The notes under the pieces were generated by a model. The model was not told the DNA's origin. It searched no databases and saw only the letters and a list, made by a program, of their open reading frames with translations. A DNA stretch of 64,000 nucleotides from Bradyrhizobium sp. CCBAU 53340. Lineage in GTDB: Bacteria; Pseudomonadota; Alphaproteobacteria; Rhizobiales; Xanthobacteraceae. Each line of letters opens with the position of its first letter. The stretch's first letter is position 1. The stretch spans positions 4,650,001 to 4,714,000 of the forward strand of contig NZ_CP030055.1 of NCBI RefSeq assembly GCF_015291645.1, in the 5' to 3' direction. A program made the position numbers and the translations under genes. Positions 1 through 64,000 of this stretch are shown here, piece by piece.

Positions 1-304
1 CATGGCGTTCGAAGCCGACGGCGTTTCGCTCGCCCGTCCGCAGGTGCAGCTCGACGCGCCGATCAAGACCATCGGCAAGCACTCGATCACCGTCGCTGTG
101 CACCCCGAGGTCGAGGTCGAGGTCACCGTCACGGTTGCCCGCAGCCAGGACGAGGCCGAGCGCATCAACCGCGGCGAGGACATCTCGACCCGCAACGAGG
201 ACCGCGACGCGGCCGCCGAGGCGATCGCCGCCGCCGGCGAGTTCTTCGATCCGGAAGCCCAGCACGACGACGTCGAGCCGGCTCCGGCTGCGGAAGAGAA
301 GTAA
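1..304 (+). CDS. rplI: 50S ribosomal protein L9, C-terminal part
   Basis: The last 100 codons of L9, a 23S rRNA-binding protein of the large subunit. The gene enters from before the window, so the first ATG at position 2 is only an internal methionine. The visible part corresponds to the C-terminal domain ([17 protein letters not shown] is typical of L9). It is followed by an Ala/Glu/Asp-rich tail ending in APAAEEK, longer than in E. coli L9; I believe such tails are common in alphaproteobacteria. A strong hairpin with a T-run follows the stop. In many alphaproteobacteria rplI lies just before dnaB; here about 4.5 kb of other genes separate them. Confidence 0.93.
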
Positions 305-330
305 GCCTCGCATTGACGCAAGGCTGCGAA

Positions 331-366
331 GCCCGGCTGCCTCAGGCAGCCGGGCTTTTCGTTTTT
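331..366 (+). terminator. Rho-independent terminator after rplI
   Basis: A perfect 11-bp stem (gcccggctgcc at 331-341, ggcagccgggc at 345-355) with a tca loop is followed by TTTTCGTTTTT. It sits 27 bases after the rplI stop. It also overlaps the last codons of the opposing thioesterase gene, so it probably separates the two convergent units. Confidence 0.9.
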
Positions 367-809
367 GCGCCGACTTCCTCGCTCAGCATCGCGATCGAGG
401 CGAGTGCCGTTGCCGTATGCTTCTCGACACCGTCGCTGACGCAGAACACGTCGGCCGCGACCACGGAGACCTGACGGCCCGGCTTGATCACCCTCGCCCG
501 ACAGATCAATTTTTCGCCGACCGCGGGCGAGAGCAGATTGAGCTTGTATTCCGCCGTCAGCGCCGGCTGGCCGCGCGAGGTCGCCGCTGCGATCGTCGTG
601 GCGTTGTCGACCAGAAAGGCGGTGACGCCGCCGTGAAAGAAGCCGTGCTGTTGCAACAGCTCCGGCCGCCGCGCGACGGCAATCGTACAGGTGCCGCGTG
701 ATATCTCGGCGAGCTCGGCGCCGACCAGGTTCATGAAGCCCTGGCGGCCGACATTGGTGTGGATGCGCTCGGCTACGGACGCAAAGTCGGGATCGGCCTC
801 GTTACTCAT
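342..809 (-). CDS. PaaI-family hotdog-fold thioesterase
   Basis: A 155-residue protein with the hotdog-fold pattern of PaaI/YbgC-like acyl-CoA thioesterases: LLQQHGFFHGGVTAFLVDNA (about residues 51-70) holds the HGG segment that normally lines the active site, followed by the central helix. Such enzymes hydrolyse aromatic or medium-chain acyl-CoA; the substrate here cannot be told. The ATG overlaps the stop of the upstream TetR gene by four bases (ATGA), so the two are translationally coupled and the regulator likely controls this enzyme. The longer open frame upstream of the ATG is an artefact of the overlapping regulator. Confidence 0.85.
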   Translation of the reverse strand: MSNEADPDFASVAERIHTNVGRQGFMNLVGAELAEISRGTCTIAVARRPELLQQHGFFHGGVTAFLVDNATTIAAATSRGQPALTAEYKLNLLSPAVGEKLICRARVIKPGRQVSVVAADVFCVSDGVEKHTATALASIAMLSEEVGAKTKSPAA

Positions 810-1423
810 GACGCTGCTCCTTGATTGTTGCTGACGCGCCCGGACGGCACCAGCGCGCGGATGGCGCAGGCGATCAGCGTATCCGCCTCGCCGCGCGGAT
901 CGGCGCGGTCGCGCCCGGAGAGAAAGGCGCGGCAGAAGATCTGCGCCGGCCCGACGAGCTGGCTCACGAACGTCACGGCCGGCATCGGCCAGAGCTCGCC
1001 GCGCGCAATGAGCGGCGCACGCCAGCGCTCGATGCCTTCGGCGAGCCGCGCATTCTGCGCGCGCTGGGCGTCGCGAACCTCCTCGCTCCAATCGTTGCGG
1101 GAGATCTCGAAGAGAAAGCGCGCCTCGCGGCGGCTCGACACGACCCAGTCGAGATGAGCGCGGATCAGGCGATCGATGCCCTGCTGCGCGCCAGGGACGG
1201 GATCGAGCGCGGCGAGCATCGCGGCGTGATAGTGCCGCAGCACCTCCAGGAGCAGTGCGCCGGCAAGCTGCTTCTTGGAGCCGAAGGCATGAAAAAAGCT
1301 GCCGTTGGAGGCACGGGCCTTGGCGCGGATCGCCGCCACGGTCGCGCCCTCAAAGCCGGAGCGGTCAAACACCGCGAGTCCTGCCGCCAACAAATCGTCG
1401 CGCATACCGGATGACATCGCCAT
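806..1423 (-). CDS. TetR/AcrR-family transcriptional regulator
   Basis: A 205-residue protein with an N-terminal TetR helix-turn-helix (about residues 5-50: AGLAVFDRSGFEGATVAAI, then SNGSFFHAFGSKKQLAGALL) and a divergent C-terminal ligand domain. It is the first gene of a two-gene unit with the PaaI-like thioesterase, overlapping by four bases. A palindromic sequence lies just upstream of the start, which fits autoregulation. A fatty acyl or aromatic CoA ligand would match the partner gene, but that is inference. Confidence 0.85.
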   Translation of the reverse strand: MAMSSGMRDDLLAAGLAVFDRSGFEGATVAAIRAKARASNGSFFHAFGSKKQLAGALLLEVLRHYHAAMLAALDPVPGAQQGIDRLIRAHLDWVVSSRREARFLFEISRNDWSEEVRDAQRAQNARLAEGIERWRAPLIARGELWPMPAVTFVSQLVGPAQIFCRAFLSGRDRADPRGEADTLIACAIRALVPSGRVSNNQGAAS

Positions 1424-1427
1424 CTCC

Positions 1428-1456
1428 TAGAGCATTACTCTAGAGTACGACTCTAG
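1428..1456. promoter_or_regulatory. Palindromic operator upstream of the TetR gene
   Basis: Three CTCTAG/CTAGAG half-sites occur in 29 bases, including the perfect 10-bp palindrome actctagagt at 1437-1446 and a further actctag at 1450-1456. The element starts 5 bases upstream of the TetR ATG, so binding would block the promoter of the TetR-thioesterase unit. The regulator is inferred from position. Confidence 0.55.
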
Positions 1457-1474
1457 TGGAGGTCAATACGACGC

Positions 1475-1499
1475 GAAGGCCGCGCTCGGCGCGGCCTTC
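1475..1499. terminator. Hairpin downstream of the cytochrome-like gene
   Basis: A perfect 10-bp inverted repeat (gaaggccgcg / cgcggccttc) with a 5-base loop lies 24 bases after the stop of the minus-strand cytochrome-like gene. There is no clear T-run, so it may end transcription only weakly or stabilise the 3' end. Confidence 0.45.
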
Positions 1500-1522
1500 G
1501 CAGATTCGACCTGATGTCTTGC

Positions 1523-2569
1523 TTATCGCGAGATTGGCGGAGCCGGCGGACCGGACGACTCGGCCGGCGCTGGCGACGGAGCCGCGGCGGGCGCAGATGG
1601 CGCCGGCTCTGCCGGCTTGGCTGCTGGCTCGGCGCTGGGCGCGGGCTCAGCCGGCTTGGAAACGGCCGCTTCCGCGGGCTTGGAAACCGCCGCTTCCGCG
1701 GGCTTGGGCGCGGCGGGTTCGGCCGGCTTGGCTGCAGCCGCCGGCGGTGCCGGCGTCACCTGCGGGACCGGATCGGGGCGCAATGCCGGCGCTTCGCTGC
1801 CACTCGGCTCGACCTTGGCAGTCTCCGGCTTGGTCTCGGCCGGCTTCTCGGCTGGCTTGGCGTTGTCGGGCTTGGCGCTCTCGGGCTTGGCTTCGTCGCG
1901 ACCGGGCTCGACCTTGGCGCTCTCGTTCTTCGGCTCGGTCCTGGAATCGCCCTTCGGTTCAACCTTCGGCGCGGCCGCGTCTTCCGTTGCCGGCTTGCCG
2001 CGCTTGCTCAGCCGCTTGCCCTTGCGGCCCTCAGGCGGTTGCTCGGTGGTGGCCTCAGGCTTTGCGCCGTCCTTGACGCCTTCCTCGCTTGGCCGGGCCG
2101 CGCGCTTGTGACGGCCTTCAGGTGCAGGGGGAGCGCCCTCGCCCTCCGGCCTGGCAGCCTCCTGCGGGCGCTGACGGCGCCCCTGATGCTCAGGTGACTG
2201 CCCCGGGGTCGTGTTGGCGTCCTTCTCCTTGGCGCCGTCCTTCTTGTCCTTGCCACCGTCCTTGGACTGATAGCGGGCGTCGGTGGCACCGTTGGAGACG
2301 AGGTAAGAGGCCAGCACGCCGGCCATGTCGGAGCTGGTGGTGTAGTGCTGACGCAGGAAACCCGGCAGCGAACCCGGCGAGACCGTCTTCAACAGACCCC
2401 GCGGGCTCTTGTGGCAGGCATTGCAAGTCTGCGCGAAGATCTGGGATGGGGCCTTGCCGGCCTCGAGGTTCGTCGCCTGCGCCAGAACGGCATCGGAGGC
2501 GCCGAAGCCGATCAGAAACAGCACCGTGGCGAGGCTGAGCGCTCGGCTCGACATTCCCATCATCTCCAT
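1523..2569 (-). CDS. Secreted mini c-type cytochrome-like protein with Pro/Ala/Lys-rich tail
   Basis: A 348-residue protein of unusual build. Residues 1-30 look like a signal peptide ending near DAVLAQA. A short cytochrome-c-like module follows: CNACH at residues 49-53 (the CxxCH haem-attachment motif) and SSDMAGVLASYL about 30 residues later, where class I cytochromes carry the axial Met helix. From about residue 95 onward the protein is low-complexity: Lys/Asp/Gly-rich, then Pro/Ala/Glu/Lys-rich repeats such as AEAAVSKPAEAAVSKPAEPA. Start codons at residues 1, 3, 4 and 6 are all possible. Periplasmic electron transfer is a guess; the tail may span peptidoglycan or be disordered. The protein family as a whole is not one I can name. 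Confidence 0.7.
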   Translation of the reverse strand: MEMMGMSSRALSLATVLFLIGFGASDAVLAQATNLEAGKAPSQIFAQTCNACHKSPRGLLKTVSPGSLPGFLRQHYTTSSDMAGVLASYLVSNGATDARYQSKDGGKDKKDGAKEKDANTTPGQSPEHQGRRQRPQEAARPEGEGAPPAPEGRHKRAARPSEEGVKDGAKPEATTEQPPEGRKGKRLSKRGKPATEDAAAPKVEPKGDSRTEPKNESAKVEPGRDEAKPESAKPDNAKPAEKPAETKPETAKVEPSGSEAPALRPDPVPQVTPAPPAAAAKPAEPAAPKPAEAAVSKPAEAAVSKPAEPAPSAEPAAKPAEPAPSAPAAAPSPAPAESSGPPAPPISR

Positions 2570-2829
2570 TGAAATCCGACAGATACGGCCGGCATGCCGG
2601 CGCGGCGGCGGTCACCTTTTAGCCGATTGCGCTGCGAATGGAAGCGCACTCATCAAGCATGTGAACACGCGATTTGCGAATATCGGCTTTGAACACAACG
2701 CAATAGCGGGGCGGGAATAGGCTGCCTAGATTTACATGCGAACGCATGGGAACCATTACACACCCCCAAGCGTCGGTGTGATGGCCGGGTAGTCGCATCT
2801 TTTCGGGTTCGCTCGAGAGGTTGGTGTCT

Positions 2830-4080
2830 ATGGACCGCTTGTTGCGTAGGTTCTTGTCTCAATTCATCCGCCGCGGGTCGATGACCGTGACCACGGCAGG
2901 AGGAACGAAGTTCACCGTCGGTGACGGCTCTGGTGAGCCGATCGAAGTCCGCTTTGTCACGGCCGACGCACAAAGGAAGGTCCTTATCAACCCCGAGCTC
3001 GGGCTTGGCGAGGCCTATATGAACGGGGAGTTCGTCGTCGAGCGCGGCAGCATAGCCGATGCCCTCGCGATCCTGCTCGATCAAGCCGATCTGTTGCCGC
3101 ACTGGGCAAAGCCCTGGTGGCACCTGCGCTATCTCGTCCGGCACCTGAGGCAGTTCAATCCGCGGGCACGCTCGCGCAGCAACGTCGCGCATCACTACGA
3201 TCTCGATGCACGGCTCTACTCGCTCTTCCTCGACGCCGACAAGCAATATAGCTGCGCTTATTTCGAGACGCCGGAAACCACGCTCGACGACGCGCAGCTC
3301 GCCAAGAAGCGGCATATCAGCGCAAAGCTGCTGGTCGGCCGCGGCCAGCGTGTGCTCGACATCGGCTCGGGCTGGGGCGGCCTTGGCCTCTATCTGGCGG
3401 AGGTCGCAGGCGCCGACCTCACCGGCGTGACGTTGTCGACGGAGCAATTGCAGATCGCCAATGCACGTGCCGCCGAAAAGGGCCTGACGCAACGCGCCCG
3501 TTTCCTGCTCCAGGATTATCGCGACATCGAAGGCCCGTTCGACCGGATCGTCTCGGTCGGCATGTTCGAGCATGTCGGCGCAAGGTTCTACGACGCCTAT
3601 TTCCAGCGCTGCGCCGAGCTGCTGAGCGAAGACGGCGTCATGCTGCTGCATTCGATCGGCCGCTCGCAGGTCCCTGACTCCACCAATCCGTGGATCGCGA
3701 AGTACATCTTCCCCGGCGGCTACATCCCCTCGCTATCGGAGGTGCTGCCCGCGATCGAGCGGGCCGGGCTGCTGGTCTGCGACATCGAGATCCTGCGCCT
3801 TCATTATGCGGAGACGCTGAAAGCCTGGCGGGAACGCTTCATGGCAAGGCGCGAGGAAGCGGTGCAGCTCTACGACGAACGTTTCGCACTGATGTGGGAG
3901 TTCTATCTCGCCGCCTGCGAGATGACGTTCCGCAAGCAGGCCATGATGAACTTCCAGATCCAGCTCACCAAGCGCCAGGGCGTGGTCCCCATGACCCGCG
4001 ACTATATCGCGCGCGAAGAAGCCCGGCTGCGCGCCCTCGAGGGTGGCGCTCGGCCGAAACTGAAGCTTGCCGGTGAATAG
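2830..4080 (+). CDS. cfa: Cyclopropane-fatty-acyl-phospholipid synthase family methyltransferase
   Basis: A 416-residue SAM-dependent enzyme that adds a methylene bridge to unsaturated acyl chains of membrane phospholipids. The SAM-binding loop is VLDIGSGWGGLGLYLAE. Other family marks are NVAHHYDLDARLYSLFLD, YSCAYFETPETTLDDAQLAKK, VGMFEHVG and WIAKYIFPGGYIPSLSE. Length fits the family (about 380-420). In-frame TTG and GTG codons precede the ATG at 2830, but a GAGAGG Shine-Dalgarno at 2815-2820 sits 9 bases before the ATG, so that start is preferred. It is a single gene with a 250-base leader; many bacteria induce cfa in stationary phase or acid, but no promoter was identified here. Confidence 0.92.
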   Translation: MDRLLRRFLSQFIRRGSMTVTTAGGTKFTVGDGSGEPIEVRFVTADAQRKVLINPELGLGEAYMNGEFVVERGSIADALAILLDQADLLPHWAKPWWHLRYLVRHLRQFNPRARSRSNVAHHYDLDARLYSLFLDADKQYSCAYFETPETTLDDAQLAKKRHISAKLLVGRGQRVLDIGSGWGGLGLYLAEVAGADLTGVTLSTEQLQIANARAAEKGLTQRARFLLQDYRDIEGPFDRIVSVGMFEHVGARFYDAYFQRCAELLSEDGVMLLHSIGRSQVPDSTNPWIAKYIFPGGYIPSLSEVLPAIERAGLLVCDIEILRLHYAETLKAWRERFMARREEAVQLYDERFALMWEFYLAACEMTFRKQAMMNFQIQLTKRQGVVPMTRDYIAREEARLRALEGGARPKLKLAGE

Positions 4081-4083
4081 GTC

Positions 4084-4290
4084 CTAGTGACGCAGGGTCG
4101 ACGGCGGAGAGGAGCGATAGGACGCCGTCAACGCCAGCTGCGCCCTCAACTCCACGATGACCTCGGGTGCGACCGGCTGGCGCCGGATTTCGGGCCGTTC
4201 GGCGTGTTGCATGGCGGCGATCAGCCCGGACAGCCAAAGCCGGCTGCCCGCCTCGCTTCGCCAAACCTGGTGCCGCCGTTCTGGCCGCAT
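4084..4290 (-). CDS. Doubtful small ORF downstream of cfa
   Basis: A 68-codon open frame rich in Arg, Ala and Leu lies in the otherwise empty stretch 4081-4429. The peptide (for example SRLWLSGLIAAMQHAERPEI) matches no family I recognise, and there is no clear ribosome-binding site. The region could equally be non-coding; chance open frames are common at this GC content. Confidence 0.25.
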   Translation of the reverse strand: MRPERRHQVWRSEAGSRLWLSGLIAAMQHAERPEIRRQPVAPEVIVELRAQLALTASYRSSPPSTLRH

Positions 4291-4429
4291 CGCGTGCCTC
4301 GTTCCCTGTTGGGGGTCGCGGGAGACAATTCCCGGCCCGCCCGCCTGTTCCCAGTCCTACCCCGAAAGAATCCGGGGAGATGTGATCTGGTTCACATTCC
4401 TCTCGACGGCCCTGCCTTAGACCGTCGCC

Positions 4430-4549
4430 ATGAGCAAAGAGACCCAAACCTCGTTCGACGTGCAGGACGACCTTCGCACCGATTACGCCCTGATCGCCAC
4501 CGGCGTCGGCGCGGCTCTGCTTGCGCTGGTCTACCTCCTGCTGGTCTGA
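4430..4549 (+). CDS. Small single-pass membrane protein (39 aa)
   Basis: An ATG-initiated frame of 39 codons has a polar N-terminus (MSKETQTSFDVQDDLRTDY) and one strong C-terminal membrane helix of Ala, Leu, Val and Gly ending in YLLLV. This tail-anchored layout is common for real small proteins and unlikely by chance. There is no strong Shine-Dalgarno. Function unknown. The 287 bases between it and dnaB hold a cttccggtccggaag palindrome at 4658-4672 and presumably the dnaB promoter. Confidence 0.5.
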   Translation: MSKETQTSFDVQDDLRTDYALIATGVGAALLALVYLLLV

Positions 4550-4836
4550 ACCCGTCCCGGCGGCGCCAGCGCATGGTTTCGCGCGCCTTCAAATACGTCT
4601 GCTCTCAATCCATTAGGTTCACCAGTTCAGGATTTTTCCGTGGCGCGATCGCGGCCACTTCCGGTCCGGAAGGTAAGTTCCGCAAAATCCGTCAAGCGCG
4701 GCGCATGCTGCGGCTGCTAATCATCCACCGCTTTTAAGATCGGTTGATAGCGACGAGCTTTTGCTTCCGCTTTGGCTTGCGGCGGCGCTTTATCCCGGCC
4801 CCGCATCCGCCGCAGAAAATTGCTATCGCTCGAGCC

Positions 4837-6348
4837 ATGGCCCTGACTGATTCGAACGTCCTCAAACTCGCGCCCGAGCCGGGAACTCCCGCCTACCGGA
4901 GTGCGCCACATAACATCGAGGCGGAACAGAGCCTTCTGGGCGCGATCCTGGTCAACAATGATGCGTTCTACCGTGTCTCCGACTTCCTGGAGGCGAAGCA
5001 TTTCTTCGAACCGCTGCACCAGACCATTTTCGAGACCGCCGGCAGCCTGATCCGGATGGGCAAGATCGCCACCCCCGTGACGCTGAAGACGTTCCTGCCC
5101 GCAGATACCGACGTCGGCGGCATGACCATTGGCCAATACCTGGCACGCCTCGCGGCCGAAGCGACCACCATCATCAACGCCCAGGACTATGGCCGCACGG
5201 TCTACGACCTATCCTTGCGCCGTGACCTGATCGGCATCGGCGAGGACATGGTCAATGTCGCCTATGACGCGCCGGTCGACTTCCAGCCGCGGGCGCAGAT
5301 CGAGGACGCCGAGCGAAAGCTCTACGAGCTTGCTGAGTCCGGCCGATACGACGGCGGCTTCCAGAAATTCTCGCAGGCGTTGGCGGTCGCGGTCGACCTC
5401 GCGGCAAAAGCGTTCCAGCGCGATGGAAAGCTCTCCGGCATTTCGACGGGGATGCGCGACCTCGACACCAAGATGGGCGGTCTGCAGCACTCCGACCTGA
5501 TCATCGTCGCGGGCCGTCCCGGCATGGGCAAGACCTCGCTTGCGACCAACATCGCCTACAATGTCGCACGCGCCTATGTTCCGGAACTCCAGGCCGACGG
5601 CACCACCAAGGCCGCTAATGGCGGCGTGATCGGATTCTTCTCCTGCGAAATGTCGGCCGACCAGCTCGCCACGCGTATCGTGGCCGAGCGTACCGGCGTT
5701 CCCTCCTCCCACATCCGCCGTGGCGGCATCTCGGAAGCCGATTTCGAGAAGATCCGGGAGGTCTCGATCGAGCTGCAATCGCTGCCTTTCTATGTCGACG
5801 CGACTGGTGGCCTGTCGATCGCGCAATTGATGGCGCGCGCGCGCCGGCTGAAGCGCCAGAAGGGCCTCGACCTGCTCGTGATCGACTACATCCAGCTGCT
5901 CTCCGGCTCAAGCAAGCGTGCCAGCGACAGCCGCGTGCAGGAAATCACGGAGATTACGACCAGCCTGAAGGCCCTCGCCAAGGAACTCAATGTCCCTGTC
6001 ATCGCGCTGTCCCAGCTCTCACGCCAGGTCGAATCCCGCGACGACAAACGGCCGCAGCTCTCCGACTTGCGTGAATCCGGATCAATCGAACAGGACGCCG
6101 ACGTCGTCCTGTTCGTGTACCGCGAGGAATATTACCTCGCGATGAAGGAGCCCCGTCCAGGCACGCCCGAACACGAGAAGTGGCAGCTCGACATGAGCCT
6201 TGCGCACGGAAAAGCCGAGGTCATCATCGGCAAGCAGCGTCACGGCCCGACCGGCACCGTCGATTTGGCGTTCGAAGCCTCGGTCACAAGGTTCGGCGAC
6301 CTCGCGCCAGACGCGCAGCTGCCGGCGCGCGGCGGCGACGACTACTGA
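4837..6348 (+). CDS. dnaB: Replicative DNA helicase DnaB
   Basis: A 503-residue hexameric 5'-3' helicase of the replication fork. The N-terminal domain starts with SAPHNIEAEQSLLGAILVNN; the RecA-like C-terminal domain has Walker A GRPGMGKTS (about residues 226-234), Walker B LLVIDYIQLL and the DnaB motif LSQLSRQVESRDDKRPQLSDL in its usual place. Length is slightly above E. coli DnaB (471) because of a short N-terminal extension and an insert after Walker A (VPELQADGTTKAANGG). The open frame extends 31 codons upstream, but the ATG at 4837 gives the typical N-terminus. Alanine racemase follows 41 bases later. Confidence 0.97.
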   Translation: MALTDSNVLKLAPEPGTPAYRSAPHNIEAEQSLLGAILVNNDAFYRVSDFLEAKHFFEPLHQTIFETAGSLIRMGKIATPVTLKTFLPADTDVGGMTIGQYLARLAAEATTIINAQDYGRTVYDLSLRRDLIGIGEDMVNVAYDAPVDFQPRAQIEDAERKLYELAESGRYDGGFQKFSQALAVAVDLAAKAFQRDGKLSGISTGMRDLDTKMGGLQHSDLIIVAGRPGMGKTSLATNIAYNVARAYVPELQADGTTKAANGGVIGFFSCEMSADQLATRIVAERTGVPSSHIRRGGISEADFEKIREVSIELQSLPFYVDATGGLSIAQLMARARRLKRQKGLDLLVIDYIQLLSGSSKRASDSRVQEITEITTSLKALAKELNVPVIALSQLSRQVESRDDKRPQLSDLRESGSIEQDADVVLFVYREEYYLAMKEPRPGTPEHEKWQLDMSLAHGKAEVIIGKQRHGPTGTVDLAFEASVTRFGDLAPDAQLPARGGDDY

Positions 6349-6389
6349 GTTCCTTGAACCGGCCCTGCCTCTTCGCGTAAAACGACGCC

Positions 6390-7673
6390 ATGACAATGGC
6401 GCCCGACCCGAACATGATCCCGCAATCCGGCCTTCTCTCGGTGGAGGCCAATCAGGCTGCCGCACTCGCTCCCTTCGGCGGCGTGCTCACCGTCGATCTC
6501 GACGCGATCATCGCCAATTGGCGCAAGCTCGAGAAGACCGCCGTGCCGGCCGAGTGCTCCGCGGTGATCAAGGCCGACGCCTATGGCTGCGGCACCGCGC
6601 AGGTCGCGCAGGCGCTGAACAAGGCCGGCTGCAAGACCTTCTTCGTCGCCACCATTGAGGAAGCGCGCACCGCGCGCGCAGCGGTGCCCGACGCCACCAT
6701 CTACGTGCTCGGCGGCTACTTCCAGAACACCGGCGAGCACTACGCCAAGATCAACTGCCGCCCCGTCATCGGCGACCTCAACGAGCTGGCCGAATGGGAC
6801 GTGTTCTGCCGCCGATTCGGCTGGTCCGGCGGCGCCGCTATCCATATCGACACCGGCATGAACCGGCTCGGGCTGACGCTGTCGGAGGCGCAGGCCATCA
6901 TCCCCCGCATCAACGCCGGCGATCACGGCATCACGCTGGTGATGAGCCATCTGGTCTCGGCCGAGCAGCTCAACAGCCAGACCAACGCAAAACAGCTCGC
7001 CGCCTTCCGTGGCATCGCGAGCGAATTCTCCGGCGTGCCTGCATCGCTCGCGAATTCCTCGGGCATCTTCCTCGGCGCCCCCTTCCAGTTCGACATGGTG
7101 CGGCCGGGCGCGGCGCTCTACGGCGTCAATCCGACGCCCGAGGCTGACAATCCGATGCAACAGGTGGTCGACCTCAAGGCGCGCATCGTGCAGACCCGCA
7201 ATGTCGAGCGCGGCGAGACCGTCGGCTATGGCGGCACCTGGACCGCGCGGCGGCCGACCAAGCTCGCGATCATCGCGGTCGGCTATGCCGATGGCTATTT
7301 CCGTGCCGCCAGCTCCAATGACGGCACCCGCGGCGCCGAGGTCATCGTCGCCGGCAAGCGTTGCCCGGTCGCGGGCCGCGTCTCCATGGATTTGATCGCG
7401 ATCGACATCACCGATCTGCCGCCGAACGCGGCGCGGCGCGGCCACATGGCGACGCTGCTCGGCGAAGGCATCACCGTCGACGAGCTCGCGCATCATTTCG
7501 GCACCATCGGCTACGAGGTGCTGACCAGCCTCGGGCATCGCTACGCCCGCGTCTACAAGGGCGGCAACGTCGTCGAGCCGTTGGTGAAGCCGGAGCCCGC
7601 GCAGGCATCCGAACAGCCGCTCTCCCCGCCGCCGCTCGAGCAGCCGGCGGCGGCGCCGCCGCTGCCGAGCTAG
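6390..7673 (+). CDS. alr: Alanine racemase
   Basis: A 427-residue PLP enzyme that interconverts L- and D-alanine for peptidoglycan. The PLP lysine lies in VIKADAYGCG (K61) and the second catalytic residue, tyrosine, in GETVGYGGTW (Y280). The HIDTGMNRLG and SNSSGIF-like (LANSSGIFLG) segments are also typical. The C-terminus carries about 28 extra residues rich in Pro, Ala and Glu (SPPPLEQPAAAPP) beyond the usual end. It follows dnaB closely on the same strand, probably as one unit; the dnaB-alr order is common in alphaproteobacteria. A dispersed palindromic repeat follows the stop. Confidence 0.96.
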   Translation: MTMAPDPNMIPQSGLLSVEANQAAALAPFGGVLTVDLDAIIANWRKLEKTAVPAECSAVIKADAYGCGTAQVAQALNKAGCKTFFVATIEEARTARAAVPDATIYVLGGYFQNTGEHYAKINCRPVIGDLNELAEWDVFCRRFGWSGGAAIHIDTGMNRLGLTLSEAQAIIPRINAGDHGITLVMSHLVSAEQLNSQTNAKQLAAFRGIASEFSGVPASLANSSGIFLGAPFQFDMVRPGAALYGVNPTPEADNPMQQVVDLKARIVQTRNVERGETVGYGGTWTARRPTKLAIIAVGYADGYFRAASSNDGTRGAEVIVAGKRCPVAGRVSMDLIAIDITDLPPNAARRGHMATLLGEGITVDELAHHFGTIGYEVLTSLGHRYARVYKGGNVVEPLVKPEPAQASEQPLSPPPLEQPAAAPPLPS

Positions 7674-7679
7674 TCGACG

Positions 7680-7811
7680 CTCACGTGCCCGGACACAGCG
7701 CAGCGCTCCTTCAGCGTTGCGCTGCAGAGCCGGGGCCCATCCATCCGCGTTGTGCCGTGTCGCCGACTGGATCCCGGCTCGCGCCGCGCGCGTCCGGGAC
7801 ACGAGACCTAC
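7680..7811. repeat. Dispersed intergenic palindromic element, copy 1
   Basis: About 130 bases with inverted ends (cacgtgcccggac... / ...gtccgggacacgag) and the inner words gcagagccgggg and ggatcccggctc. A second copy in the same style occurs at 47168-47310. I recall this element class as frequent between genes in Bradyrhizobium. It fills the gap between alr and the next gene and supplies that gene's stop codon in its terminal acctac. Confidence 0.75.
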
Positions 7812-8026
7812 TTCTTCCGGCTGTCCAGCGCCGCCTTGCAGGTCGCGCTGAGCTGGTCGCGCTTGGCGTTCAGGCAGGCGATGATCTTGCCGCCACCGGG
7901 CATGATGCCGGCGCAGAATTTGTCGTAATCCGCCTTGCATGCGCCGCGCGTATCGGCCGATTGTGCCGAAGCCACCCCGGAGAACGCGACGACGAATGCG
8001 ATAGCGGCAAAGCTCAATTTGGACAT
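7808..8026 (-). CDS. Small secreted Cys-rich-repeat protein
   Basis: A 72-residue protein with a signal peptide (MSKLSFAAIAFVVAFSGVASA, cleavage near A21) and a mature part of about 50 residues with four cysteines spaced as in 'cysteine-rich repeat' periplasmic proteins: GACKADYDKFCAG and IIACLNAKRDQLSATCKAAL. The C-x7-C and C-x10-C pairs probably form disulphides. The function of the family is unknown. It is divergent from xth with 39 bases between start codons. The stop codon lies in the adjoining dispersed repeat. Confidence 0.75.
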   Translation of the reverse strand: MSKLSFAAIAFVVAFSGVASAQSADTRGACKADYDKFCAGIMPGGGKIIACLNAKRDQLSATCKAALDSRKK

Positions 8027-8065
8027 TGGATCTCCGGGTACGGAAGGCAGAAGCGTCAGCTCTAC

Positions 8066-8836
8066 ATGAAGATTGCGACATTCAACATCAACAACATCAA
8101 TCGTCGCCTGCCCAATCTGCTCGCATGGATGCGCGCGGCCAGACCCGATGTCGTTGCGCTTCAGGAATTGAAGGCAAGTGATGGCGAATTTCCGGCAGCG
8201 GCGATCGAAAAAGCCGGCTACGGCGCGGTCTGGCGTGGACAGAAGACCTGGAACGGCGTCGCCATCCTTGCCCGCAACGCCGAGCCGGTGCTGACCCGCG
8301 ACCGGCTGCCGGGACGTCCCGACGACCACGAGGCGCGCTACATCGAGGCCGCCGTGCGCGGCATCATCGTCACCAGCATCTACCTGCCGAACGGCAATCC
8401 GCAGCCGGGACCGAAATTCGACTACAAGCTCGACTGGTTCGCGCGGCTGAAGCGCCACGCCAAGACCTTCCTCAAGCAGGATCTGCCTGTGGTGCTCGCC
8501 GGCGACTACAACGTCGCGCCAACGGAGATCGACATCTATCCGACCCGGTCATGGGACAAGGATGCCCTGATCCAGCCGAAGAGCCGCGCGGCGTTTGGCT
8601 CACTCATCGAGCAAGGCTGGTGCGACGCGATCCGCGAGCTGCACGCGGACAAGCGCATCTACACGTTCTGGGACTACAAGCGAAACCGCTGGCCGCGCGA
8701 TGCGGGCCTCAGGCTCGACCATTTGCTGCTGAGCCCTGCCCTCGTCTCACGACTGGCGAAAGCCGGCGTGGACAAGAAGGTCCGGGGCGAGGACGGCGCG
8801 AGTGATCACGCGCCGGCCTGGGTGGTGCTGAAATGA
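8066..8836 (+). CDS. xth: Exodeoxyribonuclease III (AP endonuclease)
   Basis: A 256-residue enzyme of base-excision repair: cuts at abasic sites and removes 3' blocks. The endonuclease/exonuclease/phosphatase fold is clear: KIATFNINNI at the start, LQELKAS (metal-binding Glu), NGVAIL, YLPNGNP, LAGDYNVAPTEIDIY (catalytic Asp/Asn), LRLDHLLLSP and the terminal GASDHAPAWV catalytic His. Length is normal. The ATG at 8066 gives the canonical start. The downstream GFA gene is convergent, with a hairpin across both stops. Confidence 0.95.
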   Translation: MKIATFNINNINRRLPNLLAWMRAARPDVVALQELKASDGEFPAAAIEKAGYGAVWRGQKTWNGVAILARNAEPVLTRDRLPGRPDDHEARYIEAAVRGIIVTSIYLPNGNPQPGPKFDYKLDWFARLKRHAKTFLKQDLPVVLAGDYNVAPTEIDIYPTRSWDKDALIQPKSRAAFGSLIEQGWCDAIRELHADKRIYTFWDYKRNRWPRDAGLRLDHLLLSPALVSRLAKAGVDKKVRGEDGASDHAPAWVVLK

Positions 8837-8853
8837 GCGCGGCGATCGCGCTC
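8835..8853. terminator. Short hairpin between convergent xth and GFA genes
   Basis: A perfect 7-bp inverted repeat (gagcgcg / cgcgctc) with a 5-base loop spans both stop codons. There is no T-run on either side, so it is at best a weak bidirectional terminator. Confidence 0.35.
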
Positions 8854-9220
8854 ACCACAAATTCTTGCCGTCGATCACGTTCACCGGCACCGCATCGAGA
8901 TCGAAATCGTCGAACAGGCGCGCGTTGACGCCGACCTTGGGATTCTCGAAGTCGGGCTTTCCAGTCGACCAGTCCGGTGATTCCGAGAACGTGCCGCAGC
9001 CGCAGTTCGCGCAGAAATGATGTTTGACGGTGCGGCTGCCCCACAGATACGTCGCGACATTTTCGGCGGGCGACAGCAGGCGAAATTGCGCCGGCGTGTA
9101 ATAGGCCCATAGCGCGCCGCGTTTGGCACAGAGCGAGCAGGTGCAGCGCGTCACGCTCGACGGCGCCTCCGTCACCTCGAACACCGTCTCACCGCAATGA
9201 CAGCTTGCCTCGATTGGCAT
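8852..9220 (-). CDS. GFA/CENP-V-family zinc protein
   Basis: A 122-residue protein with the zinc-binding cysteines of the GFA (glutathione-dependent formaldehyde-activating enzyme / CENP-V) fold: ASCHCGETVFEV, TRCTCSLCAKRGALW and HHFCANCGCGTF. Original GFA speeds up S-hydroxymethylglutathione formation, but most family members, especially short ones like this, have no proven reaction. It stands alone, convergent with xth. Confidence 0.85.
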   Translation of the reverse strand: MPIEASCHCGETVFEVTEAPSSVTRCTCSLCAKRGALWAYYTPAQFRLLSPAENVATYLWGSRTVKHHFCANCGCGTFSESPDWSTGKPDFENPKVGVNARLFDDFDLDAVPVNVIDGKNLW

Positions 9221-9477
9221 GACCCCGCTCTCCGTTTTGTCAGGAGATGGTCGTAGCCCTCCCCTGCTGCCAACATGCTGTCAGCAGCGGGCTCACTTGC
9301 GCAGCAAATGAGAGTGCGCGCCCTGCTCGTGCGGCCTGCAAAATATCGAAAACAACCCCATGCACAGTAGAGACCTCTGTCAGATCAATACGTTACACGG
9401 GTCCCATCAGGGGCAATTTGACTCGTCGGGCAAGACAGCGGCACCATGCCCCTTCCGAGCATTTGCGCGCCGTTCCC

Positions 9478-10203
9478 GTGGCCTTCCTTTTCGTCCTCAG
9501 CGTCGGCCTCCTCGCAGGCACCATTTCCGGCATCGTCGGCACCGGCTCGTCGATCATGCTGATGCCCGTGCTGGTCTATGCCTATGGTCCGAAGGAGGCC
9601 GTGCCGATCATGGCGGTCGCCTCGGTGATGGCGAATTTTTCGCGGATCCTGGCGTGGTGGCGCGAGGTCGACTGGCGCGCCTGCGCGGCCTATTCGATCA
9701 CGGGCATTCCGGCCGCGGCGCTCGGCGCGCGGACGCTGCTCGCCCTGCCCCCGCACGCGGTCGATCTTGCCATCGGCGTGTTCCTGATCGCGATGGTGCC
9801 GGCGCGGCACTGGCTGGCGCGGCACGACCTCAAGGCCAATCTCTGGCATCTTGCGATCGGCGGCGCCATCATCGGCTATCTCACCGGCATCGTGGTCTCG
9901 ACCGGCCCGCTCAGCGTGCCGCTGTTCCTGTTCTACGGCCTGTCCAAGGGCGCCTTCCTCGCCACTGAGGCAGCTTCCTCGCTCGGGCTCTATTTCGCCA
10001 AATCAGTCACGTTCGAGCGCTTCGGCGCGCTGACGCAGGAGGTCTTCATCAAAGGCCTGATCGCGGGCGCCTCATTGATGTCAGGCGCTTTCGTCGCAAA
10101 GCGCTTCGTGCTGCACCTGAAGCCGGATGCGTTCCGTCTCCTGATGGACGCGATCATGATCGCAGCCGGGCTCTCGATGCTCTGGAACGCAACGCAGCCG
10201 TAG
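9478..10203 (+). CDS. TauE/SafE-family permease
   Basis: A membrane protein of about 241 residues with TauE/SafE features: first helix LLAGTISGIVGTGSSIMLMPVLV, further helices, and a second GIVVSTGPLSVPLFLFYGL half. The family exports sulfite, sulfonates or similar anions; the substrate is unknown here. The open frame runs far upstream (to 9247) without membrane-protein character. GTG at 9478 or TTG at 9463 are the likely starts; the ATG at 9446 is out of frame. The 257 bases before it hold nothing I can name with confidence. A palindromic repeat begins at its stop codon. Confidence 0.8.
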   Translation: MAFLFVLSVGLLAGTISGIVGTGSSIMLMPVLVYAYGPKEAVPIMAVASVMANFSRILAWWREVDWRACAAYSITGIPAAALGARTLLALPPHAVDLAIGVFLIAMVPARHWLARHDLKANLWHLAIGGAIIGYLTGIVVSTGPLSVPLFLFYGLSKGAFLATEAASSLGLYFAKSVTFERFGALTQEVFIKGLIAGASLMSGAFVAKRFVLHLKPDAFRLLMDAIMIAAGLSMLWNATQP

Positions 10204-10250
10204 AGCATGATCCGGAAAAGTGTGCAGCGGTTTTCCGAAAGATCATGCTC
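10203..10250. repeat. Short dispersed palindrome (gatccggaaaa type), copy 1
   Basis: gagcatgatccggaaaa at 10203-10219 is followed by an imperfect inverted copy at 10231-10250. A related copy containing ttttccggatcatgc lies at 29082-29158. This motif is widespread in rhizobial intergenic DNA. Here it sits between convergent genes and may help end transcription. Confidence 0.7.
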
Positions 10251-10265
10251 AAACAATAAAGTCAC

Positions 10266-12323
10266 TCACGCGGCGAATTCGGGCGCGATCGACGGGCTAT
10301 CGGCGAGCACATGCTCTTCACCAGCGCCGGCTTCGGCAAGCCCGCCCAGCACCGCATCGAGCGGCTGCGGCTTGTGATACAGAAAGCCCTGGCCGAGCCT
10401 CACGCCCATCTCGCGCATCGCCTGCGCCTGCTCGGCGCGCTCGATGCCTTCGGCGACCAAGGTGAGCCCCAGCGTTCCGGCGAGCGAGGCGATGACGCCG
10501 ACGATCGCCTTGTCCTCGGCGCTTTCAGGGATTTCGCGGATGAAGGCCTTGTCGATCTTGACCTTGTCGAGCGGAAATCGCCGGAGATGCGCGAGCGAGC
10601 TGTAGCCCGTGCCGAAATCGTCGAGCGCAATGGTCGCCCCCAGGCGCCGCAGCCGCCGCAGCGTGTCGGATGCGCTGGCGATGTTGTTGATCAGCGATCC
10701 CTCGGTGATCTCGAGCTCGAGCGATGAAGCCGCAACACCGAACCGCTCGCAGGTCTGGCGCAGCTCGGATGCGAGCGAATGGTCGGCGAGCTCTGAGGGC
10801 GGCAAATTGATCGCGATCCTGATATGCGGCCTGCCGGCGGCGGCCAGCTGCCGCAACGCGCGGCAGGCGTCGATCAGCACGTAGCGCGTCAGCCGCGCAT
10901 TGTTGCCGCTGCGCTCGATCAGCGGCAGGAATTCACCGGGTCCGATCACGCCATGCTCCGGATGGCGCCAGCGAATGAGCGCCTCCAGGCCGACGACGTC
11001 CTGGGTCTCGAGGTCGACCTGGCTCTGATACCAGACCTCGAACTGCCCCTCGGAGAAGCCCGTGGGAATGGTCAGCTCCAGGTCCCGTCGGCGGCGATAG
11101 TGGCGCTGGAGCGCTTCGTCCAGCACCGCAACGGTGCCCGGCGCCTTGCTCTTGGCGTGGTAGAGCGCGATGTCGGCAAGCGCCGGCAGGTGGGACAGCT
11201 CGGGATCGTCGGCGCGGCGCACGGCAAGGCCGATGCTGGCACGCGGCACGACCTGCTTGTCATGCAGGACGATCGGCGCGGAGATCGCCTCGAGCAATTG
11301 CCGCGCAAACGCCTGTGCGGCCGCTTCATTGCCGACCTCGGGCCTGATGACCACGAACTCGTCGCCGCCGAGCCGCGCCACCCAATCCTCCGGCCCGACC
11401 GTATGACGAAGCCGCTCGGAGATGTGAACCAGGAACTTGTCGCCGGCATCGTGACCGAAGGTGTCGTTGATGCCCTTGAAATCGTCGAGGTCGATGAAGT
11501 TGAACGCGATCAGCGCGTCGGGCGAGCCGGCATCCCTGCTCAAGGTCACCAGCCGCTCGGACAGCGAGCGGCGGTTGGGCAGTCCCGTCAGCGGATCGTG
11601 CGAGGCCATGTGACCGAGGCGATCGAGCGCGCCTGAGGTCGTGTGCTGCATCGCGTTGAAGGCCTGCGCGAGCTGGCCGAATTCGTTCGACGATTTGACG
11701 TCGGCCGGATAGGCACGGCCGTCCTGCTTGCTGCGCTGGATCGCCGACATCATCGCGGCCAGCGGCTTGCCGATGAAGATGTTGGCGGAGATCCGCATCG
11801 CGATCACGGTCGCAAGCGTCCCGAGCAGGCCGACGACGAGAAGCAACCCCAGCCTGCTGCCGGCGTTGACGTAGAGCGTCGCATAGGAATAGGCGATCAC
11901 GAGGCGGCCGGCCTGCACGGCGATGTTGCCGTTGCTGTAGGCAATCGGGCGCGAGATCTCGGTGACAGCCTGCACCGTGGGCTGCGCCACCACCCGGGCG
12001 ATCACGACGCCCGTATCGTCATAGACGGCGGCGGCCGCGATGGTCTCGTCGTGCATGATCTCGTTGAGCACGCCGGTGACCTGATCGTAGCGCATCTTCC
12101 AGAGCGGCTCGGCGATCAGCTCGGTGCGGCTCTCGGCGAGGCGGGCAATGCGGGCATCGAGCTGCCTGATCTGCGACCAGAAGCTCGAGACCTCGACGCC
12201 GGCCGAGGCCAGCAACTGCACCAGCAACAGCACCGGCACGGTGGCCCAGATCATCGCGCGGACGACCGAGCGCGATGTCGCGGGCTTGGTCGGACCGACC
12301 ATCTCGTCAGCGTCGCGCATCAT
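10266..12323 (-). CDS. Membrane HAMP-GGDEF-EAL cyclic-di-GMP protein
   Basis: A 685-residue inner-membrane signalling protein. In order: a transmembrane helix (VPVLLLVQLLASAGV), a periplasmic sensor of about 120 residues, a second helix (LGLLLVVGLLGTLATVI), a HAMP linker, a GGDEF domain (DPLTGLPNRRSLSERL and intact active-site motif RLGGDEFVVIRP) and an EAL domain with intact LEALIRWRHPEHG and DDFGTGYSSLAHLRR. Both cyclase and phosphodiesterase activity are therefore possible. Its ATG overlaps the stop of the upstream periplasmic binding protein gene by four bases, suggesting the binding protein delivers a ligand signal to the sensor. Confidence 0.93.
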   Translation of the reverse strand: MMRDADEMVGPTKPATSRSVVRAMIWATVPVLLLVQLLASAGVEVSSFWSQIRQLDARIARLAESRTELIAEPLWKMRYDQVTGVLNEIMHDETIAAAAVYDDTGVVIARVVAQPTVQAVTEISRPIAYSNGNIAVQAGRLVIAYSYATLYVNAGSRLGLLLVVGLLGTLATVIAMRISANIFIGKPLAAMMSAIQRSKQDGRAYPADVKSSNEFGQLAQAFNAMQHTTSGALDRLGHMASHDPLTGLPNRRSLSERLVTLSRDAGSPDALIAFNFIDLDDFKGINDTFGHDAGDKFLVHISERLRHTVGPEDWVARLGGDEFVVIRPEVGNEAAAQAFARQLLEAISAPIVLHDKQVVPRASIGLAVRRADDPELSHLPALADIALYHAKSKAPGTVAVLDEALQRHYRRRRDLELTIPTGFSEGQFEVWYQSQVDLETQDVVGLEALIRWRHPEHGVIGPGEFLPLIERSGNNARLTRYVLIDACRALRQLAAAGRPHIRIAINLPPSELADHSLASELRQTCERFGVAASSLELEITEGSLINNIASASDTLRRLRRLGATIALDDFGTGYSSLAHLRRFPLDKVKIDKAFIREIPESAEDKAIVGVIASLAGTLGLTLVAEGIERAEQAQAMREMGVRLGQGFLYHKPQPLDAVLGGLAEAGAGEEHVLADSPSIAPEFAA

Positions 12324-13486
12324 TCACCAGCGCTGCTTGGTGACGACAGCGACGAGATCAGTGCGCTCACGGAGAAATCGTATTGGCCGCAACGGTCCGG
12401 CTTTGCCCTGAACCGCGCAAAGTCGATGCGGTCGAAGGCCCGGGCCTTGATCAGCCCGGCCACCGAGTCGAGATTGTCGCGCGTGATCGCCGACGTCTTG
12501 ACCTCGACATGGGGCGAAGCGGACGCGAAGTCGCAACCATCGGCATAGTCGCGCAGCAGCACGACCGACCAGCCGCCCAGCAGGAAATGACCGCCATCGG
12601 TCAGCAGCAGGCGCCCGGCCTTGATTTCGCGCAGCGCGTCCTCCGACCAGTTGAGGCCGACCACCTGGATGTTCTCGCCCGGTGTGATGCCGGCAGCCTC
12701 AACGGCCCGCAGCGCGCCGAGCGCCATCGGGTCGTTCCCGGCCCAGATTCCGGCCGGACGGATGCCCTTGCGCTGGGCCCAGCCGAGATAGTTGGCGGCA
12801 ACCTGCTCCGCTTCCGACTGCGTCCAGTTGGCAAACAGCATCCGGTCCACCACCACGTCGGGCGCGGCAGCGACGGCGAGCTGGAGCCCGGCGTTGCGGG
12901 CAATCGAGGCCGGCGTGATCTCGTCGCCGCCGATCCCGAGCAGATGGATCTTGCCGTCGGGGCTTTGCCATTTTTCGTTGCGTGCTGCGCCGATCAGCGC
13001 ATTCGCCATCCGCGCGCCCGCGGTCGTCAAATCGGTCGTGATGTCGCCGAGCCAGTTCTTCAGCGTTTGGCGCGGCGGCCCAAAGCGCACCGCATCCGCG
13101 CCGATCAGCGTGTTCGATAGCAGCAGCGTCTTGATGCCGGCAGCCTCGGCGGCCTCCAGGATCGGGACGGCGGCGGATTCCTCGTTCGATAGAATGAGAA
13201 AGTCGGGCTTGTCAGGACGCGCGACCACGCCAAGACCGAGCTCCTGCATGGTGCGATAGTTGCGCTCGCTGGTCAGCACCTCGACATTGGCATTGAGCTT
13301 GCGGCCCGCGGCCTGCATGGTCTGCGCGACCATGTCCCAGTAGACCTCACCGGTCTTGCCGGGGCTCACGAAGACAATGTTGAGCGGTTTTGCATCGGCC
13401 GCAACAGCCCGGCCACCTGGCGCGAAAACGCCGAAGGCCATGCTCGCCGCGAGCAATATCCGCAGAAATACCGTCATTCTTTTCAC
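12320..13486 (-). CDS. Periplasmic sugar-type binding protein coupled to the GGDEF-EAL gene
   Basis: A 388-residue protein with a signal peptide (cleavage near AVAADAKP) and a RbsB/LuxP-type fold (LNIVFVSPGKTGEVYWDMVA at the start, AGIWAGNDPMALGALRAVE and GENIQVVGLNWSEDALREI in the second lobe). No ABC permease or ATPase gene lies beside it. The next gene, overlapping by ATGA, encodes the HAMP-GGDEF-EAL protein. A role as an extracytoplasmic sensor partner, as LuxP is for LuxQ, is more likely than transport. Ligand unknown. Confidence 0.85.
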   Translation of the reverse strand: MKRMTVFLRILLAASMAFGVFAPGGRAVAADAKPLNIVFVSPGKTGEVYWDMVAQTMQAAGRKLNANVEVLTSERNYRTMQELGLGVVARPDKPDFLILSNEESAAVPILEAAEAAGIKTLLLSNTLIGADAVRFGPPRQTLKNWLGDITTDLTTAGARMANALIGAARNEKWQSPDGKIHLLGIGGDEITPASIARNAGLQLAVAAAPDVVVDRMLFANWTQSEAEQVAANYLGWAQRKGIRPAGIWAGNDPMALGALRAVEAAGITPGENIQVVGLNWSEDALREIKAGRLLLTDGGHFLLGGWSVVLLRDYADGCDFASASPHVEVKTSAITRDNLDSVAGLIKARAFDRIDFARFRAKPDRCGQYDFSVSALISSLSSPSSAGE

Positions 13487-13679
13487 CGCCCCGTCCTGGT
13501 TCCGAAACTGGGCCTGCGTCCGCTAACATTTGGCAAAGTCCGCCGCGGTGGAACGACGTAGCGCTAACAAAGGGTGTATCGGCCGCACGAAATTCGGCTA
13601 ATGGAAGCGCCCATGGACGCCCGCGCCGCCGACCGTTCCGTGCTATCAGCGCAATTGAAACCTCCGACTCACCATACCC

Positions 13680-15128
13680 ATGGCCAAGAACACGCTTTCC
13701 TTCGTCTGCCAGAACTGCGGCGCGGCCTATAACCGCTGGCAGGGCAAGTGCGAGTCCTGCGGCGAGTGGAATACACTGGCCGAGGAAGACACCAGCGGCA
13801 GCGTGCCGGTCTCGATCCGCTCCAAGCGCAAGGGGCGAACGTTCGCGCTGGAGAGCCTCGCCGGGAAGAGCCCGGATGCGCCGCGCATGTCCTCGGGAAT
13901 GACCGAGCTCGACCGTGTCACCGGCGGCGGCTTCGTCCGCGGCTCGGTGCTGCTGGTCGGCGGCGATCCCGGCATCGGCAAATCGACGTTGCTGACGCAG
14001 GCAACCAGCATGATGGCGCGCGCCGGCCACCGCATCGTCTACATCTCCGGCGAAGAGGCCATCGCCCAGGTGCGGCTGCGCGCCGAGCGGCTTGGATTGT
14101 CGGATGCGCCGGTACAGCTCGCCGCCGAGACCTCGGTCGAGGACATCGTCTCGACGCTGTCCGAAGGCACGGTGCCGCGGCTGATCGTCATCGACTCGAT
14201 CCAGACGATGTGGACCGACACGGTGGAATCGGCGCCCGGCACGGTCACGCAGGTGCGCGCCTCGGCGCAGGCGCTCATCCGTTTCGCCAAGAAGACAGGT
14301 GCTGCCATCATCCTGGTCGGCCACGTCACCAAGGACGGCCAGATCGCAGGCCCTCGCGTCGTCGAGCACATGGTCGATGCCGTGATGTCGTTCGAGGGCG
14401 AAGGCTCGCAGCAATTCCGGATTCTGCGCGCGGTCAAGAACCGCTTCGGCCCGACCGACGAGATCGGCGTGTTCGAGATGACAGGCCTTGGCCTGCGCGA
14501 AGTCACCAACCCCTCCGAGCTGTTCCTGTCCGAGCGCGACCTCGGCACGCCCGGCACCGCAGTCTTTGCGGGCATCGAGGGCACGCGGCCCGTCCTGGTC
14601 GAGTTGCAGGCGCTGGTGGCGCCGACCTCGCTCGGCACCCCGCGACGGGCCGTGGTCGGCTGGGACCAGAGCCGGCTCTCGATGGTGCTGGCGGTGCTGG
14701 AGGCGCATTGCGGGGTCAAGCTGTCCGGCCACGATGTCTATCTGAACGTCGCCGGCGGCCTGCGCATCCACGAGCCGGCCGCCGATATGGCCGCGGCCGC
14801 CGCGCTGGTGTCGTCGCTGGTTAATGCGCAGTTACCCACCGATGCGGTCTATTTCGGCGAAATTTCGCTCTCCGGCGTCATCCGCCCGGTGGCGCAGACC
14901 CCAGCCCGGCTCAAGGAAGCAGCAAAACTCGGCTTCAAGCGCGCGGTGCTGCCCGAATCGGCCCGGGGCGGCGATGCTGGCGGTGATGCCGGATTGACCC
15001 TGAATGCGGTCAACAGCCTCACGACGCTGGTCGCTGAAATCGCCGCCAAAGGCTCCCGCCGCGGCGATCAGAGCCCGCCAGCAGAGAAAAATGCCACACC
15101 GGCAAGATTCCGCCGCGGAGAGGGGTAG
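13680..15128 (+). CDS. radA: DNA repair protein RadA
   Basis: A 482-residue RecA-like branch-migration helicase for recombination intermediates. The N-terminal zinc finger has C10, C13, C24 and C27 (CQNCGAAYNRWQGKCESC). Walker A is GGDPGIGKST (about 94-103), the RadA signature KNRFG is present (VKNRFGPTDEIG), and the Lon-protease-like C-terminal domain includes VYLNVAGGLRIHEPAADMA. The tail is slightly extended. Next on the same strand is cvpA after 168 bases. Confidence 0.96.
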   Translation: MAKNTLSFVCQNCGAAYNRWQGKCESCGEWNTLAEEDTSGSVPVSIRSKRKGRTFALESLAGKSPDAPRMSSGMTELDRVTGGGFVRGSVLLVGGDPGIGKSTLLTQATSMMARAGHRIVYISGEEAIAQVRLRAERLGLSDAPVQLAAETSVEDIVSTLSEGTVPRLIVIDSIQTMWTDTVESAPGTVTQVRASAQALIRFAKKTGAAIILVGHVTKDGQIAGPRVVEHMVDAVMSFEGEGSQQFRILRAVKNRFGPTDEIGVFEMTGLGLREVTNPSELFLSERDLGTPGTAVFAGIEGTRPVLVELQALVAPTSLGTPRRAVVGWDQSRLSMVLAVLEAHCGVKLSGHDVYLNVAGGLRIHEPAADMAAAAALVSSLVNAQLPTDAVYFGEISLSGVIRPVAQTPARLKEAAKLGFKRAVLPESARGGDAGGDAGLTLNAVNSLTTLVAEIAAKGSRRGDQSPPAEKNATPARFRRGEG

Positions 15129-15296
15129 CTGGAGGTGACGCCACGCGCCCCCGCCGCTATACAGCCGTCACAAAAGCTGCATGGGATTGCGTGGTTACGG
15201 CCTTGCCGGAAGCGTCGTCTGCCCCTCTTTTAGGGCAGCGGCCAAACACCGATTCGCTGAGCACCCTTTGAGAGTACGAGCGGACCAGACCAGCCG

Positions 15297-15926
15297 ATGC
15301 CAGTAACACTCCTCGACCTGATCCTGCTCGGTGTGATGCTGATCTCGGGCCTGCTGGCCATGGTGCGCGGCTTCATGCGCGAAATCCTCTCGATCGCGGC
15401 CTGGGGCACCGCGGCGATCGTGACGCTGTATTCCTTCTCCAAGCTGCTGCCGACCGCCAAGACCTATTTCAACAACGACACGGTCGCCAGCGTAGTCGTG
15501 GTCGCAGGTGTGTTCGTCGGCACCCTGATCGTGGTCTCCGTGATCACGGTCCGGATCTCCGACATGATCCTGGATTCGCGCATTGGCGCGCTGGACCGCA
15601 CCCTCGGGTTCCTGTTTGGGCTGGCTCGCGGGCTCTTGATCGTCGTCGTCGCCTTCCTGTTCTTCACCTGGCTGGTGCCGGACAAGCAGCGCCCGGACTG
15701 GGTCACGGGGGCCAAATCCCGCGTGGTGCTCCAGGGAACCGGGGATTGGCTGATGTCCCTCTTGCCTGACGACCCCGAGAACACCATCTTGAAGAGATTC
15801 AAGAAAAACAAACCAGATGATGATCAAGCTGACACCGACCAGCAGCCTTCGGGCAGTGGTGACGGCTACAGCAAACCTGCTCGTGACAGCCTGAAGAAGC
15901 TGATCGAGAAACCTGCGGCGCGTTGA
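15297..15926 (+). CDS. cvpA: CvpA family inner-membrane protein
   Basis: A 209-residue protein with four predicted membrane helices (LLDLILLGVMLISGLLAM, IAAWGTAAIVTLYS, VVVVAGVFVGTLIVVSV, ARGLLIVVVAFLFFTWL) and the CvpA signature GALDRTLGFLFGLARG. The C-terminus is a cytoplasmic Lys/Asp-rich tail. CvpA is needed for colicin V production in E. coli and affects envelope homeostasis; its biochemical role is unclear. As in E. coli it precedes purF; the spacing here is 27 bases. Confidence 0.93.
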   Translation: MPVTLLDLILLGVMLISGLLAMVRGFMREILSIAAWGTAAIVTLYSFSKLLPTAKTYFNNDTVASVVVVAGVFVGTLIVVSVITVRISDMILDSRIGALDRTLGFLFGLARGLLIVVVAFLFFTWLVPDKQRPDWVTGAKSRVVLQGTGDWLMSLLPDDPENTILKRFKKNKPDDDQADTDQQPSGSGDGYSKPARDSLKKLIEKPAAR

Positions 15927-15953
15927 TTGAGCCAACAGAGAGGCGTGGACGAG

Positions 15954-17465
15954 ATGCGACACCCTGACCAGGACGCCCAACTTGATCTCGATACCGGCCC
16001 GGCCGCGCTAGAGCTTCAGGACGACCTGGAGGGGGATACGCTCCGCGAGGAGTGCGGCGTCTTCGGCATCTACGGCCACCCTGACGCCGCCGCCATCACC
16101 GCGCTCGGCCTCCACGCCCTCCAGCACCGCGGCCAGGAAGCCGCCGGCATCGTCTCGTACGACGGCAGCCGCTTTCACTCCGAACGCCGGCTCGGCCTTG
16201 TCGGCGACACTTTCTCCCGCCGCGAGGTGATCGATCGCCTGCCCGGCAGCATGGCAGTCGGCCATGTCCGCTATGCCACGACCGGCGCCACCATCCTGCG
16301 CAACGTGCAGCCGCTGTTCGCCGAGCTCAATGCCGGCGGACTCGCGGTCGCGCACAACGGCAACCTCTCCAACGGCCTGACGCTGCGCCGCGAGCTCGTC
16401 AAGAACGGCGCGATGATGCAGTCGACCTCCGACACCGAGGTGATCCTGCACCTGGTGGCGCGCTCCAGGCGCAGCCGCTTCATCGAGCGCTATATCGACG
16501 CGCTGCGTGAGATCGAAGGCGCCTATGCGCTGGTCTCGCTCACCAACAAGAAGCTGGTCGGCGCGCGCGATCCGCGCGGCATTCGCCCGCTGGTACTGGG
16601 TGAGCTCGACGGCTGCCCGATCCTGACCTCGGAGACTTGCGCGCTCGACATCATCGGCGCGCGCTTCGTGCGCGACATCGAGCCCGGCGAAGTCATCGTG
16701 TTCGACGAGAACGGCCAGGACATCCACAAGCCCTTCCCGCCGATGGCGCCGCGCCCCTGCATCTTCGAATACATCTACTTCTCGCGTCCTGACTCCATCG
16801 TCCACGGCCGCTCGGTCTACGAGGTGCGCAAGGCCTTCGGTGCGCAGCTCGCGCGCGAGAGCCATGTGCCCGTCGACGTCGTGGTGCCGGTGCCGGATTC
16901 CGGCGTTCCCGCCGCGGTCGGCTACAGCCAGCATTCGGGCGTGCCGTTCGAGCTCGGCATCATCCGCAACCACTATGTCGGCCGCACCTTCATCCAACCG
17001 ACGCAGGCGATCCGCGAATCCGGCGTGCGCATGAAGCACTCGGCCAACCGCGCCGCGATCGAGGGCAAGCGCATCATCCTGATCGACGACTCTCTGGTGC
17101 GCGGCACCACCTCGAAGAAGATCGTGCGCATGATGCGCGATGCCGGTGCCAAGGAGGTGCACTTCCGCCTCGCCTCGCCGCCGATCCTCTATCCTGATTA
17201 TTACGGCATCGACCTGCCGGATCGCGGCGGCCTTTTGGCCGCGACGCATTCGCTGGAGGAGATGCGCGAGCTCATCGGCGCGGACTCGCTCGCCTTCCTG
17301 TCGATCGACGGCATGTACCGCGCGATGGGCGAGCCCGGCCGCGACCCCGCCAATCCGAAGTTTGCGGATCACTGCTTCACCGGCGTCTATCCGACCCACC
17401 TCACCGACCAGACCCAGACCGAGCCGCAACCGCGGCAGTTGTCGCTGCTGGCCGAGGCGAGCTGA
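15954..17465 (+). CDS. purF: Amidophosphoribosyltransferase
   Basis: A 503-residue enzyme that makes 5-phosphoribosylamine from PRPP and glutamine, the first step of purine synthesis. The N-terminal glutaminase nucleophile is Cys34 in REECGVFGIYG, so a propeptide of about 33 residues must be removed, as in the Bacillus-type enzymes. The PRPP loop is IILIDDSLVRGTTSKKIV. An in-frame TTG directly follows the cvpA stop, but an AGAGAGG Shine-Dalgarno at 15937-15942 fits the ATG at 15954. The family often carries an Fe-S cluster ligated by cysteines; I did not map these. Confidence 0.96.
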   Translation: MRHPDQDAQLDLDTGPAALELQDDLEGDTLREECGVFGIYGHPDAAAITALGLHALQHRGQEAAGIVSYDGSRFHSERRLGLVGDTFSRREVIDRLPGSMAVGHVRYATTGATILRNVQPLFAELNAGGLAVAHNGNLSNGLTLRRELVKNGAMMQSTSDTEVILHLVARSRRSRFIERYIDALREIEGAYALVSLTNKKLVGARDPRGIRPLVLGELDGCPILTSETCALDIIGARFVRDIEPGEVIVFDENGQDIHKPFPPMAPRPCIFEYIYFSRPDSIVHGRSVYEVRKAFGAQLARESHVPVDVVVPVPDSGVPAAVGYSQHSGVPFELGIIRNHYVGRTFIQPTQAIRESGVRMKHSANRAAIEGKRIILIDDSLVRGTTSKKIVRMMRDAGAKEVHFRLASPPILYPDYYGIDLPDRGGLLAATHSLEEMRELIGADSLAFLSIDGMYRAMGEPGRDPANPKFADHCFTGVYPTHLTDQTQTEPQPRQLSLLAEAS

Positions 17466-17481
17466 CGGCGTAGCGGCGCCG

Positions 17482-17625
17482 ATGCAGACGATCATCGCCA
17501 TTCTTTGCGGGGGGCTTTTGGTCGGCTTCATCGTCTTCGCGTTCGTCCAGGGCATGAAGGTCACGCCCAAGAGCTCGGAAAACGGCTCGAACGACGATAA
17601 TAAGCAATTGACCCGCGACCGCTAA
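17482..17625 (+). CDS. Small membrane protein downstream of purF (47 aa)
   Basis: An ATG frame of 47 codons, 16 bases after the purF stop. It has one N-terminal membrane helix (IIAILCGGLLVGFIVFAFV) and a polar tail rich in Asn, Asp and Lys (SSENGSNDDNKQ). The sharp hydrophobic/polar division and the position in the purF unit argue for a real gene. Function unknown. Confidence 0.55.
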   Translation: MQTIIAILCGGLLVGFIVFAFVQGMKVTPKSSENGSNDDNKQLTRDR

Positions 17626-17712
17626 AGCGCGCAGGCAATAATTACGTCATACCAGGCTTGTCCCGGTGACCCATGTCTGTAAAACCCGTCGCAAAGACGT
17701 GGATATACGGAC

Positions 17713-18453
17713 ATGACAAAACCTCTCGCTGACCGCATCGCTCTCGTCACCGGCGCCTCGCGCGGCATCGGCTTTGCCACGGCCCTCGCGCTGGCGAAGG
17801 CCGGCGCGCATATCGTTGCCACCGCGCGCACGCAAGGCGGGCTCGAGGAGCTCGACGACGAGATCCGCAAACTCGGCGGCAGCGCGACGCTGGTACCACT
17901 CAACCTCACCGATTCCGACGGTATCGCGCGTCTCGGCGCCGGCCTGCACGAGCGCTACGGCAAGCTCGACATCCTCGTCGGCAATGCCGGCGTGCTCGGC
18001 CCCTCCTCGCCGATCGGCCATATCGAGCTGAAGACGTTCAACGACGTCATGGCCGTCAACGTCTCCGCGAACTTCCAGCTGATCCGCTGCATGGAGCCGC
18101 TGCTGAGGCAGTCCGACGCGGGGCGCGCCGTGTTCGTCACCTCGGGTGCCGCCAACAAGGCAACCGCCTATGTCAGCCCCTACGCCGCCTCCAAGGCCGC
18201 GCTGGAGACGCTGGCACGCGCCTGGGCGCAGGAGACCGCGAACACGGCCATCCGCGTCAATTTGTTCAACCCCGGCCCGGTCCGCACCCGCATGCGCGCA
18301 ACGCTAATGCCGGGCGAGGATCCTGCGACGCTCGACACGCCCGAGCAGGTCGCCGAATTCATCATTCCGATGTGCGCCCCTGATTGGACCGAGACCGGCA
18401 AGTTCTATGACTACAAGACGCGCAGCCTGATGAGCTTTCGCGCGCCGGCCTGA
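17713..18453 (+). CDS. Short-chain dehydrogenase/reductase
   Basis: A 246-residue Rossmann-fold NAD(P)H oxidoreductase. It has the cofactor loop TGASRGIG (about residues 14-21), the NAG motif in VGNAGVLG, catalytic Ser in VFVTSGAAN and YxxxK in YAASKAALE. The length is typical of classical SDRs. Arg in the TARTQ segment after beta-2 suggests NADP(H), by analogy. The substrate cannot be named; many Bradyrhizobium genomes have this gene next to purF. Confidence 0.9.
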   Translation: MTKPLADRIALVTGASRGIGFATALALAKAGAHIVATARTQGGLEELDDEIRKLGGSATLVPLNLTDSDGIARLGAGLHERYGKLDILVGNAGVLGPSSPIGHIELKTFNDVMAVNVSANFQLIRCMEPLLRQSDAGRAVFVTSGAANKATAYVSPYAASKAALETLARAWAQETANTAIRVNLFNPGPVRTRMRATLMPGEDPATLDTPEQVAEFIIPMCAPDWTETGKFYDYKTRSLMSFRAPA

Positions 18454-18669
18454 TAATTCACGCGCCTCGCCGCGATCCAGACTGCCTCCTCGCGCTGAAA
18501 TAGCGCCTCAACGCATCTTGCCCAAAAGTTAACCGACGGATGACGCTACGACGCAGCATCATCCGGCTTTAGGCGGATTGCCGCCGTCCCTGGGACAGGC
18601 TACGGAATTCGCCGGACCAAGGTTCCGCAAGAGAGCCGTCCGCATATTTGACAATGGAGGAAACCTTTT

Positions 18670-19896
18670 ATGACGATGTTCGCGCGCCGCTCAGCGGCTC
18701 TTCTGGCCTGCGCCGCCGCCTTCGGTTTTGCATCAGCCGCTTCCGCCCAGGACAAGACCGTCACGATCGGCGTGCTCAACGACATGTCGAGCCTTTACGC
18801 CGATATCGGAGGCCCCGGCTCGGTGCTCGCCGTCAACATGGCGGTCGAGGACTCCGGTCTCCGCGCCAAGGGCTGGAAGATCGAGGTCGTCAGCGGCGAC
18901 CACCAGAACAAGCCCGATATCGGCGTCAACATCGCGCGGCAGTGGATCGACACCCAGAAGGTCGACATGATCACCGATACGCCGAACTCCGGCGTGGCGC
19001 TGGCGGTCAGCAACGTCGCCAAGGAAAAGAACATCGTCCTGCTCAACAATGGCGGCGCCAGCGCCGACATCACCGGCAAGGCCTGCAACGCCAACACCAT
19101 CTCCTATACTTACGACACCTACATGCTCGCCACCGGCACCGGCAAGGCGCTGACCAAGGCCGGCGGCGACAGCTGGTTCTTCCTGACCGCCGACTACGCC
19201 TTCGGTGCGGCGCTCGAGCGCGACACCAGTGCGGTCGTGACCGCGAATGGCGGCAAGGTGCTCGGCGGCGTCAAGCATCCGCTCAACACGTCCGACTTCT
19301 CGTCCTTCCTGCTCCAGGCCCAGAACTCCAAGGCGAAGATCGTCGGGCTTGCCAATGCCGGCGGCGACACCACCAACGCGATCAAGCAGGCGGCCGAGTT
19401 CGGCATCGTCGAGGGCGGCCAGAAGCTCGCCGCGCTCCTGCTCTTCATCAACGACGTCCACTCGCTCGGTCTCAAGACCGCGCACGGCCTGACTTTCACC
19501 GAATCCTTCTACTGGGACCTGAACGACAACACCCGTGCCTGGTCGAAGCGTTTCCAGGAAAAGGCGGCCAACAAGGCGATGCCCTCGATGACGCAGGCTG
19601 GCAACTATGCCGGCGTGATCCATTACCTCAAGGCACTCGAGGCGCTCGGCGGCAATCCGCATGACGGCGCAAAGGTCGTCGCCAAGATGAAGGAAATCCC
19701 GACTGACGATCCGCTGTTCGGCAAGGGCCCGCTGCGCGAGGACGGCCGCCGCATCATCCCGGCCTATCTGTTCGAGGTGAAGAAGCCGGAGGAGTCGAAG
19801 GGGCCCTGGGACTATTACAAGCTGGTTGCGAACATCCCGGCGGAAGAAGCCGCCAGGCCGCTCAAGGACAGCGAGTGCCCGCTGGTGAAGAAGTAA
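18670..19896 (+). CDS. Orphan branched-chain amino-acid-type ABC substrate-binding protein
   Basis: A 408-residue periplasmic binding protein (Peripla_BP_6, LivK-like) with a signal peptide ending in ASAAASAQ. It has a good Shine-Dalgarno (ggagga, 18655-18660). It is a close paralogue of the binding protein at 31865-33085: long runs are identical, for example WFFLTADYAFGAALERDT and GLANAGGDTTN. No permease or ATPase gene is nearby, so it probably feeds a liv-type permease encoded elsewhere, possibly that at 29.9-34.7 kb. In Bradyrhizobium such proteins have varied ligands (amino acids, amides, aromatics). Confidence 0.9.
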   Translation: MTMFARRSAALLACAAAFGFASAASAQDKTVTIGVLNDMSSLYADIGGPGSVLAVNMAVEDSGLRAKGWKIEVVSGDHQNKPDIGVNIARQWIDTQKVDMITDTPNSGVALAVSNVAKEKNIVLLNNGGASADITGKACNANTISYTYDTYMLATGTGKALTKAGGDSWFFLTADYAFGAALERDTSAVVTANGGKVLGGVKHPLNTSDFSSFLLQAQNSKAKIVGLANAGGDTTNAIKQAAEFGIVEGGQKLAALLLFINDVHSLGLKTAHGLTFTESFYWDLNDNTRAWSKRFQEKAANKAMPSMTQAGNYAGVIHYLKALEALGGNPHDGAKVVAKMKEIPTDDPLFGKGPLREDGRRIIPAYLFEVKKPEESKGPWDYYKLVANIPAEEAARPLKDSECPLVKK

Positions 19897-19911
19897 CCCA
19901 GTCAGCGCTGC

Positions 19912-20033
19912 CGTAGGGTGGGCAATGGCGCGAAAGCGCCGTGCCCACCGCTCTCTGCAACAAACAGACGGTGGGCACGCTTCCGCCTTCGCTCTTCGAG
20001 CTTCGGCGGACAAGTCGCTTTGCCCACCCTACG
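19912..20033. repeat. Intergenic element with inverted gtagggtgggcaa ends
   Basis: The 122-base element begins cgtagggtgggcaa and ends ttgcccaccctacg style (tttgcccaccctacg), with inner opposing copies of gtgcccaccg and cggtgggcac. It fills the space between the binding-protein gene and convergent der. I recall the cgtagggtgggcaa repeat as common in Bradyrhizobium. Confidence 0.75.
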
Positions 20034-20044
20034 AAGCTATCTAC

Positions 20045-21427
20045 TCACGACGGCCGCTTGCGCTTGTGGGCGAAGGGGTTGGCCTTCTCTCGCAGGGTAA
20101 TGCGCACCGGTGTGCCCGGCAGCTCGAAGGTCTCGCGCATCGAATTGGTCAGGTAACGCAGGTACGACTGCGGCACCGCATCGGCGCGCGAGCAGAACAG
20201 CACGAAGCTCGGCGGCCGCGCCTTGGTCTGGGTGATGTAGTTCAGCTTCAGCCTGCGGCCGGACACCGCGGGTGGCGGATTGGCTTGGATCGCCTGCTCA
20301 AACCAGCGATTGAGCGCGGAGGTCGGCACGCGCCTGTTCCAGATTGCGTAGGCGTCCTGGATCGCCTGCATCAGGCGATCGATGCCCTCGCCCATCAGGC
20401 CGGAGACGGCGACGATGGGCACGCCCTTGAGCTGCGGCAGCCAATGGTCGGCGTCGCGGCGCAGACCCGAGATCGCGCCGCCGCCCTTGGTCTCCATCAG
20501 GTCCCATTTGTTGACGGCAAGTACGACCGCCCGGCCCTCGCGCTCGATCAGGTCGGCGATGCGCAGATCCTGCTCCTCGAAGCGGTTCTGCGTATCCATC
20601 ATCAGCACGACGACTTCGGCAAAGCGCACCGCGCGCAGCGCATCCGCCACCGAGAGCTTCTCCAGCTTCTCCTCGATGCGCGAGCGCCGGCGCAGGCCTG
20701 CGGTGTCGAACACGCGGAAATCGCGGCCCTTCCAGTTGATTTCGACCGCGATGGAATCGCGCGTGGTGCCGGCCTCGGGGCTCGTCAGCAGGCGTTCCTC
20801 GCCGAGCAGATGGTTGATCAAGGTCGACTTGCCGGCATTGGGACGGCCGACGATCGCAACCCGGATCGGTCGCGTTGCGGCCTCCTCCTCGGACAGCGGC
20901 GCGTCGTCCTCGGCCTCATCCTCCTCGACCGGCTCCGGCATCAGCCTGGCGAGCGCATCGTAAAGCTCGCCCATGCCCTCGCCATGCTCGGCGGAGATCT
21001 GGATGGGATCGCCGAGGCCGAGCGCAAAGGATTCCATCGCGCCGGCGTCGCCATGCTTGCCCTCGCTCTTGTTGGCAACCAGCAGCACCGGCTTGTTGGC
21101 GCGGCGGGCGAAATCGGCAAAGGCGCGATCGGTCGGCGTGAGACCGACACGGGCATCGATCACGAAGAACAGCGCATCGGCCTGCGCGATCGCGGCCTCG
21201 GTCTGCTCCTGCATGCGCGCGGTCAGCGAGCCCTTGGCGCCTTCGTCGAGGCCGGCGGTATCGATGATGGTGAATTGGAGATCGCCGAGCCTGGCCTCGC
21301 CCTCGCGGCGGTCGCGGGTGACGCCCGGCAGATCATCGACGAGCGCAAGCTTCTGTCCGACCAGGCGGTTGAACAGCGTCGACTTGCCGACATTGGGCCG
21401 GCCGATGATGGCGATCGTAAAGGACAT
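20045..21427 (-). CDS. der: Ribosome-associated GTPase Der (EngA)
   Basis: A 460-residue GTPase with two tandem G domains, essential for 50S assembly. G1 motifs GRPNVGKST (residues 9-17) and GRPNAGKST in the second domain, G3 DTAGL in each ([20 protein letters not shown]), G4 NKSE and NKWD, and a KH-like C-terminus ending in Lys/Arg-rich [11 protein letters not shown]. An acidic linker ([11 protein letters not shown]) joins the domains. It is the last gene of a minus-strand cluster with the YfgM-like protein and a lipoprotein, the position it has in E. coli after yfgM-bamB. Confidence 0.96.
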
Positions 21428-21478
21428 CGGTCATTCGTGCGCCGCGGAGGCTGCGCCTGTCAATTCAGTGAAAAAATG

Positions 21479-22042
21479 TCAGCGTGAGAAACCGCCGCTC
21501 GGCAGCGGCGCCGGGAAAGCGCCCTGCGTCTGCTGTTGCGGGGTGGCTTGCGCCGGTGGTGCCGGCTGCTGGGCGGGTTGCTGGTCTGGCGGCGGTGCTG
21601 TGGTGCGCTTGCGGACGATCTTGTGCTTGGGCGGCGGAGCAGCCGGCGCTGGCGCCGCCTCAGGCTGGACCTCGCCATCGACCTCGCCGGCCGGCGCTTC
21701 GGCCGGAGCGGCCGCGGTGGGCGCCGGTTGCCTGGACTTCTTGCCCTTGGCGGACTTCGATGGCTTTGCCGGTTCGGCGGGCGGCGGCTCAGCCGGGAGT
21801 GCCGCAACGGCAGGCGCGTTCGGATCCGGTTGCTGCTGCGCGCCCTTATACATCTCCTTGGGCACGCCCTGCTCCAGACCCGGTACGCCCTCGGGGAACA
21901 CCGGCTTGCGCTCGCCCGGCAGCTTCTTCTTGGTGTCGAGCCAGTCGAGCATATCGCTCGGATCGAAGCTGGAGCAACCGCCCAGGACGCCCGTGAAGGC
22001 GATCAGGACGGCAGCTGCGATCAAACGTGGCGTGCGGCGCAT
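21479..22042 (-). CDS. Pro/Ala-rich lipoprotein between YfgM-like and Der genes
   Basis: A 187-residue protein with a lipoprotein signal peptide: hydrophobic VLIAFTGVLGGC with the lipid-carrying Cys at residue 23. A short ordered part follows (DMLDWLDTKKKLPGERKPVF then PEGVPGLEQGVPKEMYKG), then a long low-complexity Pro/Ala/Gln/Lys-rich region. It lies where E. coli has bamB (yfgM-bamB-der) but lacks the length and repeats of the BamB beta-propeller. I would call it an uncharacterised envelope lipoprotein. Confidence 0.75.
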   Translation of the reverse strand: MRRTPRLIAAAVLIAFTGVLGGCSSFDPSDMLDWLDTKKKLPGERKPVFPEGVPGLEQGVPKEMYKGAQQQPDPNAPAVAALPAEPPPAEPAKPSKSAKGKKSRQPAPTAAAPAEAPAGEVDGEVQPEAAPAPAAPPPKHKIVRKRTTAPPPDQQPAQQPAPPAQATPQQQTQGAFPAPLPSGGFSR

Positions 22043-22085
22043 ATCAGTATCTCGTCTAAGCTTTCGGGACCGTCAGCTCGCAAGC

Positions 22086-22739
22086 TCAGCTTTTGGCGAC
22101 GGGCGGCAGCAGGGCCTGGAGCGCCTCGGCGCGCGAGCGCAGGCCGGGCGGCGTTTCGCCGTCCTCGGCGATTGCGTCGAGCCATTTGCGCGCCGAAGTC
22201 ATGTCGTTGTTGCGCCAGGCCGACAGCGCCAGCAACTCGCGAGCGCTGTGGCGGAAGGTCGATTTGGGTTCGGCGGACGTCTCCAGACGCTGCTGGATGT
22301 CGGCGTAGCTCGCGCTGTCCACCAGCAGGCTGGCCGCGCGAATCTTCGCCAGATCCTGCCACTCGCTGCCGATGCTGCGGTCGGCGGCGATGTCGTCGTA
22401 CATCTTGGCCGCAGCCTTGGGATCGCGGGCCGACGCCTCCGCCGCGGCGCGGAGCCGCGACAGGGTACGATAGCCAGAGGGAGCCTTGGCAGCGAGATCG
22501 GCGAAGGCCGTCTCGGCCTCGGCATGCTTGCCCTGCTCCGACAGCTCGGCGGCCTTCTCGAAGGTCGCGCCGGCCTCGGCGGCCTTCTTGGCCTCCAGGT
22601 ACTGATAGCCGCGCCAGCCGCCCACGGCGGCCACGATCAGCACCATCAGGGCGATAAAGTAGAGCGAATATTTGTCCCACAGCTTCTTGAGCTGCTCGCG
22701 ACGTACTTCCTCGTCGACTTCGTCAAATAATTCAGACAC
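22086..22739 (-). CDS. YfgM-like tetratricopeptide membrane protein
   Basis: A 217-residue protein: cytoplasmic N-terminus (MSELFDEVDEEVRREQLKKL), one membrane helix (LYFIALMVLIVAAVGGW, about 27-43) and an extracytoplasmic helical-repeat domain (TPR_21-like) of alternating Ala-rich helices. E. coli YfgM has this plan and works with the SecYEG chaperone PpiD. Synteny with der supports the assignment. The start codon is GTG at 22739. No upstream gene is close; 169 bases separate it from the acyl-CoA synthetase. Confidence 0.85.
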   Translation of the reverse strand: MSELFDEVDEEVRREQLKKLWDKYSLYFIALMVLIVAAVGGWRGYQYLEAKKAAEAGATFEKAAELSEQGKHAEAETAFADLAAKAPSGYRTLSRLRAAAEASARDPKAAAKMYDDIAADRSIGSEWQDLAKIRAASLLVDSASYADIQQRLETSAEPKSTFRHSARELLALSAWRNNDMTSARKWLDAIAEDGETPPGLRSRAEALQALLPPVAKS

Positions 22740-22908
22740 TTAAGCTAATCCCATGCCCGGCCGGGAGCGCGCGCCAGATCGCGCGCGTCTAAGGCCCGTC
22801 CCCACGTCGCGGCGGCGATACCCTATCGATATGGCGGTGGCAAGGCAAAGCAAGCCCGATCAAGGCGTTAACGCGCGATCCGGGATAGTCCGGGGCTGCG
22901 GGAGGTCC

Positions 22909-24495
22909 CTACCAGAGCTCCCGCAACTGTCGCTTCAGCACCTTACCATTGGCGTTGCGCGGCAGGGGATCGGCGGTGATCACCATTGTCTCCGGCACCT
23001 TGTAGTCGGACAGCCGTTCGGCACACCAGGCCCGTAAGTCGTCGCTGCCGACCTGTGTCCGCGTGACCACGACCGCGTGGACGCGCTCGCCCAGCACCGG
23101 GCACGGCTTTGCGATGATCGCGCTCTCGACCACGGCGGGATGGCCGGCCAGCACCGATTCGACCTCGGCCGAATAGATCTTGAGGCCGCCGCGATTGATC
23201 ATGTCCTTCTGCCGGTCGAACACGCGGACGAACCCGTCGGCATCGACCGAGCCCAGATCGCCCGAATGCCAGAAGCCGGCGGTAAAGCTCTCGGCCGTGG
23301 CCTTCGGGTTGTTCCAGTAGCCCTTGATGACGGAGGCGCTTCTAATCCAGAGCTCGCCGATCCCGCCGGGCGGCAGTTCGCGGCCATCCGCCCCCATCGC
23401 GATGATCCGCGCACCCGGACACGGCAGGCCGACACTATCGATATGGCTCGCCGTCAGTTCGCCCGGCATGATGGTGGACGGCGACGTCGTTTCGGTCGCG
23501 CCGTAGCAGTTCGCAAGCTTCAGGCCCGGAATCGTCGCCTTCAGCTTCTCGATGGTTGCGACCGGCATCGGCGCGCCACCGAAGCCGCCGATGCGCCAGC
23601 TCGAGAGATCGTAGCTGTCGAAATCGGGCTGCAGCAGACAGAGATTGTACATCGCCGGCACCATCACCGTGTAGGTGACGCGCTCGCGCGCGGCGAGCTT
23701 GAGGTAATCGGCAGCCCTGAACTCCGGCATGATGATCAGCGCGCCGCCGCAGCGGATCATCGTCGTGATGTTGGCCACGACGCCGGTGACGTGGCCGAGC
23801 GGGACGGCTGCGATCGAGCGGTCGGCTTGCGTCAATTGCAGGCAGGCCACGAACACCATCGAGGAATGCACGATGTTGCAATGGGCCAGCATCGCGCCCT
23901 TCGGCTTGCCCGTGGTGCCCGACGTATAGAGGATCATCGCGGTGTCCTCCTCACCGACGTCGATCGGCGTTGGGGCCGGCGCGTTGTCCGCCAGCACGGA
24001 GAAGCGCGAAAGCTTCATGTCATCATCGACGGCAATACGGTGCATCACGTCGGGAACATCGCGCGCATCCGGCAGCCGTCCAGCGAGCGCCGCCTCGTGG
24101 ATCAGGATCTTGGCGCCGCAATCGGCGAGCACATAGGCGATCTCCGGCTTCTGCTGACGCGTGCTGAGCAACACCGTAACCAGCCCCTCATGCGCGGCGG
24201 CGAACAGCAGCAGTGGAAATTCGATGCGGTTGCCGAGCAGGATCGCGACACGGTCGCCGCGTTGCAGGCCGAGCTTGCGAAAACCCGATGCAATCCGCGC
24301 CGCCAGCTCCACCGTTTGCCACCAGCTCAGCCGGACATTGCCGCAGACGAGCGCTTCGCCGTCGACATTGCGCGCGGCGGCCTCCGCGATCATTGCCCAC
24401 AAGCTCGAAGGCCGATCGACGAAGGCCGGCACCACCCGGTCACCAAAGCGCGCCTCGAACCGCATCGGCGGGATCTGAGATTGCGACCAATCCAT
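22909..24495 (-). CDS. AMP-forming acyl-CoA synthetase
   Basis: A 528-residue adenylate-forming ligase (ANL superfamily) that activates a carboxylic acid with ATP and joins it to CoA. Core motifs are intact: P-loop-like ILYTSGTTGKPKGAML, NCYGATETTSP (A5), GELWIRSASVIKGYW, WHSGDLGSVDADGFVRVFDR (A7-A8) and catalytic lysine in NANGKVLKRQLR (A10). The short N-terminus and overall build resemble medium-chain or aromatic acyl-CoA ligases; the substrate cannot be decided. It appears monocistronic. Confidence 0.9.
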   Translation of the reverse strand: MDWSQSQIPPMRFEARFGDRVVPAFVDRPSSLWAMIAEAAARNVDGEALVCGNVRLSWWQTVELAARIASGFRKLGLQRGDRVAILLGNRIEFPLLLFAAAHEGLVTVLLSTRQQKPEIAYVLADCGAKILIHEAALAGRLPDARDVPDVMHRIAVDDDMKLSRFSVLADNAPAPTPIDVGEEDTAMILYTSGTTGKPKGAMLAHCNIVHSSMVFVACLQLTQADRSIAAVPLGHVTGVVANITTMIRCGGALIIMPEFRAADYLKLAARERVTYTVMVPAMYNLCLLQPDFDSYDLSSWRIGGFGGAPMPVATIEKLKATIPGLKLANCYGATETTSPSTIMPGELTASHIDSVGLPCPGARIIAMGADGRELPPGGIGELWIRSASVIKGYWNNPKATAESFTAGFWHSGDLGSVDADGFVRVFDRQKDMINRGGLKIYSAEVESVLAGHPAVVESAIIAKPCPVLGERVHAVVVTRTQVGSDDLRAWCAERLSDYKVPETMVITADPLPRNANGKVLKRQLRELW

Positions 24496-24568
24496 CGGAG
24501 GATCCTCGTCTTGTTGCTTTTGTCACCTTCCCCGCATGGGCAGGGAAGTGAAGTCTTGCGCCGATCGG

Positions 24569-25153
24569 CTAGCCACCCATGACGGGAACGCCGATCACGA
24601 CAGGATGGAACGCAAACGCCAGCGCCAGATAGGCGACGATACCGACCGCGACCGCGATCAGATCGTTGGTGATGCCGCCCACCGGAATCGGCGGGCCACC
24701 GGCATCGGTGCGATGCTTCAGCGAAATGCGGTCGTAGACGCCCCAGCCCAGGAACGAGCCGAACAGGATGATGGAGCCGAGATCGCCGTTGGCGAGCAGA
24801 TGTGCAGCCGCCCACAGTTTGACGCCGGCGAGCATCGGATGCTTCAGCGTCGCATAGATGCGCCCGCGCACATAGGACGCGACCACCAGGATCACCGCAG
24901 GCAACATCAGCGCAACCGTGATGTGCTTCATCGCCTTCGGCGGATACCAGACATCGATCCAGCCGGAGCTGCGATAATGGCCAAAGCCCCAGACGATCAG
25001 CGCCAGTCCCGCAAGCGAGACGACAGAATAGAGGATCTTGTAGGTCCCCTCGCCCAGCCGCGCGATCGCCTGCGCGCGTGCGTCACGTTTCGTGGTGAAA
25101 ACATGGGCGGCGAAAAACAGCACCAGCCCCAGGATCATAACCAATAGACCCAC
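24569..25153 (-). CDS. NnrU-family membrane protein
   Basis: A 194-residue membrane protein with about five or six helices. It has the NnrU family pattern: FFAAHVFTTKRDARAQAIARLGEG near the start, WYPPKAMKHITVALML, and HPMLAGVKLWAAAHLLANGD, which is nearly invariant in NnrU. NnrU was named from denitrification clusters in Rhodobacter but is widespread outside them; no nir, nor or nos gene is nearby here, so a direct denitrification role is not implied. Confidence 0.88.
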   Translation of the reverse strand: MGLLVMILGLVLFFAAHVFTTKRDARAQAIARLGEGTYKILYSVVSLAGLALIVWGFGHYRSSGWIDVWYPPKAMKHITVALMLPAVILVVASYVRGRIYATLKHPMLAGVKLWAAAHLLANGDLGSIILFGSFLGWGVYDRISLKHRTDAGGPPIPVGGITNDLIAVAVGIVAYLALAFAFHPVVIGVPVMGG

Positions 25154-25248
25154 GACATTCTCCCCTTAACCCAGCGCCCCACCTCTGAGGTATCATCGAT
25201 TGGCCGCAGCTCGCAACTCTCGTTCCTCATGGTGAGGAGTCTGCGGAG

Positions 25249-25881
25249 CTAGTTCTTGAGTTCGCGATTGTCGACGTAGCGGATCGCGATTGGGCGTCCG
25301 GCCAAAGCGCCGCCGAGCCCGTTGGTGAACTTCAGCGGCAAGCAAGCGTTCAGCGATGAATTGATGGCGTTGAGATAGGTCGTCCTTGTGTCGGCCGGGA
25401 CACCCGCGGTCGCAAAGGTCAGCCGCGGCGGACCGATCAGGCCGCCGGTTCTATTGAAGCTGAAGCGGACGGCCATCTGCATGCCTGCGCGCGCGTTGTC
25501 CGAGGGCGGTGACCAGCAGGTACGCAGCTCAGCGAAGAGATCGCCGATCGTATCGAGATCGTGATCCGGCTTTTGATACTTGGCCCGATCAGCCTCCGCC
25601 GGCACGCTCTCGATCGTGAGCTGGAGATTCTGGCCATAGGGATAGTCCATCTCGGGAATGCAGGGGCCGGGCTCGAGCGGACTGCAATAGGACGGCGTGC
25701 AGGGCGGGCCGTCGAGAACGCTGCACGGCTCATGCGCAAACGGGATCGGATTGATCTGGCGACGTTGCGCGTCGGCGACGGTCGATATCGCCAACAGCGT
25801 GAAAACGAGGATGCCGCGCCACATGCTTTGAGCTCGCGATGTTACGTCGGTGAAACGTGGCATCCTCGATGAACGCGTCAA
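25249..25881 (-). CDS. Secreted TonB/TolA-C-terminal-like protein
   Basis: A 210-residue protein with a signal peptide (GILVFTLLAISTVADAQ). The first part of the mature protein has a Cys/Pro-rich segment (EPCSVLDGPPCTPSYCSP). The C-terminal 110 residues (GDLFAELRTCWSPP, VRFSFNRTGGLIGPPRL, ALAGRPIAIRYVDNR) resemble the TonB/TolA C-terminal fold seen in many rhizobial envelope proteins. Start at residue 1 or at Met7. Function unknown; probably periplasmic. Confidence 0.7.
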   Translation of the reverse strand: MTRSSRMPRFTDVTSRAQSMWRGILVFTLLAISTVADAQRRQINPIPFAHEPCSVLDGPPCTPSYCSPLEPGPCIPEMDYPYGQNLQLTIESVPAEADRAKYQKPDHDLDTIGDLFAELRTCWSPPSDNARAGMQMAVRFSFNRTGGLIGPPRLTFATAGVPADTRTTYLNAINSSLNACLPLKFTNGLGGALAGRPIAIRYVDNRELKN

Positions 25882-25950
25882 CCCCGCGGCCGTTCACATG
25901 CTCGCGTTCAGGCACGGTGGGGCTGCAGAGCCGAGGACGCGGCCGCCGCC

Positions 25951-27573
<1,623 letters not shown>

Positions 27574-27675
27574 GGCGGGAGCGTTTGGCAGGGAAAATGA
27601 GAGGGATCAAGCCTCATTTGGTGATTGCGCAGCCCTTCGGCCAGCCCCATATCGGCCCTGGCCAACCGGCCTTGG

Positions 27676-27728
27676 GGGGAGGACGACCTCCCTGCTCATC
27701 AGCATCTGCCTCGCGGGGACGGCCCTGC
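27676..27728 (+). ncRNA. Guanidine-II (mini-ykkC) riboswitch candidate
   Basis: Two GC-rich hairpins with ACGR tetraloops lie in the leader of the SMR exporter gene. Hairpin 1: gggagg-ACGA-cctccc (27677-27692). Hairpin 2: gcgggg-ACGG-ccctgc (27713-27728). They are 20 bases apart, and the second ends 7 bases before the tGGAGG Shine-Dalgarno (27736-27740). This is the defining pattern of mini-ykkC, which binds free guanidinium through the two loops. cctcc of hairpin 1 can pair with the ggagg Shine-Dalgarno, giving an OFF state without ligand. Confidence 0.88.
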
Positions 27729-27746
27729 CTTGAATGGAGGGTCGTC

Positions 27747-28061
27747 ATGGCCTGGAGCATCCTGTTCGTCGCCGGTCTGCTCGAGATCACCTGGGCGATC
27801 GGCCTGAAATACACCGAGGGCTTTACCCGGCTGGTTCCGTCCGTGATCACGCTCGCGGCCATGGCCGGCAGCGTGATCCTGCTCGGCATCGCCCTCAAGT
27901 CCCTGCCCGTCGGAACCGCCTATGCGGTCTGGACCGGCATCGGCGCGGTCGGCACGGCGACGCTCGGCATCGCCCTGTTCGGCGAGCCAGCCACCGCGCT
28001 TCGCCTCGCCAGCATCGGGCTGATCGTGGCCGGCATCGCCGGGCTGAAGCTCGTTACTTGA
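27747..28061 (+). CDS. gdx: SMR-family guanidinium exporter (Gdx/SugE type)
   Basis: A 104-residue, four-helix small multidrug resistance protein. The essential Glu lies in [20 protein letters not shown] (E13), which is the Gdx/SugE signature, not that of Emr[20 protein letters not shown] in helix 3 is also of Gdx type. These dual-topology antiporters expel guanidinium in exchange for protons. The start at 27747 follows a GGAGG site. The upstream riboswitch candidate independently supports guanidinium as the substrate. It overlaps the 3' end of convergent pit by 8 bases. Confidence 0.92.
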
Positions 28062-29058
28062 AGAACTGGACCGCCCACCAGGAGAGCGCCGCGACGATGG
28101 CCGAGGCCGGGATCGTGATCACCCAGGCATAGACGATCGAGCTCGCCACGTTCCAGCGCACCGCCGAAACGCGCCGAGCCGCACCGACGCCGACGATGGC
28201 GCCGGTGATGGTGTGGGTGGTCGAGACGGGAACGCCGAGGAAGGTGGCGATGAACAGGGTCGCCGCGCCGCCTGTCTCGGCACAGAAGCCCTGCATCGGC
28301 GTCAGCTTGGTGATGCGCAGGCCCATGGTGCGGACGATGCGCCAGCCACCCATCAGCGTGCCCAGCGCCATCGCCGCCTGGCAAGAGAGCACCACCCAGA
28401 ATGGCACCGAGAATTCGTTGCCGAGATGGCCCTGCGAATACAGCAGCACGGCGATGATGCCCATCGTCTTCTGCGCGTCATTGCCGCCATGGCCGAGCGA
28501 ATAGAGCGAGGCGGAGGCGAATTGCAGGATGCGGAAAGCACGGTCGACCGCGAACGGCGTCGAGCGCACCGACAGCCAGGACACGATCGCAACCAGCATC
28601 ATCGCAAGCAGGAAGCCGACCAGCGGCGACAGCACGATCGCCAGCACCGCCTTGGTGAGGCCGCTCCAGACCGCCGCCGATATTCCGGCCTTGGCCATGC
28701 CGCCACCGACGAGGCCGCCGATCAGCGCATGCGAGGACGAGGACGGAATGCCGAGCCCCCAGGTCACGAGATTCCAGACGATGGCGCCGACAAGGGCTGC
28801 GAAGATCACCTGGGCATCGACGATCGCGGGATCGATGATGCCGGTGCCGATGGTCTGGGCCACGTGCAGGCCGAACACCATGAAGGCGACGAAATTGAAA
28901 AACGCGGCCCAGAACACTGCGAATTGCGGCCGCAGCACCCGGGTCGAGACGATGGTCGCGATCGAATTGGCGGCATCGTGCAGGCCGTTCAGGAAGTCGA
29001 ACAGCAGCGCGACGGCGATCAGTCCGACCAGGACGGGAAGACCCAACGCAGCATCCAC
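28054..29058 (-). CDS. pit: PiT-family inorganic phosphate transporter
   Basis: A 334-residue membrane transporter for phosphate (often as metal-phosphate with protons). The two inverted repeats of the family are visible: [20 protein letters not shown] near the N-terminus, [31 protein letters not shown] in the second half, and [16 protein letters not shown]. Start codon GTG at 29058. It follows the DUF47 gene on the same strand, separated by a dispersed palindrome. The DUF47-pit pairing is widespread. Confidence 0.94.
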
Positions 29059-29081
29059 AGCGGCGCCCCCACTCTAAGCTT

Positions 29082-29158
29082 TGCGGATGATCTCCGCGCA
29101 AACGCGTTCCGCGTTTGTCGCGGGGGAAAACCGCTGCACACTTTTCCGGATCATGCGC
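29082..29158. repeat. Short dispersed palindrome (gatccggaaaa type), copy 2
   Basis: Contains ttttccggatcatgcgc, inverse to the start of the copy at 10203-10250, and a second inverted pair gcaaacgcg/cgcgtttg. It lies between the DUF47 gene and pit within what should be one operon, so the hairpin may tune the ratio of the two products. Confidence 0.65.
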
Positions 29159-29802
29159 TACACTTGCTCGATGACGATGCTGTTGATCTCGTTCGCGACG
29201 TCGTCGAAGCGATCGGCCACCTTCTCGAGGTGGTCGTAGATCTCGACGCCGACGATGAAATCCATCGCGTTGCCGTTGCGGTGCTTGAGGAACAGCTCCT
29301 TCAGGCCGATGTCATGGAGATCGTCGACGCGGCCCTCGAGCTTGGTCAGTTCCTCCGTGATCGCGGTCAGCATGGCGACGTTCTTGCCGATCTCCTGCAT
29401 CAGCGGCAGCGCGCGTCCCACCAGATTGGCGCATTCGATCAGGAGCGCGCCGATTTCGCGCATCGGCGGCTCGAAGGTGCGGACCTCGAACAGCATCACG
29501 GCCTTGGCCGTCTGCTGCATCTGGTCGATGGCGTCGTCCAGCGAGGTGATGAGGTTCTTGATGTCGCCCCGGTCGAACGGCGTGATGAAGGTTCGCCGCA
29601 CCGCCGTCAGCACCTCGCGCGTGACGTTGTCGGCGTCATTCTCGAACTGGCTGACGCGCTGGCAGTAGACCGGCGTCTCCTCGCCTCCGTTCAGCACACC
29701 CTGAAGCGCAATCGCGCCCTGGATCACGGTCTTGGCATGGCGGTCGAACAGGTCGAAGAACCGTTCTTCCTTGGGCAGGAAAGCGCGAAACCAACGCATC
29801 AT
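29158..29802 (-). CDS. DUF47 (PhoU-like) phosphate transport regulator
   Basis: A 214-residue helical protein of the DUF47/YkaA family, related to PhoU. Typical segments: FFDLFDRHAKTVIQGAIAL, FENDADNVTREVLTAV, FITPFDRGDIKNLITSLDDA and IYDHLEKVADRFDDVANEI. DUF47 proteins are encoded next to PiT transporters and are thought to control them; here it is the upstream gene of the pair. An alternative start is Met2. Confidence 0.9.
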   Translation of the reverse strand: MMRWFRAFLPKEERFFDLFDRHAKTVIQGAIALQGVLNGGEETPVYCQRVSQFENDADNVTREVLTAVRRTFITPFDRGDIKNLITSLDDAIDQMQQTAKAVMLFEVRTFEPPMREIGALLIECANLVGRALPLMQEIGKNVAMLTAITEELTKLEGRVDDLHDIGLKELFLKHRNGNAMDFIVGVEIYDHLEKVADRFDDVANEINSIVIEQV

Positions 29803-29958
29803 GGGGATAGTCTACCTGATGGAAATGACCCGGCCCGAAGGGGCCGTCACAAAACCGTCATAGACCATTTTCGCTCCGCGCGCGTGCAATCTCGCACCCA
29901 CGGGATCGGATCATCCACCGGATTCGCGCATCGACGAAATTTACGCGATATCAATGAC

Positions 29959-30927
29959 TTAGAGCGAGCGCCGGAGGTAATGCGCGATTTCCCCGATGAC
30001 GCCACGGCGGAAGGTGAGCACGCAGACCACGAAGATCGAGCCCTGGATCACCGTCACCCATTGGCCGAAGCCGGCGAGATATTGCTGCATGGCGATGATG
30101 ACGAAGGCGCCGACCACGGGCCCGAAGATGGTGCCGAGACCGCCGACCAGCGTCATCAGCACGACTTCGCCGGACATCGACCAGTGCACGTCGGTGAGCG
30201 AGGCGTTCTGCGCCACGAACACTTTCAGCGCGCCGGCAAAGCCTGCCAGCGTCCCCGACAGGACAAACGCCAGGAACTTGTACTGGTCGGTCCGGTAGCC
30301 CAGCGAGATCGCGCGCGGCTCGTTCTCGCGGATCGATTTGAGAACCTCGCCAAACGGCGAGTTGATGATGCGGTAGATCAGCAGGAAGCCGGCGAGGAAG
30401 CCGGCCAGCACGACATAATAGAGCACGGTCGGCTTCGACAGATCGAGCACGCCAAACATGTGCCCCTGCGGAATGCCCTGGATACCGTCCTCGCCATGGG
30501 TGAACGGCGCCTGCAGGTAGATGAAGTACAGCAGCTGCGACAGCGCCAGTGTGATCATCGAGAAATAGATGCCCTGGCGGCGGATCGAGATGTAGCCGGT
30601 GATGAGTGACAGCCCGAACGCAGCCGCGATTCCGACGAGGACGCCAAGCTCGGGCGGCAGCGCCCAGACCTTCAGCGCATGCGCGCTGCAATAGCCGGCG
30701 GTGCCCATGAACATCGCATGACCGAACGACAACAGGCCGCCATAGCCGATCAGGAGATTGAAGGCGCAGGCCAGCAGGGCAAAGCACAGCGCCTGCATCA
30801 CGAAGAACGGATAGACTCCCGTAAAGGGTACCACGGCCAGCAACAGCGCCATCACTGCGAAGACGATCATCTCATCACGCATCGCGCGCGGAGTTACCGG
30901 CAGCGTATCGTCCGTCAAGGCTGTCAT
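29959..30927 (-). CDS. livM: Branched-chain amino-acid-type ABC permease LivM
   Basis: A 322-residue inner-membrane permease with 8-9 helices. Family marks: LNLLIGYGGLLSFGHAMFMG, SIRRQGIYFSMITLALSQLL and the cytoplasmic loop SIRENEPRAISLGYRTDQYK that contacts the ATPases. It is the last gene of the livG-livF-livK-livH-livM unit, starting one base after the livH stop. It forms a heterodimer with LivH. Confidence 0.93.
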   Translation of the reverse strand: MTALTDDTLPVTPRAMRDEMIVFAVMALLLAVVPFTGVYPFFVMQALCFALLACAFNLLIGYGGLLSFGHAMFMGTAGYCSAHALKVWALPPELGVLVGIAAAFGLSLITGYISIRRQGIYFSMITLALSQLLYFIYLQAPFTHGEDGIQGIPQGHMFGVLDLSKPTVLYYVVLAGFLAGFLLIYRIINSPFGEVLKSIRENEPRAISLGYRTDQYKFLAFVLSGTLAGFAGALKVFVAQNASLTDVHWSMSGEVVLMTLVGGLGTIFGPVVGAFVIIAMQQYLAGFGQWVTVIQGSIFVVCVLTFRRGVIGEIAHYLRRSL

Positions 30928-30928
30928 A

Positions 30929-31792
30929 TCAGGCTGCCCTTCCCGTCAATCCCGTTGGCTTCACCAAGAGCACCAGTACCATCAGCACGAACACGACGGT
31001 GTTGGAGGCCTCGGGGTAGAAATATTTGGTCAGGCCCTCGATCACACCGAGCGCGAAGCCGGTGATGATGGAGCCCATGATCGATCCCATGCCGCCGATC
31101 ACGACAACCGCGAACACGACGATGATGAGGTCGGCGCCCATCAGCGGCCGCACCTGGTTGATCGGCGCCGAGAGCACGCCGGCAAGCGCGGCGAGGCCGA
31201 CGCCGAGGCCGTAGGTCAACGTGATCATGCGCGGCACGTTGATGCCGAAGGCACGCACCAGCGTCGGATTTTCAGTGGCGGCGCGGAGGTAAGCGCCGAG
31301 CCGCGTCTTCTCGATCAGGAACCAGGTGGCCAGACACACCACCAGCGAGAAGATGACGACCCAGCCACGGTAGACGGGCAAGAACATGAAGCCGAGATTC
31401 ATGCCGCCCTTGAGCTGGTCCGGAATGGCGTAAGGCAGGCCGGAGGAGCCGAAGTAGTTCTGGAACACGCCCTGCACGATCAGCGCGATGCCGAAGGTCA
31501 AGAGCAGGCCGTAGAGATGGTCGAGGCCGGTCAGCCATTGCAGCATGGTCCGTTCCAGGATCATGCCGAAGATGCCGACAATGATCGGCGCCAGCAGCAG
31601 CGCCCACCAGTAATTGATGCCGCCGAGGTTCAGCAGGAAATAGGCGACGAAGGCGCCCATCATGTAGAGCGCGCCATGGGCGAAATTGATGATGTTGAGC
31701 ATGCCGAAGATGACGGCGAGCCCGAGACTGAGCAGCGCGTAGAACGAGCCGTTGATCAGTCCTACCAGTAGCTGTGCGTAGAGAGCCTGCAT
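30929..31792 (-). CDS. livH: Branched-chain amino-acid-type ABC permease LivH
   Basis: A 287-residue permease with LivH features: LLVGLINGSFYALLSLGLAV, FGMLNIINFAHGALYMMGAF and the EAA-like loop RAATENPTLVRAFGINV. It pairs with LivM for high-affinity import. A strong hairpin separates it from the upstream binding-protein gene. Confidence 0.93.
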   Translation of the reverse strand: MQALYAQLLVGLINGSFYALLSLGLAVIFGMLNIINFAHGALYMMGAFVAYFLLNLGGINYWWALLLAPIIVGIFGMILERTMLQWLTGLDHLYGLLLTFGIALIVQGVFQNYFGSSGLPYAIPDQLKGGMNLGFMFLPVYRGWVVIFSLVVCLATWFLIEKTRLGAYLRAATENPTLVRAFGINVPRMITLTYGLGVGLAALAGVLSAPINQVRPLMGADLIIVVFAVVVIGGMGSIMGSIITGFALGVIEGLTKYFYPEASNTVVFVLMVLVLLVKPTGLTGRAA

Positions 31793-31831
31793 CGATCCAG
31801 CACCCAGTCCCTTCGGCGTTCCCAGAGTAGC

Positions 31832-31856
31832 GCCCGCCGGCTCAACACCGGCGGGC
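31832..31856. promoter_or_regulatory. Strong intercistronic hairpin between livK and livH
   Basis: A perfect 9-bp GC stem (gcccgccgg / ccggcgggc) with a 7-base loop, directly downstream of the binding-protein stop and before livH. There is no T-run after it in the direction of transcription. It likely protects the 3' end of the binding-protein message, so more binding protein than permease is made, as is common in ABC import operons. Confidence 0.6.
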
Positions 31857-31864
31857 TGTCGGTC

Positions 31865-33085
31865 TTATTTCTTGAGCAGCGCGCACTTGCTCTCGGAGAG
31901 CGGCGTGAAGGCCTGGTCGCCCGGCACCGTGCCGACGAGCTTGTAGAAGTCCCACGGTCCCTTGGACTCGGAGGGCTTCTTCACCTCGAATAGATAGGCG
32001 TTGTGGATGGTGCGGCCGTTCGGCTGGATCTCGCCCTTGCCGAACAGATCGTCTTCGGTCGGCATCGACTTCATCTTCTCGACCACCTTGACGCCGTCAT
32101 GCGGATTGCCGCCGAGCGCTTCGAGAGCCTTGAGATAGTGGCGCACGCCCGCATAGACACCCGCCTGCACCATGGTCGGCATCGCGCCGTTCTTCATCTT
32201 CTCCGAGAACCGCTTGGAGAACGCCCGGGTCTGGTCGTTCATGTCCCAGTAAAACGTCTCGGTGAAGTTGAGGCCCTGCGCCGTCTCGAGGCCGATCGCC
32301 TTGACGTCGGTGAGGAACAGCAGCAGCGCCGCGAGCTTCTGGCCGCCCTTGCCGATGCCGAACTCGGCCGCCTGCTTGATCGTGTTGGTGGTATCACCGC
32401 CGGCATTGGCAAGGCCGATGATCTTGGCCTTCGAGGCCTGCGCCTGGAGCAGGAAGGAGGAGAAGTCCGGCGTGTTGAGCGGATGTTTGACGCCGCCGAC
32501 CACCTTGCCGCCATTGGCAGTGACGACCGCGGTGGTATCGCGCTCCAGTGCCGCTCCGAAGGCGTAGTCCGCCGTCAGGAAGAACCAGGTGTCGCCACCG
32601 GCCTTCACCAGCGCCTGGCCCGTGGTGTGGGCCAGCATGTAGGTGTCGTAGGTCCAGTGCACGGTGTTGGGCGAGCACTGCGCATTGGTGAGGTCCGAGG
32701 TCGCCGCGCCCGAATTGATGTAGACGCCGTTCTTTTCCTTGACGACGTTGTTGACGGCGAGCGCCACGCCGGAGTTCGGCACGTCGACGATGATGTCGAC
32801 CTTGTCGACGTCGAACCACTGCCGCGCGATCGCGGTGCCGATGTCAGGCTTGTTCTGATGATCGCCGGAGATGATGTCGATCTTCCAGCCCTTGCCCGTC
32901 AGGCCGGAATCTTCAACCGCCATCTGGGCGGCGAGCGTGGAGCCGGGCCCGCCGAGATCGGCATAGAGGCCGGACTGATCGGACAACGCACCGATCTTGA
33001 CGGTCTTGTCCTGTGCGAAGGCGGCGCCAGTGGCAGTCACGGCCAACGCCGTGCCGAGCAACAACGATGCAATCGACTTTTTCAT
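31865..33085 (-). CDS. livK: Branched-chain amino-acid-type ABC substrate-binding protein
   Basis: A 406-residue periplasmic binding protein (Peripla_BP_6) with a signal peptide ending in GAAFAQ. It has the two-lobe pattern (KTVKIGALSDQSGLYADLGG; WFFLTADYAFGAALE). It lies within its transport operon, after livF and before livH. It is highly similar to the orphan protein at 18670-19896. The ligand is uncertain; this subgroup in Bradyrhizobium includes many non-amino-acid binders, so the liv name refers to family only. Confidence 0.92.
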   Translation of the reverse strand: MKKSIASLLLGTALAVTATGAAFAQDKTVKIGALSDQSGLYADLGGPGSTLAAQMAVEDSGLTGKGWKIDIISGDHQNKPDIGTAIARQWFDVDKVDIIVDVPNSGVALAVNNVVKEKNGVYINSGAATSDLTNAQCSPNTVHWTYDTYMLAHTTGQALVKAGGDTWFFLTADYAFGAALERDTTAVVTANGGKVVGGVKHPLNTPDFSSFLLQAQASKAKIIGLANAGGDTTNTIKQAAEFGIGKGGQKLAALLLFLTDVKAIGLETAQGLNFTETFYWDMNDQTRAFSKRFSEKMKNGAMPTMVQAGVYAGVRHYLKALEALGGNPHDGVKVVEKMKSMPTEDDLFGKGEIQPNGRTIHNAYLFEVKKPSESKGPWDFYKLVGTVPGDQAFTPLSESKCALLKK

Positions 33086-33145
33086 GTGACTTCCCTCGTG
33101 AATTCTCTCTTCGCCGCTTCCGTTGGCCGTCTGCTTTGGGCCGGA

Positions 33146-33892
33146 CTAGACGCCGAGATAGGTGTGGAGCTTGTCCATGTTGGCGGCAAGCTCCGCATTG
33201 GAAAATCCGTCAATGATCTTGCCGTGCTCCACCACGTAATAACGATCGGCGACGGTGGATGCGAAGCGGAAGTTCTGCTCGACAAGGAGGATCGTGAAGC
33301 CCTCCTTCTTGAGCCGCGCAATGGTGTGGCCGATCTGCTGGATGATGACGGGCGCCAGACCTTCGGTCGGCTCGTCCAGCATCAGGAAGCTCGCGCCGGT
33401 GCGCAGGATGCGCGCGATCGCCAGCATCTGCTGCTCACCGCCGGAGAGCTTGGTGCCCTGGCTGTTGAGACGTTCTTTCAGGTTCGGGAACAGATCGAAG
33501 ATCTGCTCGAGCGGCAGCCCGCCTGCGCGCACCACCGGCGGCAGCAAGAGGTTCTCCCGCACGTCGAGGCTGGAAAAGATTCCCCGCTCCTCCGGGCAGA
33601 ACGCGATGCCCATGCGCGCAATCTTGTCGGAGGTCGCGCGGATGATCTCCTGATCGTTGAATTTGATCGAACCGGCACGCTTGCCGATGATGCCCATGAT
33701 CGATTTCAGCGTGGTGGTCTTGCCGGCGCCGTTACGCCCGAGCAGCGTGACGACCTCGCCCGCCTTCACGTCGAAATTGATCCCGTGCAGGATGTGGGAC
33801 TCGCCGTACCAGGCTTCCAGGTTGCGAACCTGGAGGATGTTGCCGCCGGTTGCGGCCCGCGCCGGTGCCTCGGCCATTGCAGTCTCAGGCAT
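33146..33892 (-). CDS. livF: ABC transporter ATP-binding protein LivF
   Basis: A 248-residue ATPase: Walker A GRNGAGKTT, LivF-typical VPEERGIF-like segment (FCPEERGIFSSLDVRENL), signature LSGGEQQMLAIAR, Walker B FLMLDEPTEGLAP. It overlaps the end of livG by 8 bases. The N-terminus has about 17 non-conserved residues; Met6 is an alternative start. Confidence 0.94.
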   Translation of the reverse strand: MPETAMAEAPARAATGGNILQVRNLEAWYGESHILHGINFDVKAGEVVTLLGRNGAGKTTTLKSIMGIIGKRAGSIKFNDQEIIRATSDKIARMGIAFCPEERGIFSSLDVRENLLLPPVVRAGGLPLEQIFDLFPNLKERLNSQGTKLSGGEQQMLAIARILRTGASFLMLDEPTEGLAPVIIQQIGHTIARLKKEGFTILLVEQNFRFASTVADRYYVVEHGKIIDGFSNAELAANMDKLHTYLGV

Positions 33893-34640
33893 GACCGGCT
33901 CCCAGATAGGCTTCCTTGACGCGCTCGTCCTTGGTGAGCTCGGAATAATGGCCCTGCGCGAGCACCTGCCCGCGCGTCAGCACGGTGATGATGTCGGAGA
34001 GATTGGCGACGACGCTCAAGTTATGCTCGACCATCAGGATGGTGTATTTCGCCGAGATGCGCTTGATCAGCGCGGCGATCTTGTCGATGTCCTCGTGACC
34101 CATGCCGGCCATCGGCTCATCCAGCAGCATCATTTCCGGATCAAGCGCGAGCGTGGTTGCGATCTCGAGCGCGCGCTTGCGCCCATAGGCCATCTCGACT
34201 GCCGGCGTATTGGCAAACTCGCTGAGGCCGACATCGTTCAACAGCTCGCGCGCCCGGTCGTTGAAGCGGTTGAGCACGGACTTGGAGCGCCAGAAATCAA
34301 AGGAGCTGCCGTGCTGGCGCTGGAGCGCGACACGAACATTCTCCAGCGCGGTCAGATGCGGAAACACCGCCGAGATCTGGAATGAGCGCACCAGTCCCAA
34401 GCGCGCCACATCGGCCGGCGCCATCGCGGTGATGTCCTGCCCCTTGTACAGGATTTTTCCGGCAGACGGTTTGAGGAACTTGGTCAGAAGGTTGAAGCAA
34501 GTCGTCTTGCCGGCGCCGTTCGGCCCGATCAGCGCGTGGATACTCCCACGGCGAACCTTGAGCGCAACGTCGCGGACGGCGAAGAAGCCCGCGAACTCCT
34601 TGGTCAAGCCTTCCGTTTCGAGAATGAACTCATCGGCCAA
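33885..34640 (-). CDS. livG: ABC transporter ATP-binding protein LivG
   Basis: A 251-residue ATPase if started at TTG 34640: Walker A GPNGAGKTT, GLVRSFQISAVFPHLTALEN, Walker B EMMLLDEPMAGMG and switch His in TILMVEHNL. The signature segment is MAYGRKRALEIA, a variant of LSGGQ normal in LivG. The open frame runs upstream through ATG 34682 to 34772, but those residues are not LivG-like. An AGGGGG Shine-Dalgarno (34649-34654) sits 8 bases before the TTG, so this rare start is preferred. It is the first gene of the liv operon. Confidence 0.9.
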   Translation of the reverse strand: MADEFILETEGLTKEFAGFFAVRDVALKVRRGSIHALIGPNGAGKTTCFNLLTKFLKPSAGKILYKGQDITAMAPADVARLGLVRSFQISAVFPHLTALENVRVALQRQHGSSFDFWRSKSVLNRFNDRARELLNDVGLSEFANTPAVEMAYGRKRALEIATTLALDPEMMLLDEPMAGMGHEDIDKIAALIKRISAKYTILMVEHNLSVVANLSDIITVLTRGQVLAQGHYSELTKDERVKEAYLGAGHA

Positions 34641-34900
34641 ACAGATTTCCCCCTGCCCGCGCCAATAGCGCGTTGCTCTCATTGTTACTTCGGCTTTCCG
34701 GAGGTCTTGGAGCTCGCCCCGGAACGCCGCCTCCGGGCGCGGAATATGCCGGAGGTGACGGGGGTTAGGCAAGGCGGAAAGCTGAGCAGGTCAGGCCTTT
34801 GACCGGGAGTCTTATGCTCCCTTAGTTGGAGGCTTTGTGATGCCGCCTGCCGGCCTCCCGGTTCGCAAGACACCGGTCATCAAGTCGTCGTTAACGGTCT

Positions 34901-35632
34901 TTGGTCCCGCGCGCCAGCCTTCATGAAAAATTTTCCCGCAAGCAAGATCATGCGCCCGTTTCATTCGCCGGGAATATTGTCTTGGATTTCGCCAGCGCCG
35001 CGCCCTCCGCCGTCAAGTCGATCAGGCAGCGTGACCTGCTCAACACGTGGCTGCGACTCTATGCGCGCCAGCAGACCGCGCCGGCGATCTGGGAGTATCA
35101 GCCCGCGCGACTCGAGGAAGAGCTGTCCGATCTCATCTACTACACGGTGGACCATTCGACGCCGACGCCGCGCCTGACGATCCAGAGCGAGGGCACGCGG
35201 ATCTCGCGCGCTTATGGCCATACCGGCAAGGGCGTTCTGCTGGACGATTATGTCGGGCCGCGAATGGCGCCTTTCGTGATGCCGATCTACCACGAATGCG
35301 TGGCGCGCGGGCTTCCGATCTATACCGTCGCCGATGTCGATGACATCTACGGCCGCGTCGTCGCCTATGAACGGCTGCTGTTGCCGTTCCTGACCGACGA
35401 CAAGGTCAGTCACGTCATCGCATCGGTCAAGACTTTCTGCGAGGACGGCGGCTTCGAGATCAAGAACCTGCTGCGCGGAAATGACGCGCCGCCGCGGCCG
35501 AAACTGCGCACGGTGATCGACCGCGACCTGTTTCACCGCGCCCCCGGCCGCATCGCGGCCGCCGAAATCGTCGAATTCGCCGATCAGTCCGGAGACCCTG
35601 ATGTCACCGCCGAGACAATCGAGCTGAACTAG
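34901..35632 (+). CDS. PAS_5-type protein of unknown function
   Basis: A protein of up to 243 residues. The part from about residue 40 (SIRQRDLLNTWLRLYARQQT, FVMPIYHECVARGLPIYTVA, VVAYERLLLPFLTD) matches the PAS_5 family, a PAS-like domain common in Hyphomicrobiales and usually alone in the protein. It may sense a small molecule. The start is uncertain: only TTG codons (34901, 34979) are available upstream of the conserved part; neither has a clear Shine-Dalgarno. It ends overlapping the convergent ArsC-like gene by 4 bases. Confidence 0.75.
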   Translation: MVPRASLHEKFSRKQDHAPVSFAGNIVLDFASAAPSAVKSIRQRDLLNTWLRLYARQQTAPAIWEYQPARLEEELSDLIYYTVDHSTPTPRLTIQSEGTRISRAYGHTGKGVLLDDYVGPRMAPFVMPIYHECVARGLPIYTVADVDDIYGRVVAYERLLLPFLTDDKVSHVIASVKTFCEDGGFEIKNLLRGNDAPPRPKLRTVIDRDLFHRAPGRIAAAEIVEFADQSGDPDVTAETIELN

Positions 35633-35994
35633 CCCTTGCGCGCCTTTGCGCCGATTTCCTTGTCGTAGATGTCAGGCTTGAAGCCGACCAGCAACTTGCC
35701 GCCGATTTCGAGCACCGGCCGCTTGATCATCGATGGTTGCGCTAGCATCAGCGCCATTGCCTTCTTTTCGGTCAGGCCTTCCTTGTCGGCATCGGGCAGC
35801 TTCTTGAAAGTCGTGCCGGCGCGATTGAGCAGCGTCTCCCAGCCGAGCTTGTCGCTCCATTGCTTGAGCTTGTCCTTCTCCACACCGGCGGCCTTGTAAT
35901 CGTGGAACTCGTAGGCGATGCCATGGGTGTCGAGCCAGGTGCGCGCCTTCTTCATGGTGTCGCAGTTCTTGATGCCATAGATGATGTTGGGCAA
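35629..35994 (-). CDS. ArsC/Spx-family (YffB-like) thioredoxin-fold protein
   Basis: A 121-residue protein with one redox Cys in YGIKNCDTMKKARTWLD (C11) and RPVLEIGGKLLVGFKPDIYD near the end. This is the YffB/Spx-like branch of the arsenate-reductase fold; NCDT replaces the CxxS of true ArsC, so arsenate reduction is unlikely. Function in Gram-negatives is poorly known; thiol handling is suggested. Confidence 0.88.
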   Translation of the reverse strand: MPNIIYGIKNCDTMKKARTWLDTHGIAYEFHDYKAAGVEKDKLKQWSDKLGWETLLNRAGTTFKKLPDADKEGLTEKKAMALMLAQPSMIKRPVLEIGGKLLVGFKPDIYDKEIGAKARKG

Positions 35995-36122
35995 GACGGT
36001 CCTCGCGCATGCGTCGTGACTGATCTCTAGGGCGTTTCACGTCCCGTGGCGTTGTACGCAACTCCCGATCACGCGACAATATTGCGAACGACGCTTTCGA
36101 CCTCTTCCGAACGGACACCCCA

Positions 36123-36494
36123 ATGCACGTCACCCACGATCCCGCCGCATCCGCCTCGCCGACCATCGACTTCAACACCTTTCTCGCGGTCGACATCCGG
36201 GTCGGCACCATCGTCGATGCCAAACCTTTTCCGGAGGCGCGCAAGCCGGCCTGGCGACTGTGGATCGACTTCGGTCCGGTCATCGGCGTGCGCAAGAGCT
36301 CGGCGCAGATCACCGAGAACCATCCGCTCGAGACGCTGGTGGGACAGCAGGTCGCCGCCGTCGTCAATTTCCCACCGCGTCAGATCGGACCTGTTGTCTC
36401 CGAGGTCCTCACGCTCGGCTTCCCCGATGCCGATGGCAAGGTCGTGCTGATGCAGCCGAGCAAGCCGGTGCCGAACGGCGGGCGATTGTTCTAG
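36123..36494 (+). CDS. csaA: tRNA-binding protein CsaA-like
   Basis: A 123-residue OB-fold protein: FLAVDIRVGTIVDAKPFPEA at the start of the fold, then KSSAQITENHPLETLVGQQV and VLTLGFPDADGKVVLMQPSK. This matches CsaA, a homodimeric protein related to the tRNA-binding C-terminal domain of MetRS and to Arc1p, reported with chaperone-like activity. It stands alone. Confidence 0.9.
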   Translation: MHVTHDPAASASPTIDFNTFLAVDIRVGTIVDAKPFPEARKPAWRLWIDFGPVIGVRKSSAQITENHPLETLVGQQVAAVVNFPPRQIGPVVSEVLTLGFPDADGKVVLMQPSKPVPNGGRLF

Positions 36495-36584
36495 ACGGCA
36501 ACGCCTCCGTAGGCCGCCCATCGCTTCATCCTCCCTTCCAAGGCCAGCCCGCCAGGCTTGACCAAGACCCCTTCCACAAATATT

Positions 36585-36673
36585 AATGACTGATCGATCG
36601 GTTTTTATATGGATCAGCTGTTATCTAGCGGGTTCGGGTATTTCTCTAAAACGATCGATCTGTCAGTTATTTA
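36585..36673. promoter_or_regulatory. Paired inverted operator sites before the TetR-permease unit
   Basis: AATGACTGATCGATCGGTTTT at 36585-36605 (20-base core atgactgatcgatcggtttt) and an inverted, related copy at 36650-36673 (aaacgatcgatctgtcagtt) frame a 44-base AT-rich spacer. Each contains the GATCGATC palindrome. The second site ends 12 bases before the TetR ATG. Two divergent operator copies fit repression by TetR dimers at both ends of the promoter. Confidence 0.6.
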
Positions 36674-36685
36674 TGGACCGGACGG

Positions 36686-37318
36686 ATGCCCAAGATCAGC
36701 GAGAAGAAGCGTGAGGACCGGCGTCAGCAGATCCTCGAAGCCGCGCTGGCCTGCTTCTCCGAAGACGGATTTCACCAGACCGGCATGGCCGACATCGTCA
36801 AGCGGTCCGGCCTGAGCCACGGCGCGGTCTATCTCTACTTCCAGAGCAAGGACGATCTGATCGAGGCGCTCGCCGACGACCGGCACCGCCGCGAGGCCGT
36901 TCTCAACTCGGTCGCGCAAGGCTCCGGGGATCCCATCGAGGGGCTGCGGGCGCTGGTCCGCGCCTATGCACAATGGCTGACCGATCCCACGGGCGAAGCG
37001 CGGCGCCGTGTCGGCATCCATGGCTGGGCCGAGGCGCTGCGCAACCGCCGCGTCCGCACCAGCGTCGTCGAGGGCATCGACATCCCGCGCGCGCTGGTCG
37101 TGGCGCTGGTCGAGCGCGGGCAGCACGACGGCCTGATCAAGCGTGACATCGGCGCCGATGCGATCGCGCGCGTGCTGATCGCGATCTTCCAGGGCTTTGT
37201 GCTGCAAAAATGCTGGGGCGAAGAATTTGACGTCGCGGCCTGCATGGCGACGGTCACCACCGTGATCGATGGCTTTCGCACGACCGCGCCCGATATGAAG
37301 CGGCGAACCAGGACGTAA
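36686..37318 (+). CDS. TetR/AcrR-family transcriptional regulator
   Basis: A 210-residue regulator with a canonical HTH: RRQQILEAALACFSEDGFHQ, then MADIVKRSGLSHGAVYLYFQ and SKDDLIEAL. The C-terminal ligand domain is TetR_C-like. The stop is 3 bases before the start of the TauE/SafE permease, so the two are one unit. Paired palindromic sites upstream suggest autoregulation, with the permease as co-regulated target. Confidence 0.9.
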   Translation: MPKISEKKREDRRQQILEAALACFSEDGFHQTGMADIVKRSGLSHGAVYLYFQSKDDLIEALADDRHRREAVLNSVAQGSGDPIEGLRALVRAYAQWLTDPTGEARRRVGIHGWAEALRNRRVRTSVVEGIDIPRALVVALVERGQHDGLIKRDIGADAIARVLIAIFQGFVLQKCWGEEFDVAACMATVTTVIDGFRTTAPDMKRRTRT

Positions 37319-37321
37319 GCG

Positions 37322-38104
37322 ATGTCCTGGATTCACGAGCTTCTCGCCGGCGGCGGTGTCGGCCTCGTCGCGGGGCTGGCTTCGGGCTTCAGCGGCACGA
37401 GTCCGGGCGGCGGGCTCGTCGTCTTCAGTGTGCTGCTGCTCGGCGCCGAACAGCACGTCGCCCAAGGCACCTCGCTGATCACGCAGATACCGCCAACGGG
37501 CCTCGCCGGCGTGCGCCGTTACTGGCACAGCGGCCATCGCAGCCCGCTGCCATGGATCACCTGGATCGGCATCGGCTTTCTGATCGGCGGTATGGGCGGC
37601 GGCTATGCCGCGGCCGCGGTCTCCGACGCGGTGCTGCAATGGACCTATGTCGCCTATCTCGTCGCGCTGATCGCGCTGCTGATCCTGCGTCGCGACCGCA
37701 AGGACGATGGTGGCGACACTGGTGATCGGAACCGGCTGCCCTGGCCTCCCCTGCTCCTCATCGGCATGCTTGCCGGCTTCTCGTCCGGCTTCATGGGTAT
37801 CGGCGGCGGACTCGCGATCACGGTCGGCCTCGCCGCGGGCCTGCGCGTTCCGCAACATCAAGCACAGCTTGTCAGCCTGATCTTCTCGGTCATTCCGACC
37901 AACATTCCGGCGGCCTGGATCTACTGGAGCAAGGGACTGATGGTCGGCTGGCCGGCCATTATCGGCATTGTTGCAGGCCTCTGGATCGGCACCGATCTCG
38001 GTGCCCGCGCGGCCAACGGCGTCAGCAAGGCGGTGCTGCGCCGAAGCATGATCGCCCTCGTCGCGCTGATGGCGCTGTACATGAGCTACAAGGCGCTGAG
38101 CTAG
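37322..38104 (+). CDS. TauE/SafE-family permease in TetR operon
   Basis: A 260-residue membrane protein with two similar halves, each with a Gly-rich loop: LASGFSGTSPGGGLVVFSVLL and FSSGFMGIGGGLAITVGLAA. This is the TauE/SafE (DUF81) arrangement. Likely exports or imports an organic acid or sulfur anion whose presence is sensed by the TetR protein just upstream. It ends 7 bases from the convergent GST-like gene. Confidence 0.87.
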   Translation: MSWIHELLAGGGVGLVAGLASGFSGTSPGGGLVVFSVLLLGAEQHVAQGTSLITQIPPTGLAGVRRYWHSGHRSPLPWITWIGIGFLIGGMGGGYAAAAVSDAVLQWTYVAYLVALIALLILRRDRKDDGGDTGDRNRLPWPPLLLIGMLAGFSSGFMGIGGGLAITVGLAAGLRVPQHQAQLVSLIFSVIPTNIPAAWIYWSKGLMVGWPAIIGIVAGLWIGTDLGARAANGVSKAVLRRSMIALVALMALYMSYKALS

Positions 38105-38111
38105 GCTATGC

Positions 38112-38816
38112 TCAAGGCCGCTTCGGAATATTCAACCCGCGCTGCACCGCCGGCCGCGCCAGCCCGCGTTCGAGCCAGGCACCGACCGACTTGAACCGGG
38201 TGAATTCGACGAGGTCGCCGGCGCCATAGAAGCCGATCAGGTTGCGCACCCAGCCGAGCATGGAGATGTCGGCGATGGTGTAGTCGTCATCCATGAACCA
38301 TTGCCGGCTCGCAAGATGCGTTTCCATGACACCGAGCAGGCGTTTGGCTTCCTCGACGTAGCGGTCGCGCGGCCGCTTGTCCTCGAAATCCTTGCCGGCG
38401 AATTTGTGGAAGAAGCCGACCTGCCCGAACATCGGCCCGATGCCGCCCATCTGGAAATGCAGCCACTGGATGGTCTGGTAGCGCCGAGCGGCATCCTGCG
38501 GCAGCAGCTTGCCGGTCTTCTCGGCGAGGTATTGCAGGATCGCCCCGGACTCGAACAGCGGCAGCGGCTTGCCGCCGGGGCCGTTGGGATCGAGGATCGC
38601 CGGGATCTTGCCGTTCGGGTTGAGTGAGAGGAATTCAGCCGTCTTCTGATCGTCCTTGCCGAAGTCGACGAGATGAACTTCGTAAGGCAGCCCGATCTCC
38701 TCGAGCATGATGGAGACCTTGACGCCGTTCGGCGTCGGCAGCGAATAGAGCTGAAGCAGCTCGGGATGCTTGGCAGGCCAACGCTTGGTAATCGGAAAGG
38801 CGGAGAGATCGGACAT
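38112..38816 (-). CDS. Glutathione S-transferase family (YghU/YfcG-like)
   Basis: A 234-residue GST-fold protein: thioredoxin-like N-terminal domain (LYSLPTPNGVKVSIMLEEIG, NPNGKIPAILDP, LFESGAILQYLAE) and helical C-terminal domain (FMDDDYTIADISMLGWVRN). The TPNGVKVS motif is that of the nu-class disulfide-bond oxidoreductases YghU/YfcG, where Thr/Asn replace the usual catalytic residue. Probably glutathione-dependent disulfide reductase. Confidence 0.9.
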   Translation of the reverse strand: MSDLSAFPITKRWPAKHPELLQLYSLPTPNGVKVSIMLEEIGLPYEVHLVDFGKDDQKTAEFLSLNPNGKIPAILDPNGPGGKPLPLFESGAILQYLAEKTGKLLPQDAARRYQTIQWLHFQMGGIGPMFGQVGFFHKFAGKDFEDKRPRDRYVEEAKRLLGVMETHLASRQWFMDDDYTIADISMLGWVRNLIGFYGAGDLVEFTRFKSVGAWLERGLARPAVQRGLNIPKRP

Positions 38817-38916
38817 CGGGACCCCGGCTGCTTGCGTGAGAGTCTGCCTAATCTAGGCGAGCCGGGACATGGCGCAAGGCCGGGCCCTCGTCACACATGT
38901 CCGCCGCAAATGCCGC

Positions 38917-39060
38917 TCACAACGGCCGTAGCAGATGACTGGTGGCGTAGGCCACATCGCGCTGGGCGCGCTGCTCGATGAAGAGCTGCCCGGTGACGAG
39001 CAACGCTCCGATAAAAACGAGCGCGAGCATGGCGGTGGCGAATTGACTGGCATCATTCAT
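38917..39060 (-). CDS. Small single-pass membrane protein (47 aa)
   Basis: The ATG at 39060 gives 47 residues: MNDASQFATAMLALVFIGAL then a polar tail (EQRAQRDVAYATSHLLRPL). One clear membrane helix (ATAMLALVFIGALLVTGQLF). The open frame extends upstream to 39228, but that part is Arg-rich and has no membrane-protein or other recognisable character. Function unknown. Confidence 0.5.
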   Translation of the reverse strand: MNDASQFATAMLALVFIGALLVTGQLFIEQRAQRDVAYATSHLLRPL

Positions 39061-39175
39061 CGTAGGAGCTTCTTCAATTCGGGTTCGCACGGGGAACGCG
39101 GGCCGGCCGTCGTCAGTTCCTGCACAGTTCAAATAAACTGCCTGTTTTTCCCGATGGTCGACTGCCAGCTGATCC

Positions 39176-39841
39176 TCAGTAGTTGATCTCCATCCGCAAC
39201 TCCCGCGGATCGACCTCCTCTCCGCCAACGCGCTGCGTGCTGTCGCGCGCGGCGACCGCGCAGGCGCAAGCGTCGATGAGATCGTCGCGGCCGATTCCGG
39301 TGCCGTGGCGCTGTGTCAGCCATGTCGGCAGCTTCGTGAAACCGCGTTGCGTCAGCAGCGCGATGCGCTGCTGACGGCCTTCCGCCGTCGTCTTCTTCGC
39401 CAGCCGGACGCGCCCTGCGAGATTCCAGAAGATCAATTCCGGATGCGCTTCGCCGATCGTTGCCTGCCGGTCCGGCGTCATGATCTCGTCGACCTCCCTG
39501 ATCTTGTCCCTGATATTCCAGAGTTGGGCCGAGATCCCCCTGCCTTTGCCTTCGTGCTCCCAATAATGACGGTTGGCCGCCGCCATGTCGGGAAATGTCC
39601 AGAGGTCACGGCGGGCCCCGAGAAATACGGCAGGGCCCACCATTTCACGCGCACGCAAGTCGCAGCTCCGATAGCCGTTCGGCTTCAGACCGATCGGCAT
39701 GTCGATCATCGCACGCGCGTGCGGCATCGCCAGCAGACGCGTCAGGCCCGGCGAATAGTCGAATCCATGCTGGCCGCCCTCATCGATCCAGGCGGCGACC
39801 CAGCCGAAGCGAAATCCGTCGAGACCGAGATAGGTTTTCAC
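39176..39841 (-). CDS. DUF429 protein (RNase H-like fold)
   Basis: About 221 residues from GTG 39841 (an alternative GTG at 39883 adds 14 residues). DUF429 features: TYLGLDGFRFGWVAAW with the first Asp, ARAMIDMPIGLKPNGYRSCD with the second acidic pair and DDLIDACACAVAARD near the end. The Asp positions recall RuvC/RNase H-like nucleases, but no activity is known. It is the last gene of a cluster with an AhpD-like protein and an ECF sigma factor. Confidence 0.78.
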   Translation of the reverse strand: MKTYLGLDGFRFGWVAAWIDEGGQHGFDYSPGLTRLLAMPHARAMIDMPIGLKPNGYRSCDLRAREMVGPAVFLGARRDLWTFPDMAAANRHYWEHEGKGRGISAQLWNIRDKIREVDEIMTPDRQATIGEAHPELIFWNLAGRVRLAKKTTAEGRQQRIALLTQRGFTKLPTWLTQRHGTGIGRDDLIDACACAVAARDSTQRVGGEEVDPRELRMEINY

Positions 39842-39872
39842 ACGTCCTGTCCCGCCTCGAGCCAACGCTCGT

Positions 39873-40214
39873 TCATCCCCCACCCTGATGTCGTTCGAAC
39901 AGCCGCTGTGCCAGTAGCGCGTGCCCGAGCGTGCCGCCGGCGCGCACCGCCGCCGCGATCAGCGCGGCTTCCGCCACCTCCTCGCGCGTGGCACCTGCTT
40001 TCGCCGCCTGTGCCGTATGCACGTCGAGGCAATAGGCGCACTGCGTGGTGAGCGCGACCGCGAGCGAGATCAGCTCGCGATATTTCGGCGGAATCAGCCC
40101 GTCCTTGCGCTCGACCGCGTGGTTGAATGCCAGAAATGCATTGGCCTCGACCGGCGCCAGCGCGACGAAGGTTGGGATCGATTTGAGATCGTCAGGAGTT
40201 TGATAACAGGTCAT
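39873..40214 (-). CDS. AhpD/carboxymuconolactone decarboxylase-like protein
   Basis: A 113-residue all-helical protein with the redox motif CAYCLDVHTAQA (CxxC-x3-H of AhpD-type peroxidase partners) and preceding segment KYRELISLAVALTTQ. Likely a thiol-based antioxidant protein. The start is 3 bases after the ECF sigma stop, so they are co-transcribed, linking it to a stress-response role. Confidence 0.87.
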   Translation of the reverse strand: MTCYQTPDDLKSIPTFVALAPVEANAFLAFNHAVERKDGLIPPKYRELISLAVALTTQCAYCLDVHTAQAAKAGATREEVAEAALIAAAVRAGGTLGHALLAQRLFERHQGGG

Positions 40215-40217
40215 GGC

Positions 40218-40739
40218 TCATCTCGTCAGATATTCGCGCATCAAGGCACGGGCGCGATGCAGGCGCGCCTTCACGGTCTGTCGCGTCACGCCGAGCGCAT
40301 CGGCGATTTCGTCGATGGTCATTTCCTTGACATCACGCATCAACGCGACATCGCGGTAATGCGACGGCAGCGCCTCGAATGCTGCGGCGACATCGAGCCG
40401 CAGATCGGCCTCGGGCCGCGCGAGCAATGCAGCCTCGGTTTGGCTTTCGTCCGGCAACGGCGCGAAGCCGGCCTTGCGCGCGAGCCGCAGACATTCGCGG
40501 CGAACCACGCTGAACAGCCAGGCCGAAAATGCCAACAACGAGCGGATCGTGCCGACGTGCCGGAACAGGATCCACAGCGTCTCCTGTGCCGCGTCTTCGG
40601 CATCTGCGGAGCTGCGGCAGGTGGCGCGGGCGTAGCGGCGAATGTCCGGCTGCGCCGTCTCGAGCAGGCGGCCGATCGCCTCGGGGTCGCCCAGCCGCGC
40701 TGCCTCGAACAGGCTTGGCGGAATTGCGACCGCGCTCAC
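40218..40739 (-). CDS. ECF RNA polymerase sigma factor
   Basis: A 173-residue sigma-70 family (ECF) protein: region 2 with SSADAEDAAQETLWILFRHV and SAWLFSVVRRECLRLARKA, region 4 with ALPSHYRDVALMRDVKEMTI and IADALGVTRQTVKARLHRAR. The start is GTG 40739, which overlaps the upstream stop by four bases (GTGA); the longer frame in front is antisense-like Arg-rich sequence. No classical anti-sigma gene is adjacent; the upstream DUF2892 membrane protein with its CPMC motif is the only candidate partner. Confidence 0.87.
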   Translation of the reverse strand: MSAVAIPPSLFEAARLGDPEAIGRLLETAQPDIRRYARATCRSSADAEDAAQETLWILFRHVGTIRSLLAFSAWLFSVVRRECLRLARKAGFAPLPDESQTEAALLARPEADLRLDVAAAFEALPSHYRDVALMRDVKEMTIDEIADALGVTRQTVKARLHRARALMREYLTR

Positions 40740-40945
40740 GACACACCTCCCCGCCCGATCCCGGCCATCGCGCACATCGGGCAATAGCCGACGAGGCCGG
40801 TGAGCGCGAAGCCGGCGCCGCCGAGCGCGATCAGCCATGCTGGCGCACCCGTGAGATAGACCAATGCCGCGACCGCTATCGCGATCCCCGCGGCAACCCG
40901 CACCGCCTGATGCAGGCCGCCGATATTCTTCCTGTAAAATGCCAT
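40736..40945 (-). CDS. DUF2892 small inner-membrane protein
   Basis: A 69-residue protein with two membrane helices (RVAAGIAIAVAALVYLTGA; LIALGGAGFALTGLVGY) ending with GYCPMCAMAGIG, the C-P-x-C signature of the YgaP-like DUF2892 family. The GGAGG at 40952-40956 selects the ATG at 40945 over that at 40963. First gene of the ECF cluster. The CPMC pair could sense or carry thiol oxidation; that is inference. Confidence 0.82.
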   Translation of the reverse strand: MAFYRKNIGGLHQAVRVAAGIAIAVAALVYLTGAPAWLIALGGAGFALTGLVGYCPMCAMAGIGRGGVS

Positions 40946-41040
40946 CACATCCTCCGAGATCATCCGAGGCTGACTGCCTCGATCACAAGGAGGGCGCGTT
41001 GGCCGGAAAGGATTCGCGGGGATGTGCGATTTTTTTGCGG

Positions 41041-42225
41041 TCAGCCTCCGACGGCCTGATAGGCCAGGCGCTTGAACTCGAAGAAGAATGGATTCCAGAA
41101 ACCGAAATGGCGCTGCGCCATCAGCACGCCCGCGGTATTCGCCTCAGGGCAGATCCACCAATGGGTGCCGGCGAGCCCGCCCCACTGGAATTCACCGGTG
41201 GAGTTTGGGGGATCGAACGGCGTCGGCGCGAACGTCACGGCGCCACCGAGGCCAAAGCCCTTGCCCGGCATCGGCCCGAGATTGGCGAAGCGAATGGTAT
41301 GGCCATCAGGCAGCTGGTTGGTCATCATCTGCCGCAGCGTGCCCGGCTTCAGCAGCGCATCCGGCCCGGGCAGCAGCGCCTTCACCAGGGCCAGCATATC
41401 AGGCAGGGTCGAGACCAGCCCGCCACCACCGTCCAGCCGCGGGAACGGCCGCCGATAGGCCTGCGGATAAGGCAGATCGTCGGCGCGGGTGAGGCCCGGC
41501 TTCATCGGATCGAGCAGGTCGGCACCGGTGTAATGCGCGACCAGCCTGCCCTGCTGCGCTTCCGGCACAAAGAAGCCGGTATCGGTCATGCCTAGCGGAT
41601 CGAAGATGCGTTCCTTCAAGGTAGCATCGAGCGGCTTGCCCGAGACGACCTCGACCACGCGACCGAGCACGTCGGTCGCCACCGAATATTCCCAGGACGT
41701 GCCGGGATGATAGGACAGCGGCAGATCTGCGAGCTTGTCGATCATGTCGGTCAGCGGCGTCAGCGGATTGAGCACGCGCGCGTCGTTGTAACCTTTGAAC
41801 AACACCGCACCGGGATCGAAGAAGCCGTAGCTGAGACCGGATGTGTGGGTCAGAAGCTGGCGGATCGTGATCGGGTTTCTCGCCGGTTCGACATCGGCAA
41901 GGCTCGACGCGCCCTGCTTCAGCACCTTGCGATTGCCGAGCTGCGGCAGGTATTTCTCGACCGGGTCATCGAGCCCGATACGGCCCTCCTCGACCAGCAA
42001 CATGATCGCAGAGGTGACGAAGATCTTGGTGTTGGAGAACGCACGGAAAATATGGTCAGGCCGCAGCGCGGTCTTCGCCTCGCGATCAGCGAAGCCGACG
42101 CATTGCTGGTCGACCACCTCGCGCCCGCGCAGCACCGCCCAGGACACGCCCGGGATGATCTCCTGATCGACGTAGCGCTGCATCGCCGTCCGTACGGCGG
42201 AAAAATCTGGCGTCCTGGCGTCCAT
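41041..42225 (-). CDS. Serine hydrolase, beta-lactamase class C family
   Basis: A 394-residue protein of the penicillin-binding/esterase (EstB-like) family. The active-site SxxK is SNTK in FRAFSNTKIFVTSAIML, and the YxN-like motif is YSVA in WEYSVATDVLG. GVSWAVLRGREVVD at the N-terminus is also typical. No signal peptide is seen, so an esterase is more likely than a beta-lactamase. The ATG at 42225 is preferred to 42237 because of a GGGGG site just upstream. Confidence 0.87.
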   Translation of the reverse strand: MDARTPDFSAVRTAMQRYVDQEIIPGVSWAVLRGREVVDQQCVGFADREAKTALRPDHIFRAFSNTKIFVTSAIMLLVEEGRIGLDDPVEKYLPQLGNRKVLKQGASSLADVEPARNPITIRQLLTHTSGLSYGFFDPGAVLFKGYNDARVLNPLTPLTDMIDKLADLPLSYHPGTSWEYSVATDVLGRVVEVVSGKPLDATLKERIFDPLGMTDTGFFVPEAQQGRLVAHYTGADLLDPMKPGLTRADDLPYPQAYRRPFPRLDGGGGLVSTLPDMLALVKALLPGPDALLKPGTLRQMMTNQLPDGHTIRFANLGPMPGKGFGLGGAVTFAPTPFDPPNSTGEFQWGGLAGTHWWICPEANTAGVLMAQRHFGFWNPFFFEFKRLAYQAVGG

Positions 42226-42298
42226 GCGTCCCCCCATTATGGTGGGGATGGATATAGCGCGCTTTCGCCGGAAATGAAGGGCTATCGTCGAAGGACGC

Positions 42299-42991
42299 CT
42301 ACTCCTGCTTCATGAACGCCGTCACATGCAGGCGGCGGCGAATGCGCATGCCCTGGCGCTGATAGAGCGCGATGGCGGATGTGTTGTTCGAGAACACGTG
42401 CAGGAACGGAATTTCGCCGCGCGCCTCGATTCGGCGCGCCACCGCCGCGAGCAGTGCCTGCGCATAGCCGCGCCCGCGATAATCAGGATGGACGCAGACC
42501 GCCGTCATCTCGACGAACTTGCCCGGCTTCATGCGCTCGCCGGTCATTGCGACCAGCTCGCCGCCTGCGCGGATGCCGAGGAATGTACCGAGCTCGTGCG
42601 TCCGCGCGGCGAACGGCCCCGGCTTGGTCAGCGTCGTCAGTGCCATCATCGCAGGAACGTCGGCCGTGCCGAGCGTAACGATCTCGGCGTCGCGCAATGG
42701 GCTGTCGGCGGGCGAGCCGATCATCTGCTCACCGCTCTCGGCCAGCACCACCTTGAAGCCGCCGGGGACATCGACCGGCTCCGGCGTGAACAGCGCGACA
42801 ACTTGCGAAGGCGCCATGAGATCACCGAGCGCGGCGAAGCTCTGCTCCGACATGTCGACCATGTCGGCAAACGGCGTCATGTCCACGGGATAGCGCCGCG
42901 CAAGCGGGCCGCCCTCGGCCAGATGCTTGTGGCTCGTTGTCAGCGCGCTCCAGATCGGACGGTCCAAAAGCGCTTCATCGCTGCCAGGCAT
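42299..42991 (-). CDS. GNAT-family N-acetyltransferase
   Basis: A 230-residue protein. The C-terminal half is a GNAT domain (FVEMTAVCVHPDYRGRGYAQ for the acetyl-CoA loop; FLHVFSNNTSAIALYQRQGM). The N-terminal 90 residues are of the FR47/DUF-type seen in other rhizobial acetyltransferases. It follows the Lin0512 gene by 4 bases and is the third gene of the ClC unit. Confidence 0.85.
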   Translation of the reverse strand: MPGSDEALLDRPIWSALTTSHKHLAEGGPLARRYPVDMTPFADMVDMSEQSFAALGDLMAPSQVVALFTPEPVDVPGGFKVVLAESGEQMIGSPADSPLRDAEIVTLGTADVPAMMALTTLTKPGPFAARTHELGTFLGIRAGGELVAMTGERMKPGKFVEMTAVCVHPDYRGRGYAQALLAAVARRIEARGEIPFLHVFSNNTSAIALYQRQGMRIRRRLHVTAFMKQE

Positions 42992-42995
42992 TGGC

Positions 42996-43349
42996 TCAGT
43001 CCTTGTCGAAGCTGACGATGACGGCCGCGTTGGCGATGAGGATGGGGTCGTTGGCCACCTCCGTCGCCGAGGGAATCTCCAGCCCGCCCTTGACCGCAGT
43101 GACGGTCACGGTGCCGTAGGGAAGCTCCTTGGCAACGGCCTCCTTGTCGACGGCCTCCGGATACGGCACGCCGATCGTGACATCGACGAACATGTCGTTC
43201 GCGGTCTTGCCGATCATCCGGAAGAAGCCGAGGCTCGAATGCCTGATAGCATCCGACACCGCGCGCTTCGCCGCCTTGGTGGCGTCCCGGCCGTGAACGT
43301 CGACGCCCATGCCCATTTCGGTGACACAACGAACGCGGGTCATGCTCAT
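42996..43349 (-). CDS. Lin0512-family protein
   Basis: A 117-residue protein that matches the Lin0512 family: CVTEMGMGVDVHGRDATKAA, then ANDMFVDVTIGVPYPE and GGLEIPSATEVANDP. Family members are ring-forming small proteins of unknown function, often in two-gene units. It lies 18 bases after the ClC gene. Confidence 0.85.
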   Translation of the reverse strand: MSMTRVRCVTEMGMGVDVHGRDATKAAKRAVSDAIRHSSLGFFRMIGKTANDMFVDVTIGVPYPEAVDKEAVAKELPYGTVTVTAVKGGLEIPSATEVANDPILIANAAVIVSFDKD

Positions 43350-43367
43350 TCCTGTCGATGCTGGAGT

Positions 43368-45194
43368 TCAGAGGGGCTGACCTTCCGCGATCCGCGTCTC
43401 CGGCACAAGCGTCTTTTCACGCAGGAAATATGCGTTGCGGTCTTCCTCCTGCGCGTTCACGACCGCGCGAATTCGCAGCAAATCCTTGCGAGCGACGAGG
43501 CCAACCACGCGATGGCTGGCGCGATCGACCACCGGCAGCCGCCCGAGATCGGAGCCGACCATGAGATCGGCGACCCGGCCAAGCACATCGTCAGGATGCG
43601 CCACCACGCTGGAGGTGTCCGACACGACATCATCGAGCGTCGCCGCCTGATGATCGCCCTCAGTGCGCCAGCGCAGCACATCGGCGCGGGTCACCATGCC
43701 GCTCAGCCGCCCGTCGGCCGCGACCACGGGATAGGATTTGTGACGGCGCTGATCCGACGTGAAGAAAGCGACCGCGGCATCCACGGGCATGTCGACCGGA
43801 AGCGTGTCGACATCAGTGACCATGACGTCGGTGACGCGCATCAGCTCGAACGGATCGATCGCGTATTCGCGGGTGACGTGCTGGCCGCGGCGCGCAATCT
43901 TCTCGGTGAGGATCGAGCGCTTGAGCAGCAGCACGGTGACGGCGTGCGCCGCACCGGTTGCCGCCAGCAGCGGCAGCAGCATGTCGATATTGCCGGTTAG
44001 CTCGATGGCAAACATCACGCCTGTCAGCGGCGAGCGCATCGTGCCGCCCATCATCGCGGCCATGCCGACCAGCGCCCAGAACGACGCACCACCGGGCAGC
44101 ACCAGTCCCTCCATCCAGCCGGCAGTGCCGCCGAGAATGAGCAGCGGCGCCAGCACGCCGCCCGACGTGCCCGAGCTCAGCGCGACCACCCAGATCACCG
44201 ACTTCACCAGCAGCAGCCGGATCGCTTCGTCGCGCACCATGTGGCCGGACAACAGATCGGCGATGACGTCGTAGCCGACGCCGAGCGCTCGCGGATCGAT
44301 CAGCCCGCCAAGGCCGACGACAAGACCGCCGAGCATCGGCCACCACATCCAGTGCACAGGCAGATGATCAAACAGATCCTCGATCGCGTAGAGCAGCCGC
44401 GTCATTAGCCCGGATTGCAGGCCGGCGACGACGCCGACGCCGATCGCAGCCGCGAGGCCCCACCAGGGCAGGTCCGGCCGCTCCGCGAACGGAAACAACG
44501 GGCCCGTCCCGAACAGCAGCGGGCGCCAGGCCGCCGATATCACCGCTCCCGTCACCACGGGCAGGAAGCTGCGCGGCTTCCATTCGAACAGCAGCAGCTC
44601 GACCGCGAGCAGCACCGCCGCGATCGGCGTACCGAAGATCGCGGTCATGCCGGCGGCCGCGCCCGCGACCAGCAGTGTCTTGCGCTCGGCGGCGGTGAGG
44701 TGGAAGCACTGGGCGAAGATCGATCCGATCGCGCCGCCCGTCATGATGATCGGTCCTTCCGCGCCGAACGGGCCACCGCTTCCGATCGACACCGCCGAGG
44801 ATACCGGCTTCAGGACCGCGACCTTCGGCTGCATCCGGCTGCCGCCGATCAGAATCGCCTCGATCGCCTCGGGAATGCCGTGGCCCCGGATCTTCTCCGA
44901 GCCGAACCGCGCCATCAGCCCGATCACGAGCCCGCCCAGCGCCGGCGCCAGCACCATCCAGACCCCGGGATGGGCATTGGCCAGCGAGACATTCGCGGTG
45001 CTGACATGGCCGAACCAGACCAGATTGGTCACCAGCGCGATCAGCTTCAACAGCACCCAGGCCGCCCCGGCACTGATGCTGCCGACCAGCAGTGCCATTC
45101 CGATCAGGACCAGCACGCGGCGATCGGCGGTAAAATCTCCGGGCTTGCCGCGAGGACGCGGGAGGCCGCCGGTGATGTCGGGGGTCTGGCGCAT
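43368..45194 (-). CDS. ClC-family chloride channel/antiporter with CBS domains
   Basis: A 608-residue protein. The ClC core (about residues 30-430) has the selectivity-filter loops GSGGPFGAEGPIIMTGGA, GTSGGVLAPLLILGGTAG and HGIPEAIEAIL. A C-terminal region of about 150 residues holds two CBS modules (VMVTDVDTLPVDMPVDAAVA; VVAHPDDVLGRVADLMVGSD). The gating Glu in the first loop is GAEGP, consistent with an H+/Cl- antiporter or a channel. The longer upstream frame (to 45257) runs through an AT-rich palindrome, so the ATG at 45194 is preferred. It heads a unit with the Lin0512 and GNAT genes. Confidence 0.93.
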   Translation of the reverse strand: MRQTPDITGGLPRPRGKPGDFTADRRVLVLIGMALLVGSISAGAAWVLLKLIALVTNLVWFGHVSTANVSLANAHPGVWMVLAPALGGLVIGLMARFGSEKIRGHGIPEAIEAILIGGSRMQPKVAVLKPVSSAVSIGSGGPFGAEGPIIMTGGAIGSIFAQCFHLTAAERKTLLVAGAAAGMTAIFGTPIAAVLLAVELLLFEWKPRSFLPVVTGAVISAAWRPLLFGTGPLFPFAERPDLPWWGLAAAIGVGVVAGLQSGLMTRLLYAIEDLFDHLPVHWMWWPMLGGLVVGLGGLIDPRALGVGYDVIADLLSGHMVRDEAIRLLLVKSVIWVVALSSGTSGGVLAPLLILGGTAGWMEGLVLPGGASFWALVGMAAMMGGTMRSPLTGVMFAIELTGNIDMLLPLLAATGAAHAVTVLLLKRSILTEKIARRGQHVTREYAIDPFELMRVTDVMVTDVDTLPVDMPVDAAVAFFTSDQRRHKSYPVVAADGRLSGMVTRADVLRWRTEGDHQAATLDDVVSDTSSVVAHPDDVLGRVADLMVGSDLGRLPVVDRASHRVVGLVARKDLLRIRAVVNAQEEDRNAYFLREKTLVPETRIAEGQPL

Positions 45195-45231
45195 GGATGT
45201 CTCTTGTCGGGAGGATTCTTCGCGCCCGCCA

Positions 45232-45252
45232 ATATATCGTACTGCGATATAT
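45232..45252. promoter_or_regulatory. AT-rich palindrome upstream of the ClC operon
   Basis: A perfect 8-bp inverted repeat (atatatcg / cgatatat) with 5-base spacer, 38-58 bases upstream of the ClC start, in the promoter position. AT-rich within a GC-rich genome. It resembles the tatatc-ttac-gatata site before the PadR gene at 53331-53346. Confidence 0.5.
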
Positions 45253-45301
45253 ATCAAGGAATGCCAGGTATGACCCGCCTGACAAGATGGTAAACCGGGG
45301 G

Positions 45302-46957
45302 CTACTTTTGCCGCGTCCGCAGCTCGTCCACCAGCACCCGCACGTTCTCCGAATAATCGACCGGGATCGAGACCAGATGCACGCCACCCTCCCTAAAGGC
45401 CGCCTCCAGCGTCGGGCCGAAACTGTCGATGCTTTCGATGCGGTGGCCCTTGGCGCCATAGGCCTTGGCATAGAGCGCAAAGTCGGGATTGCCGAACGTC
45501 ATGCCGTAATCGGCGAAATGATCGACGGCCTGCTTCCAGCGGATCATGCCGTAGGCCTTGTCCTCCAGCACAAGCACGACGAGATTGAGCTTGAGGCGGA
45601 CGGCGGTCTCCATCTCCTGGCTGTTCATCATGAAACCGCCGTCGCCGGCGACCGCGAGCACGCGGCGATCGGGATAGAGCATCGCAGCCATCATCGCCGA
45701 CGGCAGGCCGGCGCCCATCGTCGCCAGCGCATTGTCGAGCAGCAGCGTGTTGGCGACGCGGGTGCGGTAGTTGCGCGCGAACCAGATCTTGTACATGCCG
45801 TTGTCGAGCGCGACGATGCCGTTCTCGGGGATGACCTGGCGGATATCATGCACGATGCGCTGCGGCGTCGGCGGCCAGCGCGTCTCGGTGGCGCGGTCGG
45901 CGATGTGGTTGAGGATCTCTTCGCGGAGCGGCAACAGCGCCGCGGCCTGCGGCAGCTTGCCTTCGAGCCGGTCGGCCAGAAGCTCCAGGCTCGGACCGAC
46001 ATCACCGACGACCTCGGCATCGGGGAAATAGACCAGCTCGACGCTCGCCGAGGTGTAGCTGACGTGGATGACCTTCGGCCCCGACGGCCCCATGATGAAG
46101 GGTGGCTTCTCGATCGGATCGTGGCCGATTGCCACGATCAGGTCGGCGGCGTCGATGGCGTCATGGACGTAGTCGCGCTCGGACAGCGCCGCAGTGCCCA
46201 TATAGAGATTGGTACCTCCGGGCACGGTGCCCTTGCCCATTTGCGTCGTGAAGAACGGAATGCCGGTCCGCCGCACGAAGCTCGCAATGCCATGGGTCGA
46301 GCGCGGCCGGCTGGTCGCCGCGCCCATCATCACCAACGGATGCTTTGCCGCCAGGATCATCTCGGCGGCGCGGTCGAGCGCGGCGCGATGCGCGACGGGG
46401 ATCTCGATCGGATGGACCGGGATCACGGGCACAGCCTCGACCTCGTCGCCTGCGATGTCCTCGGGCAATTCGAGATGCACCGGTCCCGGCCGCTCCTCCA
46501 TCGCCACGCGGAAGGCGTCGCGCACCACCGTCGGGATCGACGAGGCGCTGACGATCTGCCGCGACAGTTTCGTCAGCGGCTTCATGGTCGCGACCACGTC
46601 CACGATCTGGAAGCGCGCCTGCCGGCTGCTCATGATCGGTTTCTGGCCGGTGATGAGGATCATCGGCATCGCGCCGAGATACGCGTAGGCGGCGCCCGTC
46701 GAGAGATTTAGCGCGCCCGGGCCGAGGGTGGAGAGACAGACGCCGGGCTTCCCCGTCAATCGTCCATGGGTCGCTGCCATGAAGGCGGCGGCCTGCTCGT
46801 GCCGGGTCAGGACCAGCTCGATCTTGGAGGTGCGCAGGGATTCGACGAGGTCCAGGTTCTCTTCGCCAGGCACGCCAAAGATGCGATCGACGCCTTCATT
46901 CTCCAGCGCCGCGACGAATAGATCCGATCCCTTGACTTTCCGCTCCTGCCCGCCCAT
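45302..46957 (-). CDS. Thiamine-diphosphate enzyme, acetolactate synthase-like
   Basis: A 551-residue ThDP enzyme of the acetolactate synthase/AlsS group. Catalytic Glu in LTRHEQAAAFMAATHGRLTG, then LSTLGPGALNLSTG, and ThDP/Mg motif GDGGFMMNSQEMETA near the C-terminus. No small regulatory subunit gene is adjacent, which fits a catabolic AlsS-like enzyme or a related decarboxylase instead of IlvB. GGGAGG shortly before the ATG at 46957 supports that start; upstream frame to 47029 adds nothing conserved. It is monocistronic. Confidence 0.87.
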   Translation of the reverse strand: MGGQERKVKGSDLFVAALENEGVDRIFGVPGEENLDLVESLRTSKIELVLTRHEQAAAFMAATHGRLTGKPGVCLSTLGPGALNLSTGAAYAYLGAMPMILITGQKPIMSSRQARFQIVDVVATMKPLTKLSRQIVSASSIPTVVRDAFRVAMEERPGPVHLELPEDIAGDEVEAVPVIPVHPIEIPVAHRAALDRAAEMILAAKHPLVMMGAATSRPRSTHGIASFVRRTGIPFFTTQMGKGTVPGGTNLYMGTAALSERDYVHDAIDAADLIVAIGHDPIEKPPFIMGPSGPKVIHVSYTSASVELVYFPDAEVVGDVGPSLELLADRLEGKLPQAAALLPLREEILNHIADRATETRWPPTPQRIVHDIRQVIPENGIVALDNGMYKIWFARNYRTRVANTLLLDNALATMGAGLPSAMMAAMLYPDRRVLAVAGDGGFMMNSQEMETAVRLKLNLVVLVLEDKAYGMIRWKQAVDHFADYGMTFGNPDFALYAKAYGAKGHRIESIDSFGPTLEAAFREGGVHLVSIPVDYSENVRVLVDELRTRQK

Positions 46958-47062
46958 GCCGCCTCCCGCTGCTGCTGGCTCCCTATGCTTCGGGAGCGGG
47001 TGCATGGTAGCCAACTGAGCCGCATGCACAACTCACAAAGAGTGGCGTAGCTGCATCAGCAG

Positions 47063-47142
47063 CGTCATTGCGAGCGCAGCGAAGCAATCCAGAGTCCTAC
47101 CGCAGAGGCAGTCTGGATTGCTTCGCTGCGCTCGCAATGACG
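47063..47142. repeat. 30-bp perfect inverted repeat (intergenic palindrome)
   Basis: Two 30-base arms (cgtcattgcgagcgcagcga... at 47063-47092 and its exact complement at 47113-47142) with a 20-base loop. I recall the gcgagcgcagcgaagcaatcc palindrome as frequent between genes of Bradyrhizobium and relatives. It can form a strong hairpin and may end or stabilise transcripts from both sides. Confidence 0.85.
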
Positions 47143-47167
47143 GAGGATTGGGAAGCGGCATCCTCAA

Positions 47168-47310
47168 CTCTCGTGTCCCGGACGCGCTGCGATGCGCGAG
47201 CGTTGCTGCGCAGAGCCGGGACCCAGGAAGCTACACCGCGCGCTGATGCATGGGCCCCGGCTCTGCAGCGCATCGCTTCGTGCTACGCAGCGTCCGGGCA
47301 CGAGACCTAC
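47168..47310. repeat. Dispersed intergenic palindromic element, copy 2
   Basis: Ends ctcgtgtcccggac... and ...gtccgggcacgag are inverted. Inner words gcagagccgggaccca and ggccccggctctgcagcgc match the copy at 7680-7811. It lies 25 bases after the 30-bp inverted repeat, forming part of a repeat island without genes between 47030 and 47573. Confidence 0.78.
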
Positions 47311-47329
47311 GCTCAACGACGGACATACG

Positions 47330-47450
47330 TAATTGTCCTCGCGGCTCATCTCGCCCGAGCTTTGCTTTGTCGCTCACCCTCATCTGACAGGGCGCAGGGA
47401 AGACCGGGTGCCCGGCTGGCACCCGCGGTTTACCGTGCGAAGATTGCAAG
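47330..47450. repeat. Third intergenic element with gggtgcc hairpin
   Basis: Stretch with the words gtcctcgcggctca, cccgagctttgctttgtcgc and gcagggaagaccgggtgccc, which I recall from repeated Bradyrhizobium intergenic DNA, often near RNA genes. It holds a hairpin gggtgcc / ggcaccc (47406-47424). Only one copy is in this window, so the repeat nature rests on memory. Confidence 0.4.
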
Positions 47451-47573
47451 TTCCCCGCCCAACAAATCAGCACCAAATGGTCGCATATGAGTCCGCAACC
47501 TTTCACGTTGCGGCGACTTCTTGGGCAGCGACTCTTCTGTCGCGATCTCAACTGCCAACTCAAAGGAGTTCAC

Positions 47574-47876
47574 ATGGCTCTTCTCGGAAACCTGCTCGGC
47601 ACGGTCGATGGTCTGCTTGGAACAGCAACCGGCGCACTGTCCGGCAGCGCTGCTGCAGGTGGAAGTGCAACGGCCGGTGCCAGCGGCACGGTCGATCTGT
47701 CGCATACGCTCGACGTGGGCGCACTGATCGAAACCAATCCCAGCATTGACGTCTCCGCGTCAGGCCTTGCGGGAACCGGAGGCATCGATGCCTCGATCTC
47801 CGCACCGACGGCAGTCGGCCTCAGCGCGGATGTCGGTCATCTCGACGTCGGTGGTCTCCTCCACGGGCTGGTCTGA
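47574..47876 (+). CDS. Small Gly/Ala/Ser-rich protein, candidate type I secretion cargo
   Basis: A 100-residue protein with an excellent Shine-Dalgarno (aaggag, 5 bases before ATG). No signal peptide. It is acidic and low in charge: Leu/Gly-rich start (LLGNLLGTVDGLLGTATGAL), Gly/Ala/Ser-rich middle, then alternating polar-hydrophobic VDLSHTLDVGALIETNPSID and a C-terminus DVGHLDVGGLLHGLV. It has no cysteine, no RTX repeat and no double-glycine leader of the bacteriocin type. It lies 116 bases before the exporter genes and shares the VGGLLH motif with the 311-residue protein at the end of that locus. Export by the adjacent system is inferred. Confidence 0.7.
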   Translation: MALLGNLLGTVDGLLGTATGALSGSAAAGGSATAGASGTVDLSHTLDVGALIETNPSIDVSASGLAGTGGIDASISAPTAVGLSADVGHLDVGGLLHGLV

Positions 47877-47992
47877 GCCGAAGTTCCTCGACGACAGATA
47901 TGTGGCGTGGGGCTTTGGCCCCGCGTCACACCATTGCGTAAGCCCGCCAAGATCCACGGCGCAGATTCTTTTGACACCTTGAGGACTTTTAG

Positions 47993-49735
47993 ATGGCGGC
48001 AGCCCTTTCGACGGTCGCGGACGAGGCGGCGGAGCCGTCATATCACCGCGGCGACGACGTTCGCGATGCGCTGCTGAAACTCTGGCCGCACTTTCTCTGG
48101 GCCGGGCTGTTTTCCAGCGCGATCAATCTGCTTTATCTCTCCTCGCCGCTCTATCTGATGCAGGTGTACAACCGCGTGCTGCTCAACGAAAACATCTCCA
48201 CGCTCGTCCTGCTCACGCTCATCCTCGCCATCGCGCTGCTGACCATGGCGGGGCTCGACGCCGTACGCGCCTGGATCCTGATCCGCTGCGGTATCCGGCT
48301 CGACATGGAGCTGTCGACGCGTGTGTTCGAGGCGCTGGTGGTGCGATCGGCCGAACGCGGCGCCTCGCGCGGCGCGCAGCACTTGCGCGATCTCGATCAG
48401 TTCCGCACCTTCGTGACCGGATCCGGAATCTATTTCGCGTTCGATCTGCCCTGGATTCCGGTCTATCTACTGCTGCTGTTCTTCATCCATCCCCTGCTCG
48501 GCCTTGTCGCCACCATCGGCGCGCTGCTGCTGCTCGCTCTTGCCGGCGTCAACGAGCTTTTGACTCGCTCGCCGATGAAGCAGGCCGAGGCCTCCGGCAA
48601 CCAGTCCTACGTCTTCACGGAGAACGTGCTGCGCCATGCCGACGTGATCCGCGCCATGGGCATGCAGCCCGCGGTCGAGCGCAACTGGCAGAGCCAGCGC
48701 TCGGCCATGCTGGTGCAACAGGCGATCGCCAGCGACAAGAACGCGGTGATGACGTCCTCGATCCGTTTCTTTCGCCTGCTGCTGCAATCCCTCATGCTCG
48801 GCACCGGCGCCTGGCTTGCGATCGACCACGCCATTACGCCCGCGACGATCTTCGCCGCCAGCATCGTGATGGGCCGGGCGCTGGTGCCGGTCGAACAGGC
48901 GGTCGGCACCTGGAAGCAGTTCATCGGCGCGCGCGATTCCTACACCGAGGTGCGCGACCTGCTTGCGACCATCGACCTGACCGCGCCGCAGACCATCGTG
49001 CCGAAGCAGCGCAACACCGTCGAGGTGCGCGAACTCGTTTGCGAACTGCCGTCGCGGCCCGAGCCTGTGCTGAAGGGACTGTCCTTCGAACTCGCCGGCG
49101 GCCAGGCGCTCGGCATCGTCGGTCCGAGCGGCTCGGGCAAGAGCACGCTGGCGCGGCTGCTGGTCGGGGCGATGGCGCCTGCCGCCGGGCGGTTGCGCTT
49201 CGGCGGGCTCGACTACAATCACTGGGACCCGGTCGAATTCGGCCGTCATGTCGGCTATCTGCCGCAGGATGTCGGCCTGTTTGCCGGCACCGTCCGCGAG
49301 AACATCGCGCGCTTCGGCGATGCCTCCACCGACGAGATCATCGACGCCGCGATCCGCGCCGGCATCCACGACATGGTGCTCGACCTTCCCAAGCAATACG
49401 ACACGCGGCTTGGCGTCGGCGGCGTCGGCCTTTCAGGCGGCCAGCGCCAGCGGCTCGGGCTTGCGCGCGCCCTGCTCGGCCGCCCGCCGCTGCTGGTGCT
49501 CGACGAACCCAACGCCAATCTCGATGCTCCCGGCGAAGAAGCGCTCAAGGCCGCGCTGCTGAAGGCCAAGGCGGACGGCGCCGCCGTCATCGTCATCACC
49601 CACCGCACCACCATCCTCGACATCGTCGACGTCATGATGGTGATCCGTGGCGGCATGCTCGACATGCTCGGCCCGCCCGGCGAGGTCTATCAGGCGCTGC
49701 AGCAGCAGGCCGCCGCGCGGGCGGCCGCATCATGA
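47993..49735 (+). CDS. Type I secretion ABC exporter (PrtD-like)
   Basis: A 580-residue fused permease-ATPase. The N-terminal part has membrane helices (INLLYLSSPLYLMQVYNRVL; LVLLTLILAIALLTMAG; WIPVYLLLLFFIHPLLGLVA). The ATPase has Walker A GPSGSGKST (from residue 377), signature LSGGQRQRLGLARAL and Walker B LLVLDEPNANLD. It lacks the N-terminal C39 peptidase domain of bacteriocin exporters, and the SSPLYLMQVYNRVL segment is typical of PrtD/AprD-type exporters of proteins with an uncleaved C-terminal signal. Overlaps the HlyD gene by ATGA. Confidence 0.93.
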   Translation: MAAALSTVADEAAEPSYHRGDDVRDALLKLWPHFLWAGLFSSAINLLYLSSPLYLMQVYNRVLLNENISTLVLLTLILAIALLTMAGLDAVRAWILIRCGIRLDMELSTRVFEALVVRSAERGASRGAQHLRDLDQFRTFVTGSGIYFAFDLPWIPVYLLLLFFIHPLLGLVATIGALLLLALAGVNELLTRSPMKQAEASGNQSYVFTENVLRHADVIRAMGMQPAVERNWQSQRSAMLVQQAIASDKNAVMTSSIRFFRLLLQSLMLGTGAWLAIDHAITPATIFAASIVMGRALVPVEQAVGTWKQFIGARDSYTEVRDLLATIDLTAPQTIVPKQRNTVEVRELVCELPSRPEPVLKGLSFELAGGQALGIVGPSGSGKSTLARLLVGAMAPAAGRLRFGGLDYNHWDPVEFGRHVGYLPQDVGLFAGTVRENIARFGDASTDEIIDAAIRAGIHDMVLDLPKQYDTRLGVGGVGLSGGQRQRLGLARALLGRPPLLVLDEPNANLDAPGEEALKAALLKAKADGAAVIVITHRTTILDIVDVMMVIRGGMLDMLGPPGEVYQALQQQAAARAAAS

Positions 49736-51051
49736 GCACCGCAGCCTACATCGCCGACCGCGAGCGCGCCTATTATGCGCGGCCGGGGCGGCCCGCTCTG
49801 GTCGGCGCCATCGTCGTCGGCGCGTTTGCATCCGCCATGACGTTGTGGGGAACGCTGGCCCCGATCTCGGGCGCGGCGATCGCCAGCGGCAATCTGCAGG
49901 TCGAAGGCCGGCGCCAGAGCGTGCAGCATCCCTACGGCGGCGTCATCCGCCAGCTTCTCGTGCGCGACGGCGTTCATGTCGAGAAGGGACAGCTCTTGCT
50001 CGTGCTCGACGACAGCGATCCGCGCGCCAAGCTCGACGTGCTGGTCGCCGACCGCGATGCTGCCCTTGCCGCGGAAGCGCGGCTGATGGCCGAGCGCGAT
50101 GGCCAGGCCGCACCGGAGTTCGGCGCCGCCCCGAAGGACGCAAAGCCCGCACTGCGCCAGGCGATGGCGAACGAGGTCGCGATGATGGCGGCGCGAAAGC
50201 ATCAGTTCGAGGCGGAGACTTCAGTGCTCAAGGGCAAGATCGCCGAACTGAATGCGCAGATCGGCGGCACGCAGGCCCAGCTCACCGGCACCGAAAAGCA
50301 GCGCGAGCTGCTCGGCGACGAGATGAACGGCGCGCAGCATCTGTACGAACAGGGCTACACGCCGAAGACACGGATCCTGGCTCTCCAGCGCGAGGATGCC
50401 AAGCTCCAGGCCGATACCGGCGCCCAGCGCGCCAATATCGCCGGCATGCAGCAGCAGATCGCCCAGAACGAGGCCGAGATCGCCAAGGCCGAACGCGCAA
50501 GGATGAGCGAGATCACCGATCAGCTCCGCTCGACCGAGAACAAGCTCGCCGAGCTCGCCCCGAAAGTCGATGCGGCGACGGACGTGGTCACGCGCACGCA
50601 GATCAGGGCGCCTGCGACCGGATCGGTAGTCGGTCTCGACGTCTTCACTGAAGGCGGCGTGATCCAGCCGGGCGCAAAGCTCATGGACATCGTGCCGTCG
50701 GACAATCCGCTGATCGTGGACGCGCAGCTCAAGCTGTCCGATATCAACGACGTGACGGTCGGCCGCCGCGCCGAGATCCGGCTGACCGGCGTCAATTATG
50801 CCGAACGTCCCCGCCTCTACGGCACCGTGCGAACGGTCTCGGCCGACCGCGTCACCAACGACAAGGCCGGCGGCCCCGGCTATTACGCGGTCGAGGTGTC
50901 GCTGGAGCCGGAGGACGTCAGGAAGTCGCGCATCGAATTGCAGTCGGGCATGCCGGCCGAGGTGATCGTGCCGACGCGTCCCCGCACGCTGTTCGAATAT
51001 CTGCTCGGACCGCTGCGCGACGAGCTCACCCGCGCCTTCCGCGAACACTGA
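49732..51051 (+). CDS. Type I secretion periplasmic adaptor, HlyD family
   Basis: A 439-residue membrane-fusion protein (PrtE-like): short cytoplasmic N-terminus, one helix (ALVGAIVVGAFASAMTLWG), lipoyl half (VQHPYGGVIRQLLVRDGVHV; LVLDDSDPRA), a long alpha-helical hairpin of about 200 residues (LGDEMNGAQHLYEQGYTPKT), second lipoyl half (TQIRAPATGSVVGLDVFTEG) and beta-barrel end (ELQSGMPAEVIVPTRPRTLF). It links the inner-membrane exporter with an outer-membrane TolC, whose gene is not in this window. Overlapping start with the ABC gene shows coupling. Confidence 0.92.
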   Translation: MSTAAYIADRERAYYARPGRPALVGAIVVGAFASAMTLWGTLAPISGAAIASGNLQVEGRRQSVQHPYGGVIRQLLVRDGVHVEKGQLLLVLDDSDPRAKLDVLVADRDAALAAEARLMAERDGQAAPEFGAAPKDAKPALRQAMANEVAMMAARKHQFEAETSVLKGKIAELNAQIGGTQAQLTGTEKQRELLGDEMNGAQHLYEQGYTPKTRILALQREDAKLQADTGAQRANIAGMQQQIAQNEAEIAKAERARMSEITDQLRSTENKLAELAPKVDAATDVVTRTQIRAPATGSVVGLDVFTEGGVIQPGAKLMDIVPSDNPLIVDAQLKLSDINDVTVGRRAEIRLTGVNYAERPRLYGTVRTVSADRVTNDKAGGPGYYAVEVSLEPEDVRKSRIELQSGMPAEVIVPTRPRTLFEYLLGPLRDELTRAFREH

Positions 51052-51066
51052 CGAGGAGCAACGCCC

Positions 51067-52002
51067 ATGGCTGCATCCGAGCAGAACAACCGCCGCGCCG
51101 AAAAGGCGGAGATTGCCCGCCACATCACGACGGAAGAGACGGTCGCGTTCATGACCGCCCTGGTCGCTTTCCTCAAGGAGGCCGAGGCCGCCGGACATCA
51201 CGGTGCCGGTGATCCACAACCGCGGCCGTCCGACCTGCCGCCGACGCCCGCCCACGCTGCCGATCCGGCGCCCGTCGAAACAACGCCGGGCAATCGTCAA
51301 GACGCGCCCGGCGATCAGCATGCCGATGCGAGCGCGCCGCCGGCGGGCGAGACCGCGACGGCGCTTCACATGGATACGGCGACCGACAATATCTCCCATG
51401 CCGACGGCAATCCCGTCGTCGCCGCGACGGACAGCCCGGTCAGCACGCAGCAGCCCCCAGTTGACAGTCATGCCGCCGCTGCGGTCGCGTCCGACCATGC
51501 CGCGGAAACCAGCAGCGGCTCCGCGCACACCGATGTCGCAACGTCTGCATCCATCGATCCGCTGTCATCGCTGCACGATCTCGGCAGCACGATCACGAAC
51601 CTGGTCGACACCTCGTTGTCTGCCGTCTCGCACACGCTCGACAGCCTGAGCACGACGGTATCGCAGCTGACGTCCACCGTCACAGGAACGATCGGACAGC
51701 TCACGGACAGCGTCACCGGCCTTGTCGGCGGCTTGCTCCATTCCGGCGGAGGCGACGCGCATGACGCCTCCTCCCCCGATTTATTCAGCGCACTGGTCAC
51801 CGACATCGTCAGCACGCCGCTGGCCTCGTCCCATGACAGCGCGACGCCTCACGTCGATATCGGCGGGCTCGATACCGCCGGCGCGGTGCCAATGGCGGTG
51901 CTGCCGCCAATGGCCCTGCATCTCGGCTTTCTCGGTCAGCCGACCGATGGCCACGATCTGCACGACGGCGCGTTCTCAGCACTCGGCGTGCATCACTTCT
52001 GA
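51067..52002 (+). CDS. Low-complexity protein of the type I secretion locus
   Basis: A 311-residue protein, 15 bases after the adaptor gene. Residues 1-45 are charged and helical (RRAEKAEIARHITTEETVAF). About 45-160 is disordered Pro/Ala/Asp/His-rich. About 165-230 is a Ser/Thr/Leu heptad-like stretch (LVDTSLSAVSHTLDSLSTTV then QLTSTVTGTIGQLTDSVTGL) ending in VGGLLHSGGG. The C-terminus is His/Gly/Leu-rich (HDLHDGAFSALGVHHF). It has no signal peptide or RTX repeats. It could be a second cargo or a helper of the small protein; both end near VGGLLH or similar hydrophobic motifs. Not recognised as any family. Confidence 0.7.
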   Translation: MAASEQNNRRAEKAEIARHITTEETVAFMTALVAFLKEAEAAGHHGAGDPQPRPSDLPPTPAHAADPAPVETTPGNRQDAPGDQHADASAPPAGETATALHMDTATDNISHADGNPVVAATDSPVSTQQPPVDSHAAAAVASDHAAETSSGSAHTDVATSASIDPLSSLHDLGSTITNLVDTSLSAVSHTLDSLSTTVSQLTSTVTGTIGQLTDSVTGLVGGLLHSGGGDAHDASSPDLFSALVTDIVSTPLASSHDSATPHVDIGGLDTAGAVPMAVLPPMALHLGFLGQPTDGHDLHDGAFSALGVHHF

Positions 52003-52009
52003 GCGGCCT

Positions 52010-52663
52010 CTAGGCGACCTTCAGCGACAGCTCCGTGCCGCCCTTGAGCGGCAGCGTCATCGACACGAAGCCATTGCTGGGATCGCGGATGAAATCGAGG
52101 TAGTCAGGCTCGGCATTGTCATTCATGACATAACCGCCGACGAGCAGCTGCGGCGCCACGATCTCGATCACCTCGCGGGCGAGCGAGGGACCTGACGCAC
52201 CCGGCCAGCCATCGATCAAGACGAAGTCGACGGGACCGCCGAGATCGCGCAGCGTCTGGCGCGCGTCACCTTCGCGGATCTCCGCATATTCGGCCAATCC
52301 CGCCTCCGCAAGATTGCGTTTGGCGGCTTCGACCTTGGCCGGCACGATCTCCGAGCCGATCACGGTGCCGCCGCCATTGTCGCGGAGCGCCGCCGCGAAA
52401 TAGAGCGTGGACATCCCGACCGAGGTCGCGAACTCGGCGACGCGGGTGGCGCGCAGGCCGCGGCACAACAGATAGATCAACTCGCCCTGCTCGGGATGAA
52501 TCGAAAAACCCTGCTCGGCATAGGCGTGAGGATCGCGGCTGTCGAACGAGCTGCGCCGGCCGCCGCCTGAGGGCCGCTGCCGCGCGCCTTGCAGGCGCGC
52601 GATCACCGCGTTAACGCGCGGATCTTGTATCGGGCTGTGCGGCCGATCAGTCATGTCCTGCAT
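52010..52663 (-). CDS. SAM-dependent O-methyltransferase-like protein
   Basis: A 217-residue class I methyltransferase resembling the catechol/caffeoyl-CoA O-methyltransferase group: VAEFATSVGMSTLYFAAALR (SAM loop), GTVIGSEIVPAKVEAAKRNL (acidic ribose contact) and DFVLIDGWPGA, then LLVGGYVMNDN. Substrate unknown. It starts 9 bases after the PadR stop, so it is in the PadR unit. Met4 (52654) is an alternative start. Confidence 0.85.
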   Translation of the reverse strand: MQDMTDRPHSPIQDPRVNAVIARLQGARQRPSGGGRRSSFDSRDPHAYAEQGFSIHPEQGELIYLLCRGLRATRVAEFATSVGMSTLYFAAALRDNGGGTVIGSEIVPAKVEAAKRNLAEAGLAEYAEIREGDARQTLRDLGGPVDFVLIDGWPGASGPSLAREVIEIVAPQLLVGGYVMNDNAEPDYLDFIRDPSNGFVSMTLPLKGGTELSLKVA

Positions 52664-52672
52664 CCCTTATCG

Positions 52673-53308
52673 TCACTTGCCGAGGATTTCCGCGACTGCA
52701 CGATCCAAAATCGCGGCGATGCGACGCGCCTCGGCGGAGTCGCTGCCGTGTCGGGAGCGCAGCGCGCGCTTGAGGTTGTGGCGGGCGCGATGCAATTCGT
52801 CGGAGGCATCCGCATCGAGATCGCTGACGCCGGCAAAGGCCTCGCGCACCTCGTCCATCCGGCGCCCGATCCGCGACAGCGCTTGCAGGATTGCATCAGC
52901 GGTGCCGCGCTGCTCGGCGAGGTAAGCTTCGCCCTGCGACGTTATGCTGTAGAGCTTGCGGCCGCCATCCTGCGCGACGCTGGCGTGGCCGACCTCTTCG
53001 AGATAGGTCAGCGCCGGATAGATCACGCCGGGGCTCGGCGTATAAAATCCTTCCGAGCGCTCCTCGATGATCTTGATCAGCTCGTAGCCGTGCGCCGGCT
53101 TGTCGGCGAGCAGAGCCAGGATCACGAGCTGGAGGTCCTGCGAGGACAGTCGCCGTGCGCCCGGAAACTCGTCGCCGCCGCGCCCGAAGAAGCCGTGGCC
53201 GCCGCGGCCGAAGCGATGCCGCCCACCATGCCGGCCCATGGCGAAATGGGCGAAATGAGCAAAGTGCCCGGAGTGGAAGTCTCTGTGGTCTCGGTGTTTG
53301 CCGAACAT
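52673..53308 (-). CDS. PadR-family transcriptional regulator
   Basis: A 211-residue protein from ATG 53308, preceded by AAGGAGA at good spacing. The N-terminal 45 residues are His/Gly/Arg/Phe-rich (HRDHRDFHSGHFAHFAHFAM; GGRHRFGRGGHGFFGRGG), possibly metal-binding. The PadR winged helix follows: DLQLVILALLADKPAHGYEL, SPGVIYPALTYLEEVGHASV, RKLYSITSQGEAYLAEQ; then a dimerisation coiled coil. The His-rich head is seen in some PadR-like regulators of rhizobia. An AT-rich palindrome is 23-38 bases upstream of the start. Confidence 0.88.
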   Translation of the reverse strand: MFGKHRDHRDFHSGHFAHFAHFAMGRHGGRHRFGRGGHGFFGRGGDEFPGARRLSSQDLQLVILALLADKPAHGYELIKIIEERSEGFYTPSPGVIYPALTYLEEVGHASVAQDGGRKLYSITSQGEAYLAEQRGTADAILQALSRIGRRMDEVREAFAGVSDLDADASDELHRARHNLKRALRSRHGSDSAEARRIAAILDRAVAEILGK

Positions 53309-53330
53309 ATCGTACGTCTCCTTCTCAAAA

Positions 53331-53346
53331 TATATCTTACGATATA
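53331..53346. promoter_or_regulatory. PadR autoregulatory operator candidate
   Basis: A perfect inverted repeat tatatc-ttac-gatata lies 23-38 bases upstream of the PadR start codon. A tatcgtac motif also occurs at 53308-53315. AT-rich dyads of this kind are usual for PadR operators. The similar 45232-45252 palindrome may be a second target. Confidence 0.6.
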
Positions 53347-53404
53347 GTTTGCGATAATCAGGGCGCAAATCACGGGTCCGTGATTGACCCGTCGAGCCGT
53401 ATCG

Positions 53405-53956
53405 CTACTCAGCCGCCTCGCCGCGGGACCCGCCGTGCTCGACCTCGAGCTGGAGGATGTCGTTGAAGCGATTGAAGGCGCCGCATAGCGCGATGCGCCA
53501 GGTCAGCTCGACGATCTGGGCTTCGGAGAAATGGGTGCGCAGGCGGGCAAAGATCTCGTCACGCGTCCGGTTCCAGTTGTTGGTGACGGCGATCGAATAC
53601 TCAACGACGAGCTTGTCGAGCTCATCGAGCTCCGGATGATCCTTGTAGTCGAGAAGCTGCGCGGCGCCCTCCTCCGACACGCCCTGCACCGCGAGCTTTG
53701 GCGCGTGGTGCGAGACGCAGTAATCGCATTTGTTCAGCAGCGACACCGTCACCAATGCAAGCTCGAGATGGCGTTTCGAGATCATGCCTTCGCTGGCGAG
53801 ATCGACCAGCAGCGACCACATGTGCTTGAAGATCGGCGCGCGATGCGCCATCACACCGGCCTGGTTCTCGAACGCACCATAGGTCGTCATCTTGTCCCAT
53901 AGGGGTCGCAGTGCTTCCGGCAGATCATCCTTTGTCTTGATCGACACGCGCGACAT
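53405..53956 (-). CDS. AhpD-like carboxymuconolactone decarboxylase family protein
   Basis: A 183-residue helical protein with the CxxC-x3-H motif CDYCVSHHAPKLA (C about residue 89), preceded by HLELALVTVSLLNK and followed by VVEYSIAVTNNWNRTRDEIF. This matches the larger AhpD-like CMD proteins, which are alkylhydroperoxidase-type. The frame continues upstream to 54451, but that is the antisense of the YjbR gene; the ATG at 53956 is chosen. Confidence 0.87.
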   Translation of the reverse strand: MSRVSIKTKDDLPEALRPLWDKMTTYGAFENQAGVMAHRAPIFKHMWSLLVDLASEGMISKRHLELALVTVSLLNKCDYCVSHHAPKLAVQGVSEEGAAQLLDYKDHPELDELDKLVVEYSIAVTNNWNRTRDEIFARLRTHFSEAQIVELTWRIALCGAFNRFNDILQLEVEHGGSRGEAAE

Positions 53957-54025
53957 GGCATTCCATCCTCGGTTGGAACATGCATGCTGCCACAACGGTG
54001 CGCCGTTGTCCGCTAGTGCACGCGC

Positions 54026-54400
54026 ATGACTCCCAAGACCTTCGAAGCCCACTGCCTGCGTCTGCCTGCCGCCACCAAGGTGGTGCAATGGGAAGGCACC
54101 TCCGTGTTCAAGGTCGGCGGCAAGATGTTCGCGCTCAGCGGCGGGTATACAGCTGAGTCCGGCGGCTACATGTTCAAGGTCTCGAACATGGCCTATGCCA
54201 TGCTGATCGAGCACGGCTTGGCGCGGCCTGCGCCCTATCTCGCGCGGGCCAAATGGGTGCAGCTTGTCAGCAACAACGCGCTGCCGGATGCGGAGCTGAC
54301 GGCCTATCTGGCGCAGGCCCATGCGCTGATCGTGGCGAAGCTGACAATCAAAAAGCGCAAGGAGCTTGGGCTTCCGTCGCCACACACCGGACTCTCGTGA
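54026..54400 (+). CDS. YjbR/MmcQ family protein
   Basis: A 124-residue protein with the YjbR/CyaY-like DNA-binding fold: FEAHCLRLPAATKVVQWEGT, VFKVGGKMFALSG, and PYLARAKWVQLVSNNALPDA towards the C-terminus. The family has no proven function. It stands 98 bases before the SWIM-MoxR-VWA unit on the same strand but its relation to it is unclear. Confidence 0.87.
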   Translation: MTPKTFEAHCLRLPAATKVVQWEGTSVFKVGGKMFALSGGYTAESGGYMFKVSNMAYAMLIEHGLARPAPYLARAKWVQLVSNNALPDAELTAYLAQAHALIVAKLTIKKRKELGLPSPHTGLS

Positions 54401-54498
54401 CGATCTCCGCGTGCAGCGGGTCACCTGCGCGCGGCGACATTGAGCTTTCATCCTGCCCCGATATACTACCGGTCCTGGATTCGAATTGGGAAGCCGGC

Positions 54499-55881
54499 GT
54501 GGCGATTGATCTGAAAGCGGTCGAGCAACTCGCTACCGATCAATCCTCGCTCAAGGCGGCTGCCGGTCTCGCCAAGCCGGCAAAATGGTCCGGCGTCGGC
54601 GGCAGCCCGGATGGCGCGCTGATCTGGGGCGAATGCGCGGGCTCCGGCGCCAATCCCTACCGGGTGATGGCTGATCTCCGCGATCTCGGCAACAAATGCA
54701 CCTGCCCCTCGCGCAAATTCCCCTGCAAGCACGTGCTCGGCCTGTTGTGGCTCAACGCAGAATCCATCGTGCAATTCGCGCCCGCCGATACGCCGGCCTG
54801 GGTCAGCGACTGGCTCGGGCGCCGGCGCGGCACGTCAGCCGCAAAGCCGGCGACGGCCCCGGCCGGCGACAAGGATCTGCGCGCCGCACGCGCCGTCGAG
54901 CCCGAGGTCACCGAGGATCCAAAGGACGTCGCTCGCCGCGTGGCGCAGGCGGCCAAACGAAATGAAGAGACTGAGCGCGCGATCCTCGATGCGCTGGATG
55001 CGCTCGAGCAATGGATCGGCGACCAGCTCCGCCTGGGATTGTCGAGCTTCATCGACGATGCCACGGCGCGATGCCGGCGCATCGCCGCGCGCCTCGTCGA
55101 TGGCAAAGCCGCGGCGCTTGCCGGTCGTATCGATGAACTACCATCCCGTTTGCTCGCCCTTGCCGCGGGCGACCGGCCACGCGGTGCGATCGTCGAGCTC
55201 GGCAAGCTGGTGCTGCTCGCGCGCGCCTTCCGCGCCACGCCGCGCGATGCCGAGATCCGGCGCGCCGTCGCGACATCGGAGACCCGCGAGACGGTGCTGG
55301 CCGATCCGCAAGCGCCACGCGCGAACGGGCATTGGGAGGTTCTCGCCGAGCAGGTGCAGACGCGCCGCGACGGCCTGGTCTCGCAGACCACATGGCTGCT
55401 CAATCTCGCTGGCAGTGGCCCGCGCTTTGCCATGCTGCTCGACTTCTTCCCGGCAAGCGCCGGCCGGCGCGGCTCGGTGTTCACCTCAGGCGAGCGTTTT
55501 CGGGGCGAGCTGGTGTTCTATCCGTCGCAGCAACCGCTCCGCGCCCTGCTCGTGCGGCGCGACGCCGCCGATGAGACGCTCGCGCACGAATGGCCCGCGC
55601 CGGACGAGGCGCTCTCCGAGGCGTTGACACGGCCGCTGTTGGCCGAGCCGTGGATGCTCGACGTGCCGTTGCTGCTGCCGCAGGGGCGTATCGCACGCGA
55701 TGATGCCGGGCATGCTTGGTGGCGATCCGGCGACGGCACCGCGACATTGCCGGTCGCGAGCAACGCCGAGGGCTTATTGTGCGGCACCGATCTCACCTGC
55801 TCCGCCGCGATCTGGTCAGGCAGCCGCCTCACGATCCTGGCGGCGCAGACCGCATGGGGACGGATCGGCAGCCATGACTGA
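54499..55881 (+). CDS. SWIM zinc-finger protein of the MoxR-VWA cluster
   Basis: A 460-residue protein from GTG 54499 (gggaag 5 bases upstream). The SWIM motif is C67-x-C69-x6-C76-x-H78 in CTCPSRKFPCKHVLGLLWL. It is followed by an Arg/Ala-rich linker and a helical C-terminal part with VASNAEGLLCGTDLTC at the end. E. coli YehQ is the comparable SWIM protein of the yeh cluster. SWIM domains bind DNA or protein; the target is not known. Its stop overlaps the next gene by 8 bases. Confidence 0.85.
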   Translation: MAIDLKAVEQLATDQSSLKAAAGLAKPAKWSGVGGSPDGALIWGECAGSGANPYRVMADLRDLGNKCTCPSRKFPCKHVLGLLWLNAESIVQFAPADTPAWVSDWLGRRRGTSAAKPATAPAGDKDLRAARAVEPEVTEDPKDVARRVAQAAKRNEETERAILDALDALEQWIGDQLRLGLSSFIDDATARCRRIAARLVDGKAAALAGRIDELPSRLLALAAGDRPRGAIVELGKLVLLARAFRATPRDAEIRRAVATSETRETVLADPQAPRANGHWEVLAEQVQTRRDGLVSQTTWLLNLAGSGPRFAMLLDFFPASAGRRGSVFTSGERFRGELVFYPSQQPLRALLVRRDAADETLAHEWPAPDEALSEALTRPLLAEPWMLDVPLLLPQGRIARDDAGHAWWRSGDGTATLPVASNAEGLLCGTDLTCSAAIWSGSRLTILAAQTAWGRIGSHD

Positions 55882-57298
55882 CAAGGCCGACGAAATCTAC
55901 GACGCAATGGGCGCAGTGCTCACGCGCTGGACCATGGGATCGGCGGCGGCCTCAGCTGCTCCCTTTTGGCGCGCCGAACTTGGCGAGGAGCCCGCCGAAG
56001 CAGAGCTGCGGCTGCTCGCTTTGTCGGGCCAGTTCCTTGGCATCACCGTGACGGCAGAGCCGGCATCGACGCTTCGCGTTCTGCCGGACATTCCCACCCT
56101 CGCCTTGCCGACCTTGCCCGAGACGTTGCGTCCGCTGGCGCGCCGAATCCTGGCGGCGAAGAAGCAGGCGCAAGGCAAGACCGAGCTCGTCGACTTTCTG
56201 GCGGCGCGCGGCTGGACCATGCATCCCGCCGACTGGATGCCCACGGCCGGCGATGACGACGCACCAGACGTCTATGCGCCTTGGCGCGATTGGATGGAAT
56301 TTGCAGCGTCGAACAACGCCGCACGGCGGCAGACGAACGACCACATCACTGCCGGCAATTGGGACGATTTCTGGCCTGCCGCGCGCAAAGCGGCGCTGGC
56401 CGAGCTTCGGCGGCACGATCCGTCCGCGGCACGCGCGGTGCTGGAGGCGAAGCTCGGCAACGAAAGTGCCGACACGCGATTGCGCCTGCTGTCGCTGCTC
56501 TCGGAGCGGCTGTCCAACGAGGATATAGCCTTCCTCGAAGCCATCGTGGCGGATGACCGCGCACCCAAGGTCAAGGCACTTGCGACCTCCTTCCTCGCGC
56601 GTCTCGGCCACGGTCCCGCCGCGGGCGAGGAGATCGCGGAGCTTGCCGGCTTCTTCGCGGTGAAGACCAAGGGGCTGCTGCGGCGCTCCCGCGTGATCGA
56701 CTTTCAAACTCCCAAGACGCCGGCACAGTGGCAACGACGGAAAGCCCTCCTCGACGGCACCGACCTGACATCGTTTGCAGGCGCGCTCGGCCTCGCGCCG
56801 CTGGATTTGATCGCCGCCTGGGAGTGGAAGGTGGACACGGCGGCCGACGCCGGGCTGATCAAGCTGATCGCCGAGACCGGCACCGATGCGCAGCTCGCGC
56901 AGGCAGCGCAGATCGTCAGCGAGCATAACGCGGCTGGCTTCATCGTGGCGCTCGCACCGCGTCTCGCGCCGACCGATCGCACTCGGTTCGCGGCGGTAGG
57001 CTTGCATACGCACGGCATCGGCTTTGAGATGGCGCAGGTGATCGCCGGCGCTGCGGCACGCCTGGACGATCCGCTCTCGGCGCCTTCAGGTGTAAAACTG
57101 CTGGCCGAGATCAGGCGCGATGACGCGAAGCCATCCGACCATGCTGCGGAATTTCACGCGCTGGGCCTGCTCACCTCGCAGACGGCGGCGCAGCAGACCT
57201 TGCAGCGCCTGACGGCCGCGGGCCTGCTGCAAGGCGATCCGCGCCTCGACATGCTGCGGCTCAACGCCGCGTTGGACGATCAGGGAGAGAAGCCATGA
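55874..57298 (+). CDS. DUF5691-like protein of the MoxR-VWA cluster
   Basis: A 474-residue, helix-rich soluble protein with HEAT-like runs (AVLEAKLGNESADTRLRLLS; IAFLEAIVADDRAPKVKALA). It matches what I know as the DUF5691 member of SWIM-MoxR-VWA clusters by position and by the LLSLLSERLSNEDIAFLEAI block. No catalytic motif is visible. It may be the scaffold or substrate adaptor for the ATPase. Starts inside the SWIM stop (ATGACTGA) and overlaps the ATPase start by ATGA. The name is from memory of the neighbourhood, so moderately sure. Confidence 0.75.
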   Translation: MTDKADEIYDAMGAVLTRWTMGSAAASAAPFWRAELGEEPAEAELRLLALSGQFLGITVTAEPASTLRVLPDIPTLALPTLPETLRPLARRILAAKKQAQGKTELVDFLAARGWTMHPADWMPTAGDDDAPDVYAPWRDWMEFAASNNAARRQTNDHITAGNWDDFWPAARKAALAELRRHDPSAARAVLEAKLGNESADTRLRLLSLLSERLSNEDIAFLEAIVADDRAPKVKALATSFLARLGHGPAAGEEIAELAGFFAVKTKGLLRRSRVIDFQTPKTPAQWQRRKALLDGTDLTSFAGALGLAPLDLIAAWEWKVDTAADAGLIKLIAETGTDAQLAQAAQIVSEHNAAGFIVALAPRLAPTDRTRFAAVGLHTHGIGFEMAQVIAGAAARLDDPLSAPSGVKLLAEIRRDDAKPSDHAAEFHALGLLTSQTAAQQTLQRLTAAGLLQGDPRLDMLRLNAALDDQGEKP

Positions 57299-58371
57299 GC
57301 GAGAAACTGCGGTTGCCCGCCGAGGAGAGCTTTGCGGCCGAGCTGAAGGCCCTTGCCGCCGGCGAAGGACATCGCCCGCCGGGTTGGGCGCTCTCGCCGC
57401 GCCAGATCGTGACCTATCTGATGGGCGGCAAGGCGGCTGACGGCACGGCGATCACGCCCAAATATGTCGGCGACAAGCGATTGATCGAGACCGCCGTTGC
57501 AACGCTTGCGACCGATCGCGCGCTACTTTTGCTTGGCGTGCCCGGCACCGCCAAGTCGTGGGTCTCCGAGCATCTTGCCGCCGGCATCACCGGCGATTCC
57601 ACGCTCGTGATCCAGTGCACCGCAGGGACCGACGAGAACCAGATCCGCTACGGCTGGAACTATGCCCAGCTGCTCGCCCATGGGCCGAGCCGCGAAGCAC
57701 TGGTGCCGACCCCGCTGATGCGCGCGATGGAAGGCGGCAAGCTCTGCCGCTTCGAAGAGCTGACGCGCATGGGCAGCGACGTGCAGGACACGCTGATCAC
57801 CGTGCTGTCCGAGAAGATGATGCCGATCCCGGAGCTCAACACCGCCGTCTATGCGCAGCGCGGCTTCAACATCATCGCAACCGCCAACAATCGCGACAAG
57901 GGCGTCAACGAGCTGTCCTCCGCGCTCAAGCGCCGCTTCAACGTCGTCGTGTTGCCGCTCCCTGACAGCGCCGAGGAAGAAGTGTCGATCGTCGTCAAGC
58001 GCGTCGGCGAGATGGCGCAGAACCTCGATCTGCCGGCGCCGAAGAACGTCGCCGACGAAGTGGCGCGGGTGGTCGCGATCTTCCGCGAATTGCGCTCGGG
58101 CTCGACCGAGGACGGCAAGGTCGCGCTGAAGTCGCCGTCGGGCGGGCTCTCGACCGCAGAGGCCATCGCCGTGATGGTCGGCGGCATCAGCCAGGCAACC
58201 TTCTTCAACGACGGCAAGCTGACGCCTGAGACGCTCGCCAGCAACATGCTCGGCGCGGTGATCAAGGATCCCGTGCAGGACACCGCCGTGCTCGGCGAAT
58301 ATCTGGAGACCGTGCTGAAGAAGAAGCGCGGCTTCGAAGGCTACTATGCCTCGCTGACCGATCTGATCTGA
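57295..58371 (+). CDS. MoxR-family AAA+ ATPase (YehL-like)
   Basis: A 358-residue AAA+ ATPase. Walker A G81-VPGTAK-S88, Walker B CRFEELTR with F153-E154-E155 (Glu in place of the usual first Asp), sensor 1 IIATANNRDKGVNE, and arginine-rich LSSALKRRFNVVVLPLP. This is the MoxR branch (YehL-like subfamily), thought to work with a VWA partner as a chaperone-like complex that remodels or inserts cofactors in client proteins. The partner is encoded three genes on. It starts within the DUF5691 stop. Confidence 0.92.
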   Translation: MSEKLRLPAEESFAAELKALAAGEGHRPPGWALSPRQIVTYLMGGKAADGTAITPKYVGDKRLIETAVATLATDRALLLLGVPGTAKSWVSEHLAAGITGDSTLVIQCTAGTDENQIRYGWNYAQLLAHGPSREALVPTPLMRAMEGGKLCRFEELTRMGSDVQDTLITVLSEKMMPIPELNTAVYAQRGFNIIATANNRDKGVNELSSALKRRFNVVVLPLPDSAEEEVSIVVKRVGEMAQNLDLPAPKNVADEVARVVAIFRELRSGSTEDGKVALKSPSGGLSTAEAIAVMVGGISQATFFNDGKLTPETLASNMLGAVIKDPVQDTAVLGEYLETVLKKKRGFEGYYASLTDLI

Positions 58372-58375
58372 CACA

Positions 58376-60601
58376 ATGGCCGGCGACATCCATCTGTTCG
58401 GCATCCGGCATCATGGGCCGGGCTCGGCGCGGCGGCTGGTCGAGGCGCTCGACGCGCTGAGACCCGTCGCAATGCTGATCGAGGGCCCTGCGGATGCCTC
58501 CGACCTGCTGCCGATGCTCGCCGACCCCGACATGGTGACGCCGGTGGCGCTGCTCACTTACGCCGAGGACAATCCGGCCAACGCCAGCTTCTTTCCCTTT
58601 GCCGACTACTCGCCGGAATATCAAGCGGCCTGCTGGGCCGCGCGGCATGGTGCGTCCCTGCGTTTCATCGACCTGCCCGCTTCGGACCGGCTAGGCGCCT
58701 CCGCCAGCGATGTCGCAGAGGAAATTGCCGCGAGATCGGAGGAGGATCCGGTCAGCCGCGATCCGATCGGCGCGCTTGCGGCCGCCGCCGGCTATGACGA
58801 CGGCGAGTCTTGGTGGTCCGATGTCATCGAGGAAAATCCTGCGACCGGTCCCGTGTTCGCAGCCGTCGCAGATGCGATGACCGCGCTGCGCGCGGACGAA
58901 AAACCGCTCTCGGCCCGCGAGGCCGCGCGCGAGGCGCATATGCGGATCGAGATCGCCAAGGCGGCGAAGGAATACGACGGCGCCGTCGCGGTCGTCTGCG
59001 GCGCCTGGCACGTGCCGGCACTGACCGAGCGCCGGAGCCTGGCGGCCGACCGCGAATTGCTCAAGGGTCGGCCGAAGACGAAGATCAAGGCGACCTGGGC
59101 ACCGTGGACCGCGCCGCGTCTGGCACGCGCCAGCGGCTATGGCGCAGGCGTGGTCGCGCCCGGCTGGTGCGCGCATCTCTGGGAGACGCGTGACGGCGAT
59201 CGCACTGCCATCTGGCTTGCGAAGGTGAGCCGCGTGCTGCGCGATCGCGGTCATTTCGTCTCGACCGCCTCCGTGATCGAGGCGCAGCGTCTCGGCGTGG
59301 CGCTGGCGGCATTGCGCGAACGCCCCTCGCCCGGCTTCGAGGAGCTCCGCCAGGCGGCGATCGCCTGCCTGTGCAACGGCGAGCGCGCCATGTGGAACGA
59401 CATTGCCGCCGAGCTCCTGGTCGGCGCAGGTGTCGGATCGATTCCGTCATCGACGCCGCTGGCGCCGCTGCTGGAGGATCTCCAGCGCCAGCAGAAAGCG
59501 ACGCGGCTGAAACCGGAAGCGCTGGAGCGGCCGCTGACGCTCGACCTGCGCAGTGAAAGCGGGCTGATGCGTTCGACGCTGCTGCACCGGCTCAATGCAC
59601 TCGACGTGCCCTGGGGGCAGTTGACGGACGCCGGCCGCAGCCGCGGAACGTTCCGGGAGAACTGGCAGCTGCGCTGGGAGCCGGAATTCGCGGTGCGGCT
59701 GGTAGAGAACCTGCTCTATGGCTCAACCATCATGGACGCCGCCGCCGGCCGCCTGATCGAAGCGATGGGCAAGGAGACGGAGCTCGGCGCGCTGGCGGGC
59801 CTCGTACGCAACGCCATGATCGCGGATCTGCCGCGCGCCACAGAATCCGGGATCGCAGCGCTCGAAACCAAGGCAGCCCTCACCAGCGACGGCCAGTCAC
59901 TGCTCGACGCACTGCCGCCGATGGCCGACATCCTGCGCTATGGCGAGGCGCGTGCCGGCACCGCCGAGCATCTCGCGGCCCTGATGCCGCGGATCGTGGT
60001 GCAGGCGGCGCTTGCCCTGCCCTACGCCGCCCGCAATCTGGATGTGCCCGCCGCAGCCAAGCTGCGCGGCGCGATCCTCGCAGGCGATGCCGCGATCCAG
60101 CTGGCCCAGCTCGATCCAGACGTCGTCAGCAGATGGCGCGAGGCGCTGACGGCCCTGCTACACGATGACCAGACGACCCGGCTGATCGCCGGCACGGCGG
60201 CACGGTTGCTCTATGAGGCGAAGCTGCTGGCTGCCGAACACACCGCGGACCTGCTTGCGCGGATGCTGTCACCGGGCACACCAATTGCCGAGGCGGCAGG
60301 TTTCTTCGAAGGCTTCTTCGAGGGTGCGGGCCAGCGGCTGATCCACGATGCGGCCTTGCGCGGCGCGGTCGACGGCTGGCTGCTGTCGCTCGATGACGAG
60401 GCCTTCACGGCCAGCCTGCCGCTATTCCGCCGCGTCTTCTCGGCGCTGGACCGTAACGAGCGCAGGCGGCTGATGGATGCGCTGTTTGCGCGGAACACGG
60501 GCGGCGCGAAAGGATATCGGCTGATCGCAGATGCCGCCGCGATCTGGCCGCAGCACGAGGCGCGTGTGCTTGCACTGCTCAACGCCGGAGCCCCCCGATG
60601 A
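58376..60601 (+). CDS. DUF5682-like protein, possible TraB/ChaN-superfamily hydrolase
   Basis: A 741-residue protein that starts 4 bases after the ATPase gene. N-terminal block: LFGIRHHGPGSARRLVEALD (H12-H13-G-P-G-S), MLIEGPADASDLLP (about residue 34) and VVCGAWHVPALTE (residues 206-218). The HHGPGS / EGP / GAxH order recalls the TraB/GumN/ChaN/EreA superfamily of predicted hydrolases. The rest (about 300-741) is helical and repetitive. In E. coli the corresponding gene is probably yehM. Function unknown; the hydrolase idea is inference from three motifs. Confidence 0.82.
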   Translation: MAGDIHLFGIRHHGPGSARRLVEALDALRPVAMLIEGPADASDLLPMLADPDMVTPVALLTYAEDNPANASFFPFADYSPEYQAACWAARHGASLRFIDLPASDRLGASASDVAEEIAARSEEDPVSRDPIGALAAAAGYDDGESWWSDVIEENPATGPVFAAVADAMTALRADEKPLSAREAAREAHMRIEIAKAAKEYDGAVAVVCGAWHVPALTERRSLAADRELLKGRPKTKIKATWAPWTAPRLARASGYGAGVVAPGWCAHLWETRDGDRTAIWLAKVSRVLRDRGHFVSTASVIEAQRLGVALAALRERPSPGFEELRQAAIACLCNGERAMWNDIAAELLVGAGVGSIPSSTPLAPLLEDLQRQQKATRLKPEALERPLTLDLRSESGLMRSTLLHRLNALDVPWGQLTDAGRSRGTFRENWQLRWEPEFAVRLVENLLYGSTIMDAAAGRLIEAMGKETELGALAGLVRNAMIADLPRATESGIAALETKAALTSDGQSLLDALPPMADILRYGEARAGTAEHLAALMPRIVVQAALALPYAARNLDVPAAAKLRGAILAGDAAIQLAQLDPDVVSRWREALTALLHDDQTTRLIAGTAARLLYEAKLLAAEHTADLLARMLSPGTPIAEAAGFFEGFFEGAGQRLIHDAALRGAVDGWLLSLDDEAFTASLPLFRRVFSALDRNERRRLMDALFARNTGGAKGYRLIADAAAIWPQHEARVLALLNAGAPR

Positions 60602-61779
60602 GCGAGATCGACGAGCGCAATCGCCGCTGGACGCTGGCCCTCGGTGTTGACGCTGAGGATCCCGGCAACGCTGGCGCGCTGTCCGACAGCGACCGCCGCA
60701 TGTCGGAGGCCCTAACGGCGCTTTACGGCAACGGCGACGAGGCGCCGAAGAAGGGCCGCGGCGGACTTGGCGGCTCGGCTCCGCGCGTCGCGAAATGGCT
60801 CGGTGATATCAGGGAGTTCTTCCCCGCTCCGGTCGTGCAGGTGATCCAGAAGGATGCGTTCGAGCGCAAGGGGCTGCGCCAGATGCTACTCGAGCCCGAA
60901 TTCCTCGCAACCGTCGAAGCCGACGTGAACCTTATCGCCGATCTGGTCGCGCTCCGCGGCGTGATGCCGGAGAAGACCAGGGACACCGCGCGGATCGTGA
61001 TCGCAAAGGTGGTGGCCGAGCTGATGGAGCGGCTCGAGCGACGCACGGCAGACGCAGTCCGCGGCGCGCTGAACCGTTCGCTGCGAACCAATCGCCCGCG
61101 CTTTGCCGACATCGACTGGCCGCGCACCATCAAGGCCAATCTGCGCCACTACCAGCCAGAGCATCGCACCGTGGTGCCGGAGCGGCTGATCGGTTTCCTG
61201 CGCCAGCAGCGCCGCATCGTCGATCTCGATGAGGTCATTCTATGCGTCGACCAATCAGGGTCGATGGCGACCTCCGTCGTCTACGCCTCGATCTTCGCGG
61301 CCGTGATGGCCTCGCTGCCGGTCGTGGCCACCAAGCTTGTCTGTTTCGATACCGCGATCGTCGACCTGACCGGGGAGCTCGCCGATCCCGTCGAGGTTCT
61401 GTTCGGCGTTCAGCTCGGCGGCGGCACCGATATCAACAGCGCGGTCGCCTATTGCGAGGAGCGCATCGAGCGGCCCTCCAAGGCGCATCTGATCCTGATC
61501 ACCGACCTTTATGAGGGCGGCAATGCGGATACGCTGGTCGACCGGCTGGCCCGGCTCGCAACGCGCGGGATCAACGTGATCGTGCTGCTGGCGCTGACCG
61601 ACACTGGCCGCCCGTCCTACGACCCGGTGCTGTCGGCGCGCGTTGCCAGTCTCGGCATCCCGGTCTTTGCCTGCACGCCGGACCAGTTTCCCGATCTGAT
61701 GGCGACCGCATTGAAGCGCGAGGACGTCGCCGACTGGGCCGCCGATCAGGATATCAAAATGATCCGGCCCGAAGGATGA
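60598..61779 (+). CDS. VWA (CoxE-like) domain protein
   Basis: A 393-residue protein. The C-terminal VWA domain has an intact MIDAS: DQSGSM with D218, S220 and S222, LGGGTDINSAVAY (Thr) and LILITDLYEGG (Asp). The N-terminal 180 residues are helical and charged. VWA proteins pair with MoxR ATPases and use the MIDAS metal to bind partners (CoxE, YehP). Overlaps the upstream gene by ATGA. It is the last gene of the five-gene unit. Confidence 0.92.
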   Translation: MSEIDERNRRWTLALGVDAEDPGNAGALSDSDRRMSEALTALYGNGDEAPKKGRGGLGGSAPRVAKWLGDIREFFPAPVVQVIQKDAFERKGLRQMLLEPEFLATVEADVNLIADLVALRGVMPEKTRDTARIVIAKVVAELMERLERRTADAVRGALNRSLRTNRPRFADIDWPRTIKANLRHYQPEHRTVVPERLIGFLRQQRRIVDLDEVILCVDQSGSMATSVVYASIFAAVMASLPVVATKLVCFDTAIVDLTGELADPVEVLFGVQLGGGTDINSAVAYCEERIERPSKAHLILITDLYEGGNADTLVDRLARLATRGINVIVLLALTDTGRPSYDPVLSARVASLGIPVFACTPDQFPDLMATALKREDVADWAADQDIKMIRPEG

Positions 61780-61785
61780 ATTCAG

Positions 61786-62025
61786 CTAAAGCTCCGCCTC
61801 GCCGAAGATCCTGCTGATCCAGTCCAGAAAGACGCGCAGCCGCAGCGTGAGCTGGCGGTTTTGTGGATAGAGCGCCGACAGCGGCGTCGGCGACGGCGGA
61901 TGGTCCGCCAGCACCTCGACCAGCGCGCCGCTGGCCAGATCCTCTGCGAAACGATAGCGCGGCGCCTGCACGAGGCCAAAGCCAAGCCGATGAAGTGTTC
62001 GTGATCCCTCCGGCATACCGGGCAA
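61786..62025 (-). pseudogene. LysR-family regulator remnant (C-terminal end only)
   Basis: About 79 codons remain. GLVQAPRYRFAEDLASGALV and SALYPQNRQLTLRLRVFLDW are characteristic of the last part of the LysR effector-binding domain, but the DNA-binding domain and most of the effector domain are absent, and upstream sequence is unrelated. The first residues (MPGMPEGSRTLHRL) look random. It is the trace of a deletion at about 61985-62030, next to the MarR-GNAT gene. Confidence 0.8.
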
Positions 62026-62053
62026 AGAGTTGAGGCAATTGACGGTGGATTAA

Positions 62054-62073
62054 TATCTGACTAGAGTCAGATA
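62054..62073. promoter_or_regulatory. Operator abutting the MarR-GNAT start codon
   Basis: A perfect inverted repeat tatctgac-taga-gtcagata ends directly before the ATG at 62074. There is no room for a Shine-Dalgarno, so the message is probably leaderless or nearly so. A MarR dimer bound here would cover the transcription and translation start. Confidence 0.65.
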
Positions 62074-62946
62074 ATGCTCGATCCGGTCTCCCGCGTCCGC
62101 CGCTTCAACCGTGCCGTGACCACCGCTGTTGGTGCGCTCGACACGTCCTTCCTCGGGCGCGGGCGCCCGCTGGGAGCGGCGCGCGTGCTCAATGCGATCG
62201 GACACGGGCGGTCGGATGTCGGCGAGATCCGCGACTATCTCGGCCTCGATTCCGGACTGATGAGCCGGCTGTTACGCAGCCTGGAGGATGAAGGCCTGAT
62301 CGAGACGCATGCGCATGAGAACGATGCGCGGCGTCGCGTCGCCAGCCTGACGCGCGCGGGCAAGCGCGAGTTCGCTGCCTACGAAGCGCTGTCGAACACG
62401 CAGGCCGAAGGTTTCCTCGCCCGCAACTCGCAACGCGAGGCGATGCTCGCGGCGATGGATCTGATTGCGTCGGCGCTGACACGTGATCGAACTGCACTCG
62501 TCGAGGTGGATCCGCGCAGCGACGAGGCGCGCTATTGCTTGGCTGAGTACTACGCCGAGCTCGGCCGTCGCTTCAGGCAGGGTTTCGACGTGTCACTGTC
62601 GCGCGATCCCGATGCCAAGGACATGCGCCGGCCGCGCGGCTGCTTCATCGTCGCGATGTCGGACACGCTGCCGATCGGTTGCGTCGGGCTGAAGGGGACC
62701 GATTACGGCTATGCCGAGATCAAGCGGTTGTGGGTCGCGCCGGCCGCGCGCGGCCTGGGTCTTGGCCGGCTCTTGATGGACGCAACCGAGGCTGCCGCGC
62801 GTGAGCTCGGCATCCCCCTGTTGCGGCTCGACACCAACAGCTCACTGCCGGAGGCTGGCCAGCTCTACCGCACCACCGGCTGGCGCGAGATCCCGCGCTT
62901 CAACGACGACCCCTACCCGGATCTGTTCTTCGAAAAATCGCTGTGA
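62074..62946 (+). CDS. MarR-GNAT fusion protein
   Basis: A 290-residue fusion. Residues 1-140 are a MarR winged helix (GEIRDYLGLDSGLMSRLLRS, LEDEGLIETHAHENDARRRV). Residues 150-290 are a GNAT acetyltransferase (EIKRLWVAPAARGLGLGRLL for the acetyl-CoA loop; LPEAGQLYRTTGWREIPRFN). Such fusions are known in many bacteria; they may couple a sensed ligand to acetylation. The palindrome just upstream is its likely own operator. The start has no visible Shine-Dalgarno. Confidence 0.9.
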   Translation: MLDPVSRVRRFNRAVTTAVGALDTSFLGRGRPLGAARVLNAIGHGRSDVGEIRDYLGLDSGLMSRLLRSLEDEGLIETHAHENDARRRVASLTRAGKREFAAYEALSNTQAEGFLARNSQREAMLAAMDLIASALTRDRTALVEVDPRSDEARYCLAEYYAELGRRFRQGFDVSLSRDPDAKDMRRPRGCFIVAMSDTLPIGCVGLKGTDYGYAEIKRLWVAPAARGLGLGRLLMDATEAAARELGIPLLRLDTNSSLPEAGQLYRTTGWREIPRFNDDPYPDLFFEKSL

Positions 62947-63001
62947 GCGATGCGCCGATTGCTCTGCTCCCGCGTTAGCCCGGAGCCGCCGGAGCATCGC
63001 C

Positions 63002-63388
63002 GTGACGCCAGCCGAACTCGCCAATCTCTATCGCAACTACATCGCCTGCCTGAACCGGCAGGATTGGGCAGCGCTGGGGCAGTTCGTCGACGAAGAGGTC
63101 GTCCACAATTCGCGGCCGCTCGGGCTCTCCGGCTATCGCGCGATGCTGGAGCAGGATTTTCGCGAGATTCCGGATTTGCAATTCAACATCGAGCTGCTGA
63201 TCTCCGAGCCGCCGCAAATTGCCGCGCGGCTCAAATTTGATTGCACGCCGATCGGGACGTTTCTCGGGCTTGCCGTCGACGGCAAACGCGTGTCCTTCTG
63301 CGAAAACGTGTTCTACGCATTCCGCGACGGCAAGATCCGGGAAGTCCGGTCCGTCATCGACAAGGCGGCGATCGAGGCGCAGCTCTGA
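63002..63388 (+). CDS. SnoaL-like ester cyclase family protein
   Basis: A 128-residue protein with the cone-shaped SnoaL/NTF2-like fold: LYRNYIACLNRQDWAALGQF, YRAMLEQDFREIPDLQFNIE and the C-terminal strand KRVSFCENVFYAFRDGKIRE. Such proteins act as isomerases, cyclases or hydrolases, or just bind small molecules. GTG 63002, with ccggag 7 bases before it, is preferred to the longer frame that overlaps the MarR-GNAT gene. Confidence 0.82.
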   Translation: MTPAELANLYRNYIACLNRQDWAALGQFVDEEVVHNSRPLGLSGYRAMLEQDFREIPDLQFNIELLISEPPQIAARLKFDCTPIGTFLGLAVDGKRVSFCENVFYAFRDGKIREVRSVIDKAAIEAQL

Positions 63389-63407
63389 GGGCTGCGCCTC
63401 GATCCAT

Positions 63408-64000
63408 TCACGCTGCCACCGGCGCCGGTGCGGGCTCGCCTTGCGGCTTCGGGAACGGACGGAACGTCATCGCCATCAGGAACGCGCCAAGGCCCATCGC
63501 CCAGGAGCCGATATAGAGCCAGGCGTAGCTGGAGAACGCGTCGTAGATCATGCCGCCGGCGAGCGGGCCGGTCGCCATGCCGAGACTGCCGGCCATCGCG
63601 GTGCCGCCGATCACGGTGCCCATCATGCGCAGCGGAAAGTTTTCGCGGATGATCACGGCGTAGAGCGGCATGGTGCCGGCATAGATGAAGCCGAACACCA
63701 TCGCGACCGCATAGAACGTCGTGAGCTGGTGGGCAAAGACATAAGCGAGCGCGCCGAAGGCTTGCGCGAACAGGCCCGAGACCAGCACGCGCTTGGCCCC
63801 TAAACGATCGCCCATCAGGCCGAAGGCGATGCGGCCGCCGAGGCCGGCGAGGCCCTCGACGCTGTAGATCGTCACCGCCGAGATCAGCGGGATGCCGCAG
63901 CTCACGGCATAGCTGACGGTGTGGATGATCGGGCCCGAATGGGTGGCGCAGCAGAAGAAATTGGTGGCGAGCAGGATCAGGAATTGCGGCGAGCGCAGGG
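63408..64000 (-). CDS. MFS transporter, C-terminal part (runs off window)
   Basis: The last about 197 codons of a major facilitator superfamily protein: cytoplasmic motif GRIAFGLMGDRLGAKRVLVS (the family DRxG loop between helices 7/8 equivalents) and helices such as FYAVAMVFGFIYAGTMPLYA, GTVIGGTAMAGSLGMATGP and WLYIGSWAMGLGAFLMAM. The frame continues beyond 64000 without a stop, so the N-terminus is outside; GTG 63905 is only internal. Substrate unknown; the build is that of the oxalate/formate-antiporter-like or monocarboxylate group. Confidence 0.87.
   Translation of the reverse strand, partial: LRSPQFLILLATNFFCCATHSGPIIHTVSYAVSCGIPLISAVTIYSVEGLAGLGGRIAFGLMGDRLGAKRVLVSGLFAQAFGALAYVFAHQLTTFYAVAMVFGFIYAGTMPLYAVIIRENFPLRMMGTVIGGTAMAGSLGMATGPLAGGMIYDAFSSYAWLYIGSWAMGLGAFLMAMTFRPFPKPQGEPAPAPVAA

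Follow-up and report, generated by a model that had tools for sequence, protein, structure and literature searches.

Pairs of a MoxR-type AAA+ ATPase and a VWA protein occur widely, with only a handful of known clients. A locus of Bradyrhizobium sp. CCBAU 53340 joins such a pair to SWIM, DUF5691 and DUF5682 genes, and raises the question of what the five proteins do together and on what the pair acts. Here we propose that the likely client, or working part, lies in the same operon, with named candidate active-site residues.

Five genes inherited as one module

In the window (the whole 64,000-nucleotide stretch of DNA that was analysed), five genes lie on the forward strand at 54499–61779, overlapping or touching each other (Table 1). 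Their positions agreed with a preliminary description of this DNA, as did their junctions: an 8-base overlap between the SWIM and DUF5691 genes, then ATGA, a 4-base gap, and ATGA again before the VWA gene. That description had also proposed that the five proteins are probably made in fixed ratio, which translational coupling does not imply.

Table 1. Genes, domains and motifs of the five-gene unit, in window positions. Motif counts include only alignment rows with a residue at that position; Pfam scores are in bits.
Feature	Position	Strand	Details
Block without counterpart in four related genomes	54373..62038		7.7 kb; both flanks kept there
SWIM zinc-finger gene	54499..55881	+	460 aa, GTG start; Pfam SWIM 28.4 (cut-off 19.6)
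SWIM ligands C-x-C-x6-C-x-H	54697..54732	+	residues 67-78; kept in 78/78 rows
SWIM protein parts			SWIM module; low confidence at 109-128; helical at 141-268; C-terminal part at 274-457 rich in beta structure
DUF5691 gene	55874..57298	+	474 aa; Pfam DUF5691 70.5 (cut-off 27)
MoxR-like AAA+ ATPase gene, YehL/NorQ/midasin kind	57295..58371	+	358 aa; Pfam AAA_5 127 (cut-off 22)
Walker A, LLGVPGTAKS	57529..57558	+	Lys 97/97
Walker B region, LCRFEELTRM	57742..57771	+	Glu-Glu (not Asp-Glu) 98/98
DUF5682 gene	58376..60601	+	741 aa; Pfam DUF5682 705.7 (cut-off 26)
DUF5682 N-terminal alpha/beta domain			residues 1 to ~245; read as TraB/TIKI-type hydrolase
First GxxH, G9-H12	58400..58411	+	immediately after strand 4-10; H12 101/101; G9 replaced by Pro in 7 rows
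E36	58481..58483	+	within strand 32-38; 102/102
E186 of REAxMR	58931..58933	+	102/102; occupies the place of TraB RNxxW/M
Second GxxH, G209-H212	59000..59011	+	immediately after strand 203-209; H212 102/102
DUF5682 helical C-terminal part			residues ~394-735
VWA (CoxE-like) gene with MIDAS	60598..61779	+	393 aa; Pfam VWA_CoxE 173.3 (cut-off 26.4)
MIDAS D-x-S-x-S	61243..61266	+	VWA residues 216-223; Asp and first Ser 93/93
MIDAS T and D ligands	in 61414-61434 and 61495-61518		T 91/93

All five genes occurred in the same order in 69 of the 80 best-scoring named loci (65 of 67 where the flanks were full), a recurrence that chance does not explain. These 80 are the closest of at least 576 relatives, ranked by likeness to a type I query, and therefore represent type I. 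Relatives of the unit span 11 named phyla, and DUF5691 exceeded its cut-off in exactly those 6 of 299 sampled genomes that carry the window-type DUF5682 (DUF5682 of any type: 12 of 299). The SWIM and DUF5691 genes are fused in two loci (L081 and L089), and the divergence of the proteins is correlated. Judged from sequence, the five genes are one module, inherited together across phyla; their conserved order in many phyla, the two fusions, their tendency to be present or absent together and the correlated divergence of the proteins support the earlier proposal that the products would form one machine.

Presence is patchy: the unit was found in 9 of 41 genomes, and each of these nine belongs to Bradyrhizobium, the genus of 25 of the 41. 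Copies exist on plasmids, and one locus (L104) holds a methyltransferase-like insert. The lone match among phage records (MT835988) was rejected as a phage carrying the unit, being an unverified scaffold with bacterial-looking genes, e.g., for an MgsA-type ATPase. Pattern searches of 76 regions upstream of the SWIM gene, with gene starts not individually checked, gave no LexA, RpoH, CIRCE or Deinococcus-type sites.

The ATPase and the VWA protein

The ATPase matches E. coli YehL at E = 1.9e-69, and its AAA+ core, its YehL homology and the MIDAS-bearing VWA gene in the same unit are those of a MoxR AAA+ protein with a VWA partner. YehL is the namesake of a MoxR subfamily recognised in the sections available of two papers (PMC3893208, PMC11432383). 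The preliminary description had called the Walker A, Walker B, MIDAS and SWIM motifs intact; this stood for Walker A, MIDAS and SWIM, and was only partly right for Walker B because Glu-Glu replaces Asp-Glu. An Asn kept in 98 of 98 rows and an Arg kept in 99 of 99 are what we take to be sensor 1 and the Arg finger. The window ATPase scored below the cut-off of 27 bits against both the Pfam MoxR model AAA_3 (PF07726; 18.1 bits) and bpMoxR of beta-propeller systems (PF20030; 24.1 bits). Since the ATPase of an E. coli-type (type II) locus, L029, also falls under the AAA_3 cut-off (18.7 bits), AAA_3 does not define the YehL subfamily. Among solved sequences the ATPase matched seven, NorQ included, with midasin the best (E = 3.1e-14); for the VWA protein, a sequence search up to E = 1 gave no solved relative.

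A predicted hydrolase site in the DUF5682 protein

The preliminary description had left the client unnamed. The best candidate is the DUF5682 protein of the same operon, a predicted hydrolase whose gene is flanked by those of the ATPase and the VWA protein in every locus that carries all five genes and in 18 of 20 stretches examined. Our structure alignment covered DUF5682 proteins from 65 of the 80 loci (15 near-duplicates or fragments were removed by hand), nine other loci and the window. The GxxH, Glu, RExxM and GxxH motifs of DUF5682 align in register with TraB/PrgY/GumN (23 rows; one with stops was dropped), and the putative catalytic residues are also kept in a relative that is 29% identical. 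Together, H12 and H212 of the two GxxH motifs, the invariant Glu in strand 2, and RExxM before the last GxxH point to a catalytic domain of the TraB/TIKI-superfamily type. The model of the N-terminal domain has a pLDDT of 91.9 and a strand order that would suit the parallel beta-sheet core of the TIKI fold; in a fold search of a viral library TraB ranked first, with a probability of 0.97 but an E of 0.075.

Fold searches of the PDB with the whole model, nearly half of which is predicted to be helical, had no TIKI-fold protein among the matches listed; helical repeats filled them. TraB_PrgY_gumN (PF01963) was absent among the protein's Pfam matches at E up to 1, and no solved sequence matched under E 0.05, the nine matches listed being ATP synthase b subunits. 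Erythromycin esterases gave no match either, in a comparison that was uninformative because it held only five esterase rows, seemingly starting past the first motif, and because TraB, a known relative, also went unmatched. Several modest lines of evidence suggest that DUF5682 is a hydrolase of the TraB/TIKI type that works with an AAA+ ATPase and a MIDAS protein, and this reading is what is new here.

The SWIM and DUF5691 proteins

The finger of the SWIM protein is ZSWIM8-like, and its C-terminal part (residues 274-457) may, from the predicted model, form two tandem OB folds; sequence comparison, taken up to E = 1, matched the protein to nothing of solved structure. DUF5691, the least conserved of the five, is possibly HEAT-like (HEAT_2 19.9 bits, below the cut-off of 27.7). 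Profile comparison gave no support to two mergers, that of DUF5691 with DUF4132 as one family (probability 6) and that of the window SWIM family with the YehQ family (probability 4, over 20 columns at the finger alone).

A second subtype in E. coli

The likeness to E. coli yehL-yehM-yehP-yehQ drawn earlier held in part: ATPase, DUF5682 and VWA genes and a SWIM protein are present there, but the set is of a different subtype, without DUF5691. Sequence comparison places yehLMPQ in this second subtype and links it to DUF4132 (yehI). One of five DUF4132 partners scanned (L042) has a WGR domain, and L039 and L040 start similarly by eye. One type II copy adjoins restriction genes. The sections available of PMC8533742 report that Deinococcus radiodurans relatives with DUF4132 and WGR are upregulated when the DNA-damage repressor DdrO is lost, and describe MolR in the LexA regulon.

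A proposed switched hydrolase and its alternatives

With middling confidence, we read the unit as one ATP-driven machine in which the AAA+ and VWA proteins would switch a hydrolase, probably of the peptidase or a related class, and not as a general chaperone. By analogy with NorQ-NorD and midasin, the AAA+ protein would form a ring whose pore the VWA protein plugs; the VWA MIDAS would hold a partner, most likely DUF5682 by itself or with its substrate, and ATP hydrolysis would open or arm the DUF5682 hydrolase. The SWIM/OB-like protein and DUF5691 could serve as a recognition arm, perhaps for nucleic acid or nucleoprotein. If DUF5682 is indeed a hydrolase and is switched by an AAA+/VWA ring, this would be an ATP-gated kind of hydrolase, of which we found no description in open-licence literature.

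It is possible, though we doubt it, that DUF5682 is instead the client of an AAA+/VWA maturation factor that opens it, inserts a metal and then leaves, as NorQD does for nitric oxide reductase. Partial accounts of NorQD, whose role is in supplying that reductase with iron, offer a precedent, and the flanking of the DUF5682 gene by the ATPase and VWA genes and its predicted His/Glu site are consistent with such a role. Maturation would, however, leave the SWIM and DUF5691 proteins unexplained; the metal in DUF5682 is hypothetical, and some TIKI enzymes catalyse without one.

A chaperone for quality control or complex assembly, with no hydrolysis and with DUF5682 as a scaffold bearing a dead active site, appears unlikely. 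The extent of the helical part would suit a scaffold, and MoxR proteins are generally proposed to be chaperone-like in the sections available of PMC3893208. A dead site, however, would not need its putative catalytic residues kept invariant, even in the 29%-identical relative, and DUF5682 of any type is limited to few of the sampled genomes.

The switched hydrolase that we prefer could, in a distinctly unlikely version, strip or cleave nucleic-acid-bound proteins. The nucleoprotein would be found by the SWIM/OB-like arm, pulled by the AAA+/VWA ring and cut by the TraB/TIKI-type active site of DUF5682. Hints of this are the possible OB-like folds of the SWIM protein, the WGR domain in a DUF4132 partner and the DdrO/LexA links. 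Eukaryotes pair a protease for DNA-bound proteins with Cdc48/p97, and if the nucleoprotein version is true the unit would be a bacterial answer to that pairing.

We think it very unlikely that the unit is a conflict system, anti-phage or otherwise, of the MoxR-VWA ternary type, despite the patchy presence, cassette-like absence and plasmid copies, the restriction genes beside a type II copy, the insert in L104, and an AAA+-VWA core like that of the systems in the available part of PMC7159879: the best match in a PADLOC-DB 2.0.0 scan was IetA at E 0.02, over 29 residues of the ATPase, and the bpMoxR score is below its cut-off. No variable effector domains were found, the same five families recurring unchanged in 69 of 80 loci by a scan that favoured near relatives. 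The neighbour clusters listed, which omitted 11 near-duplicate loci and ORFs <70 aa, held no defence-like family as judged by reading, and yehM is present in 5284 of 5426 E. coli genomes. The defence role that had been left open is thus not supported.

Comparison with known systems

Like the window unit, NorQ-NorD (and also CbbQ-CbbO, CoxD-CoxE and RavA-ViaA) joins a MoxR-kind AAA+ protein to a MIDAS-bearing VWA partner, and partial accounts of NorQD place a VWA finger in the pore of the AAA+ hexamer; the window unit differs in its five partners, the predicted hydrolase among them, and its Walker B Glu-Glu. Midasin (Rea1/Mdn1) resembles it as the best solved sequence for the ATPase and in its MIDAS-type VWA; we know of no hydrolase in midasin. 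It differs, in the accounts partly available, as a single giant eukaryotic chain working on ribosome precursors. The MoxR-vWA ternary conflict systems, as far as the sections at hand of PMC7159879 describe them, also combine MoxR and VWA with additional partners, but their third partners are others, and the window loci show no exchangeable effectors. For ZSWIM8, which acts in a CUL3 complex, no domain beyond the finger was found in common with the window SWIM protein.

With the TIKI superfamily (TraB/PrgY/GumN, ChaN and Tiki), DUF5682 shares TraB's motif order of GxxH, Glu, R-x-x-x-W/M and GxxH, but it is without a Pfam-level match, adds a helical part and sits in an AAA+ operon. In E. coli yehLMPQ, the ATPase, DUF5682 and VWA genes are adjacent and in the same order as in the window, whereas the SWIM gene comes last, with only the finger in common, the DUF5682 proteins are 24% identical, DUF5691 is absent (the E. 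coli control was below detection), and the DUF4132 protein yehI is encoded close by, upstream. Under the hydrolase reading, a long-unexplained gene set with an E. coli relative would gain a testable function, and a small number of point mutants would suffice to examine that of yehL, yehM, yehP and yehQ.

The five genes form one inherited unit

The positions and junctions of the five genes in the preliminary description were both confirmed on the window sequence, and their products scored over the Pfam cut-offs for SWIM, DUF5691, AAA_5, DUF5682 and VWA_CoxE. AAA_3 and bpMoxR fell below cut-off for the window unit, and no NCBIfam model reached cut-off against the five proteins. Only one of the motifs called intact needed correction, that of Walker B, where 98 of 98 homologues carry a Glu-Glu pair.

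Scanning named genomes for DUF5682 relatives yielded at least 576, and we searched the best 80 for all five genes using profiles made from the hits in three building rounds. The complete set was found in the same order in 69 of these best 80 loci, which spread over 11 named phyla (two loci lack a phylum name). Sufficient flanking sequence was available at both ends in 67 loci, and 65 of them had all five genes; the two exceptions, L090 and L119, are both cyanobacterial. The earlier reading as one system was to fail if the five genes were not co-inherited; these comparisons show that they are one inherited unit. One planctomycete (L081) and one actinomycete (L089) encode SWIM and DUF5691 together as a gene fusion. 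Pairwise distances of the five proteins across the 69 loci gave Spearman values of 0.80-0.89, a level that common descent by itself could also produce. Conservation was highest for the ATPase (median identity 65%) and lowest for DUF5691 (20%).

DUF5682 was present in 12 of 299 genomes of the window's phylum, and its bit score (≥658 versus ≤371) separated window-like type I units (6 genomes) from E. coli yehLMPQ-like type II units (7 genomes), one genome having both. DUF5691 exceeded its cut-off in all 6 type I genomes and in no others, with two further matches below cut-off in DUF5682-free genomes. An ATPase of this class was present in 16 of 17 genomes picked for holding DUF5682, the remaining one being a metagenome bin (G341); in two cyanobacteria (G338 and G339) it did not adjoin DUF5682.

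The second type is linked to DUF4132

Ten of 20 stretches holding DUF5682 relatives were of the second type, as was E. coli. ATPase, DUF5682 and VWA genes lay side by side in 18 of the 20, the exceptions being at a contig end (L040) or having another gene between (L042). In 6 of the 10 second-type stretches, these three genes were followed by one for a relative of the L029 SWIM protein; the presence of a SWIM domain was verified for L029 and YehQ. DUF4132 was found in 7/7 type II genomes versus 2/292 others. In L101 and L110 it also lay downstream of a type I unit, at a distance of 19 and 24 bases, respectively. The E. coli DUF4132 protein is yehI, with yehK between yehI and yehL. HEAT repeats exceeded cut-off in two of five DUF4132 proteins scanned (L029 and L110; YehI was without them), and matched DUF5691 only below threshold.

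A mobilizable Iodobacter fluviatilis plasmid (pl1; L184) carries a type II unit that includes two genes for DUF4132, beside transposases and a cluster of type I restriction genes. On an E. coli IncF plasmid (NZ_CP103756.1; L185), the yehI-to-yohO stretch lies between two IS26 transposase genes. Allochromatium warmingii (L104) has genes inserted between those for the ATPase and DUF5682, the first cytosine methyltransferase-like by eye.

The unit comes and goes as a cassette

The genome that contains the window, of 8.7 Mb, has a single DUF5682 match. Among this genome and 40 relatives (41 in all), DUF5682 was found in 9, all within the 25 of the window's genus. Four DUF5682-free genomes (G008, G016, G022 and G011) kept both flanks, with 48 to 1885 bases between them. 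As judged from these alignments, the unit is a cassette that comes and goes, and the four genomes fit either its gain or its loss. A Rhizobium etli plasmid carries a complete type I unit, and a Methylosinus plasmid has four of the five genes annotated (not VWA) in an incomplete gene table. The stretch directly 3' of the VWA gene shows likeness elsewhere in other genomes, mostly upstream of the flank, and may be a truncated LysR gene, since L026 has a LysR-type gene at the matching place.

Coordinates of the unit and of neighbouring or related features
Sequence	Feature	Coordinates	Strand	Remark
Window	Five-gene unit	54499-61779		
Window	Likeness to the four DUF5682-free genomes ends	54372		all four
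Window	Likeness restarts	62038-62053		
Window	Possible truncated LysR gene	~61800-61990		
Window	Guanidine-II riboswitch (mini-ykkC) match	27675-27727	+	35.2 bits, gathering score 32; only Rfam match at gathering threshold
L104	Inserted genes	7832-9849		
L191	DUF5717 and DUF5716 genes	7830-12721		function likewise unassigned; near third version of the unit

A defence role, left open previously, is not supported: of 5426 E. coli genomes, 5284 had a match to yehM (5166 over ≥80% of its length).

Proposed activity

DUF5682 is probably of the TraB/TIKI kind, a judgement lowered slightly because ChaN and single-type alignments span only part of the domain. A third version of the unit, in MT835988, has a DUF5682 that is 29% identical and keeps GxxH, Glu, RExxM and GxxH; Leu replaces the second His of RHH there, suggesting that H12 is the functional His. 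The entry itself (MT835988.1; L191), filed as bacteriophage, carries MoxR-DUF5682-VWA with other bacterial-looking genes and therefore is probably a mislabelled scaffold.

Building on the observed co-inheritance and, to their stated confidence, on motifs and folds, we propose a machine whose contacts, activation and substrate class we infer: a ring ATPase plugged by the VWA protein would grip and activate DUF5682, the predicted hydrolase, with SWIM and DUF5691 as a recognition arm. In the main rival reading, the AAA+/VWA pair acts on DUF5682 as a maturation factor that inserts metal. DUF5682 would be the partner of the ring in both; activation would need the ring in every cycle, maturation only once.

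Comparison with known systems

The original MoxR classification paper may describe yeh neighbours, and the SWIM domain paper of 2002 may mention that SWIM genes occur next to those for MoxR and VWA proteins. The literature searched, mostly outside subscription journals, did not mention DUF5682 or DUF5691 by name, and two or more of yehL, yehM, yehP and yehQ as whole words occurred in two papers, both genome resources by title. Nor did it describe DUF5682 as a hydrolase, the division into two subtypes and their switch of partner, or the SWIM-DUF5691 fusions. Passages of family reviews already recognise YehL as a MoxR subfamily, named by sequence and local gene structure (PMC3893208, PMC11432383), so we place the unit within the known MoxR/VWA kind, as a variant.
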